Source: Planctomycetota bacterium | GTDB lineage: Bacteria; Planctomycetota; Phycisphaerae; Sedimentisphaerales; Anaerohalosphaeraceae | DNA: 64,000 bases | Assembly: GCA_019456225.1 (NCBI GenBank) | Contig: VRUI01000013.1 | Location: forward strand, 1 to 64,000 | Direction: 5' to 3' | Part shown: positions 1 to 64,000 of the stretch, one piece after another | How the letters are laid out: every line of letters begins with the position of its first letter | Position numbering within the stretch: position 1 is the first letter of the stretch | The notes under the pieces: model-generated | What the model was told of the DNA's origin: nothing | Databases searched by the model: none | What the model saw: only the letters and a program-made list of their open reading frames with translations | Made by a program: the position numbers and the translations under genes

Positions 1-1
1 A

Positions 2-187
2 CTTGTCAATGAAGCGTTGCGATTGCTGATAAACCTTGAAGATGAAATAAGCTTTGAAAAGGTCAAAGAGTTTATCGATTCAAAGCAAAAGCCTCCTGAG
101 CCTACGGAGGTGTATATTGAAGAGGTGGACATCAATTATTATGATACATTGTTAGAGACGCCGGAATGTGTGTGTGCGTATGAATAA
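2..187 (+). CDS. istA: IS21 transposase IstA, C-terminal fragment
   Basis: The open frame from base 2 to the TAA at 185-187 gives 61 codons. They encode an acidic tail (residues such as KPPEPTEVYIEEVDINYYD) like the extreme C-terminus of IstA, the DDE transposase of IS21 elements. The catalytic core is outside the window, so the call depends mainly on the istB gene that follows. The stop overlaps the istB start: ATGAATAA at 180-187 contains both, the coupling expected of IS21. Not truncated biologically as far as can be seen, only by the window edge. Confidence 0.7.
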   Translation, partial: LVNEALRLLINLEDEISFEKVKEFIDSKQKPPEPTEVYIEEVDINYYDTLLETPECVCAYE

Positions 188-941
188 ACAACAGCATAAG
201 AAATTGATTGAGTTGCTCAAGGAGCTGCACCTTCCGATGTTCAGGGAATATCATCGGGAGTTCGCTCAAGCAGCTGCAGCAGATGAACTTGGATACGAGG
301 AATATCTTTACGAATTAGCCCAGAGAGAGTGTGAGGTTCGAAGAGCAAACAAGATTGCAAGGCTGGTAAAGATGTCAAAGCTACCGCTGGAAAAGACATT
401 ACAGACATTTGAGCTTAACAGAATGCCGCTTAAGATACGCAGGCAGGTTAAAGTGCTTTCGGAAGGAAGTTTTGCTGACCGCAACGAAAATATATTAGCG
501 TTTGGAAAACCGGGAAGCGGTAAGACGCATCTGCTCTGCGGGATATGCCATGAGCTTGCCAGGCAGGGAAGAAAGGTTTACTTCGCTACGTGTGACTTGA
601 TAGTACAGGAACTGCTGAGAGCTAAGCAGGAGCTTGTGCTTGATAAGCTGCTCAAGCGGCTGGCAAGGTATGATGTGCTGATGATTGATGACTTTGGCTA
701 TGTCAAACAGAACCGCGAGGAGATGGAGGTGCTGTTTACCTTGCTGGCTCACCGGTATGAGCGTGGCAGCGTGCTGATAACGAGTAATCTACCGTTCAGT
801 AAGTGGGAGATGATATTTAAGGACCCGATGACGACAGCTGCTGCCATTGATCGGCTGGTCCATCATAGCGTGATACTGGAATTGAACGTGCCAAGCTACC
901 GAGCCGAGCAAGCACGGAAGCGAAAAAACAAAGATATATAG
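180..941 (+). CDS. istB: IS21 helper ATPase IstB
   Basis: AAA+ ATPase that assists the IstA transposase in target selection and strand transfer. A Walker A loop GKPGSGKT lies near residue 109 and a Walker B VLMIDDFG near residue 166. The stretch LPFSKWEMIFKDPMTTAAA and a following AIDRLVHHSVIL are characteristic of IstB rather than DnaC, its close relative. At 253 residues it has the normal family length. An upstream in-frame ATG at 168 exists, but 180 is preferred because it overlaps the istA stop by 8 bases and because MNKQQHKKL is a usual IstB beginning. The gene appears intact, so the element could still be active if istA is complete. Confidence 0.93.
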   Translation: MNKQQHKKLIELLKELHLPMFREYHREFAQAAAADELGYEEYLYELAQRECEVRRANKIARLVKMSKLPLEKTLQTFELNRMPLKIRRQVKVLSEGSFADRNENILAFGKPGSGKTHLLCGICHELARQGRKVYFATCDLIVQELLRAKQELVLDKLLKRLARYDVLMIDDFGYVKQNREEMEVLFTLLAHRYERGSVLITSNLPFSKWEMIFKDPMTTAAAIDRLVHHSVILELNVPSYRAEQARKRKNKDI

Positions 942-1062
942 TGTCCAGAATTTTGCCCCCATGGGGGCACTCCCAGAAAACATTAGTTCATGCAAGAGTT
1001 ACGATAACCGAAGGGAAAAAATAATTGTCGCTAAAAGGAAATTATAGTTGACGCTGGACACA

Positions 1063-1586
1063 TGGTCGACATTGTCGAAAAAGCCTTTGATGTCCGCTTC
1101 GACAATATGGTTTACCGGCTGAAACATTATCATGTCATTGAGTTTCTTTAATGCCTGATGACAGTTTCTTTTAGGACGAAAGCCATAAGAGCTGTCAAGA
1201 AAATCCTGCTCGTATATGCTCTCAAGTATCCACGTGATTCCACGCTCTACTATCTTGCTTTCCAGTGCCGATATTCCTAAAGGGCGAGTTTCTTTCTCGT
1301 TCTTTGGGATATACACCCGTCTCGCAGGTAGCGGCTTATATTTCTTCCGCTTTAGCCTTGAGACAAGCCACTGAAGATTCTTGTCCAGGTCAGCTCCGTA
1401 TTCTTTCCAGCTTACGTTGTCAATTCCTACCGCCTTATTCCTGTTGAGGCTTTGGTAGCAATCCCGGAGATATTCAACATCAAGCAAATGAGCAAGGCTC
1501 GTAAACTTAAATGTACGGTCTCTCTGGGCACGACCAGATATGAGAGATAATTTCGTCCATGTTTTTCCAATTTCTGAGTATTGCAT
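1063..1586 (-). pseudogene. ltrA: Group II intron reverse transcriptase, truncated by IS21
   Basis: First 174 codons of an intron-encoded reverse transcriptase/maturase. Residues KAVGIDNVSW (finger region), YIPKNEKETRPLGISALES (RT block 2), SSYGFRPKRNCHQAL (block 2a) and VEADIKGFFDNVDH (block 3, with the first catalytic Asp) are in proper order. After the final DH the frame runs into IS21 sequence and adds a foreign tail that stops at 999. The YADD motif, maturase X domain and endonuclease domain are missing, so this copy cannot be active. An intact protein of this family has 400-600 residues. Confidence 0.88.
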
Positions 1587-2066
1587 ATCTAAATATTACC
1601 TCTCTGCGTTAAACCGCTGACCCCTTCGAGTGGACTTAATGTCCCACCGGGCATTACCCCGGCTACACCTCTACTATGAGTCAGTCCGACTACCGAAACG
1701 CCATACTGCTTCGTCACTTTTTCGGCTCCTTGGCAGCTTCCATTAGGAACGCTTCGGTTCTCCCAAGTTCCAACATAGACAGTTCGTTCGCCCGCCACGG
1801 ACTTAGACCCCGACACGTCGGATATGCACTCACCTTTAGCGTGCATACCGATACTGGCTTCCAGGGGATAAAACCCTTGGCCCAATGCAACATATATTAT
1901 TTCGGGGCTCAATACCTTCACTTGCGTTGTGGCTGACATAACACCTTTCCCGAGGCTTCGCATAATTCGTTACCTCTTTATACGCCCGGTTCCGTTCCGG
2001 CCTGATGGTTAATCTTTAACCGTGCTGGATTATCCAGCTTGTCTGCATTAGCTTTACTTGGCGCAC
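1063..2066 (-). mobile_element. Group II intron, 5' part, cut by IS21
   Basis: Minus-strand group II intron. The 5' splice site is read at 2066, where the minus strand shows GTGCGCCAAGTAAAGC, matching the GUGYG start of group II introns. About 480 nt of ribozyme sequence (domains I-III and the start of IV) separate it from the reverse-transcriptase frame that begins at 1586. The 5' exon ends in GACAGGATTACAGGATAA, about 95 bases beyond the stop of mltA, and contains a repeated ACAGGAT word. The remaining part of the reverse transcriptase and domains V-VI must lie beyond the IS21 element or be lost. Domain folding was not computed. Confidence 0.8.
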
Positions 2067-2135
2067 TTATCCTGTAATCCTGTCAAAAAAACTGTGAACG
2101 GTTACCAACCAGAACATCAATAGAGCTTTTTACTG

Positions 2136-2160
2136 ATAGGTGGGAAATGTCCAGAATGTC
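2136..2160. repeat. Short dispersed repeat, copy 1
   Basis: The word ATAGGTGGGAAATGTCC plus CAGAATGTCC just after mltA recurs at 62214-62244 as ATAGGTGGGAAATGTC, then GACAATGTC, then CAGAAT. The shared core is 16 bases on one side and about 8 on the other. It may be the footprint of an insertion-sequence end, but no transposase stands next to either copy. Confidence 0.5.
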
Positions 2161-2162
2161 CT

Positions 2163-3356
2163 TTATCTCCCCTTTTTCAGGAACAGATAGTACAGACGCC
2201 CTTCCTGGTAGATGCTTCCGGCTAACCGGCCCGCGTCGTCTCCTATGCCCATGTAGACGTCACATCTGCCCGGCGCACGGATCGCTCCGCCTGTGTCCTG
2301 ATCCAGCGTAAAGCCTGTGTATTGCCCCTGAGTGACGTTTCCGCCCGACAACCTGGGCAGTCTGGTCGATATAAATGAAAGGCACGCCCGCGGATAAACG
2401 GACTTGTCGGTAGCGATGGATCTGTACGCCGTAACAGGGGTATTGATGCTCCCATGCGGGGAGGTATCGCTAAGCTGAAAAAACACAAAACGCGGGTTTT
2501 TGTCGACATAAGCGGTGACTTTATGCGGGTTTGCCTTAAAATAGGCGATCATTGCGGCTAAAGACATCTTTCCGCCCGGCAGGCTCTTGTCTACGAGCAT
2601 CGCCTTGGATACGCTCTTGTACTCGTGACCGTTAGTGCCGGCGTAGCCGATGTTTATCATCTCCCCTGCCGTTGTGCGAATGATCGCCGAGCCCTGGACG
2701 TGCGCTATGTAAACCTCGAACGGGTCGGCGAGGTATGCAAGTTCTTTGCCCTTAAGCATTTGCGACGATTCGATCACAAATCGCGTTGGGTATGGAGTAA
2801 GGCCGCCGTCGGGCTGCCGCTGACCGAGTATCTCGCCATAGGGGCCTTTTACGAGGTCTTTTGGGAGGCTGTAGAGGGGATATTTGAAACGGGCGGTCTT
2901 TTCGAGCGAACCGTCGAATATCGGGGTGTAGTAGCCGGTAAACAGCACCGTTCCCTTATTGTCGCAGCCGACGGATTCATATACGTCAAAACGCCGGTGT
3001 ATGGCATTCTTTAGCCTTTTTCCGGAAAGCTGCGACTCGAGCATCTCGGCAAAGGCATCCAGCGACGCGACCGCATGGGCGTGGGTGATATCTCCGTATG
3101 GGAAAAACTGCTTTGAGGAGGGTTTCGAGAGATAGCTCAGGCTGTGCAAGATCGATGACTGGAGGTTCTTTGTGTCGTAACAGGCATAGTGGAAATCGGG
3201 CATCCTTGCAGGGTCGGTTATCAGGCGAAGGGCCAGTTGACCGGGCGGCAGCTGACGTTCGTAATTAAGAGCAGGCTCCTTTTCTATTTCCTTGCGACAA
3301 CCTGTGAGTATAACTGTAAAGATCAATGCTATTGTTATTGTAAGCCTGTATTTCAT
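2163..3356 (-). CDS. mltA: Membrane-bound lytic murein transglycosylase A (MltA)
   Basis: Lytic transglycosylase that cleaves peptidoglycan glycan strands to 1,6-anhydromuropeptides at the outer membrane. The N-terminus is a lipoprotein signal ending LTGC (Cys20). The central MltA barrel domain includes VLFTGYYTPIFDGS, which is typical of the family. The C-terminal 3D domain near residues 349-367 reads DQDTGGAIRAPGRCDVYMG and holds the conserved aspartates, including the catalytic Asp position. At 397 residues the length is normal. It is a single gene on its strand, with the group II intron behind it and a hairpin repeat ahead of it. Together with the SpoIID-like protein (37672) and DacB (62703) it shows that this organism makes and remodels peptidoglycan. 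Confidence 0.93.
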   Translation of the reverse strand: MKYRLTITIALIFTVILTGCRKEIEKEPALNYERQLPPGQLALRLITDPARMPDFHYACYDTKNLQSSILHSLSYLSKPSSKQFFPYGDITHAHAVASLDAFAEMLESQLSGKRLKNAIHRRFDVYESVGCDNKGTVLFTGYYTPIFDGSLEKTARFKYPLYSLPKDLVKGPYGEILGQRQPDGGLTPYPTRFVIESSQMLKGKELAYLADPFEVYIAHVQGSAIIRTTAGEMINIGYAGTNGHEYKSVSKAMLVDKSLPGGKMSLAAMIAYFKANPHKVTAYVDKNPRFVFFQLSDTSPHGSINTPVTAYRSIATDKSVYPRACLSFISTRLPRLSGGNVTQGQYTGFTLDQDTGGAIRAPGRCDVYMGIGDDAGRLAGSIYQEGRLYYLFLKKGR

Positions 3357-3386
3357 ATCGCACTCCGTTGCAAGCTGACGCTTTTG

Positions 3387-3428
3387 ATTTATTATTGATT
3401 ATTTGAGGATTCGCCCTTACGGGCGAGG
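3387..3428. repeat. Hairpin repeat with AT-rich leader, copy 1
   Basis: An AT-rich leader TTATTATTGATTATTTGAGG leads into a stem CGCCC-TTAC-GGGCG (3412-3425). The same 24-base leader recurs at 23967-23990 before a different stem, CGGCC-TTT-GGCCG, so the stem is conserved by pairing and not by sequence. Related copies are at 38954-38988 and 40838-40872. It lies 30-75 bases upstream of mltA. It could be a terminator-like RNA hairpin or a small mobile palindrome. Confidence 0.7.
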
Positions 3429-3793
3429 CTATTTTATTTTACTGCTGTTTATTCATCTTTTCCAAGCATCCATCCCGAAATACTGATCACAAAACCCAAG
3501 GGTTTCTAAACTTGTTTACCTAGAAAACAATTGATGTATATACAAAGTAACTCATACGTGTGTTTTTGTCAAGAGAAATTGTGGTCCGAAGGTCAAAAAA
3601 AAGAGGGGCAAAAATGAATTAGGACTTGGCAGGTCTTGATAGTGAGGGTGTCGCCACCGGATCGGCTGTAAATCTGGTAGAATTATGGTGCTTGCGGGCG
3701 TGTTGGCCAATTATACAATTGTCAATTTTCTGGAAAAATTGCATAGCTCCTGAAAGAGGAAACCGCCTTACGGCGGATACTATTACATACTGG

Positions 3794-3814
3794 ATCCCGG
3801 ATCAAGTCCGGGAT
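3794..3814. repeat. Intergenic palindrome, CCCGGA type
   Basis: Eight-base arms ATCCCGGA and TCCGGGAT around loop TCAAG. A weaker relative (TCCCG, 8 bases, CGGGA) is seen at 23932-23949 behind the parvulin gene. No T-run follows, so it is not a clear terminator. Confidence 0.6.
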
Positions 3815-3836
3815 GACAACATTTTGAGCTTGCCCT

Positions 3837-3880
3837 AATTGAGCAACACGCGCTCGCACTTCGGGCTTTTGTATGGGGTG
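3837..3880. repeat. Dispersed repeat shared with 62660-62700
   Basis: AATTGAGCAACACGC followed by GCTCGCACTTCGGGCTT and TGTATGGGG matches, with about three quarters identity by eye, AATTGGGCAACACGC... at 62660-62700, in the same orientation. The other copy overlaps the 3' edge of the dacB-like gene. Nature unknown. Confidence 0.5.
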
Positions 3881-3965
3881 TTTGTTTTTTTTTGTTTTTG
3901 CTTTACTTTTTTTTGGTTTTGGGGTATTGTACCGGCTTACTGGGTTTTATATTACAGGTGTGAGT

Positions 3966-5531
3966 ATGGACAGAGTCAAGATTTATGATACTACCTTACG
4001 TGACGGTATGCAGGCTGAAGGTATCAGTTTTTCGCTTGCGGACAAGCTGTTAATTGCTAAACGACTTGACGATCTGGGGGTTGACTATATCGAAGGCGGG
4101 TATGCGGTCAGCAATCCTAAAGAGATGGAGTTTTTCCGTAAGGCCGCCGAGCTTGGGCTTAAGAATTCAAAAATCGCCGGTTTCGGCAATACCCGGCGGG
4201 CCGATCGTACGGTTGAAGATGATGCTTCGCTTGGCGCGATCCTTGAGAGCAAGGCTTGTGTTGCTACGCTTGTGGGCAAGTGCTGGGATCTGCATGTTCG
4301 GGATGTTCTTCGGTGCAGCCTGGATGAGAATTTTGTTATCTGCGCTGAGTCTGTGGCGTATATGAAGAAGAAAGGACTTGAAGTTGTCTTCGACGCAGAG
4401 CATTTCTTTGACGGGTATAAGGCTAACCCGAAGTTTGCGATGAAGGTTCTGGCGGCGTCTGCCGGCGCCGGTGCCGATGTGCTTTGTTTGTGCGAGACCA
4501 ACGGGGGGTGTCTGCCGGGCGAAGTCCGTGATATCACCGAGACGGTTTGCAAAGAGTTTGGCTCAGTTACTATCGGGATACACTGTCATAACGATACGGA
4601 CTGCGCGGCTGCTAACAGCCTTGGCGCCGTTGCCGCGGGGGTAAGACATGTGCAGGGTACGATAAACGGGCTCGGGGAGCGTACGGGTAACGCAAACCTT
4701 TGCACGATCATACCTTCGCTTGCGTTTAAGATGGGGTATGCGGTGCTGGACGAGAAAAAGATCCAACTGCTTACTGAAGTTTCCCGGTTTGTGTTCGAGA
4801 TCGCCAATATGTTTCCGGTTAACGGTATGCCTTATGTGGGCGAGAGCGCTTTTGCTCATAAAGGGGGTCTGCATGTCGATGCGCTTCGCAAGAATTTGAA
4901 AACCTACGAACATATCGACCCTGCTTTGACCGGCAATGAAAGACGGTTTCTTATATCCGAACTTTCCGGGGCGTCTAATGTTCTTGCAAAGCTGGAAAAG
5001 CGACAGCTTTCGCACGATAAGGAACTTGCAAAGAGAATACTTAAAACAGTGCAGAAGCTGGAAAACGAGGGTTACCAGTTCGAGGCTGCTGAGGCGAGTT
5101 TTGAACTGCTGGTAAAGAAAGAACTTGGTACGTATGAACCGAGATTTGATCTTGAGAAGTATCACGTCAATGTCGAACGTAACCGCGATGGCGAGATCGT
5201 TACCGAAGCGACGGTTAAGCTTAGGGTTGACGGGGCTGTCGAACATGTAGTTAGCGAAGGAGACGGGCCTGTTAACGCACTTGACAGTGCGCTGCGTAAA
5301 TCGCTGGAGAGGTTCTATCCGATCATCAAGGAAATGAGCCTGATCGATTATAAAGTGCGTGTCGTTAATGCCCGGGCCGCGACGGCTGCGAGAGTGCGGG
5401 TTATAATCGAATCCCGCGACCATGACTCTATGTGGGGCACTGTGGGCGTTTCGGAAAATATAATCGACGCAAGCTGGAAAGCGCTGGTCGACAGCGTTGA
5501 GTATAAGCTGCTTAAGGAGCGTAAAGCGTAA
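3966..5531 (+). CDS. cimA: (R)-citramalate synthase
   Basis: Condenses pyruvate and acetyl-CoA to (R)-citramalate, the first step of the threonine-independent route to isoleucine. The HMGL/LeuA-type TIM barrel shows YDTTLRDGMQAEG at residues 5-17, metal-binding GIHCHND near 202-208 and NGLGERTGN near 234-242. The C-terminal quarter resembles the LeuA dimerisation/allosteric domain that senses the end product. The GMQAEG variant and SELSGASN segment fit the CimA subgroup better than 2-isopropylmalate synthase. Its 521 residues match CimA. The frame is open back to 3873, but those residues are a T-rich hydrophobic artefact; ATG 3966, preceded by AGGTG, begins MDRVKIYDTTLRDG as in the family. 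GTG 3960 is the alternative. Confidence 0.9.
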   Translation: MDRVKIYDTTLRDGMQAEGISFSLADKLLIAKRLDDLGVDYIEGGYAVSNPKEMEFFRKAAELGLKNSKIAGFGNTRRADRTVEDDASLGAILESKACVATLVGKCWDLHVRDVLRCSLDENFVICAESVAYMKKKGLEVVFDAEHFFDGYKANPKFAMKVLAASAGAGADVLCLCETNGGCLPGEVRDITETVCKEFGSVTIGIHCHNDTDCAAANSLGAVAAGVRHVQGTINGLGERTGNANLCTIIPSLAFKMGYAVLDEKKIQLLTEVSRFVFEIANMFPVNGMPYVGESAFAHKGGLHVDALRKNLKTYEHIDPALTGNERRFLISELSGASNVLAKLEKRQLSHDKELAKRILKTVQKLENEGYQFEAAEASFELLVKKELGTYEPRFDLEKYHVNVERNRDGEIVTEATVKLRVDGAVEHVVSEGDGPVNALDSALRKSLERFYPIIKEMSLIDYKVRVVNARAATAARVRVIIESRDHDSMWGTVGVSENIIDASWKALVDSVEYKLLKERKA

Positions 5532-5556
5532 GGCGTGAGGCGTTTATTGCGTTGCC

Positions 5557-6102
5557 TTAATTGCCATTACAATATGTATTAGCGGCATTGTAGAATGAGT
5601 TAAATTCCTCATCCGTGGAGAAAGCTCTGGCTGGGATAATTATTCCTTCCGTTGAACTTGTATAGACAAATATGTATTCCTTAAACAAAACCACTCTTTC
5701 GATGGCGGGCCACTTTATTGAAGTGCTCGAATACTCACCAATATCATCTATTCCAGTTTCACTGATAGATACTTTCTTATCTCCAAGGAAAATAACATTC
5801 CTGCCATCATCGAACATACTCTTTACTATCTTGGTGAACCTTCGACGAAACGCAAATGGATAATAAACAAGATATAAAGGCACAAAGACCAATAACGGAG
5901 ATAAATCCAATAACCCCCTTAGCGGTGTACTCTCATCGGTTAGACTAAAATACCAAATAATAACAAAAAATATCAACCAGATAACTATGGGCATAAACCA
6001 GGAACGATAATATTGTTTGCGTGTTGTGGGTGAATGATAATAGTGGTATAAATTGAAAGCCTTAAAATCTTCCTTATTCAATTGGTATTGAATCATAATC
6101 AA
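5557..6102 (-). CDS. YcxB-like membrane protein
   Basis: A 181-residue protein with two transmembrane helices, about residues 36-55 (PIVIWLIFFVIIWYF) and 67-86 (LLVFVPLYLVYYPFAF), followed by a soluble C-terminal domain. That domain has the pattern of the YcxB-like family: a strand ending in an SETGI turn, then SSTSIKWPAIERV, then a strand FVYTSSTEGIIIPARAF. In the family this is a PH-like fold of unknown role. The gene stands alone between cimA and the cyclophilin gene. Two methionines (1 and 3) are possible starts; no strong ribosome site separates them. Confidence 0.75.
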   Translation of the reverse strand: MIMIQYQLNKEDFKAFNLYHYYHSPTTRKQYYRSWFMPIVIWLIFFVIIWYFSLTDESTPLRGLLDLSPLLVFVPLYLVYYPFAFRRRFTKIVKSMFDDGRNVIFLGDKKVSISETGIDDIGEYSSTSIKWPAIERVVLFKEYIFVYTSSTEGIIIPARAFSTDEEFNSFYNAANTYCNGN

Positions 6103-6367
6103 ATCAAAATCCTTTCAGCGACAGTATTCAAGGGCATCTTAAGCATAATTATCGTATAATAGAATAACAGAAAGCCTTTGTCAAGAAAGCAATATTGAGA
6201 TTTCCCACTTACGAAGAATGTACAAACAAATCGAATCTGGCTCAATTCGCTCAACCATTTGCTCCCACATACTTAATATTGGAACAAAAAAGCATCGCTC
6301 ACCGAATGTTCCCACGTTCTTGTTGGGATACAACTGATGCCGAGTTTCTGTTTGCCTTTCGGGTTTG

Positions 6368-7120
6368 TTATTGGCAGTCGTTTATCGCGTTGCATGCGAG
6401 CCAGTTTCCGGCTAGCATTGCCAGGTCTGCCAGGTCCACGTCACAATCGCCGTCCGCGTCGCCTGGCATTTTAACAGAGCATACCGGGACATTGAGGGTG
6501 ATTTCGGCAAAATCGATCACAATGTCGATTACCGGTACATCATCTAATGTGCCAGTGTCAGTGACCACTCCGTCGTGAGTCTGGACAGCAGCGATGGCAT
6601 TTACAATATCCATTCCACCGATGACCTGACCGAATACTGCATAGCCATACTTTAAGTATGCAGAGCCGCCACTTTCGAAAAGTATCTCGTCGAGGTTCGT
6701 CGCAGGTGGGATACTTGCAGAGGCTGTATTATTTCCATGGTTGATGAAAAATTGTGAGGTCGCAGAATCGGGATGTAATATCCTTGCCATCGCAACCGTG
6801 CCGGGAAAATTTGACAGGTTGTTTGAGCCTTCGTTGATGATCGGCGGGTTGGTTGGGACTATGTTAGGCTCTGTGTTGAATCCGCCGCCCTGTATCATGA
6901 AGCCAGGTATTACCCTGTGGAAAATCAGCCCATCGTAAAAGCCGGACTGGACGTAATTAATGAAATTTTCGACTGTTACCGGGGCCTCGTCCGGATATAG
7001 TTCCAAAACGATATCACCTACAACTCCACCGGTGATATGGAGGGTGACCTGCGGGTTTGCGGCAGAAACCGACCCAGCTGTGAACGCACAAACAAGTATC
7101 ACAAAATAATATACTTTCAT
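6368..7120 (-). CDS. Secreted cyclophilin-type peptidyl-prolyl isomerase with dockerin-like tail
   Basis: Residues 1-20 form a signal peptide (cleavage near SVSA-AN). Residues about 24-215 are a cyclophilin domain with the active-site segment FHRVIPGFMIQGG and the partner SQFFINH. It would speed proline isomerisation in secreted proteins. The last 30 residues carry a single EF-hand-like motif GDADGDCDVDLADLAMLAG, the half-dockerin/'planctomycete EF-hand' found at the ends of many exported Phycisphaerae proteins. A true type I dockerin has two such repeats, so this is a tail signal or anchor, not a proven cohesin ligand. A similar motif opens the DUF285 protein at 19460-20992. Confidence 0.88.
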   Translation of the reverse strand: MKVYYFVILVCAFTAGSVSAANPQVTLHITGGVVGDIVLELYPDEAPVTVENFINYVQSGFYDGLIFHRVIPGFMIQGGGFNTEPNIVPTNPPIINEGSNNLSNFPGTVAMARILHPDSATSQFFINHGNNTASASIPPATNLDEILFESGGSAYLKYGYAVFGQVIGGMDIVNAIAAVQTHDGVVTDTGTLDDVPVIDIVIDFAEITLNVPVCSVKMPGDADGDCDVDLADLAMLAGNWLACNAINDCQ

Positions 7121-7254
7121 CGCCTTATGCTCCTTAAAAACCTATATTGTACAATAATTCGGTGCAAAAGTCAATAGTAATTAACTCAAACTGACCGGTG
7201 TGAGCGAGTTTATTTTGTGGCAAACAGGAGCGAGGGCAATTTGTTCTTAATCGT

Positions 7255-7299
7255 TATGCGGGCTTCCAGCCCGCATAAGCTGTGGGCTGGAAGCCCACA
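7255..7299. repeat. Paired GGC-TTCCA-GCC palindromes
   Basis: Two adjoining perfect palindromes: TATGCGGGC-TTCCA-GCCCGCATA (7255-7277) and TGTGGGC-TGGAA-GCCCACA (7281-7299). The inner word GGCTTCCAGCC is constant while the flanking stem bases change together. Relatives are at 30136-30180, 45083-45102 and 59083-59201. Confidence 0.75.
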
Positions 7300-7376
7300 G
7301 CACATTTACTACAGGATGCAGGTATGAGGATTATGGATGCCAGAAACGCCTGCCAGGGGTCGTTTCTCCTGATAAT

Positions 7377-10300
7377 TTAGATTAACTCCTCGGCTGAAAC
7401 CTTGTCATCGGGAGTATCGGAATCGTTGGGATCGTTGGGATCGTCGGGACCGTTGGGATCGTCTGTGTCGTCTGTGTCGTCTGTGTCGGTTGGGTCGTCT
7501 GTGTCGGTTGGGTCGATAGATTCGGCCGGCAGTTCAGGATGCTGGTCCGCCATCAGGATCTCATGTAGAAGGTTCCAGCGAAGACGAACAAAGCTGCCTA
7601 TGCCGCCGATAGCAATCAGGCCGGCGAACAGACCAAAACCATAGTAGATACTTGCATCGAATCGCTGTATTCTTTGTCGCTTAGCCCGAAACGTCACCGT
7701 CATTGCTGCCTCTGGTTCGACCTGCAACGGGCTGTCGAAAAGCAGTGTCTTGCCGCTGAAAGGCATTGTGATCTGCAGTTGTGCGACGGAACCTTCCGCT
7801 GCGGCCTGGGTCTGGATAATCCGCTGCGTGATCAACTCGAGATTCTCACTGTCTGCCTTTCCAAGCGAGCTTTCCATTCTGTCTGCCTGCATCTGACTGA
7901 AGGTGATACTCTTGCCGTTGACTTCGATGAGTCCGCTGTTGTTGGCTGCGCCGGATATCTGCTGACGCAATCGGCCGCGGGCATTGAGCAGTGCAACCTT
8001 GGCCTGCTGCTTTAGCAGATTATCGAGGTCGACCCGTATGTCTTCGTTAAGAGCCTTATTGCCGCGTGAGAAGTTATAACCTATCGCCAGTGCCCGACGC
8101 GCGTCAGCCTGGCGTCCCTGCTGGGCGAACCGGCGTGAAAGCTGTTGCTGCTGCTGAGCGAACTGGTCATTTCTGTAGTTTACCTCCATGATTTGCTTTT
8201 CGTATGACTGTATATTGTAACGACGAGGCGTCTCGGCAACTACGGCATTCTTATTGATAGTCAGCGTTCCGTCAAAGTCGTCATAGTTGAAGCCTTCCGG
8301 TACGAAAAGCCGCCAGGTGATATTCTTGAGGGGCAAGTCAAATTTTGGTCCCGACAAGCTATGAACGCCGGACCAGCGACGCAGTGCTTTTCCAGACTGT
8401 GCGGACGACAATCCCGCCACATAGACCATGTCCACGACTGCATCTTCCGATGTCTGCTGCGGGAGCGGGACGAGTAAGACATCCTTGCCCCGGGCGTCAT
8501 TGCGGATGGACGGCTGAGTCGCCTGGCCGTCAACTGACAGCGACCAGATAACTCCGCCGACCGGCAGTGTGACCTGCAAATGGCGTCGTGTGCCAACGCC
8601 AAGCGTCAGCGTCACCCGGTGTATCGCCTGTCCGCCCGGGGTAATTACGGTTGAAAGCAGGGTGCGGCGTACGTCTGCACCAATCTGTTCGGCTGCGGCA
8701 TGCCGGATCGCTTTTACTGTCAGTACTTTGTCCGGCGAGGCGCTGTAGTAACACATTGCCGCTCCGGAAAGATCGCCTGCGCCGAAGTACTTTGAGATAT
8801 TTCGTGCTTCGGCCGGGCGTAGAGACGCGTCCAGCGAATCGACTGATACCTCCATCCGGTCGGTAGCAAAGACTACCGTATGGCCCTGCTGTAGATCTAC
8901 GTTGCCGCAGCGTACGGCAGCTAAGGGAACATTACCCTCGGCCTGATCGTATTGCGTTTCATAGGTCAGCCGCAACAGGTAAGGGCGATCGTATTCGTAT
9001 ACTTTGTCAGCCAACTCGACTCGCCACTGGCCCGGGGTTAGCTGCTCACGTCGGGCAATTCCCGGTCCGGTTATGGTTACACCCGTTGCATCGACAGGCA
9101 GGGTCAACTCAAAAGTTTTGACACCGGCATGGAAGAGTTTGTACCGCAGGTAGTGGTCGTGACGCACAAGACCGTCTGTCACTTTGGCGACATGGAGAGT
9201 CTGGACTGTCACCCTTGGCTGGACCAACTCGGTCTGAAGATCCAACTGCCAATCGGGTCTGAGCAATCTAAAGGCCAGCAATCCCTGGCCCGCGGCGCCG
9301 AGTTCGGCGGAATCGATTTCACTGACGCCCTGCTTTGACGCCACCGACAGACGTACACCCTGCTCTGAACCTATTACCAGTTGCCCGGTGTGTTTCAGGA
9401 CGCCGGTGAGCATTACACGCGGTACTGTCAGTCGCGGCGGCATCTGCGCAATAGGTTGACTAAGCGTTAGCCTTAACGGAATCGAACCGGTGAGCTTGCG
9501 TTTAAAGTGAATGCGTACGTCACGTTTTCCGGCATCGACCGATTCATCCCAATGGCTGACATGCTGTGAGACAAGTGTGTCTATATCGTAACCTTCGGGA
9601 ATCTGCAAAACAACATCGAACCTGCCGGCCTTTGCGATTTCGATAACCCATTGGCTGTTATATACAAGGCGGTCGTCCTCTGTATTAAATCTGGCGATCT
9701 CATTGCTGCGAAGTTCACTCTGTACCGCAAGCACCTGGCCGGTGACGACATTGTTAACAGGGTCGAACCGAAATGCCTGGGTGATCTGCTCGGGAGCAAG
9801 GGCCGGTACTTTCTTAATTAGTTCGGCACTATCGCGAGTATAATCACGGACATTCATAGCCGGCGGACGCTTATCCAGGCGGACATATACGGACAAATCG
9901 GCCGCTAGCCCCATGATACTGTGCTGTTCGACGGCATCGTGAACAACCAGCGGCTCAAGACGGATGTCATAAGGCACGGAGGAACTTGCCGATTGGGTAA
10001 CCAGCATTAGTTCATAGACTCCGGTAACAGGACGGTTCATACGGACTTCGACCTCATGTGTTGTCGGGTCAAAACGCCAACTGCCGATATCCTGTGCGGT
10101 AACAGAAGTGACTGTCTCGCCGCTTGCAATGCGCAGCTTTAGCGTGTCAACCTGTCCCTGGGCAATCTGCAGCCGGACGGTATGGAATACCTCAAGCAAT
10201 CCAGGCGCGACGTGTGCAAGAGCCATATCACTGGCATAGAAGCGTACTTCTTCCTGCGACGCCTGCCGTTCTTTTGGCCGCCACGAGAACACAGCCGAGT

Positions 10301-13300
10301 CACCCGGAGCAAACATTGTTTCAACCACGGTCTGTTTATCCTTCACGCTGCGTTTCAGGTGAACGGCCTGCGGTGCACTGACCAACACGTTAGTGTCGGG
10401 TATCACGAGGCTGACACTATTGGTCAACGCCGTCGGCAGAGGCAATACGAATCGCCTCTGGTGGTCGTGGCCGGCCTTGGGCAGTGGAATCAGGAAGGTT
10501 GCTTCTATCTCATAGACATTCGCCTTTTCGATGACTACCGTATGGCGGCCATTTTCTATTTTCATGGTTACATTTCGAGCAGGCTCAGGCGATGAAACCA
10601 GAACAGCCGATTCATACAGCAGCGCAAAACTCGATGGTCCATTGGCTGAAATCCGCAGTTTGTAGTTTACCTCCATATTATCGATGCCGGCTAACAAACG
10701 GCACTCAACACTTTCGACCATTGACTGCTGAGCCATCGGTTTACCGCCCTGCCCTGTTGACGAACAGCCGCCTAAAACAGCCAGCACCGCAAGCATTAAT
10801 ATTATCGACATCGCTGCCGAATGCGCAGGAATCGACGACAGGCGATTGCGTTTTTTCAATGCGATAAAGACACACCATGCCGTCAGCACTGCCGGTCCTA
10901 CCCATGTCATCAGCACTTTCAGTATCGGCCAGGTGACGGGGATCCTGGCTGTAAGGTAGATCGCAGCAGCTAAGGCCGCCGCCGCTGCCACCAGCGATAA
11001 TCGCCGCCGGATGAGACAGACAGCTACAGCTGCTGCGACGACCATGACCACTATGACTATACTTATAAATGTTATGTTCCGCCGCCATGCGGGCACGAGT
11101 TGGGCACTTACCTGGATTGCCCGGTCGAGATCTGCATTTACCGCTTGTGCAAAGCTTAATGATGTTGCCGGTGCCGGTTCTATTATGCTGCCGCTCATTG
11201 CTGCTGCCACGCTCACCCAGACGAGCGAGACGAGCAACACTGCCAGAACTATCTCCGGGAGGCGCTTGCGGAAGAAGATAAGGCTGAGAATAATTAATAT
11301 CGCCACGGCGATGGCTGCTGCCCATATCACCGGCAAATCTATCCAACGCTGGAACGACGCGGACCACAACTGGCCAACTCGCTTGAGTACCGGCGCCAGG
11401 CCCACTTGAGGCATCCGGCCGGACTGCGCCTGCATGTTGCCGCCGGCGGCGGAGATCGCCCATTCATCAGGCGCGGTGATATGCCACTCGGCATAGGTAA
11501 CAGGGACGCTGCATCGTGGAGCGGTCAGATTCAGATGATAACGCCAAAGGCCTGTCATTTTTTGAACCTGGCCATACTCCAGCTCGATGGTTGACGGGTC
11601 GTTGGGGTTGGTCTTTCGGCTCAGCGGAATGAGCAGTTGGCCGCTTTTGGCGTCATAGGATGTTGCCAGTCGCGTCTTGACTTCACCGCGGCCCTTTTGC
11701 TCGATTGAAAATACCGACCAGACGCTCGCTTTGGCCGGCATGGTCAAAGAAAGGAACTGTCCGGTTGTGTTCTTAACCTTATAGCGAACATTGGTAACCG
11801 ATTCCATCCGCTTGCCGGGACCTACGGCCAGTCTGGTTCGATGAGCAACGATGTCGAGTATGACCGGCAGCAGTCCGCTCCGCTTGTATGGGTCTACACT
11901 CAGCAATGCCACATGCGGATCGGTAACGTACTTGTATGCAGCCAGAATCGGACTGCTCGTGAGCAGGCGATAGTCGCCCGGCAGTTCATCTATAGTAATC
12001 GCCAGCAGTCCGGAGGCATCAGCGTTTGGCGGCGGGGTTGTCTGCAATTTGAGATCCAGGTGGCTGGTTACTACCACATAGCCTGTTTGTGTCTGTACAT
12101 CCCGGCATTGCAATGCGCCTAGTTGAATGGACTGTTTGGGATCATGCTGCTGCGTATAGGTCACCGCCAGATTGTAGTCGCCGATAACTTTACGCATGAG
12201 CTTGACTACCCAGACATCGTCTTCTTGTGTCCAGCGGCGAACATCGCTGCCGACAAATTCCACATTCTCCATGCTCTCTGGCAAACTAAAACGCAATTCG
12301 TCGACCGGTGAGCCGGTGATGATATAGTTAATAACTGCCGATCCGTATGCCATAGCTTCGCCGACTGACTGAAGATGGAAGACTTCGGCCCTTATCCCGG
12401 CAGGCTTTCTCTGGGCCATAAGGCTCAGGTTCCAGTCGGGCTGGCGGAATCTATAGGCGAACTGGGCCTGTGCAACTCGCAGCGGGACAGAGGCTGTATG
12501 AACCTTGCGCAAGTTCTTGACCTCAGGTTCATCGATCTCGATTCCGGCTTCGGCGGCAACGACGACGTAGCCTCGGTGGGTTTTTGCGCCTATGACATGC
12601 AATGCCGGGATCGTCTGGCGCTGGCCCAATGGCCCATGCCCCAACTCCAGACGCAAACGGATGAGCGTGCGCACCATCAACGGCTTGGCGAATACGACTC
12701 GCACAGTGGTACCCGGCTTTTCCTTCGATCCTTCAGTAAGGTGATAGTCCTCAACTTGATCGCCATCGACTGAAGCGACCACCATGCCGGAGCCGACTAA
12801 GATATCAAGCTTGCGGATCGGCGCGTCTCGTACATCCAACTCTAACTCGGCATTGACAACAAGGTCATCCTCTTTGATGGTTGTTACGAAACGGCCTGCT
12901 ACGTCATAACTGGGCACGATATCGTCGACGGACAGTTTCAGCATGCTGCGGCTGCCGGAATATGTGTAGAAAAACGCTTTGCCTTTGGGTATTGGTCGAT
13001 CACCTGCTTTGCTTACATGGACACGGGGGAAAGCGGCCGCGTCGATTTGAGTGAGGCCCGTTGACTGGGCGACTATCAATTGCAGGGCACTGTCTGTCCC
13101 AACGACAAGGTGGCCGCTTGCGCGGATTCCGCCGGTAGGTGTTATGGATGGAACCTCAACTTCTGCCGGTAACTTGCCTACGCCGGCTTCGGCGCCGATG
13201 CGCAGGCGGTAGCGTTTTTCCTGCGGTCTGCTAAGTTGAACCATGAGATAACGAGGGCCATCGTTGGGGTCGGTAATCGACCAATTGCGAATGTAGGCAC

Positions 13301-14051
13301 CGTCAATGGCAGTGATGCTTAGACCGGTCGGCACCTGGAATGCAAGTTTTTCGATCTTGCCCTGTGTGATCTGGAAATCAAATAACGCATCGACATGCAT
13401 CAAAGCGGCACGAACATCTACGATCGTATTGGCCTGGCTGGACAGGACCAGTTTGGCGCCCTCCAGTTCGACCTGGGGTTTCCAGCGGACAACAAACGGC
13501 TGATGCGGTCCCAGAATAGCCGTAATTATCAATTTTCCCTTTTCGATATTGCGCTGGACCCTCATAGCACCAGGCAATTGCACTTCAAGATCCGGGCGGT
13601 CACTGATAAGCTGAATCCTGCGCATGCGACTGGTGGGGACATTTAGGGTCGTCTCTCGCCAGAGGGTTTTGGAGTCAACCTGAGATTTTGCCACAAACGT
13701 TACACCGATTCGATGGCGGCCGGACTTGGCCCAGACTACATAGTAAGCCTTTTTCTTACTGTCATAGTCGAGCTTGTAGCCGCCGCTGGTTTTATTGAAC
13801 AGCTTGAGCACCGCGTCTCCCTGGATCAGCAGCATGCGGCTTTTGGCAGACTTCGTTTTTGCTTCAAAGTCAAGGCTTACGGTAAGTTCACGGCCGGCGA
13901 TGTAACCGGTAACGCCCAACTCGGCAATCTCAATTCCATCTGACTGTTTGGGTTCAGGCGGCGGCGATGGTGCCTTCTCGGCAAGAACTGCTGTTGTCAG
14001 CAGTATGCAGGTTAGCAGCAATGATGTGATCTTCGATTGTCGGGTAAACAT
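7377..14051 (-). CDS. Giant envelope protein with two homologous halves and an internal lipoprotein-like signal
   Basis: 2224 residues, function unknown. A signal peptide (residues 1-24) is followed by a beta-rich region to about 900. Next come six hydrophobic helices between about 905 and 1096, the last reading SIILMLAVLAVLGGC. A second beta-rich region runs from about 1100 to 2130, then a helix near 2131-2155 and an acidic tail rich in DDTDD/DPND. The two beta-rich parts are homologous: AYRFRQPDW near 528 aligns with AFRLLRPDW near 1591, and SGHLVVGTDSALQLIVA aligns with TGQLVIGSEQGVRLSVA. Met1081 to Cys1096 has the form of a lipoprotein signal with LGGC lipobox, suggesting fusion of two secreted proteins. 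It is the last gene of the sigma/VWA operon, starting 145 bases after it, so it is probably an effector or structural partner of that system. No catalytic motif was recognised. Confidence 0.8.
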   Translation of the reverse strand: MFTRQSKITSLLLTCILLTTAVLAEKAPSPPPEPKQSDGIEIAELGVTGYIAGRELTVSLDFEAKTKSAKSRMLLIQGDAVLKLFNKTSGGYKLDYDSKKKAYYVVWAKSGRHRIGVTFVAKSQVDSKTLWRETTLNVPTSRMRRIQLISDRPDLEVQLPGAMRVQRNIEKGKLIITAILGPHQPFVVRWKPQVELEGAKLVLSSQANTIVDVRAALMHVDALFDFQITQGKIEKLAFQVPTGLSITAIDGAYIRNWSITDPNDGPRYLMVQLSRPQEKRYRLRIGAEAGVGKLPAEVEVPSITPTGGIRASGHLVVGTDSALQLIVAQSTGLTQIDAAAFPRVHVSKAGDRPIPKGKAFFYTYSGSRSMLKLSVDDIVPSYDVAGRFVTTIKEDDLVVNAELELDVRDAPIRKLDILVGSGMVVASVDGDQVEDYHLTEGSKEKPGTTVRVVFAKPLMVRTLIRLRLELGHGPLGQRQTIPALHVIGAKTHRGYVVVAAEAGIEIDEPEVKNLRKVHTASVPLRVAQAQFAYRFRQPDWNLSLMAQRKPAGIRAEVFHLQSVGEAMAYGSAVINYIITGSPVDELRFSLPESMENVEFVGSDVRRWTQEDDVWVVKLMRKVIGDYNLAVTYTQQHDPKQSIQLGALQCRDVQTQTGYVVVTSHLDLKLQTTPPPNADASGLLAITIDELPGDYRLLTSSPILAAYKYVTDPHVALLSVDPYKRSGLLPVILDIVAHRTRLAVGPGKRMESVTNVRYKVKNTTGQFLSLTMPAKASVWSVFSIEQKGRGEVKTRLATSYDAKSGQLLIPLSRKTNPNDPSTIELEYGQVQKMTGLWRYHLNLTAPRCSVPVTYAEWHITAPDEWAISAAGGNMQAQSGRMPQVGLAPVLKRVGQLWSASFQRWIDLPVIWAAAIAVAILIILSLIFFRKRLPEIVLAVLLVSLVWVSVAAAMSGSIIEPAPATSLSFAQAVNADLDRAIQVSAQLVPAWRRNITFISIVIVVMVVAAAVAVCLIRRRLSLVAAAAALAAAIYLTARIPVTWPILKVLMTWVGPAVLTAWCVFIALKKRNRLSSIPAHSAAMSIILMLAVLAVLGGCSSTGQGGKPMAQQSMVESVECRLLAGIDNMEVNYKLRISANGPSSFALLYESAVLVSSPEPARNVTMKIENGRHTVVIEKANVYEIEATFLIPLPKAGHDHQRRFVLPLPTALTNSVSLVIPDTNVLVSAPQAVHLKRSVKDKQTVVETMFAPGDSAVFSWRPKERQASQEEVRFYASDMALAHVAPGLLEVFHTVRLQIAQGQVDTLKLRIASGETVTSVTAQDIGSWRFDPTTHEVEVRMNRPVTGVYELMLVTQSASSSVPYDIRLEPLVVHDAVEQHSIMGLAADLSVYVRLDKRPPAMNVRDYTRDSAELIKKVPALAPEQITQAFRFDPVNNVVTGQVLAVQSELRSNEIARFNTEDDRLVYNSQWVIEIAKAGRFDVVLQIPEGYDIDTLVSQHVSHWDESVDAGKRDVRIHFKRKLTGSIPLRLTLSQPIAQMPPRLTVPRVMLTGVLKHTGQLVIGSEQGVRLSVASKQGVSEIDSAELGAAGQGLLAFRLLRPDWQLDLQTELVQPRVTVQTLHVAKVTDGLVRHDHYLRYKLFHAGVKTFELTLPVDATGVTITGPGIARREQLTPGQWRVELADKVYEYDRPYLLRLTYETQYDQAEGNVPLAAVRCGNVDLQQGHTVVFATDRMEVSVDSLDASLRPAEARNISKYFGAGDLSGAAMCYYSASPDKVLTVKAIRHAAAEQIGADVRRTLLSTVITPGGQAIHRVTLTLGVGTRRHLQVTLPVGGVIWSLSVDGQATQPSIRNDARGKDVLLVPLPQQTSEDAVVDMVYVAGLSSAQSGKALRRWSGVHSLSGPKFDLPLKNITWRLFVPEGFNYDDFDGTLTINKNAVVAETPRRYNIQSYEKQIMEVNYRNDQFAQQQQQLSRRFAQQGRQADARRALAIGYNFSRGNKALNEDIRVDLDNLLKQQAKVALLNARGRLRQQISGAANNSGLIEVNGKSITFSQMQADRMESSLGKADSENLELITQRIIQTQAAAEGSVAQLQITMPFSGKTLLFDSPLQVEPEAAMTVTFRAKRQRIQRFDASIYYGFGLFAGLIAIGGIGSFVRLRWNLLHEILMADQHPELPAESIDPTDTDDPTDTDDTDDTDDPNGPDDPNDPNDSDTPDDKVSAEELI

Positions 14052-14195
14052 ACAATAGTCCTTTCGTTTAGGTTTAGGGAACCTCTAAAAATTCATTTTG
14101 TTAGAACTACCCTTTATTTTGTTTTCGCTGTTTTCCATCGTACGTCATTAGCCCGCCTGATGGATTTAAAAGTTGTGTAAAATACAACAATATGT

Positions 14196-17100
14196 CTATT
14201 TCGGCCTTGGGAGGTGCTCAGATCTTCGGATAAGTTCGGTCAGTTCACGCACGTCGCGGTCCAGCGGAAGGGCCAGGCTAACCTTCTCGGCCACGGCGAG
14301 GACATCCTTTAGGCTGGCGTTTGTCGCGTGTTCCGATTGACGCAGAATCTCGGCAAACCGCGATGCGGTCGCAGCGAGAAAGAAGCGCGGCGAACCGGCG
14401 ACTTTCCGTCTTCGCACGATCGAATTCCTGAGGCGAGATGATATTTCTTCCATCTTGCCTGTGTCGGCGTTACGATATCGCACAAATACAGTTCCCAGTC
14501 CACCTTCCTGATCCGTGCACCGTTGACCTGTAAGCTCCAGTTCGTAAAGGGCCGTGGAACACTGGCCGGAACCGACCTCGCCTGCGTCTACCGTATCGTC
14601 ACGGAAACGCTTGTCTTCAATGTCGCGGTTTTCGTAGCCTATCAGCCGGTAACGCCGTACGCGATCGGGATTGAAGTTGACCTGGATGCGGGCGTCTTTG
14701 GCTACGGTGTGCAGCGTGGCCGACAACTGCTCTACAAAGACCCTTTGGCCCTGGCGGGTAGAGTCGAGATATACATAACTGCCGTCGCCGCGATTGGCCA
14801 GTGTTTCGAGAAACGCATCGTTATATGTGCCGAGTCCGACACCAACACATGTGATGGTGATACCCTGTTTTCGGTCGGCGTCAACGGCCTTGAGAATGAG
14901 GTCAGCTTCGGTCTGGCCGACATTAGCTACGCCGTCGGAGCAAAGCACTACGTGGTTGATCTGTTTGGAGGCAAAAGAACGCCTCGCTGTTGCGTAGCCC
15001 AACTGCAGCCCGGCTAACAGGTTTGTGGAACCGGACGCCTGGATGGCGTTAATAGCCTGGTGAATTTTGTCGCGATGCTGCAGCGACACCGACTCCAGAT
15101 GCAGACGCGACTTATCTGAACATGTTATCAAAGTGACACGGTCGGCGGTTGAGAGCTTGTTGATTAAGAGATTCAATGCCTGCTTAACAAGGCCCAGCCG
15201 GTCGGGCTTACCCATCGATGCGGAGGCGTCGACTACGAGAACAAGGTGGGCCGGCTTCTGCTGGTCGCGGCCGATGGTGCGGGCCTTTACTCCGACTTTG
15301 AGCAGTGTCAGTTTTTTTCCTTTGGCGGCAAATGGAGACGGTGCCGCTTCGGCGTGAATCGAAAATGTACGATCGCTGCGCTGGGGGTATTGGTAGTTGA
15401 AGTAATTGATGAACTCCTCCATACGCACCGCGCCGGCCGGGGGCAGGAAGCCACTGTAAATATACCGTCGGCTGAGCGTATATGAAGCCGTATCCACATC
15501 AAGTGCAAAGGTCGAAAGTTGATCGCGTCCGGTCATTACCCATGGATTGACAGGGACAGACTTAAAGTGAGAGGCCAAAGGCATGTCGAATTCATCGGCA
15601 GGTAAGTTGAAGCCGAACTCACTTAAACGATTATTTTTCTCCTCACCATCTTCGAGCCCTATCAGTCCATTACCATACTTGCCATCCCGACCAACCTCAA
15701 CACCCAGAGCACTCAGGTCTACCGGCTTACCAGACCATGTAATATCCTTCGGAGCCTCTGTAGCCTCCGTAGCCTTCTCATCTTTCCTTTTCTTGAGATC
15801 CTTAAGACCCTTCTCGTCGACGCCTTTTAACAGACTGCCTATCATCGGGAGATCACCCATAATCGGAACTTTCCTGCCCTTGCCAGGTCCGGATTTATCT
15901 TCACGGGTGATGAAATAAGCAGCATCTGGTGCGGGTTTCTTTTCACCGGCGATGAAATAAGCAGCACCAGATGTAGAGAATGAGCCGGTTGTTATTGACT
16001 CGGCTTCTTTGTTAAGACGTATTGTTATCTCATCTCCATCGACCGCCGAGACTATAGCCTTGGCCATCACATCGTGCTTCATTGCAGAGCCGAATTTATT
16101 CTTGGCTCGTTCATTGTATATATTGTCGTATCTGGTACCAGTGGAGGGTCTTTTTGCAAAATCGACATGACCATCGGTCATTGACTTGTTAAACTCTTTC
16201 TTATTGCCGGCTATCTCCTGGGCTGTCTCGGGTTTGCCGGTAATGGAGAATCCGCTAATTTCGCCGGCATCCGTCTCATAAAGAGTTTTCCGATCACCAT
16301 TAATATTCCTGCGACTCCTATGACTGTCCTTCTTCCTATTTTTAGTAAGAGAGATCCAGCTCTTTACGTCCGCTGCCTCCTCGTGAAGAGTTACCCGATC
16401 ACCTTTATACTTCTTGCCATTCTTTTCGTCGAGCATCTTCTTAACGGTTTCCAGCAACGCCTCCCTGTCAGATACCTCCGACCTCGAGTTCAGAAACCTC
16501 GCCTCCAGTAGTGGTCGTGTATTGCTCGCCTGGCTTGCCTCATTCCTATACCAGCCATCTTTGGCGGGTGCAGGTTTAGAGGCAGGCTCTGGCGCAATCA
16601 TTCTCGCTATCGTAGGTTTCTTAGTACTCGGACGCTTTGAGATTGAGACAGGGGTACCACGGTATGCGGGTCCCGGTAGTGACCGTTTCGGCGCAGTTTT
16701 TGTCGATATCGAATTCTGAGGCTTTGAGATTCGGACAGAGGTACCAGCTGGTCTGGGTGGCGGCAGTTCTGCCGGTGATAGCAGTATTTCATCAACGGTA
16801 TATTTCCCAGCGTCTTTGGTGCTTGAACGCCCATCTTCGAAATCCGCGATCGGTTTGTTATTGACAATGCCAGGCTCACTGACATCGATACCGGCCCCAT
16901 CTTCAAAGAAGGTATTATTCGTGACCGTAGGACCACTGCCATTGGAGTTGTAAACCCACGAAGGTGAACCCGGCCCGCCACGTCCGCCACGTCCGCCAAC
17001 TACGCCACCTCCGCCATATCCGCCGCCACGTCCGCCTCCTCCGCCATATCCACCATTTCCGCCACCTCCCATATATCCGCCACGCTCCCCACGTCCGCCA

Positions 17101-18209
17101 CCCATGGCACCCATGCCACCCATGCCGCCGGTGGGGCCACCAACACTTATTGTATCACTACCAACACTTATGTGATCAATCCAGACGCCGGCGTCACCAG
17201 TACTGGCGGCTATCTGTATCTGTTTGGTTGGAACACCGTCGACAGAACCGTTAAATACAACACCAGCTTTTTCACCAGAGATGGTGCTATTTGTAATTTG
17301 GGCCCAGTTTTTTGGGATTAGTATGTCAGAAGCACCGGGGTAGCTGATTTCACTTGAGTAGGGTATGGATTTGGCATATGCTTTTTTGAGCGTTCTGGAT
17401 TCGATTTCATTGATTTCAGAATTGACGACCGTCTGTGGATCCTGGAAGGCTTCAGCTTTGCCGAGGGGTATACCTTTACCTTGGCCTTGGCCTCCGGCCA
17501 GGGCATATAGCTTTTCGCCCTCCATGGATTCTTCTGCGGTTCTGCCGTAGGCGTCCACGCCATGGCCCAACTTGCCTTCGCCAAAGCGGCCGGCGGCATA
17601 TCCGAGATATTCATCTCGTTTCAGCCCCTCGGCGTTTAAATTTCTTGTATCGTTGAGGGCTAATCCGTTGCCTCCGGTAAAATCTACGTCTAACTTCGAT
17701 CCCTCGGCCCAAACGACGCTACTGTGGTCAGTCACCTTGGCGATGGACAATTGGCTGGCAGGCGATTCGCTGGAGGCAAATTCAACGCTATCATATATTG
17801 AACTGATGCCGCGGTCAGAGTCAAGCGCCGGCATTTCACCCCTTACCGACTTTAAGCTTGCATAGCTAACTTTTGCCTTTTGAAGACTGGGCATGAATAT
17901 GGCAAGAGGGAGCATTATCGCAAAAAGCACCGCCGCGGCGGTAGCCATATATCGCAAAGTAAAAACCGGCGGCCGCTTTTTTTGCTTTGCCAGTCTGGCC
18001 AGCCGTTTCAAACGCCGCTTGCCCAGAACAGGATCGGGCCCGTTCTGCAATGCGTCGGAGGTTATCTTGATCGCCATCCGCATATCGGCCAGACGCTCGC
18101 GAAGTTCGTCGTCAGTCTGTAGATAAGCCGTCAGTTCTATCTTCGACGTTTCGTCGAGATCGCCGAATATAAGTACCGCTAATAATTTTTCTGCTTCTTG
18201 CCGGTTCAT
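14196..18209 (-). CDS. Anti-sigma-like membrane protein with YfbK-type VWA domain
   Basis: 1337 residues. The first 80 residues are charged and helical, like anti-sigma/FecR-type N-termini, followed by one transmembrane helix (about 86-108). A long low-complexity linker includes a glycine-rich stretch at about 355-412. Near residues 779-793 lies VPIMGDLPMIGSLLKG, closely like the secretin C-terminal motif. From about 890 the YfbK arrangement begins: a VWA_N segment (LSTFALDVDTASY near 898), a VWA domain with intact MIDAS DASASMG near 993, then a DUF3520-like C-terminus ending in the DVLAVAEKVSLALP region. VWA domains bind ligands through a metal ion. The strong ribosome site AGGAG precedes ATG 18209. 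The gene sits 68 bases behind the ECF sigma gene, so it probably controls that sigma factor from the membrane, sensing through the VWA part; this is inferred from order and topology. Confidence 0.85.
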   Translation of the reverse strand: MNRQEAEKLLAVLIFGDLDETSKIELTAYLQTDDELRERLADMRMAIKITSDALQNGPDPVLGKRRLKRLARLAKQKKRPPVFTLRYMATAAAVLFAIMLPLAIFMPSLQKAKVSYASLKSVRGEMPALDSDRGISSIYDSVEFASSESPASQLSIAKVTDHSSVVWAEGSKLDVDFTGGNGLALNDTRNLNAEGLKRDEYLGYAAGRFGEGKLGHGVDAYGRTAEESMEGEKLYALAGGQGQGKGIPLGKAEAFQDPQTVVNSEINEIESRTLKKAYAKSIPYSSEISYPGASDILIPKNWAQITNSTISGEKAGVVFNGSVDGVPTKQIQIAASTGDAGVWIDHISVGSDTISVGGPTGGMGGMGAMGGGRGERGGYMGGGGNGGYGGGGGRGGGYGGGGVVGGRGGRGGPGSPSWVYNSNGSGPTVTNNTFFEDGAGIDVSEPGIVNNKPIADFEDGRSSTKDAGKYTVDEILLSPAELPPPRPAGTSVRISKPQNSISTKTAPKRSLPGPAYRGTPVSISKRPSTKKPTIARMIAPEPASKPAPAKDGWYRNEASQASNTRPLLEARFLNSRSEVSDREALLETVKKMLDEKNGKKYKGDRVTLHEEAADVKSWISLTKNRKKDSHRSRRNINGDRKTLYETDAGEISGFSITGKPETAQEIAGNKKEFNKSMTDGHVDFAKRPSTGTRYDNIYNERAKNKFGSAMKHDVMAKAIVSAVDGDEITIRLNKEAESITTGSFSTSGAAYFIAGEKKPAPDAAYFITREDKSGPGKGRKVPIMGDLPMIGSLLKGVDEKGLKDLKKRKDEKATEATEAPKDITWSGKPVDLSALGVEVGRDGKYGNGLIGLEDGEEKNNRLSEFGFNLPADEFDMPLASHFKSVPVNPWVMTGRDQLSTFALDVDTASYTLSRRYIYSGFLPPAGAVRMEEFINYFNYQYPQRSDRTFSIHAEAAPSPFAAKGKKLTLLKVGVKARTIGRDQQKPAHLVLVVDASASMGKPDRLGLVKQALNLLINKLSTADRVTLITCSDKSRLHLESVSLQHRDKIHQAINAIQASGSTNLLAGLQLGYATARRSFASKQINHVVLCSDGVANVGQTEADLILKAVDADRKQGITITCVGVGLGTYNDAFLETLANRGDGSYVYLDSTRQGQRVFVEQLSATLHTVAKDARIQVNFNPDRVRRYRLIGYENRDIEDKRFRDDTVDAGEVGSGQCSTALYELELTGQRCTDQEGGLGTVFVRYRNADTGKMEEISSRLRNSIVRRRKVAGSPRFFLAATASRFAEILRQSEHATNASLKDVLAVAEKVSLALPLDRDVRELTELIRRSEHLPRPK

Positions 18210-18277
18210 AGCCGACTCCTGACCCGGTCATTGACCGAAAGGATTATGTTTGTATTTTTGTTAACTGTAACACCCAT

Positions 18278-18895
18278 CTACACAACTCCCGATTGTTGTA
18301 ATCGCCTGGCAAGTTCTGTCAAGCCCTTATTGAGCCGATAGTTTACCTGGGAAGTTGTGATGCCGACCACTTCGGCCACTTGACGCAGCGTCATTTCCTG
18401 GATGATCTTTAGCAGCACAACCTGTCGGCACTGGTCGTCAAGTTTGGACAACTCCCGAAGAGCCACTTCTCTGGCCTCATGGCGAAGCACTTCGGTCAGT
18501 GTGTCCAACTCGTCTGACGCCTGTTCCTGTGGTAATGAAACGGACTCGCTTTCGACTTCAACCGTTTTTATCCGCCGCGAACGCCGGCGTAACACATCAA
18601 TTGTCAGATTATGAGTTGCCCTGAACAGCCAGGCCGTAAGGCTTCTTATGCTTTGGGCGCCTTTCTTTGTAACCTGAAGGTGCAGCCTGACAAAGGTCTC
18701 CTGAACGATGTCCTCGGCTTCGTGATCGGTCGTCCCTAACATTCTGCCGACATACCGCAACAGTGAACCCTGGTAATGAGCAACAACAGCCATTAAGTCT
18801 CCGGGATCGGGTAATGGCACACCTTTCCCGGCTACGATCGCCAGATTCGCAGTTCTTTTGTTTTCACTCATTTGTATAGTTTTTCGGTTCACCAT
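18278..18895 (-). CDS. ECF-family RNA polymerase sigma factor
   Basis: 205 residues with the two ECF domains. Region 2 runs about 38-105 and contains HEAEDIVQETFVRLH and RATHNLTIDVLRRR (-10 recognition). Region 4 runs about 148-198 with QCRQVVLLKIIQEMTLRQVA and a helix-turn-helix VAEVVGITTSQVNYRL for the -35 element. There is no region 3, as usual for ECF factors. It leads the operon with the VWA/anti-sigma-like gene and the giant envelope protein, so it may transcribe its own operon. The start may be residue 1 or Met9 (MSENKRT); neither has a clear ribosome site. An arginine-rich RRRSRRIK patch lies in the linker. Confidence 0.92.
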   Translation of the reverse strand: MVNRKTIQMSENKRTANLAIVAGKGVPLPDPGDLMAVVAHYQGSLLRYVGRMLGTTDHEAEDIVQETFVRLHLQVTKKGAQSIRSLTAWLFRATHNLTIDVLRRRSRRIKTVEVESESVSLPQEQASDELDTLTEVLRHEAREVALRELSKLDDQCRQVVLLKIIQEMTLRQVAEVVGITTSQVNYRLNKGLTELARRLQQSGVV

Positions 18896-19459
18896 TTATT
18901 AGACGTAGGACAGAGGATGATTTATGATACAAAATAAAAAAAATTCAACTTTTCGCTCAGCGACGCCTGGCAGCTTATTGGATTTAGAGGAAATGTGCTG
19001 GTTAAGCGGTCGCCGGACAGATGTAAACGCTGATTATAGCCAAAAAAACAAGCATTTCTTTCTCTAAGCATATTATTTGTATTAATCACCATTATATGAT
19101 ATTTCCTGCTATTTGACCAGACATATGTGTTTTGCAACAAGTCATGCTGAGGTCGAAAACGGTAATTTACTCCCGTAGTCCCATTTCCGCTTGACTATAA
19201 CACAGAGAAATAAAATATGCTGTAATGACATCTGCAACTGTTGAGGCGTGTTGGGAAGGTGAGAACGTGGTGCCGGGCAAGAACGGGTAGAATGAGCTTC
19301 GCAATGTCTATACATACCTCCCATCGGCAAAGGGTATTCCCAGAACGTGTATTGCTATCCAGTCTCCGAACTATTTCAATTTCCGAGTTAAGGGCTACGT
19401 CGGCACCGGCATATTGCTTTCGCTACAGCATAGAAAAAGGCCCGTAAGATATACTGACA
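18896..19459. other. 564-bp spacer, no gene recognised
   Basis: The spacer holds only short frames without family resemblance or ribosome sites, on either strand. The promoter of the sigma-factor operon should lie in the first 200 bases on the minus strand, but no confident -35/-10 pair was seen. Confidence 0.5.
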
Positions 19460-20992
19460 TCATCTTGGATCTTCCCTGCCAGGGCAGGTTCCCCAGATGG
19501 GCCGATGCTCTGTCCAATTGTCGGCTTTGTGATCGAAATAATCCGGCTTATAAAGAATCACCTCTACGCACCATCCGGACAGGTCCTGGTTGAACGACGA
19601 CGCTTTGTGGAACATATATCTCATATCGGTAACGCTGGAGGTGTCCCAACCGCTTATGTTCGGGTCGAATGACGACGCATTGTAGAACATATAGCTCATA
19701 TCGGTGACGCTGGAGGTATCCCAGTCGGTGATGTTCGGGTCGAATGACGACGCATTCGGGTCGAATGACGACGCATTGTAGAACATATAGCTCATATCGG
19801 TGACGCTGGAGGTATCCCAGTCGTTTATGTTCGGGTCGAATGACGGCGACGACGACACATTGTAGAACATATAGCTCATATCGGTGACACTGGAGGTGTC
19901 CCAGCCTCTAATGTCCTGGTTGAACGAGGGGGAATTCCCGTCTTCGACTGCCCAGTCTGGACTGGAGAACATATTGCTCATGTCAGTAACGCTGGAGGTG
20001 TCCCAGCCGCTTATGTCCTGGTTGAATTCCCATGCACCGTGGAACATACTGTTCATTTTGGTGACGCCGGAGGTACTCCAGCCGCTTATATCCTGGTCGA
20101 ACAAGAATGCCATATCGAACATTCCACTCATGTCAGTGACGCCGGAGGTGTCCCAGTCGCCAATTTCCTGATCGAATTCCCATGCAGCGTAGAACATTCC
20201 ACTCATGTCAGTGACGTTGGAGGTGTCCCAGTCGCTAATTTCCTGGTTGAATACCCACGCCTGAAAGAACATCCCGCCCATGTTAGTAACGCTGGAGGTG
20301 TCCCAGTTGCTAATGTCCTGGTTGAACAATGACGCACCGGCAAACATATCGCTCATGTCGGTGACGCCGGAAGTATTCCATCCGCCTATGTCACTGTCGA
20401 ACGAGTTCGCCGCAAGGAACATGCCGCTCATGTCGGTGACGGTTTCAATACCCTCTGTTGTACCCGGTACCGAAACGAGGTTTGAACACCGAAAGAACGC
20501 GTCGGACATGCTGGTGAAACCCAGTTGCCCCCAGTTATCAACGCTTGTAAGCTTTTCCAGCTGGGACCACCCACCGCCGTTGCCAATACTGTCGTATGCC
20601 TCCGCGCTGCCGGTGACCGTGACGGTATAGGTTCCTTCAATGACGTAGTCGTGCGTATGCGGACCGGGAGAGTTTACATCGGTAATGGTGCCGTCCCCCC
20701 AGACGATTTCAGCATCGACTGAACCGGCTAGCGCCAGGGTAACCGTCGCGTCGGGCCCGAGGGTCGTATCCCAGGTCGTTACAAAGAATGAAGACGAGTC
20801 AGCCATCCAATAAGAAGCCATATTAGCAAGGTCGCTAACGTCATAAGTTGTCAGCCACTCAGAGGCCATAATAGTAAAGTCCTCAAGGTTCACCTTGTTG
20901 TCATCGCTAACATCGGCACTGGAAAACGACGCCGAGGCTACCCCGGCAAAAACCAGCAATACAGCTAGAGAAGTGGTTAATAGCATCTTCAT
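19460..20992 (-). CDS. Surface protein with 11 DUF285 (BspA-like) repeats
   Basis: 510 residues. A signal peptide (about 1-22) precedes a dockerin-like EF-hand [18 protein letters not shown], then a PKD-like domain (VEIVWGDG-type segment, with GTYTVTVTG). From about residue 170 to the end run eleven repeats of 25 residues with consensus VTDMSxMFxxAxxFNQDISxWDTSS, the DUF285 signature first named in Mycoplasma and common in marine bacteria. Units 7, 8 and 9 carry insertions of 9, 3 and 7 residues; that in unit 9 duplicates ASSFDPN. DUF285 folds as a leucine-rich-repeat-like solenoid and is usually exposed. The longer frame starts at a TTG (21010), but ATG 20992 with AGGGAG seven bases upstream is better. 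The function is probably adhesion or binding. Confidence 0.88.
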
Positions 20993-21334
20993 TATGTTTC
21001 TCCCTGTCAAAAAAAAATGAATTGACTACTGCGTGGAAAACTGCTCAGAAATGCTGCAAGCTTTCCACCACATCTTGTGCAAGTCAAATACAATATGCTC
21101 ACACCGTTATATCCTAACGTCACGTGTCCGGTTTGTCAAGCATATAATAAAAACCAAAACAGCCAATAGGCACTACAACCCCTATTTCCCATAACACCCT
21201 CATTATCAGGCTAATATCAAGGGTAGTGCCTTCATTTTTGAGCCAAAAACAACTATGCTCATTTTGGCCTAACGTAACGTTTTATCTAATTTAAAAGATT
21301 GACAATGGCAAATGCAGAACGCAAAGCCGGCAGG

Positions 21335-22013
21335 TTATTCCTTCGGCTTTTGTTTTGTGTTGGTTTTGTTGGTCGCCAGGGACACACAGATGATTTCTTT
21401 TCGTTGCGGGCATAGATTCGTTTGTTGGCAAAGGCCGGATGCGACCAAACCATTTTTCGCCCGCCGGCATCGACATCAGGAAGATTCGGATCAGCGAACC
21501 TCATATCGATATGGAAAACCCTGTCTCCGGACACCTGGGACATGGAGGTGTCGTCACCGTCGCAATCGACCCGGGAGCAAGGTAAGCACCCGTCGGTTTT
21601 CTCGCCGCCCGTTCCTCGTGCATTACATCGTGACCCCACGTATTCAGATAGCTGCCGTCAACTGTTACTGTATAAACTGCTTCCGGGTTGGCAGGCGGGT
21701 TAACGGCACCCGGGAAATGAGCCGAGCTTCCAATTTTAAATCCATCTATTAAAGTGGGATGACTTGCTATAGTTCCTGTTGTGAAACTATAATCAATAAT
21801 GTACTGCATGACATTATAGACCGCCCAGTTAATATCGGTGTTAGATGTGTCGGATCTTTTGAAACTCTGAACCGGGCTGCCGGAAACGAACATCGGTCCG
21901 ATCTCAGTGTCGTATGTTACCACCAGGTCAAAAGCTGCCGTTATAATTGCGCTACTGTCATCAAACCGATTTTTGGTCTTGACAACGGGGAGTACTTTAG
22001 CCTGACCAGACAT
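21335..22013 (-). pseudogene. Decayed remnant of a secreted protein, two frameshifted segments
   Basis: Two protein segments in different frames follow each other on the minus strand. The first (22013 to about 21540) includes NTWGHDVMHEERAARKPTGA and YLAPGSIATVTTP, resembling the N-terminal region of M60-like peptidases. The second (about 21540 to 21335) includes AGGRKMVWSHPAFANKRIYA and RNEK, like the end of a PQQ-type beta-propeller protein. One more missing base after RNEK would restore EIICVSLA and carry the frame to the TAA at 21337-21335. There is no start region: the upstream part overlaps the HD-domain gene on the other strand. It is therefore read as a rearranged scrap. The family assignments are tentative. 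Confidence 0.55.
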
Positions 22014-22508
22014 GCTCTGGCAGTCGAAGGCGTGATGCGGTATTTTGCTGAAAAATATGGAGAAGATTCGGAGAAATGGGGAATCATCGGTTTAGTCCAT
22101 GATCTGGACTATCAACAGTTTCCGGATCAGCACTGCACAAAAACGGCTGAGATTCTCTGCTCTCATGGCTGGCCTGAAGACTATATCCGGGCCGTTGTCT
22201 CTCACGGATGGGGAATCTGTTCGGATGTAGAACCACAGGAGAAAATGGAAAAAGTTCTTTATGCAATTGATGAGTTGACAGGGCTGGTGGCAACTACGGC
22301 TCTGGTCAGACCTTCCAGATCAGTGCTGGATGTCGAACCGAAATCAGTCAAGAAGAAATGGAAGGATAAGTCATTTGCCGCAAAGGTTAACAGGGAAGTT
22401 ATCCAAAAGGGAGCAGAGATGCTGTCAATGGAGTTGTCGGACCTGTTCAGGGAAACAATTGCAGGGATGCGGGAAGTAGCAGAGGAAATAGGGTTAAAGG
22501 GAAAGTAG
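21759..22508 (+). CDS. HD-domain (HDIG-type) phosphohydrolase-like protein, start uncertain
   Basis: From about residue 83 onward this is an HD-domain protein with the metal ligands in order: RHALAVE, GLVHDLDYQQF, VVSHGWG and YAIDELTGLV. The remainder (ALVRPSRSVLDVEPKSVKKK and a helical C-terminus) is the usual arrangement of a small family of about 185-190 residues, hydrolases of unknown substrate. The first 80 codons of the open frame have no resemblance to the family and overlap the decayed gene on the opposite strand. The true protein probably starts near 21960-22000, or has lost its first 15-20 residues at a rearrangement. No ATG lies in the right place in frame before 22010, which favours truncation. 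Since the HD residues survive, the protein could still be active if expressed. Confidence 0.7.
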   Translation: MTCYSSCCETIINNVLHDIIDRPVNIGVRCVGSFETLNRAAGNEHRSDLSVVCYHQVKSCRYNCATVIKPIFGLDNGEYFSLTRHALAVEGVMRYFAEKYGEDSEKWGIIGLVHDLDYQQFPDQHCTKTAEILCSHGWPEDYIRAVVSHGWGICSDVEPQEKMEKVLYAIDELTGLVATTALVRPSRSVLDVEPKSVKKKWKDKSFAAKVNREVIQKGAEMLSMELSDLFRETIAGMREVAEEIGLKGK

Positions 22509-22741
22509 TTAGTTAGTATGAAAAAGGGAGTAATAAAAGATTGTTATTATTGAGTAGAAACCCTAAAACTGGGATATTAAGGAGCATACAGACGACAGGC
22601 AGAATTTTTGTTGAGATTACGGAGAATGGCTTTGTTGAAAAAATAAAAGAAATTTCCTTGATAGTCAGGGTGATTTTGGTAAGATAACTACAGTCAAACT
22701 TAAAAGTACAAAATAATCGATAAAGACTTTTTGAAAGGATA

Positions 22742-23896
22742 ATGATGCGATTTTCATTAATAAGTGTAGTTCTGATGGCAGTAATGTTGCTTGGATGTAA
22801 CGAAACGGAAAAAGAAGAAGCCAAGGCAAAAGAAGAAGTTGCCGTTGTCAAAGAAGAAGTTAAGGTAAAAGAAGATGTAAAAATAGAGCAGGCACCCGAT
22901 GCTGTGAAAGTTGAAGATAAAGTAATGGTTACGATAAATGGCAAGGAGATAATGCTTAGTGAAGTTAATAAGCGTATGCAACCTCAACTCGATAGAGCGA
23001 AAATGATGGGACAAAAGCCCAACGAAGGAATGTTGAATAATCTTAGAAAACGCGTAATTGATGGAATAATACAAGAAACTGTGATAACTGAGAAGATAAA
23101 AGATAAAGGTGTTGTTGTTGCAGATGAAGAAGTAACTGCTAAACTTGAAGAGATTGCAAAACAGCAAGGCAGAACCATTGAGCAGCTAATTGCTTCAGCC
23201 GCACCGCGTGGATTCACCGAAGAGAAGATAAGAGAACAGATCAAAATGAATGTTAGTTTTAATAAGCTTATGGAAATTGAAGCTGGCGATGGAGCAATAA
23301 CAGTCACGGACCAGGAAGCTAAGAAGTATTATGACGATAATATCGCTCGATACAGTTCGCCGGATTCTGTAAAAACCAGCCATATTCTTGCCGGTGGCAG
23401 GGGTTTTGATTCTTTTGATGAAGAAATAAAGGCAGATGCCAAACTTAAAATCGAAAAAGTTAAGAAAAAACTCGATGCCGGCGGAAATTTTGAAGAACTT
23501 GCAAAGGAGTTTTCAGATTGTCCTTCAAAGGATAAAGGCGGCGACCTGGGTGTCTATATAACCATCGACGGTAAAATTGTCGGTCAGCGAGGAGGGATGG
23601 ATGGGATATTCAGTAAGGCTGCTCATAAGCTTAAGGTTGGAGAATTAACCGATATCGTTAAAACTCCTTTTGGTTATCATATCATAAAAACTACCGATAG
23701 GAAAAAAGCTGAAGTTAAGAGTTTCCAGGAAGTCAAAGATACTATAGTGCAGCAGCAGGGACAGACAAAAAAGAATAAATTTGCTTCAGGCTATATAAAG
23801 AAACTTAAGGATGATGCAGAAGTCATTTATGCCGACAAGCCCGAAACAACAACAGAAGATAAAACTAAAGTCAAGATTGCACCTGATGGTGAGTAA
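22742..23896 (+). CDS. Parvulin-type peptidyl-prolyl isomerase lipoprotein (SurA/PpiC-like)
   Basis: Periplasmic folding helper. A lipoprotein signal MMRFSLISVVLMAVMLLGC puts the lipid on Cys19. A lysine/glutamate-rich linker (residues 20-55) follows, then a SurA-like N-terminal helical domain (about 60-195). A parvulin domain (about 210-320) has KTSHILAGG, EELAKEFSDCPS, GGDLGVY and TPFGYHIIKTTDR, all family hallmarks. 384 residues is a normal length. The start ATG 22742 has AAGGA just upstream; the second ATG three bases on is also possible. The gene ends 3 bases before a perfect 10-bp palindrome. It is AT-rich compared with its neighbours. Confidence 0.9.
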   Translation: MMRFSLISVVLMAVMLLGCNETEKEEAKAKEEVAVVKEEVKVKEDVKIEQAPDAVKVEDKVMVTINGKEIMLSEVNKRMQPQLDRAKMMGQKPNEGMLNNLRKRVIDGIIQETVITEKIKDKGVVVADEEVTAKLEEIAKQQGRTIEQLIASAAPRGFTEEKIREQIKMNVSFNKLMEIEAGDGAITVTDQEAKKYYDDNIARYSSPDSVKTSHILAGGRGFDSFDEEIKADAKLKIEKVKKKLDAGGNFEELAKEFSDCPSKDKGGDLGVYITIDGKIVGQRGGMDGIFSKAAHKLKVGELTDIVKTPFGYHIIKTTDRKKAEVKSFQEVKDTIVQQQGQTKKNKFASGYIKKLKDDAEVIYADKPETTTEDKTKVKIAPDGE

Positions 23897-23898
23897 TT

Positions 23899-23922
23899 CA
23901 AACTGACCGATTGGTCAGTTTG
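23899..23922. repeat. Perfect palindrome CAAACTGACC-GATT-GGTCAGTTTG
   Basis: Ten-base arms around GATT, 3 bases after the parvulin stop. A second copy with nine-base arms is at 40225-40248 over a likely promoter, and a half-site CAAACTGACCGGT is at 7187-7199. No T-run follows, so it is not a classical terminator. The form fits an operator for a dimeric regulator or a small repeat. Confidence 0.65.
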
Positions 23923-23966
23923 AGATTGATTCCCGACGTAAAGCCGGGATGTTCCATATTTATAAT

Positions 23967-24006
23967 TTATTATTGATTATTTGAGGATTCGGCCTTTGGC
24001 CGAGGC
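23967..24006. repeat. Hairpin repeat with AT-rich leader, copy 2
   Basis: It has the same leader as copy 1 (3387), here followed by CGGCC-TTT-GGCCG. The stem differs from copy 1 by paired changes. No gene begins directly after it. Confidence 0.7.
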
Positions 24007-24046
24007 AAAATAACAAAAAAACAGACACCACGCAAACTGTTTAACC

Positions 24047-24083
24047 CAACTTTCTCACTTTTTGTCAATAAGTGAGAAAGTTG
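24047..24083. repeat. 14-bp perfect hairpin
   Basis: Arms CAACTTTCTCACTT (24047-24060) and AAGTGAGAAAGTTG (24070-24083) around the loop TTTGTCAAT. It lies between the parvulin gene and the tRNA-bounded cassette. Neither side has a T-run long enough to call a terminator. Confidence 0.65.
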
Positions 24084-24179
24084 AGTTAGGTCATTTTGAC
24101 AATCGGCATGTTCAGCACAAATGCATAGCACAAAGCAAATACCGATCTCCATAAGTCCCTGTATACAAAGGACTTGAAC

Positions 24180-24213
24180 TACCCCCAAGGGGACTTGAAG
24201 CACTGTTACTGGG
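24180..24213 (-). repeat. Decayed copy of the tRNA-Glu 3' half (att-like)
   Basis: The 34 bases match the intact tRNA-Glu at 24935-24968 with three differences. They cover the discriminator base, acceptor 3' strand, T arm and variable region, up to the 3' strand of the anticodon stem. The shared runs are TACCCCCAAGGGGACT and CTGTTACTGGG. The mismatches fall in the T arm (TTGAAGCA against TCGAACCC in this orientation), so it could not form a tRNA. It has the same orientation as the intact gene, 755 bases downstream of it, and encloses the two-gene cassette. Confidence 0.85.
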
Positions 24214-24218
24214 CCTGA

Positions 24219-24710
24219 TCAGGAATTGTCATCATTCCGCTTATCTTTTAAGACTTTAAGCTCAATTACAGTTTGCAGGTCACGCGGACGGTTCATAGTT
24301 TTTTTTGACTCTATCAAGGCATCGATATTCAAAATATTAAATACCTTTCCTTCAATCTCGATTTTTTCAGACACCTTGACAGCTTGACGGTAGCCTCCTA
24401 CTCCTTTGACATATCCCAGGCAATCTAACTGGCCAAGTTCTGTGTCAAGATACAAGTTTTTTAAGCTTTTGCAATTGTCCTCGGTAAGTTCCAGTTTGAC
24501 TTTTTTGGATGTCATTCGGTGAACAGGGTTTAGGTCGGCAAGAGCCTTTTGCAAACGCATCAAATTTGTCGGTGAAAAATCACAACAGATATCAATATCC
24601 TGAGTTACATTAGTACAGCCATGTGCAGCCGAAGCAAATCCTCCGATAATTACAAAATCAACTTCGGAATCAGCAAGACAAGTCAATAATTCTAGAAATC
24701 TTCCGATCAT
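24219..24710 (-). CDS. Nucleotidyltransferase of the AbiEii/MNT type
   Basis: 163 residues with a minimal nucleotidyltransferase fold: VDFVIIGGFASAAHG (residues about 17-31) gives the GG motif, and TQDIDICCDF (about 36-45) gives the metal-binding DxD. It lacks the long C-terminal domain of classical AbiEii toxins, matching small stand-alone family members often paired with a short upstream gene. Such proteins are commonly toxins or antitoxins that transfer nucleotides to tRNA or protein, or are unassigned. Its ATG overlaps the stop of the 73-residue gene by 4 bases (ATGA), so translation is coupled. Being enclosed by tRNA-Glu 3'-half repeats, it behaves as cargo of a small islet. A toxin-antitoxin role is an inference. 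Confidence 0.78.
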   Translation of the reverse strand: MIGRFLELLTCLADSEVDFVIIGGFASAAHGCTNVTQDIDICCDFSPTNLMRLQKALADLNPVHRMTSKKVKLELTEDNCKSLKNLYLDTELGQLDCLGYVKGVGGYRQAVKVSEKIEIEGKVFNILNIDALIESKKTMNRPRDLQTVIELKVLKDKRNDDNS

Positions 24711-24928
24711 AATTTCCTGGCACCTTTAAGCATATTAAGTGCGTTTAATGCAGATTGATGCCTTCTGAGACGTTCAGCGGGGGTTCTATCGGCATTGTCC
24801 ATGAGCATTTGTATATCAACTCCATAGTCCCGGGCTTCTTTAAGGTATGGGTAATGTTCAACAAGCTCATCAAAACGACTCTGCTCGTCAAATGAAGTGT
24901 TTTCTTGATCTTTGTTTGTATTGGTCAT
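24707..24928 (-). CDS. Small protein, partner of the nucleotidyltransferase
   Basis: 73 residues, acidic and helical, with a C-terminal block RTPAERLRRHQSALNALNML. That TPxERLRRHQ pattern is often seen in short genes placed directly upstream of small nucleotidyltransferases, so it is probably their partner, perhaps an antitoxin or substrate adaptor. The frame is open back to 25009, but that part merely reads through tRNA-Glu; ATG 24928 (MTNTNKDQENTSF) is the true start, only 6 bases from the mature tRNA 3' end. Transcription must therefore come through the tRNA. It overlaps the next gene by 4 bases. Function not known. Confidence 0.72.
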   Translation of the reverse strand: MTNTNKDQENTSFDEQSRFDELVEHYPYLKEARDYGVDIQMLMDNADRTPAERLRRHQSALNALNMLKGARKL

Positions 24929-24934
24929 AATGAA

Positions 24935-25007
24935 TACCCCCAAGGGGACTCGAACCCCTGTTACTGGGATGAGAACCCAGCGTCCTAGGCCGCTAGACGA
25001 TGGGGGC
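24935..25007 (-). tRNA. tRNA-Glu (CTC)
   Basis: 73 nt cloverleaf on the minus strand. The acceptor is GCCCCCA against TGGGGGT (G1-U72 wobble), the anticodon stem is CTGGG/CCCAG with loop TTCTCAT (anticodon CTC), and the T arm is AGGGG-TTCGAGT-CCCCT. CCA is not encoded. It is the intact copy of the sequence partly repeated at 24180. Confidence 0.95.
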
Positions 25008-25010
25008 ATC

Positions 25011-25456
25011 TAGTCGATAGTCGTTAGTCTATAGTCTATAGTTTTTTTGTCAAGCTCATTGTCATTTTGCTTATCTGTTCGACTTCGTCAATAAACTTGC
25101 CGGCAATATTATCACTGGTATAGCCAATTCTAGCTGATATTGTAAGTTGCGTTATCAGTTCCGAACAACTACCTAATTGATATGCGCAAAAACTGCTTAT
25201 ATTCATTTCTGTGGCCTCTGCTAAATCCTTCGGCTATGTTCGAAGGTATCGAAACACTGCACCGCCGAATTTGGCTTGTAAGGCCATAAGTTTCCTCTTT
25301 GGGAAACGATTTTGTTAAGATATAGATTTTTTCGACAAGAGCAATACTTCTCTTCCAGATTTCCAAGTCTTGAAAAGTCCTAATCTTGCCGTATCTTGCT
25401 GTTTCTGTCATGGCTGCACCATAATCTATCGACTATCGACAAACGACTATCGACTA
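25011..25456 (-). mobile_element. IVS-like element: four-helix-bundle gene between 31-bp inverted repeats
   Basis: Left arm 25011-25041 and right arm 25426-25456 are inverted repeats pairing at 28 of 31 positions; both contain TAGTCGATAGTCGTT in the same reading sense. They enclose a gene of the 23S rRNA intervening-sequence (four-helix bundle) family, and the arm overlaps its stop codon. The unit fills the tRNA-Met/tRNA-Glu spacer, leaving 2 and 3 bases. Classical IVS elements sit in 23S rRNA helices and are cut out of the RNA by RNase III at such a stem. Confidence 0.75.
25036..25411 (-). pseudogene. Four-helix bundle (IVS-encoded, S23-type) protein, frameshifted
   Basis: The first 80 codons (to a stop at 25169) encode the standard start of the family: FQDLEIWKRSIALVEKIYIL, then SFPKEETYGLTSQIRRCSVS, then IPSNIAEGFSRGHRNEYKQF. 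Directly after LRIS, one extra A shifts the frame. Without it the sequence continues GSCSELITQLTISARIGYTS and on to MTMSLTKKL with stop at 25036, a complete protein of about 124 residues. The break is either a real inactivating change or a sequencing error. Proteins of this family form pentameric four-helix bundles and are encoded inside rRNA intervening sequences, but their role is unknown. The ATG 25411 start fits. Confidence 0.85.
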
Positions 25457-25458
25457 AA

Positions 25459-25532
25459 TAGCGACGGGTGGATTCGAACCACCGACCTCAGGCTTATGAA
25501 TCCCACGCTCTAACCAGCTGAGCTACGTCGCC
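25459..25532 (-). tRNA. tRNA-Met (CAT)
   Basis: 74 nt on the minus strand. The acceptor is GGCGACG/CGTCGCT, the D arm is GCTC-AGCTGGTTA-GAGC, the anticodon loop is TTCATAA (CAT), and the T arm is GGTGG-TTCGAAT-CCACC. CCA is not encoded. The anticodon stem TGGGA/GCCTG has an A-G mismatch and two wobble pairs, so it is weak. Elongator methionine is most likely; a lysidine-modified isoleucine tRNA cannot be excluded from sequence alone. It would be transcribed first, ahead of the IVS-like element and tRNA-Glu. Confidence 0.9.
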
Positions 25533-25700
25533 GAAATCTTAACAAGCAAAATATTCTACAGACAAAACCAGCTATTGCAAGGGAAAATATACCATTTTTT
25601 TGGGGAAAATCGCATAAAAGTCTGCATTTGTGTCACCTTCTTACGATTTTTGTTCCTTTATTGTGGTATGATAATTATATTCCATACGAAAGGTTTTTTA

Positions 25701-28700
25701 ATGTCTATCGATAAAAATGAAATTTCACTGCTAAAAGCCTGTTTACAGGGCGATACCGGCGCTTTTGAGCGGATCGTCTCTAAATACCAGGGTTTTATTT
25801 GCGCAGTTACCTACAGCGCTACCGGTGACGCTGAAAAGAGCGAAGAGCTTGCCCATGAGACTTTTATCAGCGCCTGGAGGAGCCTGGCCCAACTGAAAGA
25901 TCTTGCCAAATTTCGCGGGTGGATCGGTACTATCGCCCGCAATGTCGTGCGGAATTCGTTCAGGGAAAAAAAACGGGATATTATCAGCGGGGCGGCGTCT
26001 ATTGATGCTGTTGATGAGTCGGCCGTTGCTGCCGACGAAAGCGATGAGGAGGCTTTGGCCGGTGAGCGGCAGGCTGTTGTTGAGATGGCTTTAAAGAGGA
26101 TACCGGCGAAGTATCGGGAAGTTATCGTGCTTTTCTACCGGCAGGAGCAATCTATTAAGGAAGTTGCGGCCCAGCTTGAGCTTTCCGAGGCTACGGTTAA
26201 GCAGCGGCTGTCTCGCGGAAGAAAAATGTTGAAGGAACAAGCCGCCGAAATGATCGAGACGACTATCAGCAGAACAGGTCCGTCCAAGGCGTTTACCGCT
26301 TGTGTTATGGGGTCGGTTACCGCGCTTGCGCTGAAAGGTGCCGCGACGGCCGGGGCAGCGGTAGTTGCCGGGGGTTCGTCGACCGGCGCTGCCAGCGGTT
26401 TGAGTGCCTTGTTCAGTACGGCTGCCGCTAAGATAGTTACTGCTGCCGCGGTTGCGGTGATCGCTGTCGGCGGGACGGTTGTTTATAACAATATGAAGTC
26501 GCCGCCCGCGCAGAAAGATAAACCTGTGCAGGTTGCAGATGCATCGCAGAATAACGGAGTTGATGAAATCGGTGATGGCACGCTGGTTGAAAAAAATGGT
26601 GATGAAAACATTGCTTCTTTGCCGCCGTCGGTGAGTATTGTCAATCCAGTTGAAACAGGGCCGATTTCGGCTGCCGGCGATACTGAATCAAAACCGGAAG
26701 TCGAAAATCCACCGCAATACATCGATCCTAATACTCTTACGGATATCCATTATATAGCAACCGGTTTCTTGGCGGATGGTTCTATAGATCATTCGGAAGA
26801 ATCATGGATCAAAAAACCGAATTGCTGGCGAAGCGATAAAAACAACAAAACGATCATAAACAACGGCAAGGTTAAATTAGAGCTGGACCATAAGAAAATG
26901 ACCGCCGAGCTTAGTGAGTCGAGCAATACCAAAGCACTTATACCAGAGTATCCCCAATCAAAAATGGTTTTCACTTTGATACAGATTGGCAGGAATCTTA
27001 TCACAGGCAGAGATGTATGGTATGGGCATGATTTTCTAAAAGAAGCCCAAGGGTATAAACTTGATCCGCCCTCACCCGGAGAAAAGACATCCGACGGGCT
27101 GATGAAATACTCCGTTAAGATAACGGAGGGAGACGGGCATGGGGTAATGAATGTGTATGTTGACATCAAAACGGGGCTGCCGCAGAGAATGCTTATAGAG
27201 GTGGAAGAGGAAGGGGGCAGAGATCAGGAGTATTTATTTGATTATTCAGAGATAGATCCGGGTATGTTTTCGCTTAAGACACCCGACGGATATAAAGAAT
27301 ATGCAATGCGTTTGTCGCCGAAATTTCAGGGATTGATATTCGATAAGGACCTTAAACCTGCTGCCAATGCAGAGATATATCTGATGGGCAGCAATGATCG
27401 CGGTGTTAAGGGGACAAGCAATTCAGAGGGTGAATTTAATTTCTATATTCCCGTGGGCACCTGGGGTGATGACGAGGCTATGGAATATCCTGTTTTTGTC
27501 CGTGCGATATGTAAGGACTATCCGGGGCAGGTTGCGTGGACGGTGATTCAGGCACCGGATAGTGAGTATAAACTTAAGCCTGTCATACCTTCTCCGGGTG
27601 AGATTCGCAGGGAGTCTAAAGGTAAAGGGAGATCGTCTAAGTGCCTTGCTATACATAATGTTTCCCTGGTGCTTGAACCGGGGGCGTCTATAAGCGGTCA
27701 AGTGCTTGATAAGGTCACCGGTGAACCTGTAGCAAACGTTATGGTTGAGCTTAATGCGAGCATAAAGGGTAAGACATGGGATCTATTTGACAGGATCGCC
27801 GGTCCCGGCAGAAGAGGTGACTTCGAGGTCAAGACGGATGAGAACGGTTTTTATGCTTTTACGTGTTTGCCGACTTTTACCTGGCCGAAAGATACGATAG
27901 ACCAAGCCATGAAAACGTACCGTTCGGGGGAGCAATTACGACAGCGTACGGACTATAGTCTAAAGGTTGAGTGTGATGGGTATCTTGTCAATCATACTGG
28001 GTCTACGATATTGACGCCGAAAGATTCTCTTGGGGACAGGCAGATTGATTTTTCGCTCATTCCTGCAAATGTAACAATTCGCGGGCGTGTTACGGATGAC
28101 GATAGAAAGCCGATTGCAGGCTACCAGGTTGAATATTGTATTGATCTGAACGGAACCGGTACAAACTGCGGGGGCAAGTACATCAGGACAAACGAAAAGG
28201 GTGAGTATGAGATTACCGGTTGTGCATATCATAAAAGCCTGTCGGTAAGGGTTGAAAGCGGCAGCAAACCTCGCAAGTGGCATGAAGAGGATGCGACTAA
28301 AGATAAGGAGTTTGTCTATTACGGTTATAAGTATGTGCCTGTTGAAATTGAAGAGGGCAAGCTGGAATATGAAGTTGATATTGTTCTGGACAAGCCCGAA
28401 GCGGTGATCGTATTTGATATAAAAGATACGGCAGGCAAGCCGATAGAGGGTATGGGTGTGCAGGTGATATGGCACGACAGCATAATAGGTTATGAGTGGG
28501 CGGAATTACTTAACGGGGTGTCGGGTAAGGATGGAAAGTGTGTTATCGCAGGTTTGCCGAATATGAAAGGTGGAGACCTGCGTTTTAATGTTGGTCCATC
28601 CGTTGTTAAGAAAACGGCTGCGGATAGGAAAGTTCCTGAAGGTGTAGAATCTCCGGCAGGGAATAAAAAAGTTCTGAATGAAAAATTGAATAAGTACACT

Positions 28701-28844
28701 TCTTTTTACTGGCTGCTGGAAGATCTGCCGGACGGTAAAGACGGGTATGTTATCGAGGTGACGGTGCCCAAAAAAGGTGAAAGGTTTGATCGCAAGAAAA
28801 GGATTAAGATTTTCGACTCAAAAGGCAAAAAGATTAATAGGTAA
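25701..28844 (+). CDS. Membrane-tethered ECF sigma factor with extracytoplasmic carboxypeptidase-regulatory-like domains
   Basis: 1047 residues, a single-chain sigma-and-sensor protein. Residues 1-185 are an ECF sigma: region 2 with EKSEELAHETFISAWRSL and the FRGWIGTIARNVVRN helix, region 4 with PAKYREVIVLFYRQEQSIKE and the helix-turn-helix VAAQLELSEATVKQRL. An alanine/glycine-rich stretch ends in a transmembrane helix (about 242-263, TAAAVAVIAVGGTVVY). The remaining 780 residues would be outside: a LolA/MucB-like beta domain (about 330-540), then several carboxypeptidase-regulatory-like beta-sandwiches (ISGQVLDKVTGEPVANVMV, IRGRVTDDDRKPIAGY). The frame is open from 25575, but ATG 25701 with AAAGG upstream is the start. 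Planctomycetes are known for ECF factors with such C-terminal extensions. The sigma part is probably released or masked in response to the outside domains (inference). Confidence 0.88.
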   Translation: MSIDKNEISLLKACLQGDTGAFERIVSKYQGFICAVTYSATGDAEKSEELAHETFISAWRSLAQLKDLAKFRGWIGTIARNVVRNSFREKKRDIISGAASIDAVDESAVAADESDEEALAGERQAVVEMALKRIPAKYREVIVLFYRQEQSIKEVAAQLELSEATVKQRLSRGRKMLKEQAAEMIETTISRTGPSKAFTACVMGSVTALALKGAATAGAAVVAGGSSTGAASGLSALFSTAAAKIVTAAAVAVIAVGGTVVYNNMKSPPAQKDKPVQVADASQNNGVDEIGDGTLVEKNGDENIASLPPSVSIVNPVETGPISAAGDTESKPEVENPPQYIDPNTLTDIHYIATGFLADGSIDHSEESWIKKPNCWRSDKNNKTIINNGKVKLELDHKKMTAELSESSNTKALIPEYPQSKMVFTLIQIGRNLITGRDVWYGHDFLKEAQGYKLDPPSPGEKTSDGLMKYSVKITEGDGHGVMNVYVDIKTGLPQRMLIEVEEEGGRDQEYLFDYSEIDPGMFSLKTPDGYKEYAMRLSPKFQGLIFDKDLKPAANAEIYLMGSNDRGVKGTSNSEGEFNFYIPVGTWGDDEAMEYPVFVRAICKDYPGQVAWTVIQAPDSEYKLKPVIPSPGEIRRESKGKGRSSKCLAIHNVSLVLEPGASISGQVLDKVTGEPVANVMVELNASIKGKTWDLFDRIAGPGRRGDFEVKTDENGFYAFTCLPTFTWPKDTIDQAMKTYRSGEQLRQRTDYSLKVECDGYLVNHTGSTILTPKDSLGDRQIDFSLIPANVTIRGRVTDDDRKPIAGYQVEYCIDLNGTGTNCGGKYIRTNEKGEYEITGCAYHKSLSVRVESGSKPRKWHEEDATKDKEFVYYGYKYVPVEIEEGKLEYEVDIVLDKPEAVIVFDIKDTAGKPIEGMGVQVIWHDSIIGYEWAELLNGVSGKDGKCVIAGLPNMKGGDLRFNVGPSVVKKTAADRKVPEGVESPAGNKKVLNEKLNKYTSFYWLLEDLPDGKDGYVIEVTVPKKGERFDRKKRIKIFDSKGKKINR

Positions 28845-29034
28845 GGCGTAATGTTGGCAGGATGCTGACCTCGGGTGGCATCGGTCACTCCGTGCCCGAT
28901 GGCTAAGCTCACAATGTCAATTTATCGCGACAATGACAGGCGGTAGGATGGGCTGTGCCCATGCTGTTGCTGCCATCCAGCTGCAGGTGGCATGTTTAAT
29001 AGAATTTTGTTTATTACTTAAAATGGAGATTATT

Positions 29035-30120
29035 ATGAAAGTTCGAGTTTTTGTTATAGTTTGTTTGTTGATGTTTTCGGTTTGTGTTTTTGCTGATGAG
29101 GTTTTGCTTAGTAATTCCAAGGCTTTGTTTCCTGCAGAAAGGGTTAAAAATAGACGGTATTCTTTTCCGCTTCTTGCGGCCAGGCTCAGTCCTTCTGGCA
29201 AATATCTGATATATCCAAAGATGGTTCCTGCATCTCCGCCTGATTATATAACTGGGTTTAAATTGATGATTTACGAAGTAGCGACCGGTAAAGAAAAATC
29301 GGTAGATCTGAATTTGTCTAGCGGGATCAAGCATGTCTGTACGCAGTTTAACCTTTTCAACCCCGCAGGCGATAAGCTTGTGCTGCTCCGCTATTCATAT
29401 ATTGAAAAAAAGCGTCAGGGTGAAGTTGTGGTTTATGATATCAAAAAAGAAAAGTTGACTTCAACGGGTATTAAAGGTGATAATATTTTGGGGGTGTTTG
29501 ACAATACCGGTGAGAATATATTCGTAATGCAGTCAGAAACGTCGTTCAGTAAAGTAACCCTGTCGGATCTTTCGATCAAGCCAACATCTTTTATAGGTTT
29601 CTGTCAGTCTCATAGTCCCTATTCACCATATTCGGCTATGTATATTGTGAATCAGGCACTTGAGAGCGGGGTTTCTTTTGAGTTGTGGAATACGAAAACC
29701 GAAAAGAAGATAGGTGATTTGCCGTTGCATTTCAAAAATGGTGTGCCTGATGATGTTCAGGGGCAGTGGACCGCCGACGGCAAATACGTGTTTTACCTGG
29801 ATGTTCTCGAAAATACCCGTGAAAAGTTTTCCCCGGTAACCAGGGTCTGGGATGTAGTCAGTAATAAACAAATCGCCGAATTGCCGGATGCTATGCCTGT
29901 CGGTGTCGGGCCGACAAAGACTTCAGTTGTTATGGTCGGTATCGACAGGATGGGAATAAAGCAGGGGATGTATGTCTATGATGTAAAAAGCAAAGAGTTT
30001 ATGGACATCGGGCTTAAAGACGCAAAGGCTGTACATTCCTGCGGCAGTAAATTACTGTATATGCTTAAGAAAGATGGAGAGGATATGGTTTATGTTGCTG
30101 ATATGTCTATCGTTAAGTGA
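29035..30120 (+). CDS. Secreted propeller-like protein (TolB/PD40-like), paralogue 1
   Basis: 361 residues. A signal peptide (MKVRVFVIVCLLMFSVCVFA) precedes repeated strands with the WD40/PD40 feel: LLAARLSPSGKYLIYPKMV, MIYEVATGKEKS, DVQGQWTADGKYVFYLDV, VWDVVSNKQIAELPDA, YVYDVKSKEFMDIG. This implies a five- to seven-bladed beta-propeller used for binding; no catalytic residues were seen. The ATG at 29035 with GGAG at 29025 is the start; the open frame upstream is not protein-like. It lies behind the tethered sigma gene on the same strand and is followed by a paralogue, so it is likely part of that regulon. Function unknown. Confidence 0.75.
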   Translation: MKVRVFVIVCLLMFSVCVFADEVLLSNSKALFPAERVKNRRYSFPLLAARLSPSGKYLIYPKMVPASPPDYITGFKLMIYEVATGKEKSVDLNLSSGIKHVCTQFNLFNPAGDKLVLLRYSYIEKKRQGEVVVYDIKKEKLTSTGIKGDNILGVFDNTGENIFVMQSETSFSKVTLSDLSIKPTSFIGFCQSHSPYSPYSAMYIVNQALESGVSFELWNTKTEKKIGDLPLHFKNGVPDDVQGQWTADGKYVFYLDVLENTREKFSPVTRVWDVVSNKQIAELPDAMPVGVGPTKTSVVMVGIDRMGIKQGMYVYDVKSKEFMDIGLKDAKAVHSCGSKLLYMLKKDGEDMVYVADMSIVK

Positions 30121-30135
30121 AAAGTGAAAAGTGTA

Positions 30136-30180
30136 GTGTTGGCTTCCAGCCAACACCATATGTCGGCAGGATGCCGACAT
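30136..30180. repeat. GGC-TTCCA-GCC and GGC-AGGAT-GCC palindromes
   Basis: GTGTTGGC-TTCCA-GCCAACAC (30136-30156) followed by TGTCGGC-AGGAT-GCCGACA (30161-30179), between the two propeller paralogues. The stems are perfect but different in sequence. Same family as 7255-7299 and 59083-59201. Confidence 0.75.
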
Positions 30181-30255
30181 TACGAGTCATAACCTGCAAG
30201 ACATTGGCAGTATGGCAAGTCTGCTTTTAGATGAATATTTTAATTGGAGATTATT

Positions 30256-31359
30256 ATGAAAGTCCGAGTTTTTGTTATAGCTTGTTTGTTGTTGTTTTCG
30301 GTTAGTGCTATCGCTGATGAGGTTGTGGTTAGTAATCCTAAAGCTTTGTTTTCTGCCGAGAGGATCAAGAGCCGAAAGATTGCTCATCCGTTGCTTGCTG
30401 CCAGGCTTAGTCCTTCGGGGACGCATTTGATATATCCCAGGATGGTGCCGGCAACTCCGCCTGATTACGAGACGACGTTTAAGATGATCGCTTATGAAAT
30501 AGCGACCGGCAAAGAAAAAAACATTGAAGTCAGTTTGCCTCGCGGATATGAATCGGTTTATACAAGGTTTAACTTTTTTAACCCAGCCGGTGATAAGCTT
30601 GTGATGGCAAAGTTCCTTAAGCAGGGTAGCGGCAGGCAGACCGAAATTGTTTATTATGATTTTAAAAAGAATAAGGTAGTCTCTGTGGGAATCAAGGGGC
30701 AAAGTGATATAGCGATGTTTGATAATACCAATGAGAATATATTGGTAAACAAATCAAGGAGCGGGACTGTTATTAAGGCTGATCTGTCGGGAGTCCAGAG
30801 CAAAGTAATTCAGATGGGCGGGTGGGTGCATACTCCCAGTATGTTCTCGCCTTATGCAGCTGTGTTCGTGACAAAACGGACCCCTGAGAGAAAAGCCGGT
30901 TTGCAAATGTGGAATATGAAGACCGCAAAGAAGGTTGCCGATGTGCCTGTCAATGAGAAAAACGATGCGCTTGATGATGTTCAAGGTCATTGGACTGCCG
31001 ATGGTCGGTACTTCTTTTATTTAGATTTGTTCAAAAAAATCGGCGAGGATGGTTTAAGTCCGGTCAGTTGGGTTTGGGATGTTGAAAAGAACGAGCATGC
31101 AGCAGAGTTATTTGATGCTATGGCAGTTGGGTACGGTCCGACGAAAACTACGATGGTTATGGCGGCCGGTGTTAATGGTGAAGGGGGACAAGAAGGTTTT
31201 TACATGTACGATGTGAAAACCGGCAAGTATATGGATATTGGGCCGAAAGGCGCCAAGGTGATCCATGCGTGCGGAAATAAAGTGCTTTATATGCTCAAAG
31301 AAAACGGCAAAAATATAGTTTACGTCGCTGATCTTTCGATTGTTAAAAGTAAGGAGTAA
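30256..31359 (+). CDS. Secreted propeller-like protein, paralogue 2
   Basis: 367 residues, a tandem duplicate of the gene at 29035. It shares MKVRVFVIxCLL at the start, LAARLSPSG, NFFNPAGDKLV, IKGQSDIAMFDNTNENILV, DVQGHWTADGRYFFYLDL and the end YMLKENGKNIVYVADLSIVK. At DNA level the ribosome site and first 25 bases are nearly identical in both (TGGAGATTATTATGAAAGT, then C/T), while the middle has diverged. Signal peptide residues 1-20. A beta-propeller for binding or structural use is likely. The arrangement suggests duplication after recruitment next to the tethered sigma factor. Confidence 0.75.
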   Translation: MKVRVFVIACLLLFSVSAIADEVVVSNPKALFSAERIKSRKIAHPLLAARLSPSGTHLIYPRMVPATPPDYETTFKMIAYEIATGKEKNIEVSLPRGYESVYTRFNFFNPAGDKLVMAKFLKQGSGRQTEIVYYDFKKNKVVSVGIKGQSDIAMFDNTNENILVNKSRSGTVIKADLSGVQSKVIQMGGWVHTPSMFSPYAAVFVTKRTPERKAGLQMWNMKTAKKVADVPVNEKNDALDDVQGHWTADGRYFFYLDLFKKIGEDGLSPVSWVWDVEKNEHAAELFDAMAVGYGPTKTTMVMAAGVNGEGGQEGFYMYDVKTGKYMDIGPKGAKVIHACGNKVLYMLKENGKNIVYVADLSIVKSKE

Positions 31360-31466
31360 AGCGTCGTTAAGTGTAATGCGTATGGTGACATTGTTTTTGT
31401 GCGTCTGGGTCCGGCGCTTTCGCGGGGATGACGAGTTTATCGTGTATTGTTCGATTTTCGGGAGGG

Positions 31467-32294
31467 CTACCGGTTTTTTTGTTTTTCCTGCTCTGTCAGT
31501 GACTCGTTCAGCGAGCCTGAGCGGAAACCTTGCAGGTCGAGGGCTATGTATTTGAAGCCCAGGGATTTCAGGTGGGTCAGGATTTTCTCTCGGCTGTCTA
31601 TTACTTTTTGGATGTCTTTTTCGTGTACTTCTATTCTTGCTGTGTTGTCGTGGTGTCTTACGCGGAATTCCACGAAGCCGAGGGTTCTGAGGTAGTCTTC
31701 GGCGAGGTCGATCTGTTTTAGCTTTTGTTCGGTTATCTCCACTCCGTAGCTTACCCTTGAAGCGAGGCACGGGGTTGCAGGCATTTCGGCGGTTTTGAGG
31801 CCGAGTTGTTTGCTTAGCTGCCTGATCTCATCTTTTGTTAGTTCTGCTTGCATTAGGGGGGCCGTTACGTTTAGAGCCATCGCCGCACGGTTGCCGGGCC
31901 GGTAATCGTCCAGATCGTCGAAGTTTGATCCGCAGACCACGTTATCTATACCCTCGGCGCCCGCGATCTTCCTCAACAGCCCAAATAGGTGGGATTTGCA
32001 GTGGAAACAGCGGTCAGCTTTGTTAGCCGAATAACTGGAGTCGGCCAGTTCGCTGACCGTGACCTGCCGGACGTCGATGCCTATGGTTTCGGCCATCTCC
32101 AGGGCGGTTTGCTTTTGACTTTCGGCTAGCGACGGGCTTATTCCGAGACAGCATACGATGTTTTCGGCGCCTAGAACGTCAACTGCGACTTTCAGGAGGA
32201 ATGTGCTGTCTACGCCGCCTGAATATGCGATGACCGCCTTTTTGAGCGTGCGAAGGGTGTTTTTTAGCGATTTGTATTTTTGATCGGTATCCAC
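31467..32294 (-). CDS. larE: LarE, ATP-dependent sacrificial sulfur transferase
   Basis: PP-loop enzyme that adenylates a pyridinium-dicarboxylate mononucleotide and donates sulfur from its own cysteine, for the nickel-pincer cofactor of lactate racemase and relatives. The PP-loop AYSGGVDSTFLLKVA lies at residues 23-37. ANKADRCFHCKSHLF and the segment PATPCLASRVSYG near residue 174 include the sacrificial cysteine position. 275 residues is normal. The start is a GTG only 2 bases past the 3' end of tRNA-Thr, which leaves no room for a normal leader once the tRNA is processed. larB, larC and larA are not in this window, so either they lie elsewhere or the protein serves another sulfur transfer. 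Confidence 0.9.
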   Translation of the reverse strand: MDTDQKYKSLKNTLRTLKKAVIAYSGGVDSTFLLKVAVDVLGAENIVCCLGISPSLAESQKQTALEMAETIGIDVRQVTVSELADSSYSANKADRCFHCKSHLFGLLRKIAGAEGIDNVVCGSNFDDLDDYRPGNRAAMALNVTAPLMQAELTKDEIRQLSKQLGLKTAEMPATPCLASRVSYGVEITEQKLKQIDLAEDYLRTLGFVEFRVRHHDNTARIEVHEKDIQKVIDSREKILTHLKSLGFKYIALDLQGFRSGSLNESLTEQEKQKNR

Positions 32295-32296
32295 AA

Positions 32297-32368
32297 GGCC
32301 GATGGAGGGAATTGAACCCTCAACCTCGTCTTTACGAAAGACGTGCTCTACCGTTGAGCTACATCGGC
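32297..32368 (-). tRNA. tRNA-Thr (CGT)
   Basis: 72 nt on the minus strand. The acceptor is GCCGATG/CATCGGC, the anticodon stem is CGTCT/AGACG with loop TTCGTAA (CGT), and the T arm is GAGGG-TTCAATT-CCCTC. The larE start codon follows after 2 bases, so the two are very likely co-transcribed. Confidence 0.95.
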
Positions 32369-32464
32369 TTAAGAGGAATATACTACATAATCGATTGTCG
32401 TGTGTAAAGTATTTTTTTGCCGATGAGGAACAAACTCCTTAATCCCGGATTTCCCAAGTAAATC

Positions 32465-33367
32465 GTGACAAAGAAACTGGTTTATGATAATATTAGGGCT
32501 TATGGATACCGTTCAAGCCAGTTTTACTATTCTGATTTGGAGTGCCTGAAGAATACGTATATGGAGCCAGCGATTAATCTGTCATCTGTTGCAAATAACG
32601 AGTCCCAAACGGGCCAAGTCGGCTGTCTGATGCCGATTGACAATGACCTGCGCAGTGCCTGGCAATGGCTGGCGATGGTAACGATGCTGCTGGACCACCT
32701 CGGCTTTTTATATTCCGACCTCCTCGCCTTTCGCTATATTGGCCGGCTGGCGATGCCGCTGTATGCGATGCTGTTTATCATGTCAATTCAGTCCGGCCGG
32801 GTCAGTCACAAGCGGGTGTTGATCCTTGCGTTGATTTCACAGATCCCCTATCTGCTTTTGTTCGGAGAATTGAAATTCAATATTATCTTCTGTTTTTATA
32901 TCTTTTACTGGATGACCGTAGCAGTCAAACGTCGCAGTTGGCTCGGCATGGTGGCGGTCTTTGCGGCGATGTGGATCCCCTCCTCCTATGGCTGGTATCT
33001 CTATGCTTCGCTGGCCGCATTCTACTGGCTTGACCATAAACCGGGTGCCAAACGCAGCGTCTTCGCAATATTCACCGTCATCGACACCTGTCTAACAAAC
33101 ACCCATCCACGTCAATTGCTGGCGATCGTCGCACCGTTTCTTCAAGGAATTAAAGCCCCCCGCCCGCCTAAATATCTGTATCGCTATTTTTACCCCGGAC
33201 ATCTGTTTGTCTTGCTGATTATTGATTTTTTGATCTTCGGTTCCGTCATAACTCCGTTTGGCACCTTCCCTAAACCCGCCGATGACGATGTACAATGGTA
33301 CAATGAGTATTACGACGAATACGAACCGGTTGAAATGTATGAAATAAATACCGGTAACACCGACTGA
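32465..33367 (+). CDS. TraX-family membrane protein
   Basis: 300 residues. Residues about 60-255 match the TraX family, named for the F-plasmid pilin N-acetylase but common on chromosomes with unknown acyltransferase roles. WQWLAMVTMLLDHLGFLY followed by FRYIGRLAMPLYAMLFIMSI is the characteristic beginning, and several more hydrophobic helices follow (LILALISQIPYLLLFG, LGMVAVFAAMWIP). The first 58 residues and the acidic, tyrosine-rich tail (YNEYYDEYEPVEMYE) lie outside the domain. The start is GTG 32465; a later start closer to the domain, at Met33 (MEPAINL) or Met55, is possible. It stands alone, divergent from larE and tRNA-Thr. No conjugation genes are nearby, so a link to pili is not supported. 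Confidence 0.75.
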   Translation: MTKKLVYDNIRAYGYRSSQFYYSDLECLKNTYMEPAINLSSVANNESQTGQVGCLMPIDNDLRSAWQWLAMVTMLLDHLGFLYSDLLAFRYIGRLAMPLYAMLFIMSIQSGRVSHKRVLILALISQIPYLLLFGELKFNIIFCFYIFYWMTVAVKRRSWLGMVAVFAAMWIPSSYGWYLYASLAAFYWLDHKPGAKRSVFAIFTVIDTCLTNTHPRQLLAIVAPFLQGIKAPRPPKYLYRYFYPGHLFVLLIIDFLIFGSVITPFGTFPKPADDDVQWYNEYYDEYEPVEMYEINTGNTD

Positions 33368-33622
33368 AGGTAGCTCAGCATCTTGCCTGAGCCCATAACG
33401 CCAACTTCAGATCCGACAGTTTAAAATCGCATTGAAGCCCGCACCCGGCATTATTAACACCGAAAGGAATGAATTATGTTTTGTAAACACTTAAATGGGA
33501 AATGTCAGTTAATGGGAGCCATGGAAAAAGAGCCGGTTTTTTTTGACTTTTCGGCAATATTGCTGTATAATCGGTCGTTTGTGTTAACTCAGGGAACAAT
33601 TGAATTCCTTTAAGAGGACTTA

Positions 33623-35950
33623 ATGATGCGAATAAATCTTATTATTGCGGTTTTGTTGTTTTGCGTGTTTTTTTCAGTTAATCCCCCTGCCTACGCGGTT
33701 ACGTCAGGTGTTAGTGCCGGTGAGATGGGGTTTGATGAAATTGTTTTTGTCAAACGAAAACCGTATTCCTCCGACCATTACTATACCGACATCGACAACG
33801 GTACCAGCGGCGACCGGTTTATCCCGGAAAACGGAATCTTCATATATGACCTCCGCACAAAAAAACAGCGTTCTGTTGTTACAGCCGCTCAAATGCCTGG
33901 CGGCAAAGGTTTCATCGGCAAGATCAACTTGTCATTCGATGCGAAAAAAGTCGTCTTCGGTTTCCGCGAAACCGCAGCGTCTGGTTTTCGGGTCTGGGAA
34001 GTAAAGACGGACGGGACGGGACTGAGGCAAATTTCCCGCGCCCCTGCCGACGAAGCCGAAAAGGTAAATCGCTGGCGTAAAGGCTGGCACACCGACGACA
34101 TTCATCCTGCGTATCTGCCGGACGGAAAAATCATATTTTCCTCGACGCGTAACGAACATACTGTCCTTTGCGGCGATTCGTCGGCCCTGGTATCACCGTC
34201 CCTTTATGTCATGGATGCCGACGGCAAAAATGTTAAGCAGATTTCCAGAGGCGTGCTCAGCGAATTTTGTCCGCTTGTCCTTGACGACGGCAGAGTGATG
34301 TATCACCGCTGGGAATATATCGACAAGGGCGCACGCGTTGCCAAAACGATCTGGTCGATGAACCCGGACGGTTCCGGAGTGCAGGAGATTTACGGTGTCT
34401 CCGACGACACTACGACTGTATATATGTACCCCCAGCCGATCCCTGGCGGCGGCAACAAATTCGTAAGCGTTGGAACGTGCCACTTCCCGCAAGGCGGATG
34501 CCTGGGCGCGATCATGCTGGTCGACCCGGACAGAGGCCTGCGAAGACGAGGACCGGACCCGGACGAAAAAGACTACAAAAAGTTTGACGAAAAATATGCC
34601 GTCACGAATATTACACCGTCTGTCTTTATAGAACGCAGAACCGAACCGGGCTGGTTCTTCCTAAAAGATGACGGCAAATATGTTCATGACAAACAAGGAA
34701 CAAGCGGCAATCTCTACGCCAACCCCTTCCCCGTCAGCGAAAACAAATTCCTCGTCTCATACAAAGTCAAACCAAAAGACCATTACAAAAACACCCCCAA
34801 TGCCTACTCGCTGTACCTGATCGACACTGAAGGTAATCATACCCCTGTCCTCAATGACGAAAACCTTTCATGCTGGCACCCTACCCCGATCGTAGCTAGA
34901 AAAACACCGCCGCAGATCAACAACTTCAGACAGCCGAAATACGTCAAATCCAACGAAGCAGTCTGCATCGTGACAAATATCTACGAGGGCATGACGAACG
35001 TCAAAGAAGGCGAGATCAAATGGCTCCGGATCAACGAAGCACTCCCAAGATACTGGTCGACAGGTAGAAGATGGGATCCGGGAGCAAGCAGCAGCGGTTG
35101 GAAAGCTGCTCTTTGGCCGAGAGTGCAATGGGGCATAGTTCCTGTCGAAAAGGATGGCTCTGCACACTTTACGGTCCCTGCCGGACGAAACATTTTCTTC
35201 CAGGCACTAGACGAAAACTTCAAGGAAGTCCAGCGTGAGAGAACTTCTGTCAATTACAAAGCCGGCGAAGTTCGCTCGTGTACCGGCTGTCATGGCAAGA
35301 CCAGCAATGCACCGGGAACAGCGGCAGCTGCACCTAAACGGGCTCCGATAGCTGTAAAACGAGGGCCAAGCAAATATGCAACTCAGCCTTGCGACCTGGT
35401 TGAAAACGGCGGTAATGGAAGACCGGGGCAGGTGATCCACTACCCCGCCGACATACAGCCGATCTTTGACGCTAAATGCATCAAGTGCCACGGCAATGAA
35501 AAACCAAAAGCCGGCCTGACGCTTACCGGTAATGTGACAGGATATTACAGTACGTCATACGAACAGCTTGCCAAAAAACAATTGGCCGGTCCGCTCATTT
35601 CAGAATTCACGTCCTTTAAGAAAGGGGACCAGGGGAACTTCAATGGCGCAGAACTCCCGGCAAAAAGCCTCGGCAGTCAAAAGAGCACTATAATAGATAT
35701 GCTCACAAACCCCAAACATCCAAAGAATGCAAAAAATGATCATTCAAAAAGACTGACTAAAAACGAGCTTATGATCCTGACTCGCTGGGTGGACTCAAAC
35801 TACCAGTTCTACGGGGCATACTACGGCCGTCAGCACACAATATGGCAAAACGCCGACCCCAAAAACACAGCATACAACCCAAAAGACTTCAGAAGAAAAG
35901 CAACGTTTGAAGAGGCGATAAGCTTCAGTGCTCCGCAGTGGCACAAGTAG
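33623..35950 (+). CDS. Secreted HzsA-like propeller protein with two c-type haem motifs
   Basis: 775 residues with signal peptide (MMRINLIIAVLLFCVFFSVN, cleaved near AYA). A propeller built from PD40-like strands (VWEVKTDGTGLRQIS, LYVMDADGKNVKQIS, IWSMNPDGSGVQEI) is followed by a middle domain like that of hydrazine synthase alpha. Two haem sites follow: CTGCHG at residues 553-558 and CIKCHG at 619-624, the second in a PIFDAKCIKCHG context as in planctomycete cytochromes. This arrangement occurs in many non-anammox Planctomycetes. No partner HzsB/HzsC or hydroxylamine-oxidoreductase genes are seen, so hydrazine synthesis is not claimed. It is probably a periplasmic electron-transfer or redox enzyme. 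ATG 33623 follows GAGG at 33614-33617 (spacing 5). Confidence 0.85.
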   Translation: MMRINLIIAVLLFCVFFSVNPPAYAVTSGVSAGEMGFDEIVFVKRKPYSSDHYYTDIDNGTSGDRFIPENGIFIYDLRTKKQRSVVTAAQMPGGKGFIGKINLSFDAKKVVFGFRETAASGFRVWEVKTDGTGLRQISRAPADEAEKVNRWRKGWHTDDIHPAYLPDGKIIFSSTRNEHTVLCGDSSALVSPSLYVMDADGKNVKQISRGVLSEFCPLVLDDGRVMYHRWEYIDKGARVAKTIWSMNPDGSGVQEIYGVSDDTTTVYMYPQPIPGGGNKFVSVGTCHFPQGGCLGAIMLVDPDRGLRRRGPDPDEKDYKKFDEKYAVTNITPSVFIERRTEPGWFFLKDDGKYVHDKQGTSGNLYANPFPVSENKFLVSYKVKPKDHYKNTPNAYSLYLIDTEGNHTPVLNDENLSCWHPTPIVARKTPPQINNFRQPKYVKSNEAVCIVTNIYEGMTNVKEGEIKWLRINEALPRYWSTGRRWDPGASSSGWKAALWPRVQWGIVPVEKDGSAHFTVPAGRNIFFQALDENFKEVQRERTSVNYKAGEVRSCTGCHGKTSNAPGTAAAAPKRAPIAVKRGPSKYATQPCDLVENGGNGRPGQVIHYPADIQPIFDAKCIKCHGNEKPKAGLTLTGNVTGYYSTSYEQLAKKQLAGPLISEFTSFKKGDQGNFNGAELPAKSLGSQKSTIIDMLTNPKHPKNAKNDHSKRLTKNELMILTRWVDSNYQFYGAYYGRQHTIWQNADPKNTAYNPKDFRRKATFEEAISFSAPQWHK

Positions 35951-36212
35951 GGAATGTATAATGTCTATTGTATAATGTATAATTATAAATTGCCTGGATA
36001 GTTTTTTTGAATTTTGATATGTTTTTGGGGGACATTTCTGCGAAACCGCGTTTTTTGGACTGAAAATGGGGTTGCAATTATTTGAAAGTTGTCTATAATA
36101 TGCGGTTTGGTAAATAATCGGGTCGCCGGTGTGGAGTTGTTGTCTGCGGCTGGCCGAAGTAATGAATAACAAGACGGATAACAAATAACCGTCGCATGTG
36201 GAGTTTTATCTT

Positions 36213-37505
36213 ATGGTATCAACATTGGAAGATTTCGGAATCGATCTTTTTGGCAGTGAAGCACTTTCGCTTGGCGAACTGCGTAAACTTGACACTTTGA
36301 TCAACTGCAGTGAAAAATGCAAAATTGATTTTGCCGAGCATATCGAAGCCAACAAACGCAAAAAGCTGCAAGCCGGTATCGGCCTTGTTATGCTGGGCAA
36401 AAACGCCGAAGCAGTCAAATTGCTTGAAAAAGCCAAAGACTGCAAAGAGAAATATCTCTATATGGGAACGGCACTTCGCAATCTTCGCCAATACGACGAG
36501 TCAGTCGCCAGCTTTGACAATGCGGCAAAAGAAAAAGCAGACTCGCTGCTTGTAGGCATCGAAAAAGCCGAAACCCTCCGCGTAGCCGGCAAAATCAAAG
36601 AAGCGGCCAAGGCACTCAAGGGGTGCGGAAACTTCGAGAAGGTAAGCGCCGAATATCATTTTGAGCTTGGAAGGATATGCGACAGTCAGGGTGAGTATGA
36701 AAAAGCCATGAATAACTACAAGATGGCGATCGAACTTGACGCCGGTCACCAGAAGGCACTGTTCCACCTGGCGTACTCGTGCGACCTTCGCGGCGACGAC
36801 GAAGCGGCGATGGACTACTACAAACAGATCAAGAGCAACAACCCGGTATATGTAAACGCCCTGCTGAACCTTGCGGTATTATACGAAGACAAGAATCAAT
36901 ACGACAAAGCCTCCAAATGTGTCGATATGGTGCTGTTTAGCCATCCGAACCACCAAAAGGCACTGCTGTTCAGCAAAGATGTCGAAAGCTCCAAGTTCAT
37001 GATCTACGATGAAGAGAAGGAAAAGATGAGGACTCGTCATCACCAGACTCTGGAAATTCCGATCTCGGACTTCGAGCTGTCTGTAAGAAGCAGAAACTGC
37101 CTTAAGAAGATGAATATCTATACCATCGGCGACCTTCTGAATATCTCCGAAGCCGAACTGCTGTCGTACAAGAACTTCGGCGAAACATCGCTGACCGAGA
37201 TCAAACAAATCCTCGACCAGAAAAGCCTGACGCTTGGAATGAGCCTGGAAGAAAAAGGTGCTGCCGCGGCAGATATCGAGATTACCGGCGAAAACCAGGA
37301 ACTGCTCAATATGCCATGCCAGGAGATGGAACTTTCGGTGCGGGCAAGACGATGCCTGCAAAGGCTTGGCTGCAAAAACATCGCAGAACTGATCAGCAAA
37401 ACAGAAGCGGAACTTCTTGGCTGCAAAAACTTCGGAGTGACAAGTCTAAACGAGATCAAAGACAGACTTACGAGCTATGGCCTGAGCCTGAGAACTCTCG
37501 AATAA
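36213..37505 (+). CDS. TPR protein with two RNA-polymerase alpha-CTD-like modules
   Basis: 430 residues. An N-terminal part with tetratricopeptide-like helices spans about 40-265 (EYHFELGRICDSQGEYEKAM, ALFHLAYSCDLRGDDEAAMD, ALLNLAVLYEDKNQYDKASK). Two copies of the alpha C-terminal domain follow: first about 284-350 (ISDFELSVRSRNCLKKMNIY, YKNFGETSLTEIKQIL), then about 368-430 (MELSVRARRCLQRLGC, CKNFGVTSLNEIKDRL). In RNA polymerase this domain binds UP-element DNA and activators, with the helix-hairpin-helix KNFGxxSLxEI kept here. The protein may thus touch promoter DNA or transcription factors through a TPR scaffold; this is inferred. The frame opens at GTG 36198, but ATG 36213 with GGAG nine bases before is preferred. 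There is no polymerase core domain. Confidence 0.88.
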   Translation: MVSTLEDFGIDLFGSEALSLGELRKLDTLINCSEKCKIDFAEHIEANKRKKLQAGIGLVMLGKNAEAVKLLEKAKDCKEKYLYMGTALRNLRQYDESVASFDNAAKEKADSLLVGIEKAETLRVAGKIKEAAKALKGCGNFEKVSAEYHFELGRICDSQGEYEKAMNNYKMAIELDAGHQKALFHLAYSCDLRGDDEAAMDYYKQIKSNNPVYVNALLNLAVLYEDKNQYDKASKCVDMVLFSHPNHQKALLFSKDVESSKFMIYDEEKEKMRTRHHQTLEIPISDFELSVRSRNCLKKMNIYTIGDLLNISEAELLSYKNFGETSLTEIKQILDQKSLTLGMSLEEKGAAAADIEITGENQELLNMPCQEMELSVRARRCLQRLGCKNIAELISKTEAELLGCKNFGVTSLNEIKDRLTSYGLSLRTLE

Positions 37506-37671
37506 AGTAATATTTTAGCCATCTGTATTAACTGACGGCTTTTAGAACATTGCAGATTAAAGCAAGACCTTTGAGATTAATCTGTATCCTTAGCGTTTTA
37601 TCGGGGAGTTCGCGCTCCCGCGCTTTTACAATTCACCTATTTATTATAAGTGAAAGATTAAATTGGCCAGA

Positions 37672-38928
37672 ATGCTCGACACGATCTTCAAACACAAGGA
37701 ACTCATCAAGCGGGTATTGATTATTTTAGCATTCGGATGCTGTTTTGTGGGGTGCTGGAAAAAGCAAGTTTCCAGGCCCGTCGCCTTCGAGCGTAAAACG
37801 CCGGTCCAGTCTAACCAGATAAGAGTTCTGCTGCATGACAACATAAAGCAATTGCGGCTTACATCGATGGGTGGTTTCAGCATAAAAGACAGCCTTATGG
37901 CCTCAAAGGCACATTTCGGCAGAGATACTGAACCGCTGGAAATCATTGCCGTCTCTGGTTATGTCAAGATTGGCGAGCGTATGTTCGGCAACGGATGCGT
38001 GGTAGTACCCGACCAGTTTTCACTGCTGAGTGTCAACGGTAAAGCCTACCGGGGAGAGATCAAACTTTACACCCTGGATGACGGCAAATCGCTTCAAGTT
38101 ATTAATCAACTTCACGTCGAGCAATATCTCGCCGGTGTCGTCGGCGCCGAAATGCCAAGCTACTGGGGACAGCAGGCACTAAAGGCCCAGGCAATCGCGG
38201 CAAGGACTTACTGCCTTTATACCAAAAACAGGTTCGGGACAAACCAGAAGTGGGATGTAAGAAGGACGCAGGCAAACCAGGTTTACCGGGGAGTTTCGGC
38301 AGAGACAGCGACGGTAAAACAAGCTGTCGCCGAAACAAGAGCGATGGTGCTGACATGCAGACACCGCGACTCAACAAGGGGGATCTTTCCGACGTACTAC
38401 AGTTCTACATGCGGAGGGCATACCGAAAGCAGCTACAACACCTTCGGAGAATATTTTCCGCCGCTTAACGGGGTAGTTTGCGGGCACTGCAAAAAGACCG
38501 CCCAACGAAATTACCTTGCGTGGGGACCGGTTACTTTCACCGATACAGAGATCACCGCAAAAGTCCTGGTCCGCTATCCGAGCCTTGCCGAACTGAAAAA
38601 GATCGAGTCAATCGTGCCTGCAAAGACCAGCAACTACGGTCAGGGCGAAGGCAGAGTCGTCTCGTTCAGGCTTATCGGCAAAGACGGCAAAGATGCGTAT
38701 CTTAAAGGCGAAGACCTGAGACTTACGCTGGACACAACGGGTGCAAAAATGAAAAGTACATTCTGCAAAATAAAAAAGGGAAAGGGAACATACAGCTTTA
38801 CCGGAAAAGGATTCGGCCACGGAGTTGGAATGTGTCAGTATGGGGCACATACGATGGCCAGAGAAGGCAAAGACTACAAACAAATATTGCGGTTTTATTA
38901 CCCAACTGCAGTGCTAGTTAAGCATTGA
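37672..38928 (+). CDS. SpoIID/LytB-domain lytic transglycosylase
   Basis: About 418 residues with a lipoprotein-like or membrane N-terminus (VLIILAFGCCFVGCWKK). The SpoIID domain covers about 90-410. LHVEQYLAGVVGAEMPSYW holds the catalytic Glu (AEMP), and ALKAQAIAARTYCLYTK, YYSSTCGGHTESSYNTFGE and the C-terminal FGHGVGMCQYGAHTMA are all classical. Such enzymes cleave glycan strands that lack stem peptides and, in Bacillus, act in engulfment; in non-sporulating bacteria they serve wall remodelling. The frame allows TTG 37663 (GAAAG upstream) or ATG 37672. It lies 60 bases ahead of tgt, with a terminator-like hairpin between, so it is probably a separate unit. Confidence 0.88.
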   Translation: MLDTIFKHKELIKRVLIILAFGCCFVGCWKKQVSRPVAFERKTPVQSNQIRVLLHDNIKQLRLTSMGGFSIKDSLMASKAHFGRDTEPLEIIAVSGYVKIGERMFGNGCVVVPDQFSLLSVNGKAYRGEIKLYTLDDGKSLQVINQLHVEQYLAGVVGAEMPSYWGQQALKAQAIAARTYCLYTKNRFGTNQKWDVRRTQANQVYRGVSAETATVKQAVAETRAMVLTCRHRDSTRGIFPTYYSSTCGGHTESSYNTFGEYFPPLNGVVCGHCKKTAQRNYLAWGPVTFTDTEITAKVLVRYPSLAELKKIESIVPAKTSNYGQGEGRVVSFRLIGKDGKDAYLKGEDLRLTLDTTGAKMKSTFCKIKKGKGTYSFTGKGFGHGVGMCQYGAHTMAREGKDYKQILRFYYPTAVLVKH

Positions 38929-38953
38929 TACGCCTAACTAACAATTACTAATT

Positions 38954-38988
38954 ACTAATTGAGGATGCGGCCGGTCGGCCGTTTTTTT
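38954..38988 (+). terminator. Hairpin plus T7, abutting the tgt start (repeat copy 3)
   Basis: CGGCC-GGTC-GGCCG (38968-38981) followed by TTTTTTT and then the ATG of tgt at 38989. Its leader (ACTAATTGAGGAT) resembles the repeats at 3387 and 23967. In form it is an intrinsic terminator for the upstream gene, but its T-run touches the next start codon. Confidence 0.7.
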
Positions 38989-40089
38989 ATGAGTGCTTTT
39001 GAATTACTTGGTAAAGATAATAACAGCCAGGCTCGGCTTGGTAAATTGCAAACGGCACACGGTCAGATCGATACTCCTGTGTTTATGCCCGTCGGTACGC
39101 GCGGCACGGTAAAGGGGCTTACGCCCAGGCAGATCAAAGAGACCGGTGCGCAGATCATCCTGGCCAATACATACCATATGATGATCCGGCCTGGGACGGA
39201 GGTTGTCGAGGCACTCGGTGATCTGCACGGGCTTATGGGCTGGGACGGACCGATCCTGACAGACAGCGGCGGGTACCAGGTGTTTTCGCTGAGCGAACTT
39301 AACCGCATCGGTGATGACGGAGTGGAATTTGCCAGCCATATCGACGGAAGAAAAATCTATATAGACGCAAAGATCGCTACCGAAGTTCAAAATACGCTCG
39401 GGGCCGATATATTTATGTGCTTTGACGAGTGTGCTCCGTTTCCGTGTGAAAAGGACAAACTTATCGCCGCGGTCGACAGAACTATCCGCTGGGCAAGAAT
39501 TTGCAAAGACACACACGCAAACGACAGGCAGCTTTTATTCGGGATCGTTCAGGGCGGCATCGATAAGGATCTTCGCGCACGCTGCGCCGAGGAACTGGTC
39601 AAACTGGATTTTGACGGTTATGCTATCGGCGGGCTGAGCGTCGGCGAGGGCCACGAAAATATGAAGCTGACGACAGAGTTCACCGCCGAGCTGCTGCCGG
39701 AAAACAAACCGAGATACCTCATGGGAGTCGGGATGCCCAAAGATATTGTGGCGGCTGTGCGGGCCGGCGTCGATATGTTCGACTGTGTTCTGCCGACAAG
39801 GAACGGTAGAAACGCTTTCGCGTTCACAAAAAACGGCCCCTTACGCCTGCGAAACAGCGCCCACATCAGCGATACATCGCCAATCGAAGAGGGATGCGGA
39901 TGCTACGCGTGCGAAAATTTTTCACGCGGCGCGATCCGCCATTTCTTCAATGTCGGAGAAATGCTGGGGCCGATACTGGTTTCGCTGCATAACATTACAT
40001 ATTTTCAGGGACTTATGGCCGAAATCAGGCAAAAAATAGCAGATAACACCTTTAATGCCTGGGCAGAAGAATTTTTAAGCTCAAATTAA
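38989..40089 (+). CDS. tgt: tRNA-guanine transglycosylase
   Basis: Exchanges guanine 34 for preQ1 in tRNAs with GUN anticodons, for queuosine. TIM-barrel motifs: PVFMPVGTRGTVKGLTP, LTDSGGYQVFSL (Asp general acid/base), GIVQGGIDKDLR, YAIGGLSVGEG, and MFDCVLPTRNGRNAF with the nucleophilic Asp. The zinc ligands are in GCGCYACENFSRGAIRH. 366 residues is standard. ATG 38989 gives the usual beginning (MSAFELLGKD), but it has no Shine-Dalgarno site, since it follows a terminator-like hairpin and T7 directly. ATG 38965, inside the hairpin repeat, is in frame and would add eight residues. The order tgt-yajC-secDF is conserved in bacteria and supports the call. Confidence 0.96.
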   Translation: MSAFELLGKDNNSQARLGKLQTAHGQIDTPVFMPVGTRGTVKGLTPRQIKETGAQIILANTYHMMIRPGTEVVEALGDLHGLMGWDGPILTDSGGYQVFSLSELNRIGDDGVEFASHIDGRKIYIDAKIATEVQNTLGADIFMCFDECAPFPCEKDKLIAAVDRTIRWARICKDTHANDRQLLFGIVQGGIDKDLRARCAEELVKLDFDGYAIGGLSVGEGHENMKLTTEFTAELLPENKPRYLMGVGMPKDIVAAVRAGVDMFDCVLPTRNGRNAFAFTKNGPLRLRNSAHISDTSPIEEGCGCYACENFSRGAIRHFFNVGEMLGPILVSLHNITYFQGLMAEIRQKIADNTFNAWAEEFLSSN

Positions 40090-40224
40090 CCAAAAAAATA
40101 CATATAGCCAACCATAAACCCATTGCCGACAAAGACTTAAGGATGTATCGTACCGGATTGCATTAACCTGCTTGAAGATTTCATATCCTTGACAGCCGTC
40201 TGATACCTGACATCCGACATCCGG

Positions 40225-40254
40225 CAAACTGACAAATTGGTCAGTTTGTATAAT
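40225..40254 (+). promoter_or_regulatory. Palindrome overlapping a probable yajC/secDF promoter
   Basis: CAAACTGAC-AAATTG-GTCAGTTTG (40225-40248) is followed at once by TATAAT (40249-40254), about 110 bases ahead of yajC. A dimeric regulator bound there would cover the -35 area. The same palindrome stands behind the parvulin gene (23899). The promoter assignment rests on the TATAAT box and spacing only. Confidence 0.45.
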
Positions 40255-40363
40255 ATATTGAGAAAATGCTGGTTTAATCGGGGCAGAGTCTGTAAAATGG
40301 CCCGTTTTAAATAAACATAAATTTTGATTTTGACGATAAACACAAATTAGAAGGGATTATAAA

Positions 40364-40792
40364 ATGAATAATATCTGGATACTAGCCGCTGCCGGAGACG
40401 AACTGGAAAGCACCCCGGTAAACGGAGCACCTATCGAAGAACCTGAAACCAATGCAGTTGAAGGTGCAAACGGATCTAAACCCGATCCCAAAAAAGAAGA
40501 TCTCCCGCCAGTGCCTTTTTATAAGCAGCCTCAATTGCTCATGCTTGTCGGTATGTTTGTCATAATGTATTTTCTGCTGATCAAAGGGCCAAAAAAGAAA
40601 AAGCAAAGGCATACGCAGATGGTAAAAGCGATCCAGAAAAACGCACGTATACAGACGATCGGTGGAATTATTGGAACTGTGATAGAAATTAAGGAAAATG
40701 AGATCGTCATAAAGATCGACGAATCAAACAATACTAAGATGCGGATCAGCAAAGGTGCGGTAAGCACGGTTCTTTCTGACGACACCAACTAG
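40364..40792 (+). CDS. yajC: Preprotein translocase subunit YajC
   Basis: 142 residues, the small partner of SecDF in the Sec translocon. One transmembrane helix (about 58-76, LLMLVGMFVIMYFLLI) is followed by the family sequence KGPKKKKQRHTQMVKAIQKN, then QTIGGIIGTVIEIKENEIVI and DESNNTKMRISKGAVSTVL. The N-terminal extension of about 50 residues (acidic, proline-rich, PDPKKEDLPPVPF) is longer than in E. coli. Start ATG 40364 with AAGGGA upstream. It is followed after two hairpins by secDF, and preceded by tgt, as in most bacteria. Confidence 0.93.
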   Translation: MNNIWILAAAGDELESTPVNGAPIEEPETNAVEGANGSKPDPKKEDLPPVPFYKQPQLLMLVGMFVIMYFLLIKGPKKKKQRHTQMVKAIQKNARIQTIGGIIGTVIEIKENEIVIKIDESNNTKMRISKGAVSTVLSDDTN

Positions 40793-40794
40793 TC

Positions 40795-40816
40795 AAACAG
40801 GCCCGTCGGCCTGTTT
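40795..40816 (+). terminator. Hairpin after yajC
   Basis: AAACAGGC-CCGTCG-GCCTGTTT, an 8-bp stem starting 3 bases past the yajC stop, with T-rich bases at its end. It may terminate or attenuate transcription into secDF. Confidence 0.55.
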
Positions 40817-40837
40817 GTAATTACGACTTACAAATTA

Positions 40838-40872
40838 CGAATTTTGGATTCGGCCTTTCGGCCGAGACTTTT
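40838..40872. repeat. Hairpin repeat with AT-rich leader, copy 4
   Basis: ATTTTGGAT followed by TCGGCC-TTTC-GGCCGA (40850-40865) and ACTTTTT, 27 bases before the secDF start. It resembles copies at 3387, 23967 and 38954. With the T-run it could act as a terminator or 5' leader hairpin of secDF. Confidence 0.6.
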
Positions 40873-40898
40873 TAATTTAAGATTACTGGAAAGATAAC

Positions 40899-43800
40899 AT
40901 GAATAAGAATCAGATTTGGAAACTGGTATTTATAGTTGCACTCGTTTTAATCGCGATATATCAAGTTACTCCGCTTGACAAAAAACTCAAACCCGGCCTT
41001 GACCTTGGCGGTGGTGTCAGTCTTATCTATGACATCGACACCGAAGGGCTGACTAACGACGAAATAAAGAATCTGGCCCAGCGGATAATCCCGATCCTTC
41101 GCCGCCGTATCGATCCGACGAACGTGGCGAATATCGTGATGATCCCGCACGGTGACACCCGTATTGAGATACAGATGCCGCTTGCGAGCAAGGGCACCGT
41201 AAAAAAACGCGATCTTTACCAGAAGGCACTTGAATCCCTCGAAGACGAGAACATCAACCTCCTTAAGACAAGGAGAACTCTTTCCAAAGAAGGTATCAAT
41301 CTGGAAGAGGAAATAGCGAAATTCGCGGGTGACCCGGCCAAACGCGCTGAACTCGTTTCCGAGATCGAAAAGAAAAAGGAACAGCTTGACGACAACAAAG
41401 TCCAGGACGAACTCGAAGCCGAGATCGCGGATCTGGAAGCAGTCGTTGCCGAGTTCGACAAGCGAAGAGAAATCCTTAAGAAGTGGGCCGATGTCAACAT
41501 CAAACGCAACGCTATGCAGAAACAGCGTGACCAGCTTGACACAAAGATGGCAGAATTGACGGTTAAGCTTGAAGAGGCGAATCTGGCAGGCGTAGAGAGG
41601 ATGGCACCGGACTGGAATAAGCTCGACAGCGAGAAACTAGCTGAAGCAATCGAAGGCTATGCCAATGACGATACCGACAAAATCGCTCTCATCAACGGAT
41701 ACATGGCGATATTTAAAGAAAGAGCCCCGATAGTCAACGAACTGGCCAAACCCGTGACAGGCCTTACCGCACAGTACCGCGCGGCATCTGCGGAACTGGC
41801 ACAGCTTAACCTTGCCCAGGGGCAGGTGATGGACACGCTGGCACTTGGTGCAACAAGCGGCCGCCAGGCAAAGATCGAAAAAATAATCAAAGCCTTTCCG
41901 GGCCGTAAGGCAATGATCGTAGCTGCCGCTGACGCATACGATGCTTACAAGGAAGTCGGCGGAAGACTTGACGACCCGGAAGACCTTAAGCGAATGCTAA
42001 AGGGTGCGGGCGTTCTCGAATTCCGTATCCTGCCGCTAATGCCTGAAAATCCAACAGAATTTGGGGCACTGAAAATCGATCTCACGGAAAAAGGCCCCGG
42101 GCAGATCTCGATGAGCAAGTATGTCTGGCTTGAAGTTGAAAACCCCGACGAATTTAAGGGCAGTTACCAAAAAGGAATGGCCGTTGTAGAGACTTTCGGC
42201 GAAAAGACATACGTCCTGGCAAGCAACCAGAAAGGCGAAACAATGCTCCAGGGCAGCGGCCAAAAGAAGTGGAAGATGAAAAAGGCAACGCCTACCGTAG
42301 ACCATCAAACAGGAAAACGGGCGATCTCGTTTAGAAACGATGAAGTCGCGGCAAAACTGTTCTTCAGTCTCACGAGCGCCAATCTCGGAAGACCTCTGTG
42401 TATTGTTCTTGACGATCAGGCGATAAGTGCACCGGTACTCAATAGCGAACGCGGGATCAGCAAAGTGGGAATCATCACAGGCAATTTCAGTCAGCAGGAA
42501 GTTAACGACATGGTCAACAAACTTAACGCCGGTTCGTTCCCTGCCAGAATGTCGGATGTTCCGATCTCCGAAAAGAGTATTGGCGCAACCATCGGTGTAG
42601 AGAACCGCAAACAGGGTACAAAGGCAGGTATCTACGGTATGATCGCAGTGGCGGCCTTTATGGTCGTTTACTACCTCCTGGCCGGTATCGTCGCAGTGCT
42701 CGCACTTTGCATGAACCTGCTGTTTATCCTGGCATTGATGGTAATCCTCGACGGTACATTCACCCTGCCCGGTATCGCCGGTCTTATCCTGACGATCGGC
42801 ATGAGTGTTGACGCCAACGTACTTATCTTCGAACGTATCCGCGAGGAAATCGCACGCGGCGGTTCGCTTCGCAGCGCAGTAGCCAACGGTTACCAGCGAG
42901 CTTTCAGAACTATCTTCGACGCGAACATCACGACGTTCGGCGTGGCTCTTATTCTGTACATGGTAGCCTCCGAAGAGATCAAGGGATTCGCGATTATTCT
43001 AATGCTCGGTATCGCTTCGAGTATGTTTACCGCCTTGTTTGCCACACGGGTAATATTCGACACGCTGATGGACCTGAAGGTTCTTAAGAACAAGCTGACG
43101 ATGCAGTCGCTGATCAAAAAACCGAATATCAACTGGATGTCGGCTCGCGGAATATTCTTCTCTATCTCGGCAATCCTGATTCTCGGCGGGCTTACAATAT
43201 TTACACTTCGTGACGACTCGGAAAACAGCAAGTGGGACATCGAGTTTACAGGTGGAACCAGATTTACCGTTGACATCAAGGGCGACAAACTAATCAGCGA
43301 AGATTGGGTCAAGGAAAGGATTCGCAATAAAGGAATCGAGCTTAACAACGCATCGCTTGTAAATGCTAAGGTTAACAGGGTAGGTAAAAAAGAAGATTAT
43401 CAGTTCGAGATCACTACCACCGCGACTAACAAGACTACTGCGAACGTGACATTCGCCAAATCCGGGCAGACAGTTGAATCGGTAAAAGCGGATGTCAAAA
43501 AAGCCGCAAACGATTTCCGCGGAACACTTTACAAGCTAGAAGTCGCAGCGACATCGGATGACGGTTTGGCCTTTGAAGTTTCTACCAGCCAGGTGAACAA
43601 GGCACTTGTAAGAAAAGTACTTGCCGCAGCGTTCAAGGACAAGGCAGACGTCTCAGAGCCGGTTGTTGACGAGTTGGTAAGTAACGCCGTTCGCGAGGCA
43701 TTCGAAGGTTACCTCAAGATCAAGGAGAACCTCGGTGCCGCTATCACATCGGTTGACAAAGTCGACGAAACGACCGTCGATCTTCTGGACTATATCGGCG

Positions 43801-44666
43801 GCATCAAGATCACATGCGAGCTTGAGAAAGAGACGACATACAAAGACCTCGTCGAAAGATTCAAAGCCATACAGTTCAAAGGCGACATGCAGACACTGGC
43901 GTGGTATACGTACGACATCCTGACAACAGACTTGGCCAAACTGGGCGACGACGATACGGTCAAGAGCTTCGTATTTACAAGCGTCCACCCGGATGCGGGA
44001 TATCGCCAGTTCAGTGATGAAGAGTGGACAACGTTCGAAGAAAACGAAAAGAAAAAGATCATGGAGGCTGCTTCGCTGGAGACGACGCTTTCAAGAGTGA
44101 CTCAGATCGACCCGTCCGTCGGTAAGGAAGCTATGTACAGTGCTCTTATCGCTATTATTCTTTCGCTGATCGCCATCGTCGCTTATATCTGGATCCGGTT
44201 TGGAACGGCTAACTTTGGTTTCGCGGCTATCGCGGCGTTGGTGCATGACGTTTGCATCGTGCTTGGCCTGGTAACGGCTTGTTCATGGATATCCACCACG
44301 AGCATCGGAAAGGCTTTGCTGATCCAGGACTTCAAGATCGACCTTGCAATGATCGCGGCATTCCTTACGATCATCGGTTACTCTCTTAACGATACCATCG
44401 TTGTATTCGACCGTATCCGTGAAAACAAGGGCAAGCAGATCAAGCTTACCAAAGAGATACTGAACAATAGTGTCAACCAGACACTTTCAAGGACACTGCT
44501 GACATCGTTGACAACGTTCATGGTAGTCCTGATCATGTACATCTGGGGCGGTCCTGGACTTCGCGGTTTCACATTCGCAATGCTCATAGGTATCATCGTC
44601 GGTACCTACTCTTCGATAGCGATCGCGGCACCGATACTGCTGATCGGCAGTAAGAAGAAAGATTAA
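40899..44666 (+). CDS. secDF: Fused protein translocase SecDF with coiled-coil insertion
   Basis: 1255 residues joining SecD (to about 735) and SecF (from about 737, KPNINWMSARGIFF). SecDF uses the proton gradient to pull exported proteins from the Sec channel. SecD marks: KPGLDLGGGVSLIYDID near 32-48, RRRIDPTNVAN, VLDDQAISAPVL, and RMSDVPISEKSIGATIG before the membrane block with LILTIGMSVDANVLIFERI. SecF marks: WDIEFTGGTRF, and YSLNDTIVVFDRIRENK in the last membrane block. Between the strand IEIQMPL (about 90) and LEFRILPL (about 371) lies an extra charged segment of roughly 260 residues with coiled-coil character (SEIEKKKEQLDDNKVQDELE) that ordinary SecD lacks. SecF also carries an enlarged periplasmic part (about 800-1055). 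Start ATG 40899 with GGAAAG upstream. Confidence 0.95.
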   Translation: MNKNQIWKLVFIVALVLIAIYQVTPLDKKLKPGLDLGGGVSLIYDIDTEGLTNDEIKNLAQRIIPILRRRIDPTNVANIVMIPHGDTRIEIQMPLASKGTVKKRDLYQKALESLEDENINLLKTRRTLSKEGINLEEEIAKFAGDPAKRAELVSEIEKKKEQLDDNKVQDELEAEIADLEAVVAEFDKRREILKKWADVNIKRNAMQKQRDQLDTKMAELTVKLEEANLAGVERMAPDWNKLDSEKLAEAIEGYANDDTDKIALINGYMAIFKERAPIVNELAKPVTGLTAQYRAASAELAQLNLAQGQVMDTLALGATSGRQAKIEKIIKAFPGRKAMIVAAADAYDAYKEVGGRLDDPEDLKRMLKGAGVLEFRILPLMPENPTEFGALKIDLTEKGPGQISMSKYVWLEVENPDEFKGSYQKGMAVVETFGEKTYVLASNQKGETMLQGSGQKKWKMKKATPTVDHQTGKRAISFRNDEVAAKLFFSLTSANLGRPLCIVLDDQAISAPVLNSERGISKVGIITGNFSQQEVNDMVNKLNAGSFPARMSDVPISEKSIGATIGVENRKQGTKAGIYGMIAVAAFMVVYYLLAGIVAVLALCMNLLFILALMVILDGTFTLPGIAGLILTIGMSVDANVLIFERIREEIARGGSLRSAVANGYQRAFRTIFDANITTFGVALILYMVASEEIKGFAIILMLGIASSMFTALFATRVIFDTLMDLKVLKNKLTMQSLIKKPNINWMSARGIFFSISAILILGGLTIFTLRDDSENSKWDIEFTGGTRFTVDIKGDKLISEDWVKERIRNKGIELNNASLVNAKVNRVGKKEDYQFEITTTATNKTTANVTFAKSGQTVESVKADVKKAANDFRGTLYKLEVAATSDDGLAFEVSTSQVNKALVRKVLAAAFKDKADVSEPVVDELVSNAVREAFEGYLKIKENLGAAITSVDKVDETTVDLLDYIGGIKITCELEKETTYKDLVERFKAIQFKGDMQTLAWYTYDILTTDLAKLGDDDTVKSFVFTSVHPDAGYRQFSDEEWTTFEENEKKKIMEAASLETTLSRVTQIDPSVGKEAMYSALIAIILSLIAIVAYIWIRFGTANFGFAAIAALVHDVCIVLGLVTACSWISTTSIGKALLIQDFKIDLAMIAAFLTIIGYSLNDTIVVFDRIRENKGKQIKLTKEILNNSVNQTLSRTLLTSLTTFMVVLIMYIWGGPGLRGFTFAMLIGIIVGTYSSIAIAAPILLIGSKKKD

Positions 44667-44673
44667 GAGGCTA

Positions 44674-45045
44674 ATGTCTAAAGACCTGAAAACCGGAATG
44701 ATCATCGGGGTAGTTCTGCTGATAGCAGCTACCCTGATGATCTCATTCCTTTCTAAAGGTTCACTAAGGTCCAGGCTAAAGGACAAGTTCAACACAGGAA
44801 CAACCCCGACCTCGCCGGACGACAGCGATAAAGAGCAGAACTCGGCCGACAAAAAAAACACTGACGATGAAACTACTCAAAGCACCGAAACAATCCACAT
44901 CGTCACCGATGGCGAAACTATTAACGAAATCGCCGAGAAATACTACGACAATCGAATGATGATAAACAAGATCGTCGACGAAAATCCCCACATACCGGAT
45001 GACTATAAATTGAAAACCGGGATGAAGCTTAAGATTCCTGAGTAG
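44674..45045 (+). CDS. Membrane-anchored LysM protein
   Basis: 123 residues: a transmembrane helix (about 9-26, MIIGVVLLIAATLMISFL), a polar linker rich in T, D and K, then a LysM domain (about 73-123) reading IHIVTDGETINEIAEKYY and then MKLKIPE at the end. LysM binds N-acetylglucosamine in peptidoglycan. It begins 7 bases after the secDF stop, so it is in the same operon. It is probably a wall-attached accessory of the translocon or a general envelope protein. The start ATG overlaps no upstream gene, and GAGG precedes it. Confidence 0.85.
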   Translation: MSKDLKTGMIIGVVLLIAATLMISFLSKGSLRSRLKDKFNTGTTPTSPDDSDKEQNSADKKNTDDETTQSTETIHIVTDGETINEIAEKYYDNRMMINKIVDENPHIPDDYKLKTGMKLKIPE

Positions 45046-45082
45046 GCAGAACGGCATGCCCGCAGCCCATCCTACCAGTCTT

Positions 45083-45102
45083 ATGTCGGTAAGATGCCGA
45101 CA
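45083..45102. repeat. GTCGG-TAAGAT-CCGAC palindrome
   Basis: ATGTCGGTAAGATGCCGACA between the LysM gene and pgl, which end against each other. It is a relative of the GGC-AGGAT-GCC palindromes at 30161, with a mismatch inside. It could serve as a shared terminator. Confidence 0.55.
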
Positions 45103-45867
45103 TTACGGACTGTCCAACAGCTTTCCTGCGTCGTTGTCAATTATCCACTTTACCTTGTCAAGTATGGGCCAAAGACTGTGGACCGGATACCTGACTTCAT
45201 CCGGTTCTGCCTGGAAGACCTCCTTTAGGATCGCGGCTTTCCCTTCGCCGGATACGAGAACAAATAGCTGTTTTGCAGCGCAAATAACCGGATGGGTAAG
45301 TGTGATCCTGTTAAAATCTCCGCTCATGAGGTAAACGGCGGTGACAATATCCTGCGTGTCGAAATGTGCATAAGAATTAGGGAAGAGCGATCCGATATGT
45401 CCGTCGTCCCCCATCCCAAGTATCATCAGGTCAAAACTGGGAAACTCGCCCGGGCCAAGTCCAAAGACCTTACGGATAGTCTCTTCATACTCGGCGACGG
45501 CAACGGAATAGTCCTTAATCTCACCGAATACCCGATGTACATTCTCATGCGGGATACCGACCTTATCAAGAAAAGTATTGGCCGCCATCGCATAATTGCT
45601 CGCGTCGGCATCAGGCTCTACGCAACGCTCATCGACCCAGAAGACCTGCACCTTTTCCCATTTAATATTTCTGCCGGTCTCTGTTTCGCCAAGGAGTTCG
45701 AAAAACCTCATCGGCGTGTGACCGCCGGATATGGCGACGTAAAAACTACCCTTGTCGGCGATGGCCCTTTCCGATGCCTCAGCAAAACCCTCCAATGCCG
45801 CAAGAGCAATATCTTCGGCAGCGTTAACCCTGACAATATTCGGCTTATTATAATTGGTTACTACCAT
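45103..45867 (-). CDS. pgl: 6-phosphogluconolactonase
   Basis: Hydrolyses 6-phosphogluconolactone in the oxidative pentose phosphate pathway. The family pattern is clear: GSFYVAISGGHTPMRFFELL (residues about 40-60), VFWVDERCVEPDADASNYAM, LMILGMGDDGHIGSLFP, and the end LWPILDKVKWIIDNDAGKLL. 254 residues is the usual length for the DevB/SOL type. It leads no evident operon but is followed on the same strand by sequence leading away to the window's LysM gene. Upstream on the same strand are ruvX, manC and pgi; pgi and pgl both act on glucose-6-phosphate derivatives. Its AGGAGG-like site (AAGGAGG) lies right ahead of ATG 45867. Confidence 0.94.
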   Translation of the reverse strand: MVVTNYNKPNIVRVNAAEDIALAALEGFAEASERAIADKGSFYVAISGGHTPMRFFELLGETETGRNIKWEKVQVFWVDERCVEPDADASNYAMAANTFLDKVGIPHENVHRVFGEIKDYSVAVAEYEETIRKVFGLGPGEFPSFDLMILGMGDDGHIGSLFPNSYAHFDTQDIVTAVYLMSGDFNRITLTHPVICAAKQLFVLVSGEGKAAILKEVFQAEPDEVRYPVHSLWPILDKVKWIIDNDAGKLLDSP

Positions 45868-46059
45868 AATCTAACCTCCTTAAAAGTTGTCGATTACAAT
45901 ATCACACATACTCAGCGAACGCTGCAATCCCCTGTTGCTTCCTTGATTATACGCCGAAAAACGAAACTGCGAAGAAAAAAATGCTATTACCACCAAAAAG
46001 AATGGGCTAAAAAACAACCATAATTCCTTGAATCGCAGCAAATCAAATGCTATATCAGC

Positions 46060-46473
46060 TTATAAATCCCCATGTTTATTGTCTAAAAAGGCCTCGAGTA
46101 TGGAAGCTGCCGCCACCGCATCGAGATGTTTTTTCTTCTTTTTTCGCGTAATATTCAGCCCTGCGAGCTTCTTTTCGGCGTCAAAACTGCTGAGCCTTTC
46201 GTCATAATAAATCACAGGTACCTGTGTTGCCTCCTGGAGCCGGTCTCCGAAGCAGCGAACACTTTTGGCCCTGGGCCCTTCCGTCGAATCCATATTCAGC
46301 GGCAAACCAACGACAACGGTCTCGATATTCTCCTGGCGGACAATTTTAACGATCTGCCCGACAAGTTCGGCCTGACCGGTGAGCACCTTCAGCGGTGAAG
46401 CCATTGTCTCGCCCTTGTCGCAAATAGCAAGGCCTGTGCGCTTTTCACCATGATCGACTGCAAGATATCGCAT
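46060..46473 (-). CDS. ruvX: Holliday-junction-resolvase-like / pre-16S rRNA nuclease
   Basis: YqgF/RuvX family, RNase H fold. It is essential in E. coli, where it matures the 5' end of 16S rRNA; it was first predicted as a resolvase. Residues: MRYLAVDHGEKRTGLA with the first Asp, VVVGLPLNMDSTEGPRA, VIYYDERLSSFDAEKKL, and KHLDAVAAASILEAFLD with the last Asp. 137 residues is typical. It follows manC by 11 bases, so both are likely in one transcript. A lysine run (RKKKKKHLDA) precedes the last catalytic helix. Confidence 0.92.
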   Translation of the reverse strand: MRYLAVDHGEKRTGLAICDKGETMASPLKVLTGQAELVGQIVKIVRQENIETVVVGLPLNMDSTEGPRAKSVRCFGDRLQEATQVPVIYYDERLSSFDAEKKLAGLNITRKKKKKHLDAVAAASILEAFLDNKHGDL

Positions 46474-46484
46474 AACGACTCCCT

Positions 46485-47573
46485 CTACAGGTATTTCTGA
46501 CCGTCATGCAATCTGATCATTTCGATAAGTTCTTTAAGCCTGTCGGTCTGGTCGATCGGGCAAACCAGCGTAGCATCGGGGGTATGGGCGACAACGGTGT
46601 TTTCCAGCCCAATGACGGCGATAAGATGGTTCTTGTCTTCGGTAATAATGATATTATTTTTACTGTCAACGACCTCGCTGGTTCCGGCGACGACGATATT
46701 GTTATTAGCATCGGAGGTGATGATGTCGGCAAGAGCGGCAAAGGAACCCATGTCCAGCCACTTGCAGTCAAGCTTGATAGCGAAAACATTTTCGGCCTTT
46801 TCCATCACAGCAAAATCGATGCTGATCTTGGGAAGCTTCAAAAAATAATCGTTGAGCGTCTCGTCCTGCCTTGGTCCGTCCCAGTCGGATTGAATTCGCT
46901 TTAGAGGTTCGGTAGATGCCGGAAGATGGGCGGCAAGATTCTTCAGGATAGTAGACGCCTTCCAGACGAACATGCCGGAATTCCAGGCATAGTTGCCTTC
47001 TGTGAGGTATTTTGCGGCAGTTACGGCGTCGGGCTTTTCGATGAATGAGTCGACCTTGAAAATTTCATTTTCGCATTTTTCACAGCCGGTCGCCCCGCCA
47101 AGCTTGATATATCCGAGCTGGGTGCTTGCAAAGGTCGGCTTGATGCCGAAAGTCAGCATGGAATCCGGATTGGTATTAACAAAACTCAACGCATCGGTCA
47201 TGGCCTGCTGGAAGACTTTGTCCGGCTCAATGAGCTGATCGGCGGTGACGACTGCCATCGTGGCGTTCGGGTCATATTTGCTCAAAACCGTCGCGGCAAG
47301 ACCGATGGCACCGGCTGTATCGCGAACTGCAGGCTCGGCGATGACATTTCCATAAGGGACCTCGGGGAGGTTTTCACGGACGATGTCGGCATAGCCTGCG
47401 TTGGTAAGGACGATAATGTTTCGGTCGTCAAAAATTGGTACAAGACGATCAAAACACCTTCGCAGCAGGGTTTTACCGTCGATGAGCTTTAGAACCTGTT
47501 TGGGACGTTTTTCCCGGCTAAGCGGCCAGAGCCGTTTGCCGGTCCCGCCTGCCATGATCACTGCATAATCCAT
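46485..47573 (-). CDS. manC: Mannose-1-phosphate guanylyltransferase
   Basis: Makes GDP-mannose from GTP and mannose-1-phosphate for glycan synthesis. The nucleotide signature MAGGTGKRLWPLSREKRPKQ is at residues 8-27. VVTADQLI, FGIKPTFASTQLGYIKLG, FIEKPDAVTAAKYL and YAWNSGMFVWKA follow in order. KLDCKWLDMGSFAALAD ends the catalytic domain. There is no C-terminal mannose-6-phosphate isomerase domain (362 residues), as in the shorter class. It lies between pgi and ruvX on the same strand. Fructose-6-phosphate from pgi feeds mannose synthesis, which fits the neighbourhood. Confidence 0.94.
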   Translation of the reverse strand: MDYAVIMAGGTGKRLWPLSREKRPKQVLKLIDGKTLLRRCFDRLVPIFDDRNIIVLTNAGYADIVRENLPEVPYGNVIAEPAVRDTAGAIGLAATVLSKYDPNATMAVVTADQLIEPDKVFQQAMTDALSFVNTNPDSMLTFGIKPTFASTQLGYIKLGGATGCEKCENEIFKVDSFIEKPDAVTAAKYLTEGNYAWNSGMFVWKASTILKNLAAHLPASTEPLKRIQSDWDGPRQDETLNDYFLKLPKISIDFAVMEKAENVFAIKLDCKWLDMGSFAALADIITSDANNNIVVAGTSEVVDSKNNIIITEDKNHLIAVIGLENTVVAHTPDATLVCPIDQTDRLKELIEMIRLHDGQKYL

Positions 47574-47610
47574 TGTCGCACCTTATCAGAACAAATATCA
47601 CTAATCGCTA

Positions 47611-49014
47611 CTAAACGATGTATTTATCGTCCAGTTTTGCAACTGGCGTGATTTTTTCTGCCATTTCTTCGAATCCGGGCCTGTCCATCAGTGCAAAAGT
47701 CGCTTCCTTGCCGAGTTCTACGGCCGGCTGGTCATACACGTTGATGTCAAAAAGCAGACCGGTAATCGAAGTTGTGACCTCGAAAAGATATATGAACTGG
47801 CCGATAGTCTGTGCGTTCACCTTGTCGAACAATACCGTCATGCACGGTCGTTGGTCCTTTAGCAAGGCGTATTCCGTGGCGACCTTTTCAGCGTTTAGCA
47901 GTTTGGACATTTTTGAGCCTGCGAGATAACCGAGTTCCGGGGCACATGCAGGCTCCGGACCGATGACGACGTCACGGGCGAATTCCTTGACCTGCAGGAA
48001 GGTGAAGAGCTTGTCATTTGGCCCTTCGCGGTATAGTTGAACCTGGCTGTGCTGGTCGGTGGTTCCAAGTGCCTTGACCGGAGTAGGTCCGACGAATACA
48101 TCGTTTCCGGAAAGATCCTTTGTCTTGCCCAGACTCTCGGCCCAGAGCTGGCGGTACCAGTCCGACAGGTCCTTCAGGGCATAACAGTACGGCATCATCA
48201 CCGAGATCGGTTTGCCTGCGTTGTAGAAATTCCAGTTGACTGCGGCGTTTATGGCGGCCGGGTTATTGTAGAAATCGGTGGTAGTGACGCGTTTGTCCAT
48301 CTGGCGTCCGCCTTCGAGCAGGCCGTCGATATCGATGCCGCAAACGGCGGCGCTTAAAAGACCAACCGGACTAAGAACACTCCACCTGCCGCCGACGCCG
48401 TCCGGGACGACCAGGGTGCGGTAACCGGATTCGTCTGCTATTTTGCGGAGGGTTCCCTCTTTGGCGTCAGTGGTTGCTATGATACGCTGGCTTGCTTTGT
48501 CGCCGAGTTTGTCTTCGAGGAGTTTTTTGATTACCAGGTAAACGCTTGCGGTTTCGGCGGTTCTGCCGGATTTGCTGATTACGTTGAAGATTGTCTTGTC
48601 GAGCTTGTCGCCGACCCAGTCGACGAAGCTTGCGATCTGGACGGGATCGACGTTGTCGAAGACGAACAGCCTCGGACAGCCGTTACGCTGGTTTTCGTCC
48701 ATATTGTACATATATGGGTTTAGAGCGGTCTGGACGGCGATATTGCCCAGTGCCGATCCGCCGATACCGAGAACGACAAAGTTTTCGCAATCACCCTTGA
48801 GCGAATCGGCGACCGCCTTGACCTGTGCGGGGTAGTCCTCGTTATACGGAAGCTCGCGGTACATCGTCTGGCCGGCTTTACGCTGGTCGTTAAGCTGCTC
48901 GATAAGCGGTTTGGTCTGCTCGGCAAGCTCATCGAACTGCTTGGGCGAAATCCCGTGCTCTGCGCCAACGACGTCTGCTGTTACGTTTTTATAGTAAAGA
49001 CTGATATTTGACAT
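47611..49014 (-). CDS. pgi: Glucose-6-phosphate isomerase
   Basis: Interconverts glucose-6-phosphate and fructose-6-phosphate. The motifs are VVLGIGGSALGNIAVQTAL, FNVISKSGRTAETASVYLV (phosphate-binding serines), VVPDGVGGRWSVLSPVGLL, and TTDQHSQVQLYREGPND with the catalytic His, plus the late NVYDQPAVELGK. 467 residues puts it in the shorter bacterial/archaeal group. It is the first of the pgi-manC-ruvX group; manC starts 37 bases after. ATG 49014 follows AAGGGGTATTGTCAC, a good ribosome site. Confidence 0.95.
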   Translation of the reverse strand: MSNISLYYKNVTADVVGAEHGISPKQFDELAEQTKPLIEQLNDQRKAGQTMYRELPYNEDYPAQVKAVADSLKGDCENFVVLGIGGSALGNIAVQTALNPYMYNMDENQRNGCPRLFVFDNVDPVQIASFVDWVGDKLDKTIFNVISKSGRTAETASVYLVIKKLLEDKLGDKASQRIIATTDAKEGTLRKIADESGYRTLVVPDGVGGRWSVLSPVGLLSAAVCGIDIDGLLEGGRQMDKRVTTTDFYNNPAAINAAVNWNFYNAGKPISVMMPYCYALKDLSDWYRQLWAESLGKTKDLSGNDVFVGPTPVKALGTTDQHSQVQLYREGPNDKLFTFLQVKEFARDVVIGPEPACAPELGYLAGSKMSKLLNAEKVATEYALLKDQRPCMTVLFDKVNAQTIGQFIYLFEVTTSITGLLFDINVYDQPAVELGKEATFALMDRPGFEEMAEKITPVAKLDDKYIV

Positions 49015-49193
49015 GTGACAATACCCCTTGGCCCGGTCCTGCCGGGTGCTGAATAAATGTTAATAATTTTTGAAACCACCAATGATTTATGGCTTGAAAG
49101 CAAGTGTATTAAAAAATGATTCAGAATCAAGCTCTTTTTGTTTGATAGTATGTCAAGCTTAAGCTGATTCAGATTTTTTTTGTTAAAAAATCT

Positions 49194-50255
49194 TTACTCA
49201 TCATCACTCCCGCCGGAATCAGAGGCTTTTTTCTGCTCTATTTGATTTTCTAATTTTTTGAGTTCTTCGATTTCTTTCAAGTCTGCCTGCTGTGCTTCAA
49301 ACGCTTTTCTTTTTTTGTCAAAGCGTTCATAAAACTCTCTCACCTGTTTTTCCATTTGAGAATGGCTGATTTTGCCGATACCTTTAAGGATTTTCTTATC
49401 ACTGAAATCAATGATTCGATCAACATTTTCCCGCCAGAAATCCAGCGTTATATCAATTCTGTCTTTGGCTCTTAATTCGGCGGTCTCCAGAAATATAACA
49501 ACAAGACGGTTGAGTGTATCGATCTCGTCTTCGGCAAGATAGTTCTTGGCGATTAAAATATCCTGTTTGCGGACGATGGTTCCTTTCCACGATCTCAAAG
49601 CCATATTGGGCTTATCCGAATCGGCTCTTGAAACGATCAGTTCTGCGGCAGTCTGATCCGTTGCGGCAAAAATCAGCTTGTTCTGCGTTTCAGCAAAAAA
49701 CATCTGTGTGGTTTTATCGGTTTTGTCGTAATCGCTGCTAAGTGAGAACAAATCACGCAGCTTTTGGTAAAAGCGTTTTTCCGATGCGCGGATGTCACGA
49801 ATACGCTCTAGCAGTTCATCGAAATAATCTGGCCTTCCATCCGGATTTTTCAGACGCTGGTCATCCATTACAAAGCCCTTGACCATATACTCTTTCAGAT
49901 TCCGGTTGGCCCAAATCCTGAACTGCGTACCCCGTTTGCTCCTGACCCTGAAACCAATGGCCAAAATCATATCCAGAGAATAGAAAGTAACCTGGTAATC
50001 CTTGCCGTCTGAGGCAGTTGTTAAGTATTCCTTAACAACTGAATTTCCATTTAACTCCTTTTCCTGCAAGACGTTAGAGATGTGCATACTCACGTTTGGC
50101 ACAGAGGTGGCAAAAAGTTCGGCAATCTGTTTCTGGTTCATCCAGACCGTGCCATCCTGAGCGTAAAGCGAAACTGACGCCTTGCCGTCAGGGCTGTTGT
50201 AAATGATGATATTTTGATGGTCAGTTGAAGATGTCGTGAGGTCTTTTTTTTCCAT
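49194..50255 (-). CDS. RhuM-family protein
   Basis: 353 residues of the RhuM ('virulence protein') family: VWMNQKQIAELFATSVPNVS then FYSLDMILAIGFRVRSKRG and FRIWANRNLKEYMVKGFVMD are diagnostic. It is followed by SEKRFYQKLRDLFSLSSDYD and a Fic-like-associated helical region (LFAETQNKL... LIVSRADSDKPNMAL), then a coiled-coil tail. The family is scattered by horizontal transfer, is frequent in defence islands and prophages, and has no established biochemical role. It is a single gene here, between pgi and nifJ, so it looks like an acquired stand-alone gene. Confidence 0.85.
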   Translation of the reverse strand: MEKKDLTTSSTDHQNIIIYNSPDGKASVSLYAQDGTVWMNQKQIAELFATSVPNVSMHISNVLQEKELNGNSVVKEYLTTASDGKDYQVTFYSLDMILAIGFRVRSKRGTQFRIWANRNLKEYMVKGFVMDDQRLKNPDGRPDYFDELLERIRDIRASEKRFYQKLRDLFSLSSDYDKTDKTTQMFFAETQNKLIFAATDQTAAELIVSRADSDKPNMALRSWKGTIVRKQDILIAKNYLAEDEIDTLNRLVVIFLETAELRAKDRIDITLDFWRENVDRIIDFSDKKILKGIGKISHSQMEKQVREFYERFDKKRKAFEAQQADLKEIEELKKLENQIEQKKASDSGGSDDE

Positions 50256-50304
50256 GATTCATCTCTTAAATAACTTAAGGGAACCCTTAACGTCTGCCGG
50301 ACTT

Positions 50305-50338
50305 AAAAAAGCCCCGGTTTTTGGCCGGGGCTTTTTTG
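50305..50338. terminator. Bidirectional terminator after nifJ
   Basis: AAAAAAGCCCCGG-TTTTTGG-CCGGGGCTTTTTT: a 7-bp GC stem with A/T runs on both sides. On the minus strand it stands 15 bases behind the nifJ stop and ahead of rhuM. Confidence 0.9.
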
Positions 50339-50352
50339 TTATTAGACTTTGC

Positions 50353-53300
50353 TTACATCTTTGAGAGCTTTTCCAGGATTTCATAGCCGTGTTTAGCGTC
50401 CTGGGTTGCTTCCTTCATTAGCTTTGCAGCGATCTCAGGCTTGGATTTCTGTAGTACGCGGTAACGGTTTTCGTTGTATGCGTATTCCGAGAATTCCATT
50501 GTCGGAGGTTTTGAGTCAAGCTGCAGCGGGTTCTTGCCTTCGTCTTTGAGACGCGGGTCGAACCTGTAAAGCGGCCAGTGACCACAAGCGACGGCGTTCT
50601 TCTGCTCGTCGACACCTCTCATCATATTGATGCCCTGTGCGATACAGTGTGTGTACGCGAAGATGATCGAAGGTCCGTCGTAGGCTTCGGCTTCCATGAA
50701 CGCTTTAACCGTCTGGGTCGGGTTAGCGGCAAGTGCGGTTTTTGCGACAAAGATATTACCGTAACTCATCGAGATCAGACCGAAATCTTTCTTCGGCATG
50801 GTCTTTCCGGCGGCCGCGAACTTAGCGACTGCCGCTCTTGGAGTAGCTTTTGACATCTGTCCGCCAGTGTTTGAGTAAACCTCTGTATCCATTACGAGGA
50901 CGTTTACGTTCTTGCCGCTTGCGAGTACGTGGTCGAGTCCGCCGTAACCGATGTCGTATGCCCAGCCGTCACCACCGACGATCCAAACTGATTTCTTGAC
51001 GAGGTAGTCAGCGACAGTGAGGAGTCTCTTGCAGTAATCGCAACCAGACTTTTCGCACTGAGCCTTAAGATTAGCAACTCTTGCTCTCTGGGCTTCGATC
51101 AGTGACTGCTGGTTATCGTTAACAGAAGCGGCTATCTGGCTGGCGAGATCGGCTTCTACGCAACCTTCGGCTGCTGCTTTTTCGAGAAGTTCAAGAGCGA
51201 ACTGCTGGCCCCTGTCGATGGTAAGACGCATTCCCATACCGAACTCTGCATTGTCCTCAAAGAGGGAGTTTGACCATGTCGGACCCCTGCCGTCTTTGCG
51301 GGTGGTATATGGAGTTGTCGGCAGGTTTCCGCCGTAGATCGACGAACAGCCGGTCGCGTTTGCGATGTATGCCCTGTCGCCGAAGAGTTGTGTGAGGAGT
51401 TTGAGGTTTGCGGTTTCGCCGCAGCCTGCACATGCACCTGAATACTCAAACAAAGGCTTAACCAACTGGCTGCCCTTTACAGAGCCCAATTTGAACTTTG
51501 CAGGATCGGTCTCGGGGATGTCCAGGAAGAAGTCGTAGCATTTTCTTTCCTGCGACCTGACGGGTTCCTGGGTAACCATGTTGATAGCCTTGCGGCCGGT
51601 GGGCTGCTTGTCTGCGTCTTTTTCCTGTGCGGGGCACTGAACGACGCAAGCACCGCAACCGGTGCAGTCTTCCGGGGCGACCTGAACTGTGAACTTCATA
51701 CCGGCAAAATCTTTGCCCTTGGCGTCAACTGACTTGAATGCGTCGGGAGCACCTGCGAGCTGGGCTTCTTCGTATGCCTTGATGCGGATAGTCGCATGCG
51801 GACAAATGAATGAGCACTGGCCGCACTGGATACAAACGTTCGGGTCCCATTCAGGAATATGAATGCCGATGTTGCGTTTTTCGTACATCGTAGTAGCGGT
51901 CGGGAACTTGCCGTCGCAAGGCATCTTGCTGACCGGCAGGCTGTCGCCGTTACCAGCGAGGATCGGTCCGGTTACTTCCCGGATAAACTCAGGAGCATCG
52001 GCAGGGACGGCGTCGGCCATCTTGACGGTGCTGTCGGCCGAACCGATGGTCACCTCGAATACCTTATCGATAGCGGCGTCAACGGCTGCGTTGTTCATGT
52101 TGACGATCTTGTCGCCTTTCTTGCCGTATGACTTCTTGATGGCGGTCTTGATCGCGTCGATGGCCTGGTCGATCTGGATCACTCCGCTGATCTTGAAAAA
52201 TGCGGTCTGCATGATGACGTTAATACGTGCACCGAGTCCAAGTTCTTCAGCGATTGTGTTAGCGTCGATTACGTAGAACTTGAGTTTCTTGTCGATGATC
52301 TGCTGCTGGACCTCTACAGGGAGAGTCGACCATACTTCGTCTTTGTCGTGGCTGCTTGTCAGGAGGAATGTTCCGCCTTCTTTAGCGTGGCCGACCATGT
52401 CATACTTTTCGAGGAAGCTTGGATTGTGGCAAGCGATAAAGTCGGCTTCGGTGATGAGGTATGGGCTGCGAATAAGCTCTTTGCCGAACCTCAGGTGGGA
52501 TACTGTTACAGCACCGGCTTTTTTGGAGTCGTATACGAAGTAACCCTGGGCAAAGTTGTCGGTCTGTTCGCCGATGATCTTGATCGAGTTTTTGTTAGCA
52601 CCAACTGTACCGTCGGAACCAAGACCGTAGAACATCGCACTGAAAACGTCCTGCGAGGTGCTGAACGAGTAGTCAACGTCAAGACTTGAATTTGTCACAT
52701 CGTCAACAATACCTACTGTAAAGCTATCCTTTGGTGTTGATGCGTCGAGGTTATCGAATACTGCTTTAACCATTGCAGGTGTAAATTCCTTTGAACCAAG
52801 TCCGTATCTTCCGCCTACGATCGTCGGGTAGCCGTCATACGAGAGCGAACCGTCGGACATTGCCTTGCCGATAGCGGTTCTAACGTCCATATAGATAGGT
52901 TCGCCGATAGAGCCAGGCTCTTTTGTTCTGTCAAGAACGGCGATCTTTGTTGCTGTCTTTGGCAGGACGCTGATAAAGTCTTTTACGCTAAACGGTCTAA
53001 AAAGCCGTATCTTGAGCATTCCGACCTTTTGGCCGTTGGCGTTAAGGTAATCGACTGTTTCGTGAATCGTATCGGAACCGGAGCCCATTACGATAATAAC
53101 CTTTTCGGCATCAGCGGCACCAACGTATTCGAAGAGCTTGTACTGTCTGCCTGTGATAGTGGCGAACTTGTCCATTGCTGCCTGAACGATGGCCGGCGTT
53201 GCGTCATAGAACTTGTTAACGGTTTCGCGGCCCTGGAAATAAACGTCCGGGTTCTGTGCGGTACCGCTCATCATCGGGTGATCAGGGCTTAGTGCTCTTG

Positions 53301-53913
53301 CCCTGTGAGCGTTGACAAGATTTTCATCGATCATCGCACGCATGTCATCATAGTCAACTTCTTCTACCTTCTGAATTTCATGGCTTGTGCGGAAACCATC
53401 GAAGAAATGTATAAACGGAATTCTCGATTCGAGAGTAGCCGCCTGTGAGATAAGAGCAAAGTCCATTACTTCCTGAATATTTGAAGCACAAAGCATCGCA
53501 AAACCGGTCTGGCGGCATGACATTACGTCCGAATGGTCGCCGAAAATGCTGAGTGCCTGGCATGCCAGCGATCTTGCCGATACATGGAAGACTGTCGGGG
53601 TAAGCTCACCGGCGATCTTGTACATGTTCGGGATCATCAAAAGCAAACCCTGTGAGGCGGTGAATGTCGTTACCAGCGAACCGGTTGCAAGGGCACCATG
53701 AACGGCACCGGCAGCTCCGCCTTCGGACTGCATTTCTGTTATGGAAGGGATCGTTCCCCAAATGTTTGGCTGACCGGCAGCCGACTTGGCATCGGAAATT
53801 TCGCCCATTCCCGAACTCGGTGTGATCGGATATATCGCGATCACTTCATTTGTGGCGTGAGCGACATGAGCCGCCGCCGAGTTACCGTCAATCGTTACCA
53901 TCTTACGCTTCAT
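50353..53913 (-). CDS. nifJ: Pyruvate:ferredoxin (flavodoxin) oxidoreductase
   Basis: Single-chain enzyme of 1186 residues oxidising pyruvate to acetyl-CoA and CO2 with reduction of ferredoxin, central to anaerobic metabolism. Domains in order: pyruvate/TPP domain (IAIYPITPSSGMGEISDAKS near the start), domain II, the gamma domain, two [4Fe-4S] clusters at CIQCGQCSFICPHA and CTGCGACVVQCPAQ, and a third cluster with cysteines at CAGCGE. The TPP-binding region reads GGDGWAYDIGYGGLDHVLAS and VYSNTGGQMSKATP. Length and order match NifJ/PFOR of anaerobes. Start ATG 53913 with GGAG nearby. A 7-bp hairpin lies in its leader (53952-53980). Confidence 0.97.
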   Translation of the reverse strand: MKRKMVTIDGNSAAAHVAHATNEVIAIYPITPSSGMGEISDAKSAAGQPNIWGTIPSITEMQSEGGAAGAVHGALATGSLVTTFTASQGLLLMIPNMYKIAGELTPTVFHVSARSLACQALSIFGDHSDVMSCRQTGFAMLCASNIQEVMDFALISQAATLESRIPFIHFFDGFRTSHEIQKVEEVDYDDMRAMIDENLVNAHRARALSPDHPMMSGTAQNPDVYFQGRETVNKFYDATPAIVQAAMDKFATITGRQYKLFEYVGAADAEKVIIVMGSGSDTIHETVDYLNANGQKVGMLKIRLFRPFSVKDFISVLPKTATKIAVLDRTKEPGSIGEPIYMDVRTAIGKAMSDGSLSYDGYPTIVGGRYGLGSKEFTPAMVKAVFDNLDASTPKDSFTVGIVDDVTNSSLDVDYSFSTSQDVFSAMFYGLGSDGTVGANKNSIKIIGEQTDNFAQGYFVYDSKKAGAVTVSHLRFGKELIRSPYLITEADFIACHNPSFLEKYDMVGHAKEGGTFLLTSSHDKDEVWSTLPVEVQQQIIDKKLKFYVIDANTIAEELGLGARINVIMQTAFFKISGVIQIDQAIDAIKTAIKKSYGKKGDKIVNMNNAAVDAAIDKVFEVTIGSADSTVKMADAVPADAPEFIREVTGPILAGNGDSLPVSKMPCDGKFPTATTMYEKRNIGIHIPEWDPNVCIQCGQCSFICPHATIRIKAYEEAQLAGAPDAFKSVDAKGKDFAGMKFTVQVAPEDCTGCGACVVQCPAQEKDADKQPTGRKAINMVTQEPVRSQERKCYDFFLDIPETDPAKFKLGSVKGSQLVKPLFEYSGACAGCGETANLKLLTQLFGDRAYIANATGCSSIYGGNLPTTPYTTRKDGRGPTWSNSLFEDNAEFGMGMRLTIDRGQQFALELLEKAAAEGCVEADLASQIAASVNDNQQSLIEAQRARVANLKAQCEKSGCDYCKRLLTVADYLVKKSVWIVGGDGWAYDIGYGGLDHVLASGKNVNVLVMDTEVYSNTGGQMSKATPRAAVAKFAAAGKTMPKKDFGLISMSYGNIFVAKTALAANPTQTVKAFMEAEAYDGPSIIFAYTHCIAQGINMMRGVDEQKNAVACGHWPLYRFDPRLKDEGKNPLQLDSKPPTMEFSEYAYNENRYRVLQKSKPEIAAKLMKEATQDAKHGYEILEKLSKM

Positions 53914-53951
53914 AATTTCTCCAGACTAAAAAGGTTTAATTAAACTACTTG

Positions 53952-53980
53952 TGTCCGCAAAAAAAGACTCTCGGCGGACA
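53952..53980 (-). promoter_or_regulatory. Hairpin in the nifJ leader
   Basis: TGTCCGC (53952-53958) pairs with GCGGACA (53974-53980) around 15 bases, 39-67 bases upstream of nifJ. A TATATATA-rich stretch at 54007-54028 may hold the promoter. It may be a leader structure or an operator; this cannot be decided from sequence. Confidence 0.4.
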
Positions 53981-54124
53981 AAAAACGAAATAAATAATAA
54001 GATGCATATATATAGCATGTCTATATAACGCAGGCAATGAAAATTCTCCCAAATTCCTGTCAAAAATTGTATTAGCACCCCAATTTTAAAAGATAATCAG
54101 ATGATCGGCAAAAACCGAAGTCAG

Positions 54125-54883
54125 CTAAACCTGTTTCACGATCTGAGCGACTAATTTCACTTGTGCCAGTGCGGCGACTACGGCGTTTTCCACTCTGAGC
54201 GGCCAGTCGCCGATGGTGATCGCAATAAAGCCCTGCTGGAGCATTATTTCCAGTTCAAACGGCACCCACCCACCCTCAGGACCAATGGCAAGGTAAATCC
54301 TGCGGCGGTTAACAAACAACGAGCTGTTAATATAGGCATCGGCATCGACGTCTGCGACGAGTTTGATCGATTCGCCGGACTGGGCTGAAATGCGTCTTGG
54401 CAGAAACTCTTCGAAAAAGCATCTGAACCTGGGGTTTACGGTCACTTTCGGCAGGCGTGTTGTTTTGCCCTGGGAAAGCCCTTCCAGCAGATTGTCGCGG
54501 ATCGACTCGCCGGACATCGCCGAAGAATTGAAGTAGCATTGCTCGACGCGGTTTGCGTTTATTATATGGATGTTCGATACTGCCATGGTCGCGACGGTCT
54601 GGAGGACTTTTTTCAGTGTCTGGGGTCTGGGCAAGGCACAGATCAATTCAACATCCGCCCCGGCAACAGAAATTGGCCCCTGCCAAATGCAATTAAGGAT
54701 AACTTTGCCCTTTTCAAACCGTTCGATAGTACCGCTGCCGGTCGCCCCGTCTAGTAGACCAACCTCGAGAGTATCGCCTTCGGCGGCGCGGAGAATGTTA
54801 ATAATATGACGGCGGCGTTTGCCTGACACAGCAAAGAGCTGATCGCTTAACCTGTCTTCTTCGGTCAGTATTAACAGGTTCAA
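54125..54883 (-). CDS. rsmE: 16S rRNA (uracil-1498)-N3-methyltransferase
   Basis: SPOUT-class methyltransferase acting on U1498 of 16S rRNA with S-adenosylmethionine. Evidence: a PUA-like N-terminus (GKRRRHIINILRAAEGDTLE), LICALPRPQTLKKVLQTVAT, VEQCYFNSSAMSGESIRDNL, and the SAM-binding knot with YLAIGPEGGWVPFELEIM and DWPLRVENAVVAAL. 252 residues is normal. It begins 4 bases after the stop of the response-regulator gene, so it is the second gene of that transcript. The conserved Glu in VENAVVAAL replaces the ETA of E. coli (LRTETAALTA), a mild variant. Confidence 0.92.
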   Translation of the reverse strand: MNLLILTEEDRLSDQLFAVSGKRRRHIINILRAAEGDTLEVGLLDGATGSGTIERFEKGKVILNCIWQGPISVAGADVELICALPRPQTLKKVLQTVATMAVSNIHIINANRVEQCYFNSSAMSGESIRDNLLEGLSQGKTTRLPKVTVNPRFRCFFEEFLPRRISAQSGESIKLVADVDADAYINSSLFVNRRRIYLAIGPEGGWVPFELEIMLQQGFIAITIGDWPLRVENAVVAALAQVKLVAQIVKQV

Positions 54884-54886
54884 ATT

Positions 54887-55363
54887 CTAACCTTTTTCCG
54901 CCTGGTCGGCGGCCTGGGCTTCCATCTCGCTGATGTAGGCAAGAGTCCGCTCGAGTTTATCGGTGAGATCCTTTAGCTTTAGCATCGTTTTTACGCGTGT
55001 GAGAAGTTCGAGCTTGTTTACCGGTTTGCTGAGGAAATCGTCCGTCCCGGAGTCGATGGCCCGCTCGATATCGCCAAGTTCGCTTAATGCGGTAACCATA
55101 ATGATCGGGATATTAGTAGTGTTCGGGTCGGCCTTAAGACGCCGGCAAACCTCAAAACCGCTCATTTTCGGCATCATAACATCAAGAAGGATCAGGTCGA
55201 CAAGTTCCTTGCGGGCGATCTCTATAGCCTCTCCGCCTCCCGCCGCCGATAAAGTATCACAGTCGATATCTTCCAGATACGCAAGCAAAAGCTCCAGATT
55301 CTGCTCGTTATCGTCAACTACAAGTACCACTGAATTGTCTTTGTCATTTTTCAAGTCTGCCAT
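54887..55363 (-). CDS. Response regulator (receiver domain only)
   Basis: 158 residues: a CheY-like receiver (about 11-130) with acidic pair in LVVDDNEQN (residues 16-18), the phosphoacceptor Asp in LILLDVMMPKMSGFEV, Thr in MVTALSE, and Lys in FLSKPVNK. After it comes a short coiled coil (LKDLTDKLERTLAYISEMEA) without output domain, as in PleD-like or single-domain regulators. Across the 82-residue gene, in the opposite direction, stands a histidine kinase gene (55848) that could be its partner. It is followed by rsmE after 3 bases. Confidence 0.92.
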   Translation of the reverse strand: MADLKNDKDNSVVLVVDDNEQNLELLLAYLEDIDCDTLSAAGGGEAIEIARKELVDLILLDVMMPKMSGFEVCRRLKADPNTTNIPIIMVTALSELGDIERAIDSGTDDFLSKPVNKLELLTRVKTMLKLKDLTDKLERTLAYISEMEAQAADQAEKG

Positions 55364-55449
55364 TGTTAAATATCTCCTGAATGCTGCTGTTTATACAGAG
55401 CAATTGTCTACTGTCGTTGTCTAATTTCAAGGATACGGTTGCGTATCGA

Positions 55450-55698
55450 CTATTTTTCGAGAACCTGCCGAACCTGCGGCCTTATATAGACCGAATCAAT
55501 GTCCAATAGCTCATTAACCGCTCGTGAGCAAATTGCGGTCAACTCGGCAATAGGACATTCTGTGTCTACAAAGAAAATCTTCTTTTCATTGATTACGCAC
55601 AATCCGCCACCGCCACCGCCCATGGCCTCACGGCGGATTTCAACGCCGTTTTGCTCGATAAGGGCTACAAGCTCTTCAGTTATTTCCCTGGTATTCAT
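55450..55698 (-). CDS. Small conserved-looking protein of unknown function
   Basis: 82 residues: MNTREITEELVALIEQNGVE, then a six-glycine run (EAMGGGGGGLCVINEK), a strand KIFFVDTECPIAELTAICSR, and an acidic helix. The Cys pair (VDTECPIAELTAIC) and glycine run might form a small metal or nucleotide site, but this is not established. A ribosome site (GAAAGATGAATACC region) precedes ATG 55698. It sits between a response regulator and a histidine kinase, so it may be part of that signalling group. No family was recognised. Its protein-like codon use in a compact slot makes it a real gene rather than a shadow. Confidence 0.65.
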   Translation of the reverse strand: MNTREITEELVALIEQNGVEIRREAMGGGGGGLCVINEKKIFFVDTECPIAELTAICSRAVNELLDIDSVYIRPQVRQVLEK

Positions 55699-55847
55699 CT
55701 TTCAAGAAAAATCTTTATAATGTCGATAATATCATATCAGACACATAAAAAAACGGTCAAACAGTATGCTAATCTATGAATCGATAAAACACAAAGTCTT
55801 TTTTATACTAAATTTTTAACTAATTTTGTTCAGCCAGGAGAATATTT

Positions 55848-56645
55848 TTGGAAGGGTTACTTGAAAAACGCCAGTCTCTAAATCATCAGGTCAAAAAACA
55901 GCAGGAAATCAATGAGGCACTTCTCTCACAGATAAATCACCTCCAGCCGCTTGCAAATCTCGGATTGGTGTCTGCGATGATCGCCCACGAGATGAATAAT
56001 ATCCTCACGCCGCTGGGCAGTTATGCGGAACTTTCGATGAGCCACCCGGAAGATAATGAGCTTGCGCAGAAAGCTATAAGGAAAACAGCGATAAACTCCG
56101 AGCGTGCGGCCAAGATCCTCCACAGCATGCTGACGATGGCACGCGGACAAAAGCAGGATAAAAAAGACCATAACGTCAAGTCACTCATCGACGAAGTGTT
56201 TACGCTAATCGCAAGAGACTTCAGCAAGGACAGGATCAAATTGACGGTAAACATACCGGATGACCTGACGGTATACGCCGAGGCAATTTGCCTCCAGCAA
56301 GTGATGATGAACCTGATACTCAACGCACGCGACGCAATCGTATCGAGTAAGACGACTTCGGGAGCGCTTGGAGTTTCTGCATACTCGCAGGAAGACTCAA
56401 TAGTTATCGAAGTTTCCGACAACGGCTGCGGCGTCGAAGCAACTGACATGGAAAAGATCTTCGACGCGTTCTATTCCACCAAAAGCGAAAACCAGAAACC
56501 CGGCGAATCCGGGGCGGGACTGGGACTTGCATTCTGCAAAAAAGTGATCGACGACCACAACGGCAGCATCTCGGTAATTTCCAGCCCGGAAACGTCAACA
56601 ACATTTAAGATCACCCTGCCGCAACAAGACGAATCACCCAATTAA
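55848..56645 (+). CDS. Soluble sensor histidine kinase
   Basis: 265 residues, no transmembrane helix and no recognisable sensor domain beyond a coiled-coil start (LNHQVKKQQEINEALLSQIN). H-box with phosphoacceptor His in VSAMIAHEMNNILTPLGSYA; N-box MMNLILNARDAI; G1 VSDNGCGVE; F-box DAFYSTK; G2 GAGLGLAFCKKVI. The kinase core has the NtrB/HisKA type (HEMNNxLTP). The start is TTG 55848, with AGGAG eight bases upstream and no better ATG. The likely partner is the receiver protein at 54887, on the other strand about 500 bases away. It is followed by a long inverted repeat before the CNNM gene. Confidence 0.9.
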   Translation: MEGLLEKRQSLNHQVKKQQEINEALLSQINHLQPLANLGLVSAMIAHEMNNILTPLGSYAELSMSHPEDNELAQKAIRKTAINSERAAKILHSMLTMARGQKQDKKDHNVKSLIDEVFTLIARDFSKDRIKLTVNIPDDLTVYAEAICLQQVMMNLILNARDAIVSSKTTSGALGVSAYSQEDSIVIEVSDNGCGVEATDMEKIFDAFYSTKSENQKPGESGAGLGLAFCKKVIDDHNGSISVISSPETSTTFKITLPQQDESPN

Positions 56646-56667
56646 AATAATCATGGCATACCTTATT

Positions 56668-56743
56668 GGGTGGCACCTTCAAGCGAAGCTTGTGGGTGCA
56701 TCGGGCCCAACACCCACAAGCCTGCGGCTTGAAGGTGCCACCC
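56668..56743. repeat. Long inverted repeat (17 + 11 bp stem)
   Basis: The outer arms GGGTGGCACCTTCAAGC and GCTTGAAGGTGCCACCC enclose inner arms GCTTGTGGGTG and CACCCACAAGC, with a 12-base loop CATCGGGCCCAA. This is one of the longest perfect pairings in the window and would extrude as a cruciform or fold as RNA between the kinase and CNNM genes. Confidence 0.85.
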
Positions 56744-56795
56744 CGAATGCGATATCTTATTGGGCGAAACGGCTGATTCAATTGGAGCATTAACA

Positions 56796-58061
56796 GTGAG
56801 CGTCTTATTACAGATTATTCCGATGATCCTGCTGCTTGCGTGCTCGGGGCTGTTGTCAGGATCTGAGACGGCGTTCTTCAATATTTCCAGGAACCAGCTC
56901 AAACTTTTTCGCACCTCCACAAACAAATTCCGCAAACTCTCTGCGACGCTTCTGGGCGATCCCAAGCAGTTGTTGACATGTTTGCTTTTCGGCAATATGG
57001 CTGTAAACGTGCTTTACTTTGCCCTTTCGAGCCTTACCGCTTTCAGGCTTGCCGAAAAATACCAGCCCGCCGCAGGAGTTGTTTTTGCGATATGTTCATT
57101 TTTCGCGATCCTGCTCTTTGGTGAAATCCTTCCGAAATCGATCGCGTATTCCAGCTCGAAAAGCTTCTGCGTGATAGCGGCACCGTTTTGTTTCGTATGC
57201 GTTCGTTTGCTTTCGGGGATATTGAAAATTTTCGATTTTATTATTGTTGCCCCGGGCGTGAGGTTCTTTTCCGGACCGCTGCCCAATACAGAGCCGGCTC
57301 AGGCGGTAACATCCAGCCAACTTATCCAGCTTATAGGCGCTTCCCGGCAGAGGGGGCTGATCAGCCAGAACGAAAACCAGCTTTTCACCGAGGTGATCGA
57401 GCTTGGGCTTTTGAAAGTCAGGCACGTAATGCGGCCCAGGGTTGACATGGTGACCTGCAGGGAAAGTCAAACGCTTTCGGATATCCAGAAGATCATGACC
57501 GCCCATAAGATCACTAAGATCCCCGTCCAAACCGAAGAGATCGACAAGATCACCGGGATCCTGCACCTGAGAGATATTATGCTTTCGCCGGCAGCAGGCA
57601 TCAATGAACTGATCAAGAATGTAAATTTTGTCCCCGAACAGAAAAGCGTCGAGTCGCTGCTGGAATTTTTCCGGACGAGCAAAACCGATACTGCTATAGT
57701 TGTCGATGAATACGGCGGTATCGCAGGCGCCGTGTCGCTGGAAGACATCGTCGAAGAGATCATCGGTCCGCTGGAACCAACCGAAGACCTCCAGCCGGTC
57801 GAGCAGATCGGACCGATGGAATACCGCCTCGACGGAAACCTGGCGATACACGACTGGGCAAACGTCTTCGGGATCGACCCCGACGAGAGCAGGATGTCTA
57901 CTATCGGCGGGCTTACTACCGCCCTGCTTGGCAAGATACCGAAACCCGGCGATAAGGCTGTCATAAAAAACTTAACGCTGACCGTCGAAAATGTCAAAAA
58001 GCGAAGGATCCAAACGATCTTGCTGTCTCTGGAACCTGTCAATCTGCAGGAGGACCAATAA
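56796..58061 (+). CDS. CNNM/CorC-type transporter (DUF21, CBS pair, CorC domain)
   Basis: 421 residues. DUF21 transmembrane domain (about 1-190) with LLACSGLLSGSETAFFNISR, the hallmark SGSETA, and FGEILPKSIAYSSSK. Then a CBS pair (about 205-330, VMRPRVDMVTCRESQTLSDI, TAIVVDEYGGIAGAVSLED) and a C-terminal CorC/HlyC domain (YRLDGNLAIHDWANVFGI). Family members export or sense Mg2+/Co2+. The frame begins at TTG 56760, but GTG 56796 with GGAG nine bases before it gives a membrane-compatible beginning (MSVLLQIIPMILLL). The next CNNM gene starts 4 bases after the stop, in one operon. Confidence 0.88.
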   Translation: MSVLLQIIPMILLLACSGLLSGSETAFFNISRNQLKLFRTSTNKFRKLSATLLGDPKQLLTCLLFGNMAVNVLYFALSSLTAFRLAEKYQPAAGVVFAICSFFAILLFGEILPKSIAYSSSKSFCVIAAPFCFVCVRLLSGILKIFDFIIVAPGVRFFSGPLPNTEPAQAVTSSQLIQLIGASRQRGLISQNENQLFTEVIELGLLKVRHVMRPRVDMVTCRESQTLSDIQKIMTAHKITKIPVQTEEIDKITGILHLRDIMLSPAAGINELIKNVNFVPEQKSVESLLEFFRTSKTDTAIVVDEYGGIAGAVSLEDIVEEIIGPLEPTEDLQPVEQIGPMEYRLDGNLAIHDWANVFGIDPDESRMSTIGGLTTALLGKIPKPGDKAVIKNLTLTVENVKKRRIQTILLSLEPVNLQEDQ

Positions 58062-58065
58062 CGCA

Positions 58066-59079
58066 ATGCTCCTGACCCTGCAAATAATCGCTATTATTAT
58101 ACTGATCGCAATGGGCGGATTCTTCTCCGGTTCGGAAACCGGTGTCTACCGCCTTAGCCGATTCCGCCTCAGGCTCGGCACCGAACAGGACAAGAGGCCC
58201 TATAAAATGCTCAGCAAAATAATGGCTGACTCACAGGGTTTGGTATTTGCGATCCTGATCGGAAACAACCTGGTCAACTACCTGGCCACGTGTACCGTTA
58301 CTGTGATCATACTTAAGACCCAACTCCATGAGCAAGCCGCTTTTTACGCGACGCTCATAATGACGCCGGTTCTGTTTACGTTCTCCGAGGTGATCCCCAA
58401 AAACATATTCTATTACCGCTCAGATACGCTGATGCCAAAGATCATCCCTGCATTGTGGTTCTTCAACAAGTTATTTACCGTCACCGGGGCGGTCGGGCTC
58501 TTGAAGATCATATCGCATTTCTTTACGCGTTTGTTTGGCTCCAACGCCGAAGCATCGACGGCGATCTCGGCAAGCAGAGCCGGCCAGATCAAACAGATCA
58601 TCCACGAAACACGCGAAGAAGGCATCCTAAGCACTCTGCAGAACGATATAATAAACCGGCTGCTGAAAATGCCGGACATAAATATCGCACTGGTGATGAC
58701 GCCAATATCCAAAACAGAGATGATCAATCTGCACTCCGACAGAGGGGCAGTGCTTAAGAAACTTAAGCGTTCCGCGTTCACACATCTGCCCGTCTACGAA
58801 TCGACAAAGTCCAACATCATCGGGTTTATTAGGATATATGACGTATTAGCCGACGAAACCGAGTTCAGGGACCTTCGCAAGTTCGTAATGCAGCTGGAAA
58901 CCTTCACCGCGACAACGCCGGTAATCGAAGCAATGAACAACATGCGAAAACAAAACCTCAAGATAGTACTGGTAGGCGGTCAGGCAAACACAAAACAAAA
59001 GAAAAACCCCAAGGCCATGGGCATAGTAACAATGAAAGACCTCGTAGAAGAACTAACCGGCGAATTAGCGCAGTGGTAA
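58066..59079 (+). CDS. Second CNNM-type membrane protein (DUF21 and CBS, no CorC domain)
   Basis: 337 residues, a paralogue of the preceding gene. The DUF21 domain has MGGFFSGSETGVYRLSRFR and FSEVIPKNIFYYRSD, then a CBS pair (ALVMTPISKTEMINLHSDRG, AMGIVTMKDLVEELTGEL). The C-terminal CorC/HlyC domain present in the first gene is missing. The longer frame begins at 57991 inside the first gene; ATG 58066 with AGGAGG twelve bases ahead is chosen. As the two lie back to back, a heteromeric complex is possible. Confidence 0.85.
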   Translation: MLLTLQIIAIIILIAMGGFFSGSETGVYRLSRFRLRLGTEQDKRPYKMLSKIMADSQGLVFAILIGNNLVNYLATCTVTVIILKTQLHEQAAFYATLIMTPVLFTFSEVIPKNIFYYRSDTLMPKIIPALWFFNKLFTVTGAVGLLKIISHFFTRLFGSNAEASTAISASRAGQIKQIIHETREEGILSTLQNDIINRLLKMPDINIALVMTPISKTEMINLHSDRGAVLKKLKRSAFTHLPVYESTKSNIIGFIRIYDVLADETEFRDLRKFVMQLETFTATTPVIEAMNNMRKQNLKIVLVGGQANTKQKKNPKAMGIVTMKDLVEELTGELAQW

Positions 59080-59082
59080 AAT

Positions 59083-59201
59083 CGTAACGCCGGCTTCCAG
59101 CCCGCAGTTTTTAACGTAGCGCCGGCTTCCAGCCCGCAGCTTTTAACGTAGCGCCGGCTTCCTGCCGACATTCTCCCGTACTGTGGGCTTCCAGCCCACA
59201 G
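59083..59201. repeat. 32-nt tandem unit with GGCTTCCAGCC core
   Basis: Unit 1 (59083-59114) and unit 2 (59115-59146) are CGTAxCGCCGGCTTCCAGCC plus CGCAG and T-run, 32 bases each; unit 3 (59147-59177) is the same to GGCTTCC and then varies. A palindrome CTGTGGGC-TTCCA-GCCCACAG (59181-59201) follows. No spacers are present, so it is not a CRISPR. Confidence 0.75.
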
Positions 59202-59343
59202 TGTACTTGGATATTCGATATTCCTTGTTCGTTATTCAATATTCGCTTTTAGGACAACTTAATACGCTTCGGGCCTTTTTAGCAATCAGGTTTTCTACAG
59301 AGTACTCCCGGAGCTTTTTCTGATTCGAATATAACCAAGACGG

Positions 59344-60465
59344 TTATTTTTCGGCGGGTGGGATCGGTTTGCTTGTTATCAGGCCGATGCCTCTGCCCTT
59401 GCTGCCGACGGCGTTGTAGAACATGTAATATGTTTCGCTCTCAGGTTGCCATACCAGCGAGATCTTATGGGCGTATGTCTTGTCCAGGCCGGAGGGGTTG
59501 CCGCCGCTTTTGTAGAGCGGTTCGGGATCGACGGTCCAGTGGTATAGATCACGCGAATAGGCAGCCATGATATGTGCGCCGCCTTTGCCCACACCGAAAA
59601 AGAAATTGACCCAGTGATCTTTGTCCCAGAACACCTTTCCATCGGACGAGAACTTTTGGTTATAACTGCCTTTCAGACCGTTGGGTATCACGGGGTTGTG
59701 TTCGTATCGTTTCCAGTTAAGGATGTCATCGGAAAGTGCCAACCCCATCTGTTCGATACGTCCGTCGGCTGCATTGTAAAAATTGTAGTACTTACCTTTG
59801 TGTTCGACAAGCCATGGCTGATAGATGCAGGATTTTTCCCATGCGCCGCAGTCTTTTTGATGCACGGAAAGAATAGGATCGTCTTTGGCCCGGGTCCATG
59901 TAATACCGTCAGCGCTCGATGCCACGCCTTCATAACCCGGCCGCAGTTCGTATCCGCCCTGCCGCGGGTATGCACCGTAAAGCGAAAAGTATTTGCCGTC
60001 CTTTTTCTTCAAGGTTCGCGGCGCCTTGATGTCGTAACTGTCATACAGGTACGCGCCCAGAACAACACCGCCGTAATCGAAAGAATCTTTCGGTCCGTAG
60101 CCCATGGCAAGACGCATGTTGGTCCATTTAATAAGATCGTCGCTTTCGGCTATGAACGATTGATACCCTTTACCGTCAAAACCGATGAACGTCATATACC
60201 ATTTCTTATCACCCGGTATTTGAAAGACCGTAGGCACGTCCGTCTTGGCAACATCTTCGTAGCCTTTAACATTCGGCTTTGGAGCGATCACATGGTCAGG
60301 ATAGTAATGCCAGTTTCTGTATGGCGCCGACCATTTCTTGACGGTTTCAGCGTCAATAGTCGTTGTCTTATTTGACGGCGGTTTGTCGCCGGCAGCTGCA
60401 ACGCTGATCACAGCAACAAACAGCACAAATAGACAAAGGACCCTGAAAAGAGATGTTTTTTTCAT
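59344..60465 (-). CDS. Secreted GH43/GH32-like glycoside-hydrolase-family protein
   Basis: 373 residues. Signal peptide MKKTSLFRVLCLFVLFVAVI, cleaved near VAAAG. The mature part has a five-bladed-propeller pattern: DVPTVFQIPGDKKWYMTFIG, KDGKYFSLYGA, GYEGVASSADGITWTRA, YQPWLVEHKGKYYNFYNAAD, GLALSDDILNWKRYEHNPVI, YSRDLYHWTVDPEPLY, ETYYMFYNAVGS. These repeats are typical of glycoside-hydrolase clans F/J and related phosphorylase-like proteins (GH130). The catalytic acids were not located with certainty, so the substrate is left open. The frame reaches 60546, but ATG 60465 after AGGTG begins the signal peptide. Confidence 0.8.
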   Translation of the reverse strand: MKKTSLFRVLCLFVLFVAVISVAAAGDKPPSNKTTTIDAETVKKWSAPYRNWHYYPDHVIAPKPNVKGYEDVAKTDVPTVFQIPGDKKWYMTFIGFDGKGYQSFIAESDDLIKWTNMRLAMGYGPKDSFDYGGVVLGAYLYDSYDIKAPRTLKKKDGKYFSLYGAYPRQGGYELRPGYEGVASSADGITWTRAKDDPILSVHQKDCGAWEKSCIYQPWLVEHKGKYYNFYNAADGRIEQMGLALSDDILNWKRYEHNPVIPNGLKGSYNQKFSSDGKVFWDKDHWVNFFFGVGKGGAHIMAAYSRDLYHWTVDPEPLYKSGGNPSGLDKTYAHKISLVWQPESETYYMFYNAVGSKGRGIGLITSKPIPPAEK

Positions 60466-60603
60466 GTTCACACCTATTTTAAACTGGGATTTCCCATATA
60501 CCATTGTATATCTTAGCCCAGCTACGCCGCTGAGCATCTTTTCCAATAGAATATCAAATCTGCCTCAAAAACTCCAGCTTTTTCGATGCTACTCGAAGTC
60601 TTT

Positions 60604-61419
60604 TTAGCCAAAATAGTCGTAAAAATACGAGGGAAAATTAAAAGGGTACGGTACCTTTTCCGGGGGTTTATTTTGCGTCTTATCTTTTAAATGTCTTTGG
60701 ATGATTTCTAAAACATAGCTTCTGTTATATTTTTTTGCTAAATCTTTTGCTAAATCTATGGCAGTTTCATTTTTGTTATTTTTAATAAGAGGGTCAGCAC
60801 CATAATTTAACAATGGTTCAATAATTTCTGGAAGACCATGACACCTGACTGCTTCATGCAAAGCTGTATTTCCATCCTGGTTACGAACATTAATTGTCGA
60901 TCTCGCTCCATAGTTTAAAAGTAATTCAACGCACTGTATACTTCCCGTGCCCGCAGCATATATCAATGGTGTATCTCCATCTTCCATGACAACATTGTAC
61001 GAGGCTCCATTATCAAGCAACAATTCCATAACCTTTGGCGAGTCGAAATGTATTGATAAATGCAGCGGAGTCTGCTTGTAATAATAAGTTTGTGGCAAAT
61101 TAACATCTGCTCCTTTTTGTATGAGAAGTTCTACCATCTCATAAACTACCTTTTTTTCATGTTCGATCTGGGATTCAGATTTGGTATGTCCTCTTCGTCC
61201 GCGATAATGCAATCTGAATGCCTGTGCTATATATGTACGTCCATCCTTATCTTCATCAAGACTGTCAATTGCTTTAAGTTTCTCTCGGACTAATTTCACA
61301 TCGCCACGATATATTGCATCACTCAAACTGAGACTCTTACGATAAAAAAAACGCCCCGTAACCACAAAGAGTATACCTAGTAAAACAATGGCAACTGTTT
61401 TTAATTTTATTTGTCTCAT
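60604..61419 (-). CDS. Membrane-anchored ankyrin-repeat protein
   Basis: 271 residues. An N-terminal helix (about 9-24, VAIVLLGILFVVTGRFF) anchors it, followed by a polar region and then four to five ankyrin repeats: YYKQTPLHLSIHFDSPKVME, LLLDNGASYNVVMEDGDTPL, IYAAGTGSIQCVELLLNYGA, QDGNTALHEAVRCHGLPEII and LLNYGADPLIKNNKNETAID. Ankyrin repeats bind proteins. The tail (PPEKVPYPFNFPSYFYDYFG) is aromatic. AT-rich compared with nearby genes, which suggests recent gain, but this was judged by eye. Confidence 0.88.
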   Translation of the reverse strand: MRQIKLKTVAIVLLGILFVVTGRFFYRKSLSLSDAIYRGDVKLVREKLKAIDSLDEDKDGRTYIAQAFRLHYRGRRGHTKSESQIEHEKKVVYEMVELLIQKGADVNLPQTYYYKQTPLHLSIHFDSPKVMELLLDNGASYNVVMEDGDTPLIYAAGTGSIQCVELLLNYGARSTINVRNQDGNTALHEAVRCHGLPEIIEPLLNYGADPLIKNNKNETAIDLAKDLAKKYNRSYVLEIIQRHLKDKTQNKPPEKVPYPFNFPSYFYDYFG

Positions 61420-62040
61420 TGTAAATTTTCCATTTGCTCTCTAAGTGAATTAAAGATCCGCGGTACACTTACCGAAAGATAGGCAATATAGCTTGGCCTC
61501 TAACTCTCTTGTATAGACACTCTTTGTGAACCTCATTGACAAACTCCCAAAATTGAGCAAAGCGAAATCCCGAAGGGAGTCTACCCGACAGTACTGGCGG
61601 GCCAGCATTGGCGGATCTCGAATTTAAATCCCAGGCAAATCGCCAACTGACCAAAGCGGCCCCTCGCCGACTCACCACTTACTCTTTTCTCTTTACACTA
61701 AAATACCCGAATAATATAAAAAGTAAAGAGCAAAACCCTTTTATAATATCAAATATCCGCCTTAGGCGCAATCAATCTGTCAAGTCCTGATTTTAAGTTG
61801 ACACTTTACTTTTCTATAATCTCTCCTATAATAAATTGACTAACTATTAATTTCTGTCAACCTATCAAAGGACCGGACAGCACTTGCACCTTCGCACTTG
61901 CACCTTCGCACTTGTCACTAGAGCCGCGCACTATGTCGACGAGCGACATTTTGGGTATACATATACTATAGCCCATGTAACGCCACTGCACTCCTCACTA
62001 CTTTCTTTTCCGCTGCCCGCTGCCCGCCGAACGCTGCGCG

Positions 62041-62065
62041 AGAATACCCCATAAAGGGGTATTCT
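62041..62065. repeat. 10-bp perfect hairpin AGAATACCCC
   Basis: Arms AGAATACCCC and GGGGTATTCT around ATAAA. It is terminator-like but has no gene next to it on either side. Confidence 0.6.
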
Positions 62066-62213
62066 ACCTTTGTTGAATTTAGTTTACCTCTGAATTAGGT
62101 GTCAAAAAACGTTCAAAAGCGCGCCATTTTAGTCAAAATAATTCAAAATATGTCAAAATATCGCGATTAATTTCAATTAATTTCAAAAAAAATGCAAAAA
62201 AAACGCCCAAAAC

Positions 62214-62244
62214 CATAGGTGGGAAATGTCGACAATGTCCAGAA
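62214..62244. repeat. Short dispersed repeat, copy 2
   Basis: ATAGGTGGGAAATGTC, then GACAATGTC, then CAGAAT. It matches 2136-2160 apart from a nine-base insertion. Confidence 0.5.
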
Positions 62245-62553
62245 TCCCATGAAAATCATAAATTCAATCCTCACTCCTCACACTTTTCGCATCGATTGCG
62301 CCGACACTATCCCGCTATCACCCAAAAAAATAAAACTTTTTAATCCCTTACAAGCAAAGCACTTAGCGATTTCAACCCAAAAAAAATCCTCCATTTTCGC
62401 ATAGATCACGCATGTTCGTACAAAGTATGAAGGGGGCGTTTATTGCCCCACAGGTACCGGATATTAAGGGCAACGTTTTCCGCCCGACTTTAAAAACGGT
62501 AAATAACGGTAAACCCCAGCTGGGTCCGCCAAAAAAATAGTCCGACGACCCGT

Positions 62554-62578
62554 CCTCCGCAGTAGCTTGCTGCGGAGG
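62554..62578. repeat. 9-bp hairpin behind dacB
   Basis: CCTCCGCAG-TAGCTTG-CTGCGGAGG, a perfect 9-bp stem about 125 bases downstream of the carboxypeptidase gene on the minus strand. It could help end its transcript. Confidence 0.55.
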
Positions 62579-62702
62579 GTGGAAGGCGGCTCAACCAGCT
62601 AATTGCTGATTGCTAATTTTCAAGGAAAATTAAAAATGGAACCAAAACAAGGGTTTTTTAATTGGGCAACACGCCCTTGCGCACTCGCGCTTCTGTGTGG
62701 GT

Positions 62703-64000
62703 TTAGAAGATCGCTTTTACTATGTCGTTTATCGCTGCTCTTACGTATGGCCCGCCGCCTTCGGTTAGTATGCTGAAGATGTAATCTCCGTCATCAGTTT
62801 TTGCATACCCGGAAAATGACCTTACGCCGGTTATGAAACCGGTCTTTGCGAAGATTTTGCCTTTATATTTCGACTCTTTGAAATATTTATATGTGGTGCC
62901 TTCGACGCCGCCGATGGCAAGCGAATCGATATAAACCTTGCGATTGTCGCTGTGGTACATGCGAACAAGAACCCTGGCGATAGTATCTGCGGTAAGTCGG
63001 TTTTTCCTGCTTAGACCGCAGCCGTCGTCGAAAACATACTGATCTTTTTCAATGCCCAGACGCTTGAGATACATCCCTATCAACTCAAACCCGTGTTTCC
63101 ATTCGCCGTTGATCTTGCCGTTTGTGTGTTCTGCTGATATGGTTTTGACGAGCGATTCGGCGGCCATATTGAAACTGTCTTTGTTGCAGCGTGCAAGAAC
63201 GTCTGTAAGCGGCGTCTTGTAAACTTTTAAAATCTCGATCTTGGGATCATTCTTTACGTACTTTTCCTTGACGCCGCCGGCGACCTTAATACCGGCTAAC
63301 TTCAAACGCTCCGACAAAACGGTCCCAAAAAACAGCGCCGGCCTTTCAACAGGGATTTCAAAACCGGTCTCGCTCCTGCACTTACCCTTTAAAGTATATT
63401 TATTGCTCGTACCGTTGCGATGAACTGAAACGGAATTGCTTCCAGAAGATGTGGCCCTGACCTTGTCTACGATCTGCACATAACGCGTTAAAGGGGTCAT
63501 GCTATAGGGGGCAACTTTTCCAGAGCGTTTATACTTGATCGATATGCAGTTTCTGTGATAGTTTAGACCACTGACCTGGCAGGCATAGTGATGATCAATA
63601 TCCTTACGAGACCAACTGGGATGAACTCGCATGTCGTCAAAAAAAGTACTATCAACTACAATAGCATCGAGAGATTTAACGCCTCTAGCTTTAAGCGTCT
63701 TAATGATATCTGCAAATAACCAGTCTCTCTTTCTTTTGTATTTAGAATCGTTTACGCTGTCGCAAAGCAACGGGTCACCGCCGCCGATGACAACGAGTGT
63801 ACGCCCAAGCATCGCAAGAGCGGTCTTGAACTGATAATCGCTGCCAAGAACCTCCAGAGCGACGGCAGAAGTAATGACTTTCATATTCGAGGCAGGTATT
63901 AGCTGATTACGGGGGTTTCTCTTGTAAACGATCTTGCCGCTTTTGGCTTCGATGATCTCAATGCCAATTTTAACTTTCTTGAGGTTCTTGCGGGAAACGA
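62703..64000 (-). CDS. dacB: D-alanyl-D-alanine carboxypeptidase/endopeptidase, peptidase S13 (5' end outside window)
   Basis: Penicillin-binding protein 4-like enzyme that trims or hydrolyses peptidoglycan cross-links. The frame runs off the window edge; an ATG at 63884 lies inside the catalytic motif and is not the start. The sequence before it reads KSGKIVYKRNPRNQLIPASN then MKV, giving the S-x-x-K motif (SNMK) with its usual beta-strand partners. SxN is found in KDSFNMAAESL and KTG in FAKTGFITGVRSFSGYA, so all three active-site motifs are present. Probably secreted; the signal peptide would be outside. The gene ends against the repeat shared with 3837-3880. Confidence 0.9.
   Translation of the reverse strand, partial: VSRKNLKKVKIGIEIIEAKSGKIVYKRNPRNQLIPASNMKVITSAVALEVLGSDYQFKTALAMLGRTLVVIGGGDPLLCDSVNDSKYKRKRDWLFADIIKTLKARGVKSLDAIVVDSTFFDDMRVHPSWSRKDIDHHYACQVSGLNYHRNCISIKYKRSGKVAPYSMTPLTRYVQIVDKVRATSSGSNSVSVHRNGTSNKYTLKGKCRSETGFEIPVERPALFFGTVLSERLKLAGIKVAGGVKEKYVKNDPKIEILKVYKTPLTDVLARCNKDSFNMAAESLVKTISAEHTNGKINGEWKHGFELIGMYLKRLGIEKDQYVFDDGCGLSRKNRLTADTIARVLVRMYHSDNRKVYIDSLAIGGVEGTTYKYFKESKYKGKIFAKTGFITGVRSFSGYAKTDDGDYIFSILTEGGGPYVRAAINDIVKAIF

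Follow-up and report, generated by a model that had tools for sequence, protein, structure and literature searches.

An IVS-like element with an S23 gene between inverted heptamer arrays in a tRNA-Met/tRNA-Glu spacer of a Planctomycetota genome, and its counterparts across the S23 family

The closest described relatives of the element reported here are the intervening sequences (IVSs) of rRNA. In Coxiella burnetii, the 23S rRNA IVS is 428-444 nt long and contains an S23p ORF; its complementary ends pair into a stem, the structure that RNase III cuts in rRNA IVSs (PMC4990558). From CPR bacteria, rRNA insertions carrying IVP ORFs have also been described (PMC11270868). The Avd protein of diversity-generating retroelements has a homologous four-helix-bundle fold (PMC10053308). 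The closest solved homologue of the family profile, PF05635 (23S_rRNA_IVP), is PDB 2GSC (E = 6e-39), and 2RLD is also matched. The title of the 2GSC paper, as quoted in PMC10053308, names an assembly of five four-helix bundles. Separately, direct repeats of the heptanucleotide TAACTGA have been described in Beggiatoaceae, cyanobacteria, and Bacteroidetes, with their origin left open (PMC4679880).

The window is a 64,000-nt stretch of a genome from the Planctomycetota (contig VRUI01000013.1), and all positions below refer to it. Between a tRNA-Met and a tRNA-Glu gene, both on the minus strand, lies an element of about 450 nt (Table 1). The first-pass annotation described this spacer as an IVS-like unit, an S23-type gene within complementary arms occupying a transcribed tRNA-tRNA spacer, and that description holds. 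Between 25011-25041 and 25426-25456, 28 of 31 positions are complementary, as had been claimed, and extending the arms to 25008-25044 and 25423-25459 gives 32 of 37. The local-alignment score of the arms is 24, compared with a maximum of 16 over 4000 random window positions of the same geometry (0/4000 equal). The arms abut both tRNA genes, with 2 bp left to tRNA-Glu and 2 bp to tRNA-Met in the ARAGORN predictions. Each arm is a tandem array of the 7-bp word GATAGTC, inverted relative to the other and about five units long (TAGTCGA and variants). The 5' arm has five 7-bp slots with an AG core in four of them, and the 3' arm has five AG cores. When the window transcript was folded through both tRNAs, the predicted structure paired the arms and formed both tRNA acceptor stems (z = -6.2), so that the ORF would be looped out between the tRNAs, as the annotation had proposed.

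The enclosed gene does belong to the 23S rRNA IVS family. Its N-terminal part matches PF05635 with an E-value of 5.6e-27 and 94.5 bits, compared with a gathering cut-off of 33.8. The gene is broken, since a one-base insertion splits the domain over two frames. An intact copy is present in the same tRNA spacer of a genome from another genus (G005), and its single-sequence structure model is all-helical at low confidence (pLDDT 66.9). The only Pfam matches of the window gene are 23S_rRNA_IVP and a sub-threshold hit to bAvd (PF22296; 22.9 bits, cut-off 40); no transposase, nuclease, or recombinase domain was found among them. Unlike Avd, the window protein thus falls under the bAvd cut-off, and inspection by eye of the ORFs from 22000 to 29000 found no reverse transcriptase.

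Table 1. Features of the element and its host genes in the window
Feature	Position	Strand	Remarks
tRNA-Met (CAT), upstream host gene	25459..25532	-	ARAGORN; Rfam RF00005, 63.9 bits
5' arm, inverted heptad array	25423..25456	-	gene-strand TAGTCGA TAGTCGT TTGTCGA TAGTCGA TAG
PF05635 (23S_rRNA_IVP, S23 four-helix bundle) frame, N-terminal part, 80 aa	25169..25411	-	premature stop
One-base insertion (frameshift), approximate	25178	-	alignment against the intact G005 copy
PF05635 C-terminal part, other frame	25043..25200	-	profile positions 60-104, E = 1.4e-6, separate match
3' arm, complementary heptad array	25011..25041	-	inward TAGTCGA TAGTCGT TAGTCTA TAGTCTA TAG
tRNA-Glu (CTC), downstream host gene	24934..25008	-	ARAGORN, Rfam

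The window element shares with the Coxiella burnetii IVS an S23/PF05635 ORF inside stem-forming ends, a similar size, and a decaying ORF (PMC4990558). Unlike a 23S IVS, it lies between tRNA genes, and other copies lie mostly between protein genes. In these elements, each arm repeats a word of 7-8 bp about five times in tandem, and the word varies by copy, a comparison made with the published description of IVSs. No rRNA match was found anywhere in the window. The window element is IVS-like by its protein family and its complementary ends; by location, it is not a 23S IVS.

Several other features of the window were noted. A 34-nt, att-like copy (91%) of the 3' end of tRNA-Glu lies about 720 bp downstream at 24180-24213 on the minus strand. 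It bounds a segment with two ORFs, one of the DUF6036-type nucleotidyltransferase kind (24219-24710, scoring under the Pfam cut-off) and a small partner that has no Pfam match, and from this arrangement the segment is possibly a tiny integrated island. A group II intron RNA (RF02005) is present at 1798-2033 on the minus strand, within 168-2033. In the same region, inspection by eye found a 195-aa reverse-transcriptase-like ORF that appears truncated (999-1586), adjoined by an ORF resembling an IS21-type ATPase (168-941).

The pairing of tRNA-Met and tRNA-Glu genes is kept throughout the taxonomic family. The comparison of this spacer among relatives, which the annotation had proposed as a check, separates many genomes with a spacer of 5-29 bp from a few that hold the element. 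The S23 gene is present at this site only in the window genome (G000) and in G005, and the two spacers are 86% identical over aligned columns. A relative keeping the gene here without the inverted repeat had been named as evidence against the reading; G005, the sole relative found with the gene at this site, also has the arms. The G002 spacer has only a 5' arm, TTTAGTCGATAGTCGTT, on the tRNA-Met side, and it looks like a deleted copy. The spacers of G014, G008, and G022 are 113-166 bp long and have inverted arrays of other words and no gene.

The same anatomy is found across the S23 family. The sample drew on about 50 related genomes, which gave 93 PF05635 copies, and on a GTDB-wide scan, which gave another 80; the scan took in Bacteroidota, Cyanobacteria, Clostridia, Acidobacteria, several classes of proteobacteria, Patescibacteria, and Methanophagales. 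Flavobacterium, Pseudaminobacter, and Calothrix are among the named hosts of the sample. Inverted arms above the working threshold were present at 56/91 loci of the relatives compared with 4/173 control windows, and at 60/79 loci of the wide set, from other phyla, compared with 2/144 controls. Overall, inverted 7-8-bp arrays enclose the gene at 117 of 171 PF05635 loci and only 12 of 238 other ORFs at the same loci (Fisher p = 3e-45). Copies outside rRNA are thus usually flanked by inverted repeats, which was a further check that the annotation had proposed. Strong arms at this threshold are missing at 54/171 loci, including the tRNA-Pro-linked L002, L064, L099, and L119. Among the 117 armed loci, the array period is 7 in 90 and 8 in 23. 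The words vary by copy and include GATAGTC, AGTTTTG, CAGTTAT, GGGTCCA, and TAGGGAA. Read inward, they are AG-rich and C-poor at 102 loci compared with 9. A strand-specific polarity of the words was considered and dropped; because the arms are inverted, the polarity is merely inward or outward. Over all loci, an arm most often has five uninterrupted AG cores (4:28, 5:61, 6:13), and the same peak is seen independently in the relatives (4:13, 5:32, 6:6) and in the other phyla (15, 29, 7). No other dinucleotide shows a peak at five per arm. At 39/117 loci, the 5' arm has stops in every reading frame, compared with 19.7 in shuffles, a modest excess. The proteins of the S23 family are basic, with a median pI of 9.06.

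A PF05635 subfamily is located behind tRNA-Pro (tRNA-Val in L062) in several genera (L002, L061, L062, L064, L099, and L119), and its arms are mostly weak or absent. At L004 (C83 in the window genome), several copies of another, longer repeat, TTCGATATTCCTTGTTGGATATTGGCTATTC, surround the PF05635 gene, which adjoins an RNase III-like ORF.

The annotation had further suggested that the family can move into other structured RNAs, or that processed transcripts in general are targeted. Structured RNAs as a special target were not borne out, as most S23 copies lie between protein-coding genes of operons and rRNA motifs were found at none of the 173 sampled S23 loci. Because of this absence, the tRNA spacer is best seen as one transcribed spacer among many. 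One insertion inside a 16S rRNA gene (L097) was suspected and was not confirmed. Upstream, a median of 3 nt separates the outer edge of the arms from the stop codon, and downstream, a median of 11.5 nt separates it from the start codon. At 80/84 loci with tandem neighbours, the S23 gene is co-oriented with them. Other ORFs between tandem neighbours are co-oriented in 22/27 cases, and by this baseline the S23 figure is therefore only moderately above normal. The orientation of the S23 gene is accordingly that of an operon gene, unlike that of an insertion with no orientation preference.

Filled and near-empty states of one site are clearest at the argH-thiL junction. The element that G027 has there is about 450 bp long, whereas the congeneric G016, G024, G030, and G032 have 16-92 bp. 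Several genus g13 genomes, and others, also have this junction filled, and it is short in G021 and G061. The short spacers vary by species, and no target-site duplication is readable. The filled copies have differing words (AAGAACAC, AAGTATAC, AGGAATAT, and CAGGAATA), and the best partner of each 5' arm is the 3' arm of the same copy (20.1 within copies compared with 11.4 across; permutation p = 5e-5, which survives a ten-fold correction for the junction having been picked after the ten-site result was seen). Over all ten orthologous sites, matched turnover of the arms was not significant (p = 0.096), mainly because the words are unchanged at the other sites, and it is clear only at argH-thiL. 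Selection acting on the stem and gene conversion from one arm to the other would each fit the matched arms there. Many copies occupy one genomic site across genera, a persistence that fits slow rather than active movement. The L106 site of G024 was rejected as a clean case of an empty site because sister spacers differ and G027 carries another insert. At L168 (G027) and L272 (G029), the junctions are occupied by other small genes, a nucleotidyltransferase-like insert and a small lipoprotein-like ORF, where relatives have an S23 element, and their placement suggests that these junctions may be recurrent insertion points.

The words of the arms are also found as solitary arrays. Word counts in genomes combine searches and retrieved stretches. 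The window word, GACTATCGACTA, has 13 exact copies in the window genome, two of which are the arms of the element, 14 in G002, and 13 in G003, compared with 0-1 in 36 other genomes of the family that were searched. The flanks of these arrays in the three genomes are mostly non-homologous, with two homologous locus pairs, so that arrays of one word have settled at different places. In G024, the L106 word CAGTTAT is present in at least 12 single-direction arrays, and this word read outward is TAACTGA. Window-type 7-bp tandem units dispersed in intergenic regions also qualify as arrays of the TAACTGA type. Both are intergenic tandem 7-bp arrays that often lie near gene ends, and they differ in that the available portion of PMC4679880 describes TAACTGA arrays as direct repeats, with no link to S23 or to paired inverted arms.

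The presence of these arrays is associated with that of the gene. Over 148 genomes of the order, the median number of heptad-pattern matches is 1.5 in genomes with no PF05635 (n = 18) and 38 in those with it (p = 8e-7), and in near-complete genomes it is 0 (n = 7) and 47.5 (n = 66; p = 2e-5), an association that is correlative, ignores phylogeny, and is partly fed by the elements' own arms. Within-genus contrasts point in the same direction. The near absence of arrays where the gene is missing links S23 to heptamer repeats. The first-pass annotation had regarded a word dispersed throughout the genome as evidence against its reading. The word is indeed dispersed, but the element itself stands, because the gene with its inverted arms is general and arrays almost vanish in gene-free genomes. 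G003 is an exception, with 92 AGT-heptad matches and no PF05635 gene even by a loose profile in a genome that is 80% complete. Many GATAGTC arrays were noted there with no detectable PF05635 gene (L283-L292). The gene may have been lost or may fall in an assembly gap, or the arrays may have another source. That the word follows the protein was considered and rejected, as the signal of an apparently significant first Mantel test came from same-site copies. When these were removed, word similarity did not track protein similarity (r = 0.05, p = 0.12), and specific recognition of a private word is therefore not claimed.

Taken together, the window spacer is probably a decayed copy of a widespread, small, co-transcribed IVS-like element. 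Such an element consists of an S23 gene bounded on each side by an array of about five 7-8-bp words, the two arrays being inverted and having an AG core in common when read inward; it lies in sense orientation and nearly fills its spacer. It would be transcribed with the host operon, after which base pairing between the arms of the RNA would place the gene in a loop and leave the ends of the flanking tRNAs or cistrons intact. By analogy with 23S IVSs, RNase III may cut the stem, and the element could in this way be excised from the RNA. Should the S23 protein form a pentamer, as its solved homologue does, it would bind a single five-unit array with one subunit per word. The protein may also promote the spread or maintenance of arrays. 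Either directly or through its past presence, the gene would be required for a genome to have arrays. Transcription with pairing of the arms is the most likely of these steps, and promotion of array spread or maintenance by the protein is the least certain. The TRAP protein is a ring that binds RNA with NAG repeats, eleven units at a spacing of about 5 nt. It offers a functional analogy only, in that the AG cores are regular here as well and their number would match the subunits of a ring. Unlike TRAP, S23 has an unrelated fold, and its arrays have a spacing of 7-8 rather than about 5 nt and five rather than eleven units.

The arms could instead be terminal inverted repeats of a minimal transposon, acted on at the DNA level by the S23 protein or a host recombinase, with solitary arrays as non-autonomous or decayed copies, like the REP sequences of RAYT elements. 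In REP/RAYT systems and MITEs, a gene is flanked by short inverted repeats and gene-less relatives are dispersed in the same genome. Several observations would be expected of such a transposon: orthologous junctions that are near-empty, tRNA spacers with inverted arrays but no gene in G014, G008, and G022, arrays of one word that G000, G002, and G003 hold mostly at sites that are not orthologous, and the association of gene and arrays across genomes. Nevertheless, we judge it rather unlikely: the S23 gene has no transposase or nuclease domain, the sense orientation is strong, copies persist at orthologous sites across genera, and no target-site duplication was resolved. S23 elements differ from REP/RAYT and MITEs in having no transposase, arms that are tandem arrays, and a sense orientation in operons. 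Much less room is left for heptamer microsatellites that expand by slippage in spacers, with S23 genes there by chance. The word is dispersed in the window genome away from the gene, and heptamers are a common class of bacterial repeat (PMC4679880). Against this stand the matching inverted arms, common at S23 loci and rare around other ORFs, the near absence of arrays from gene-free genomes, an AG-core count that peaks at five rather than spreading smoothly, and the inward AG polarity, so that a simple-sequence by-product is highly improbable.

Much of the data agrees with a regulatory reading. Here, S23 would be a domesticated RNA-binding ring with autoregulatory arms, the arrays near gene ends would be its regulon, and mobility would be incidental. 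Five units per arm beside a homologue described as five four-helix bundles, the basic proteins, and the stable operon positions agree with such control, and a post-transcriptional role of TAACTGA arrays has been proposed (PMC4679880). Solitary GATAGTC arrays tend to follow a stop codon of the same orientation (14 vs 4, p = 0.03), a weak bias, but the second set of solitary arrays shows no orientation bias (8 vs 5). Moreover, the host genes beside the elements are mutually unrelated, and a regulon leaves unexplained why two inverted arms are kept. For these reasons, we regard post-transcriptional control as quite unlikely to be the main explanation.

The reading of the spacer as a decayed, co-transcribed IVS-like element has a wider form, which we offer tentatively and would not yet expect to hold in full. 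S23 proteins may be pentameric nucleic-acid-binding rings that read five AG-core words, and the elements may be self-maintaining and sense-oriented in operons, with rRNA IVSs as one branch and the activity of the protein seeding the dispersed heptamer arrays. A literature search, whose coverage was mostly of papers open to non-subscribers and included no bioRxiv preprints, found no report of the boxed S23/array architecture. The ORF of 23S rRNA IVSs would be the most conspicuous case of a class of small operon elements that spans phyla and shares one anatomy. The S23 family would be tied to the intergenic heptamer repeats described in PMC4679880. The old puzzle of scattered 7-letter repeats would become testable, and annotators would gain a signature for boxes that interrupt operons.
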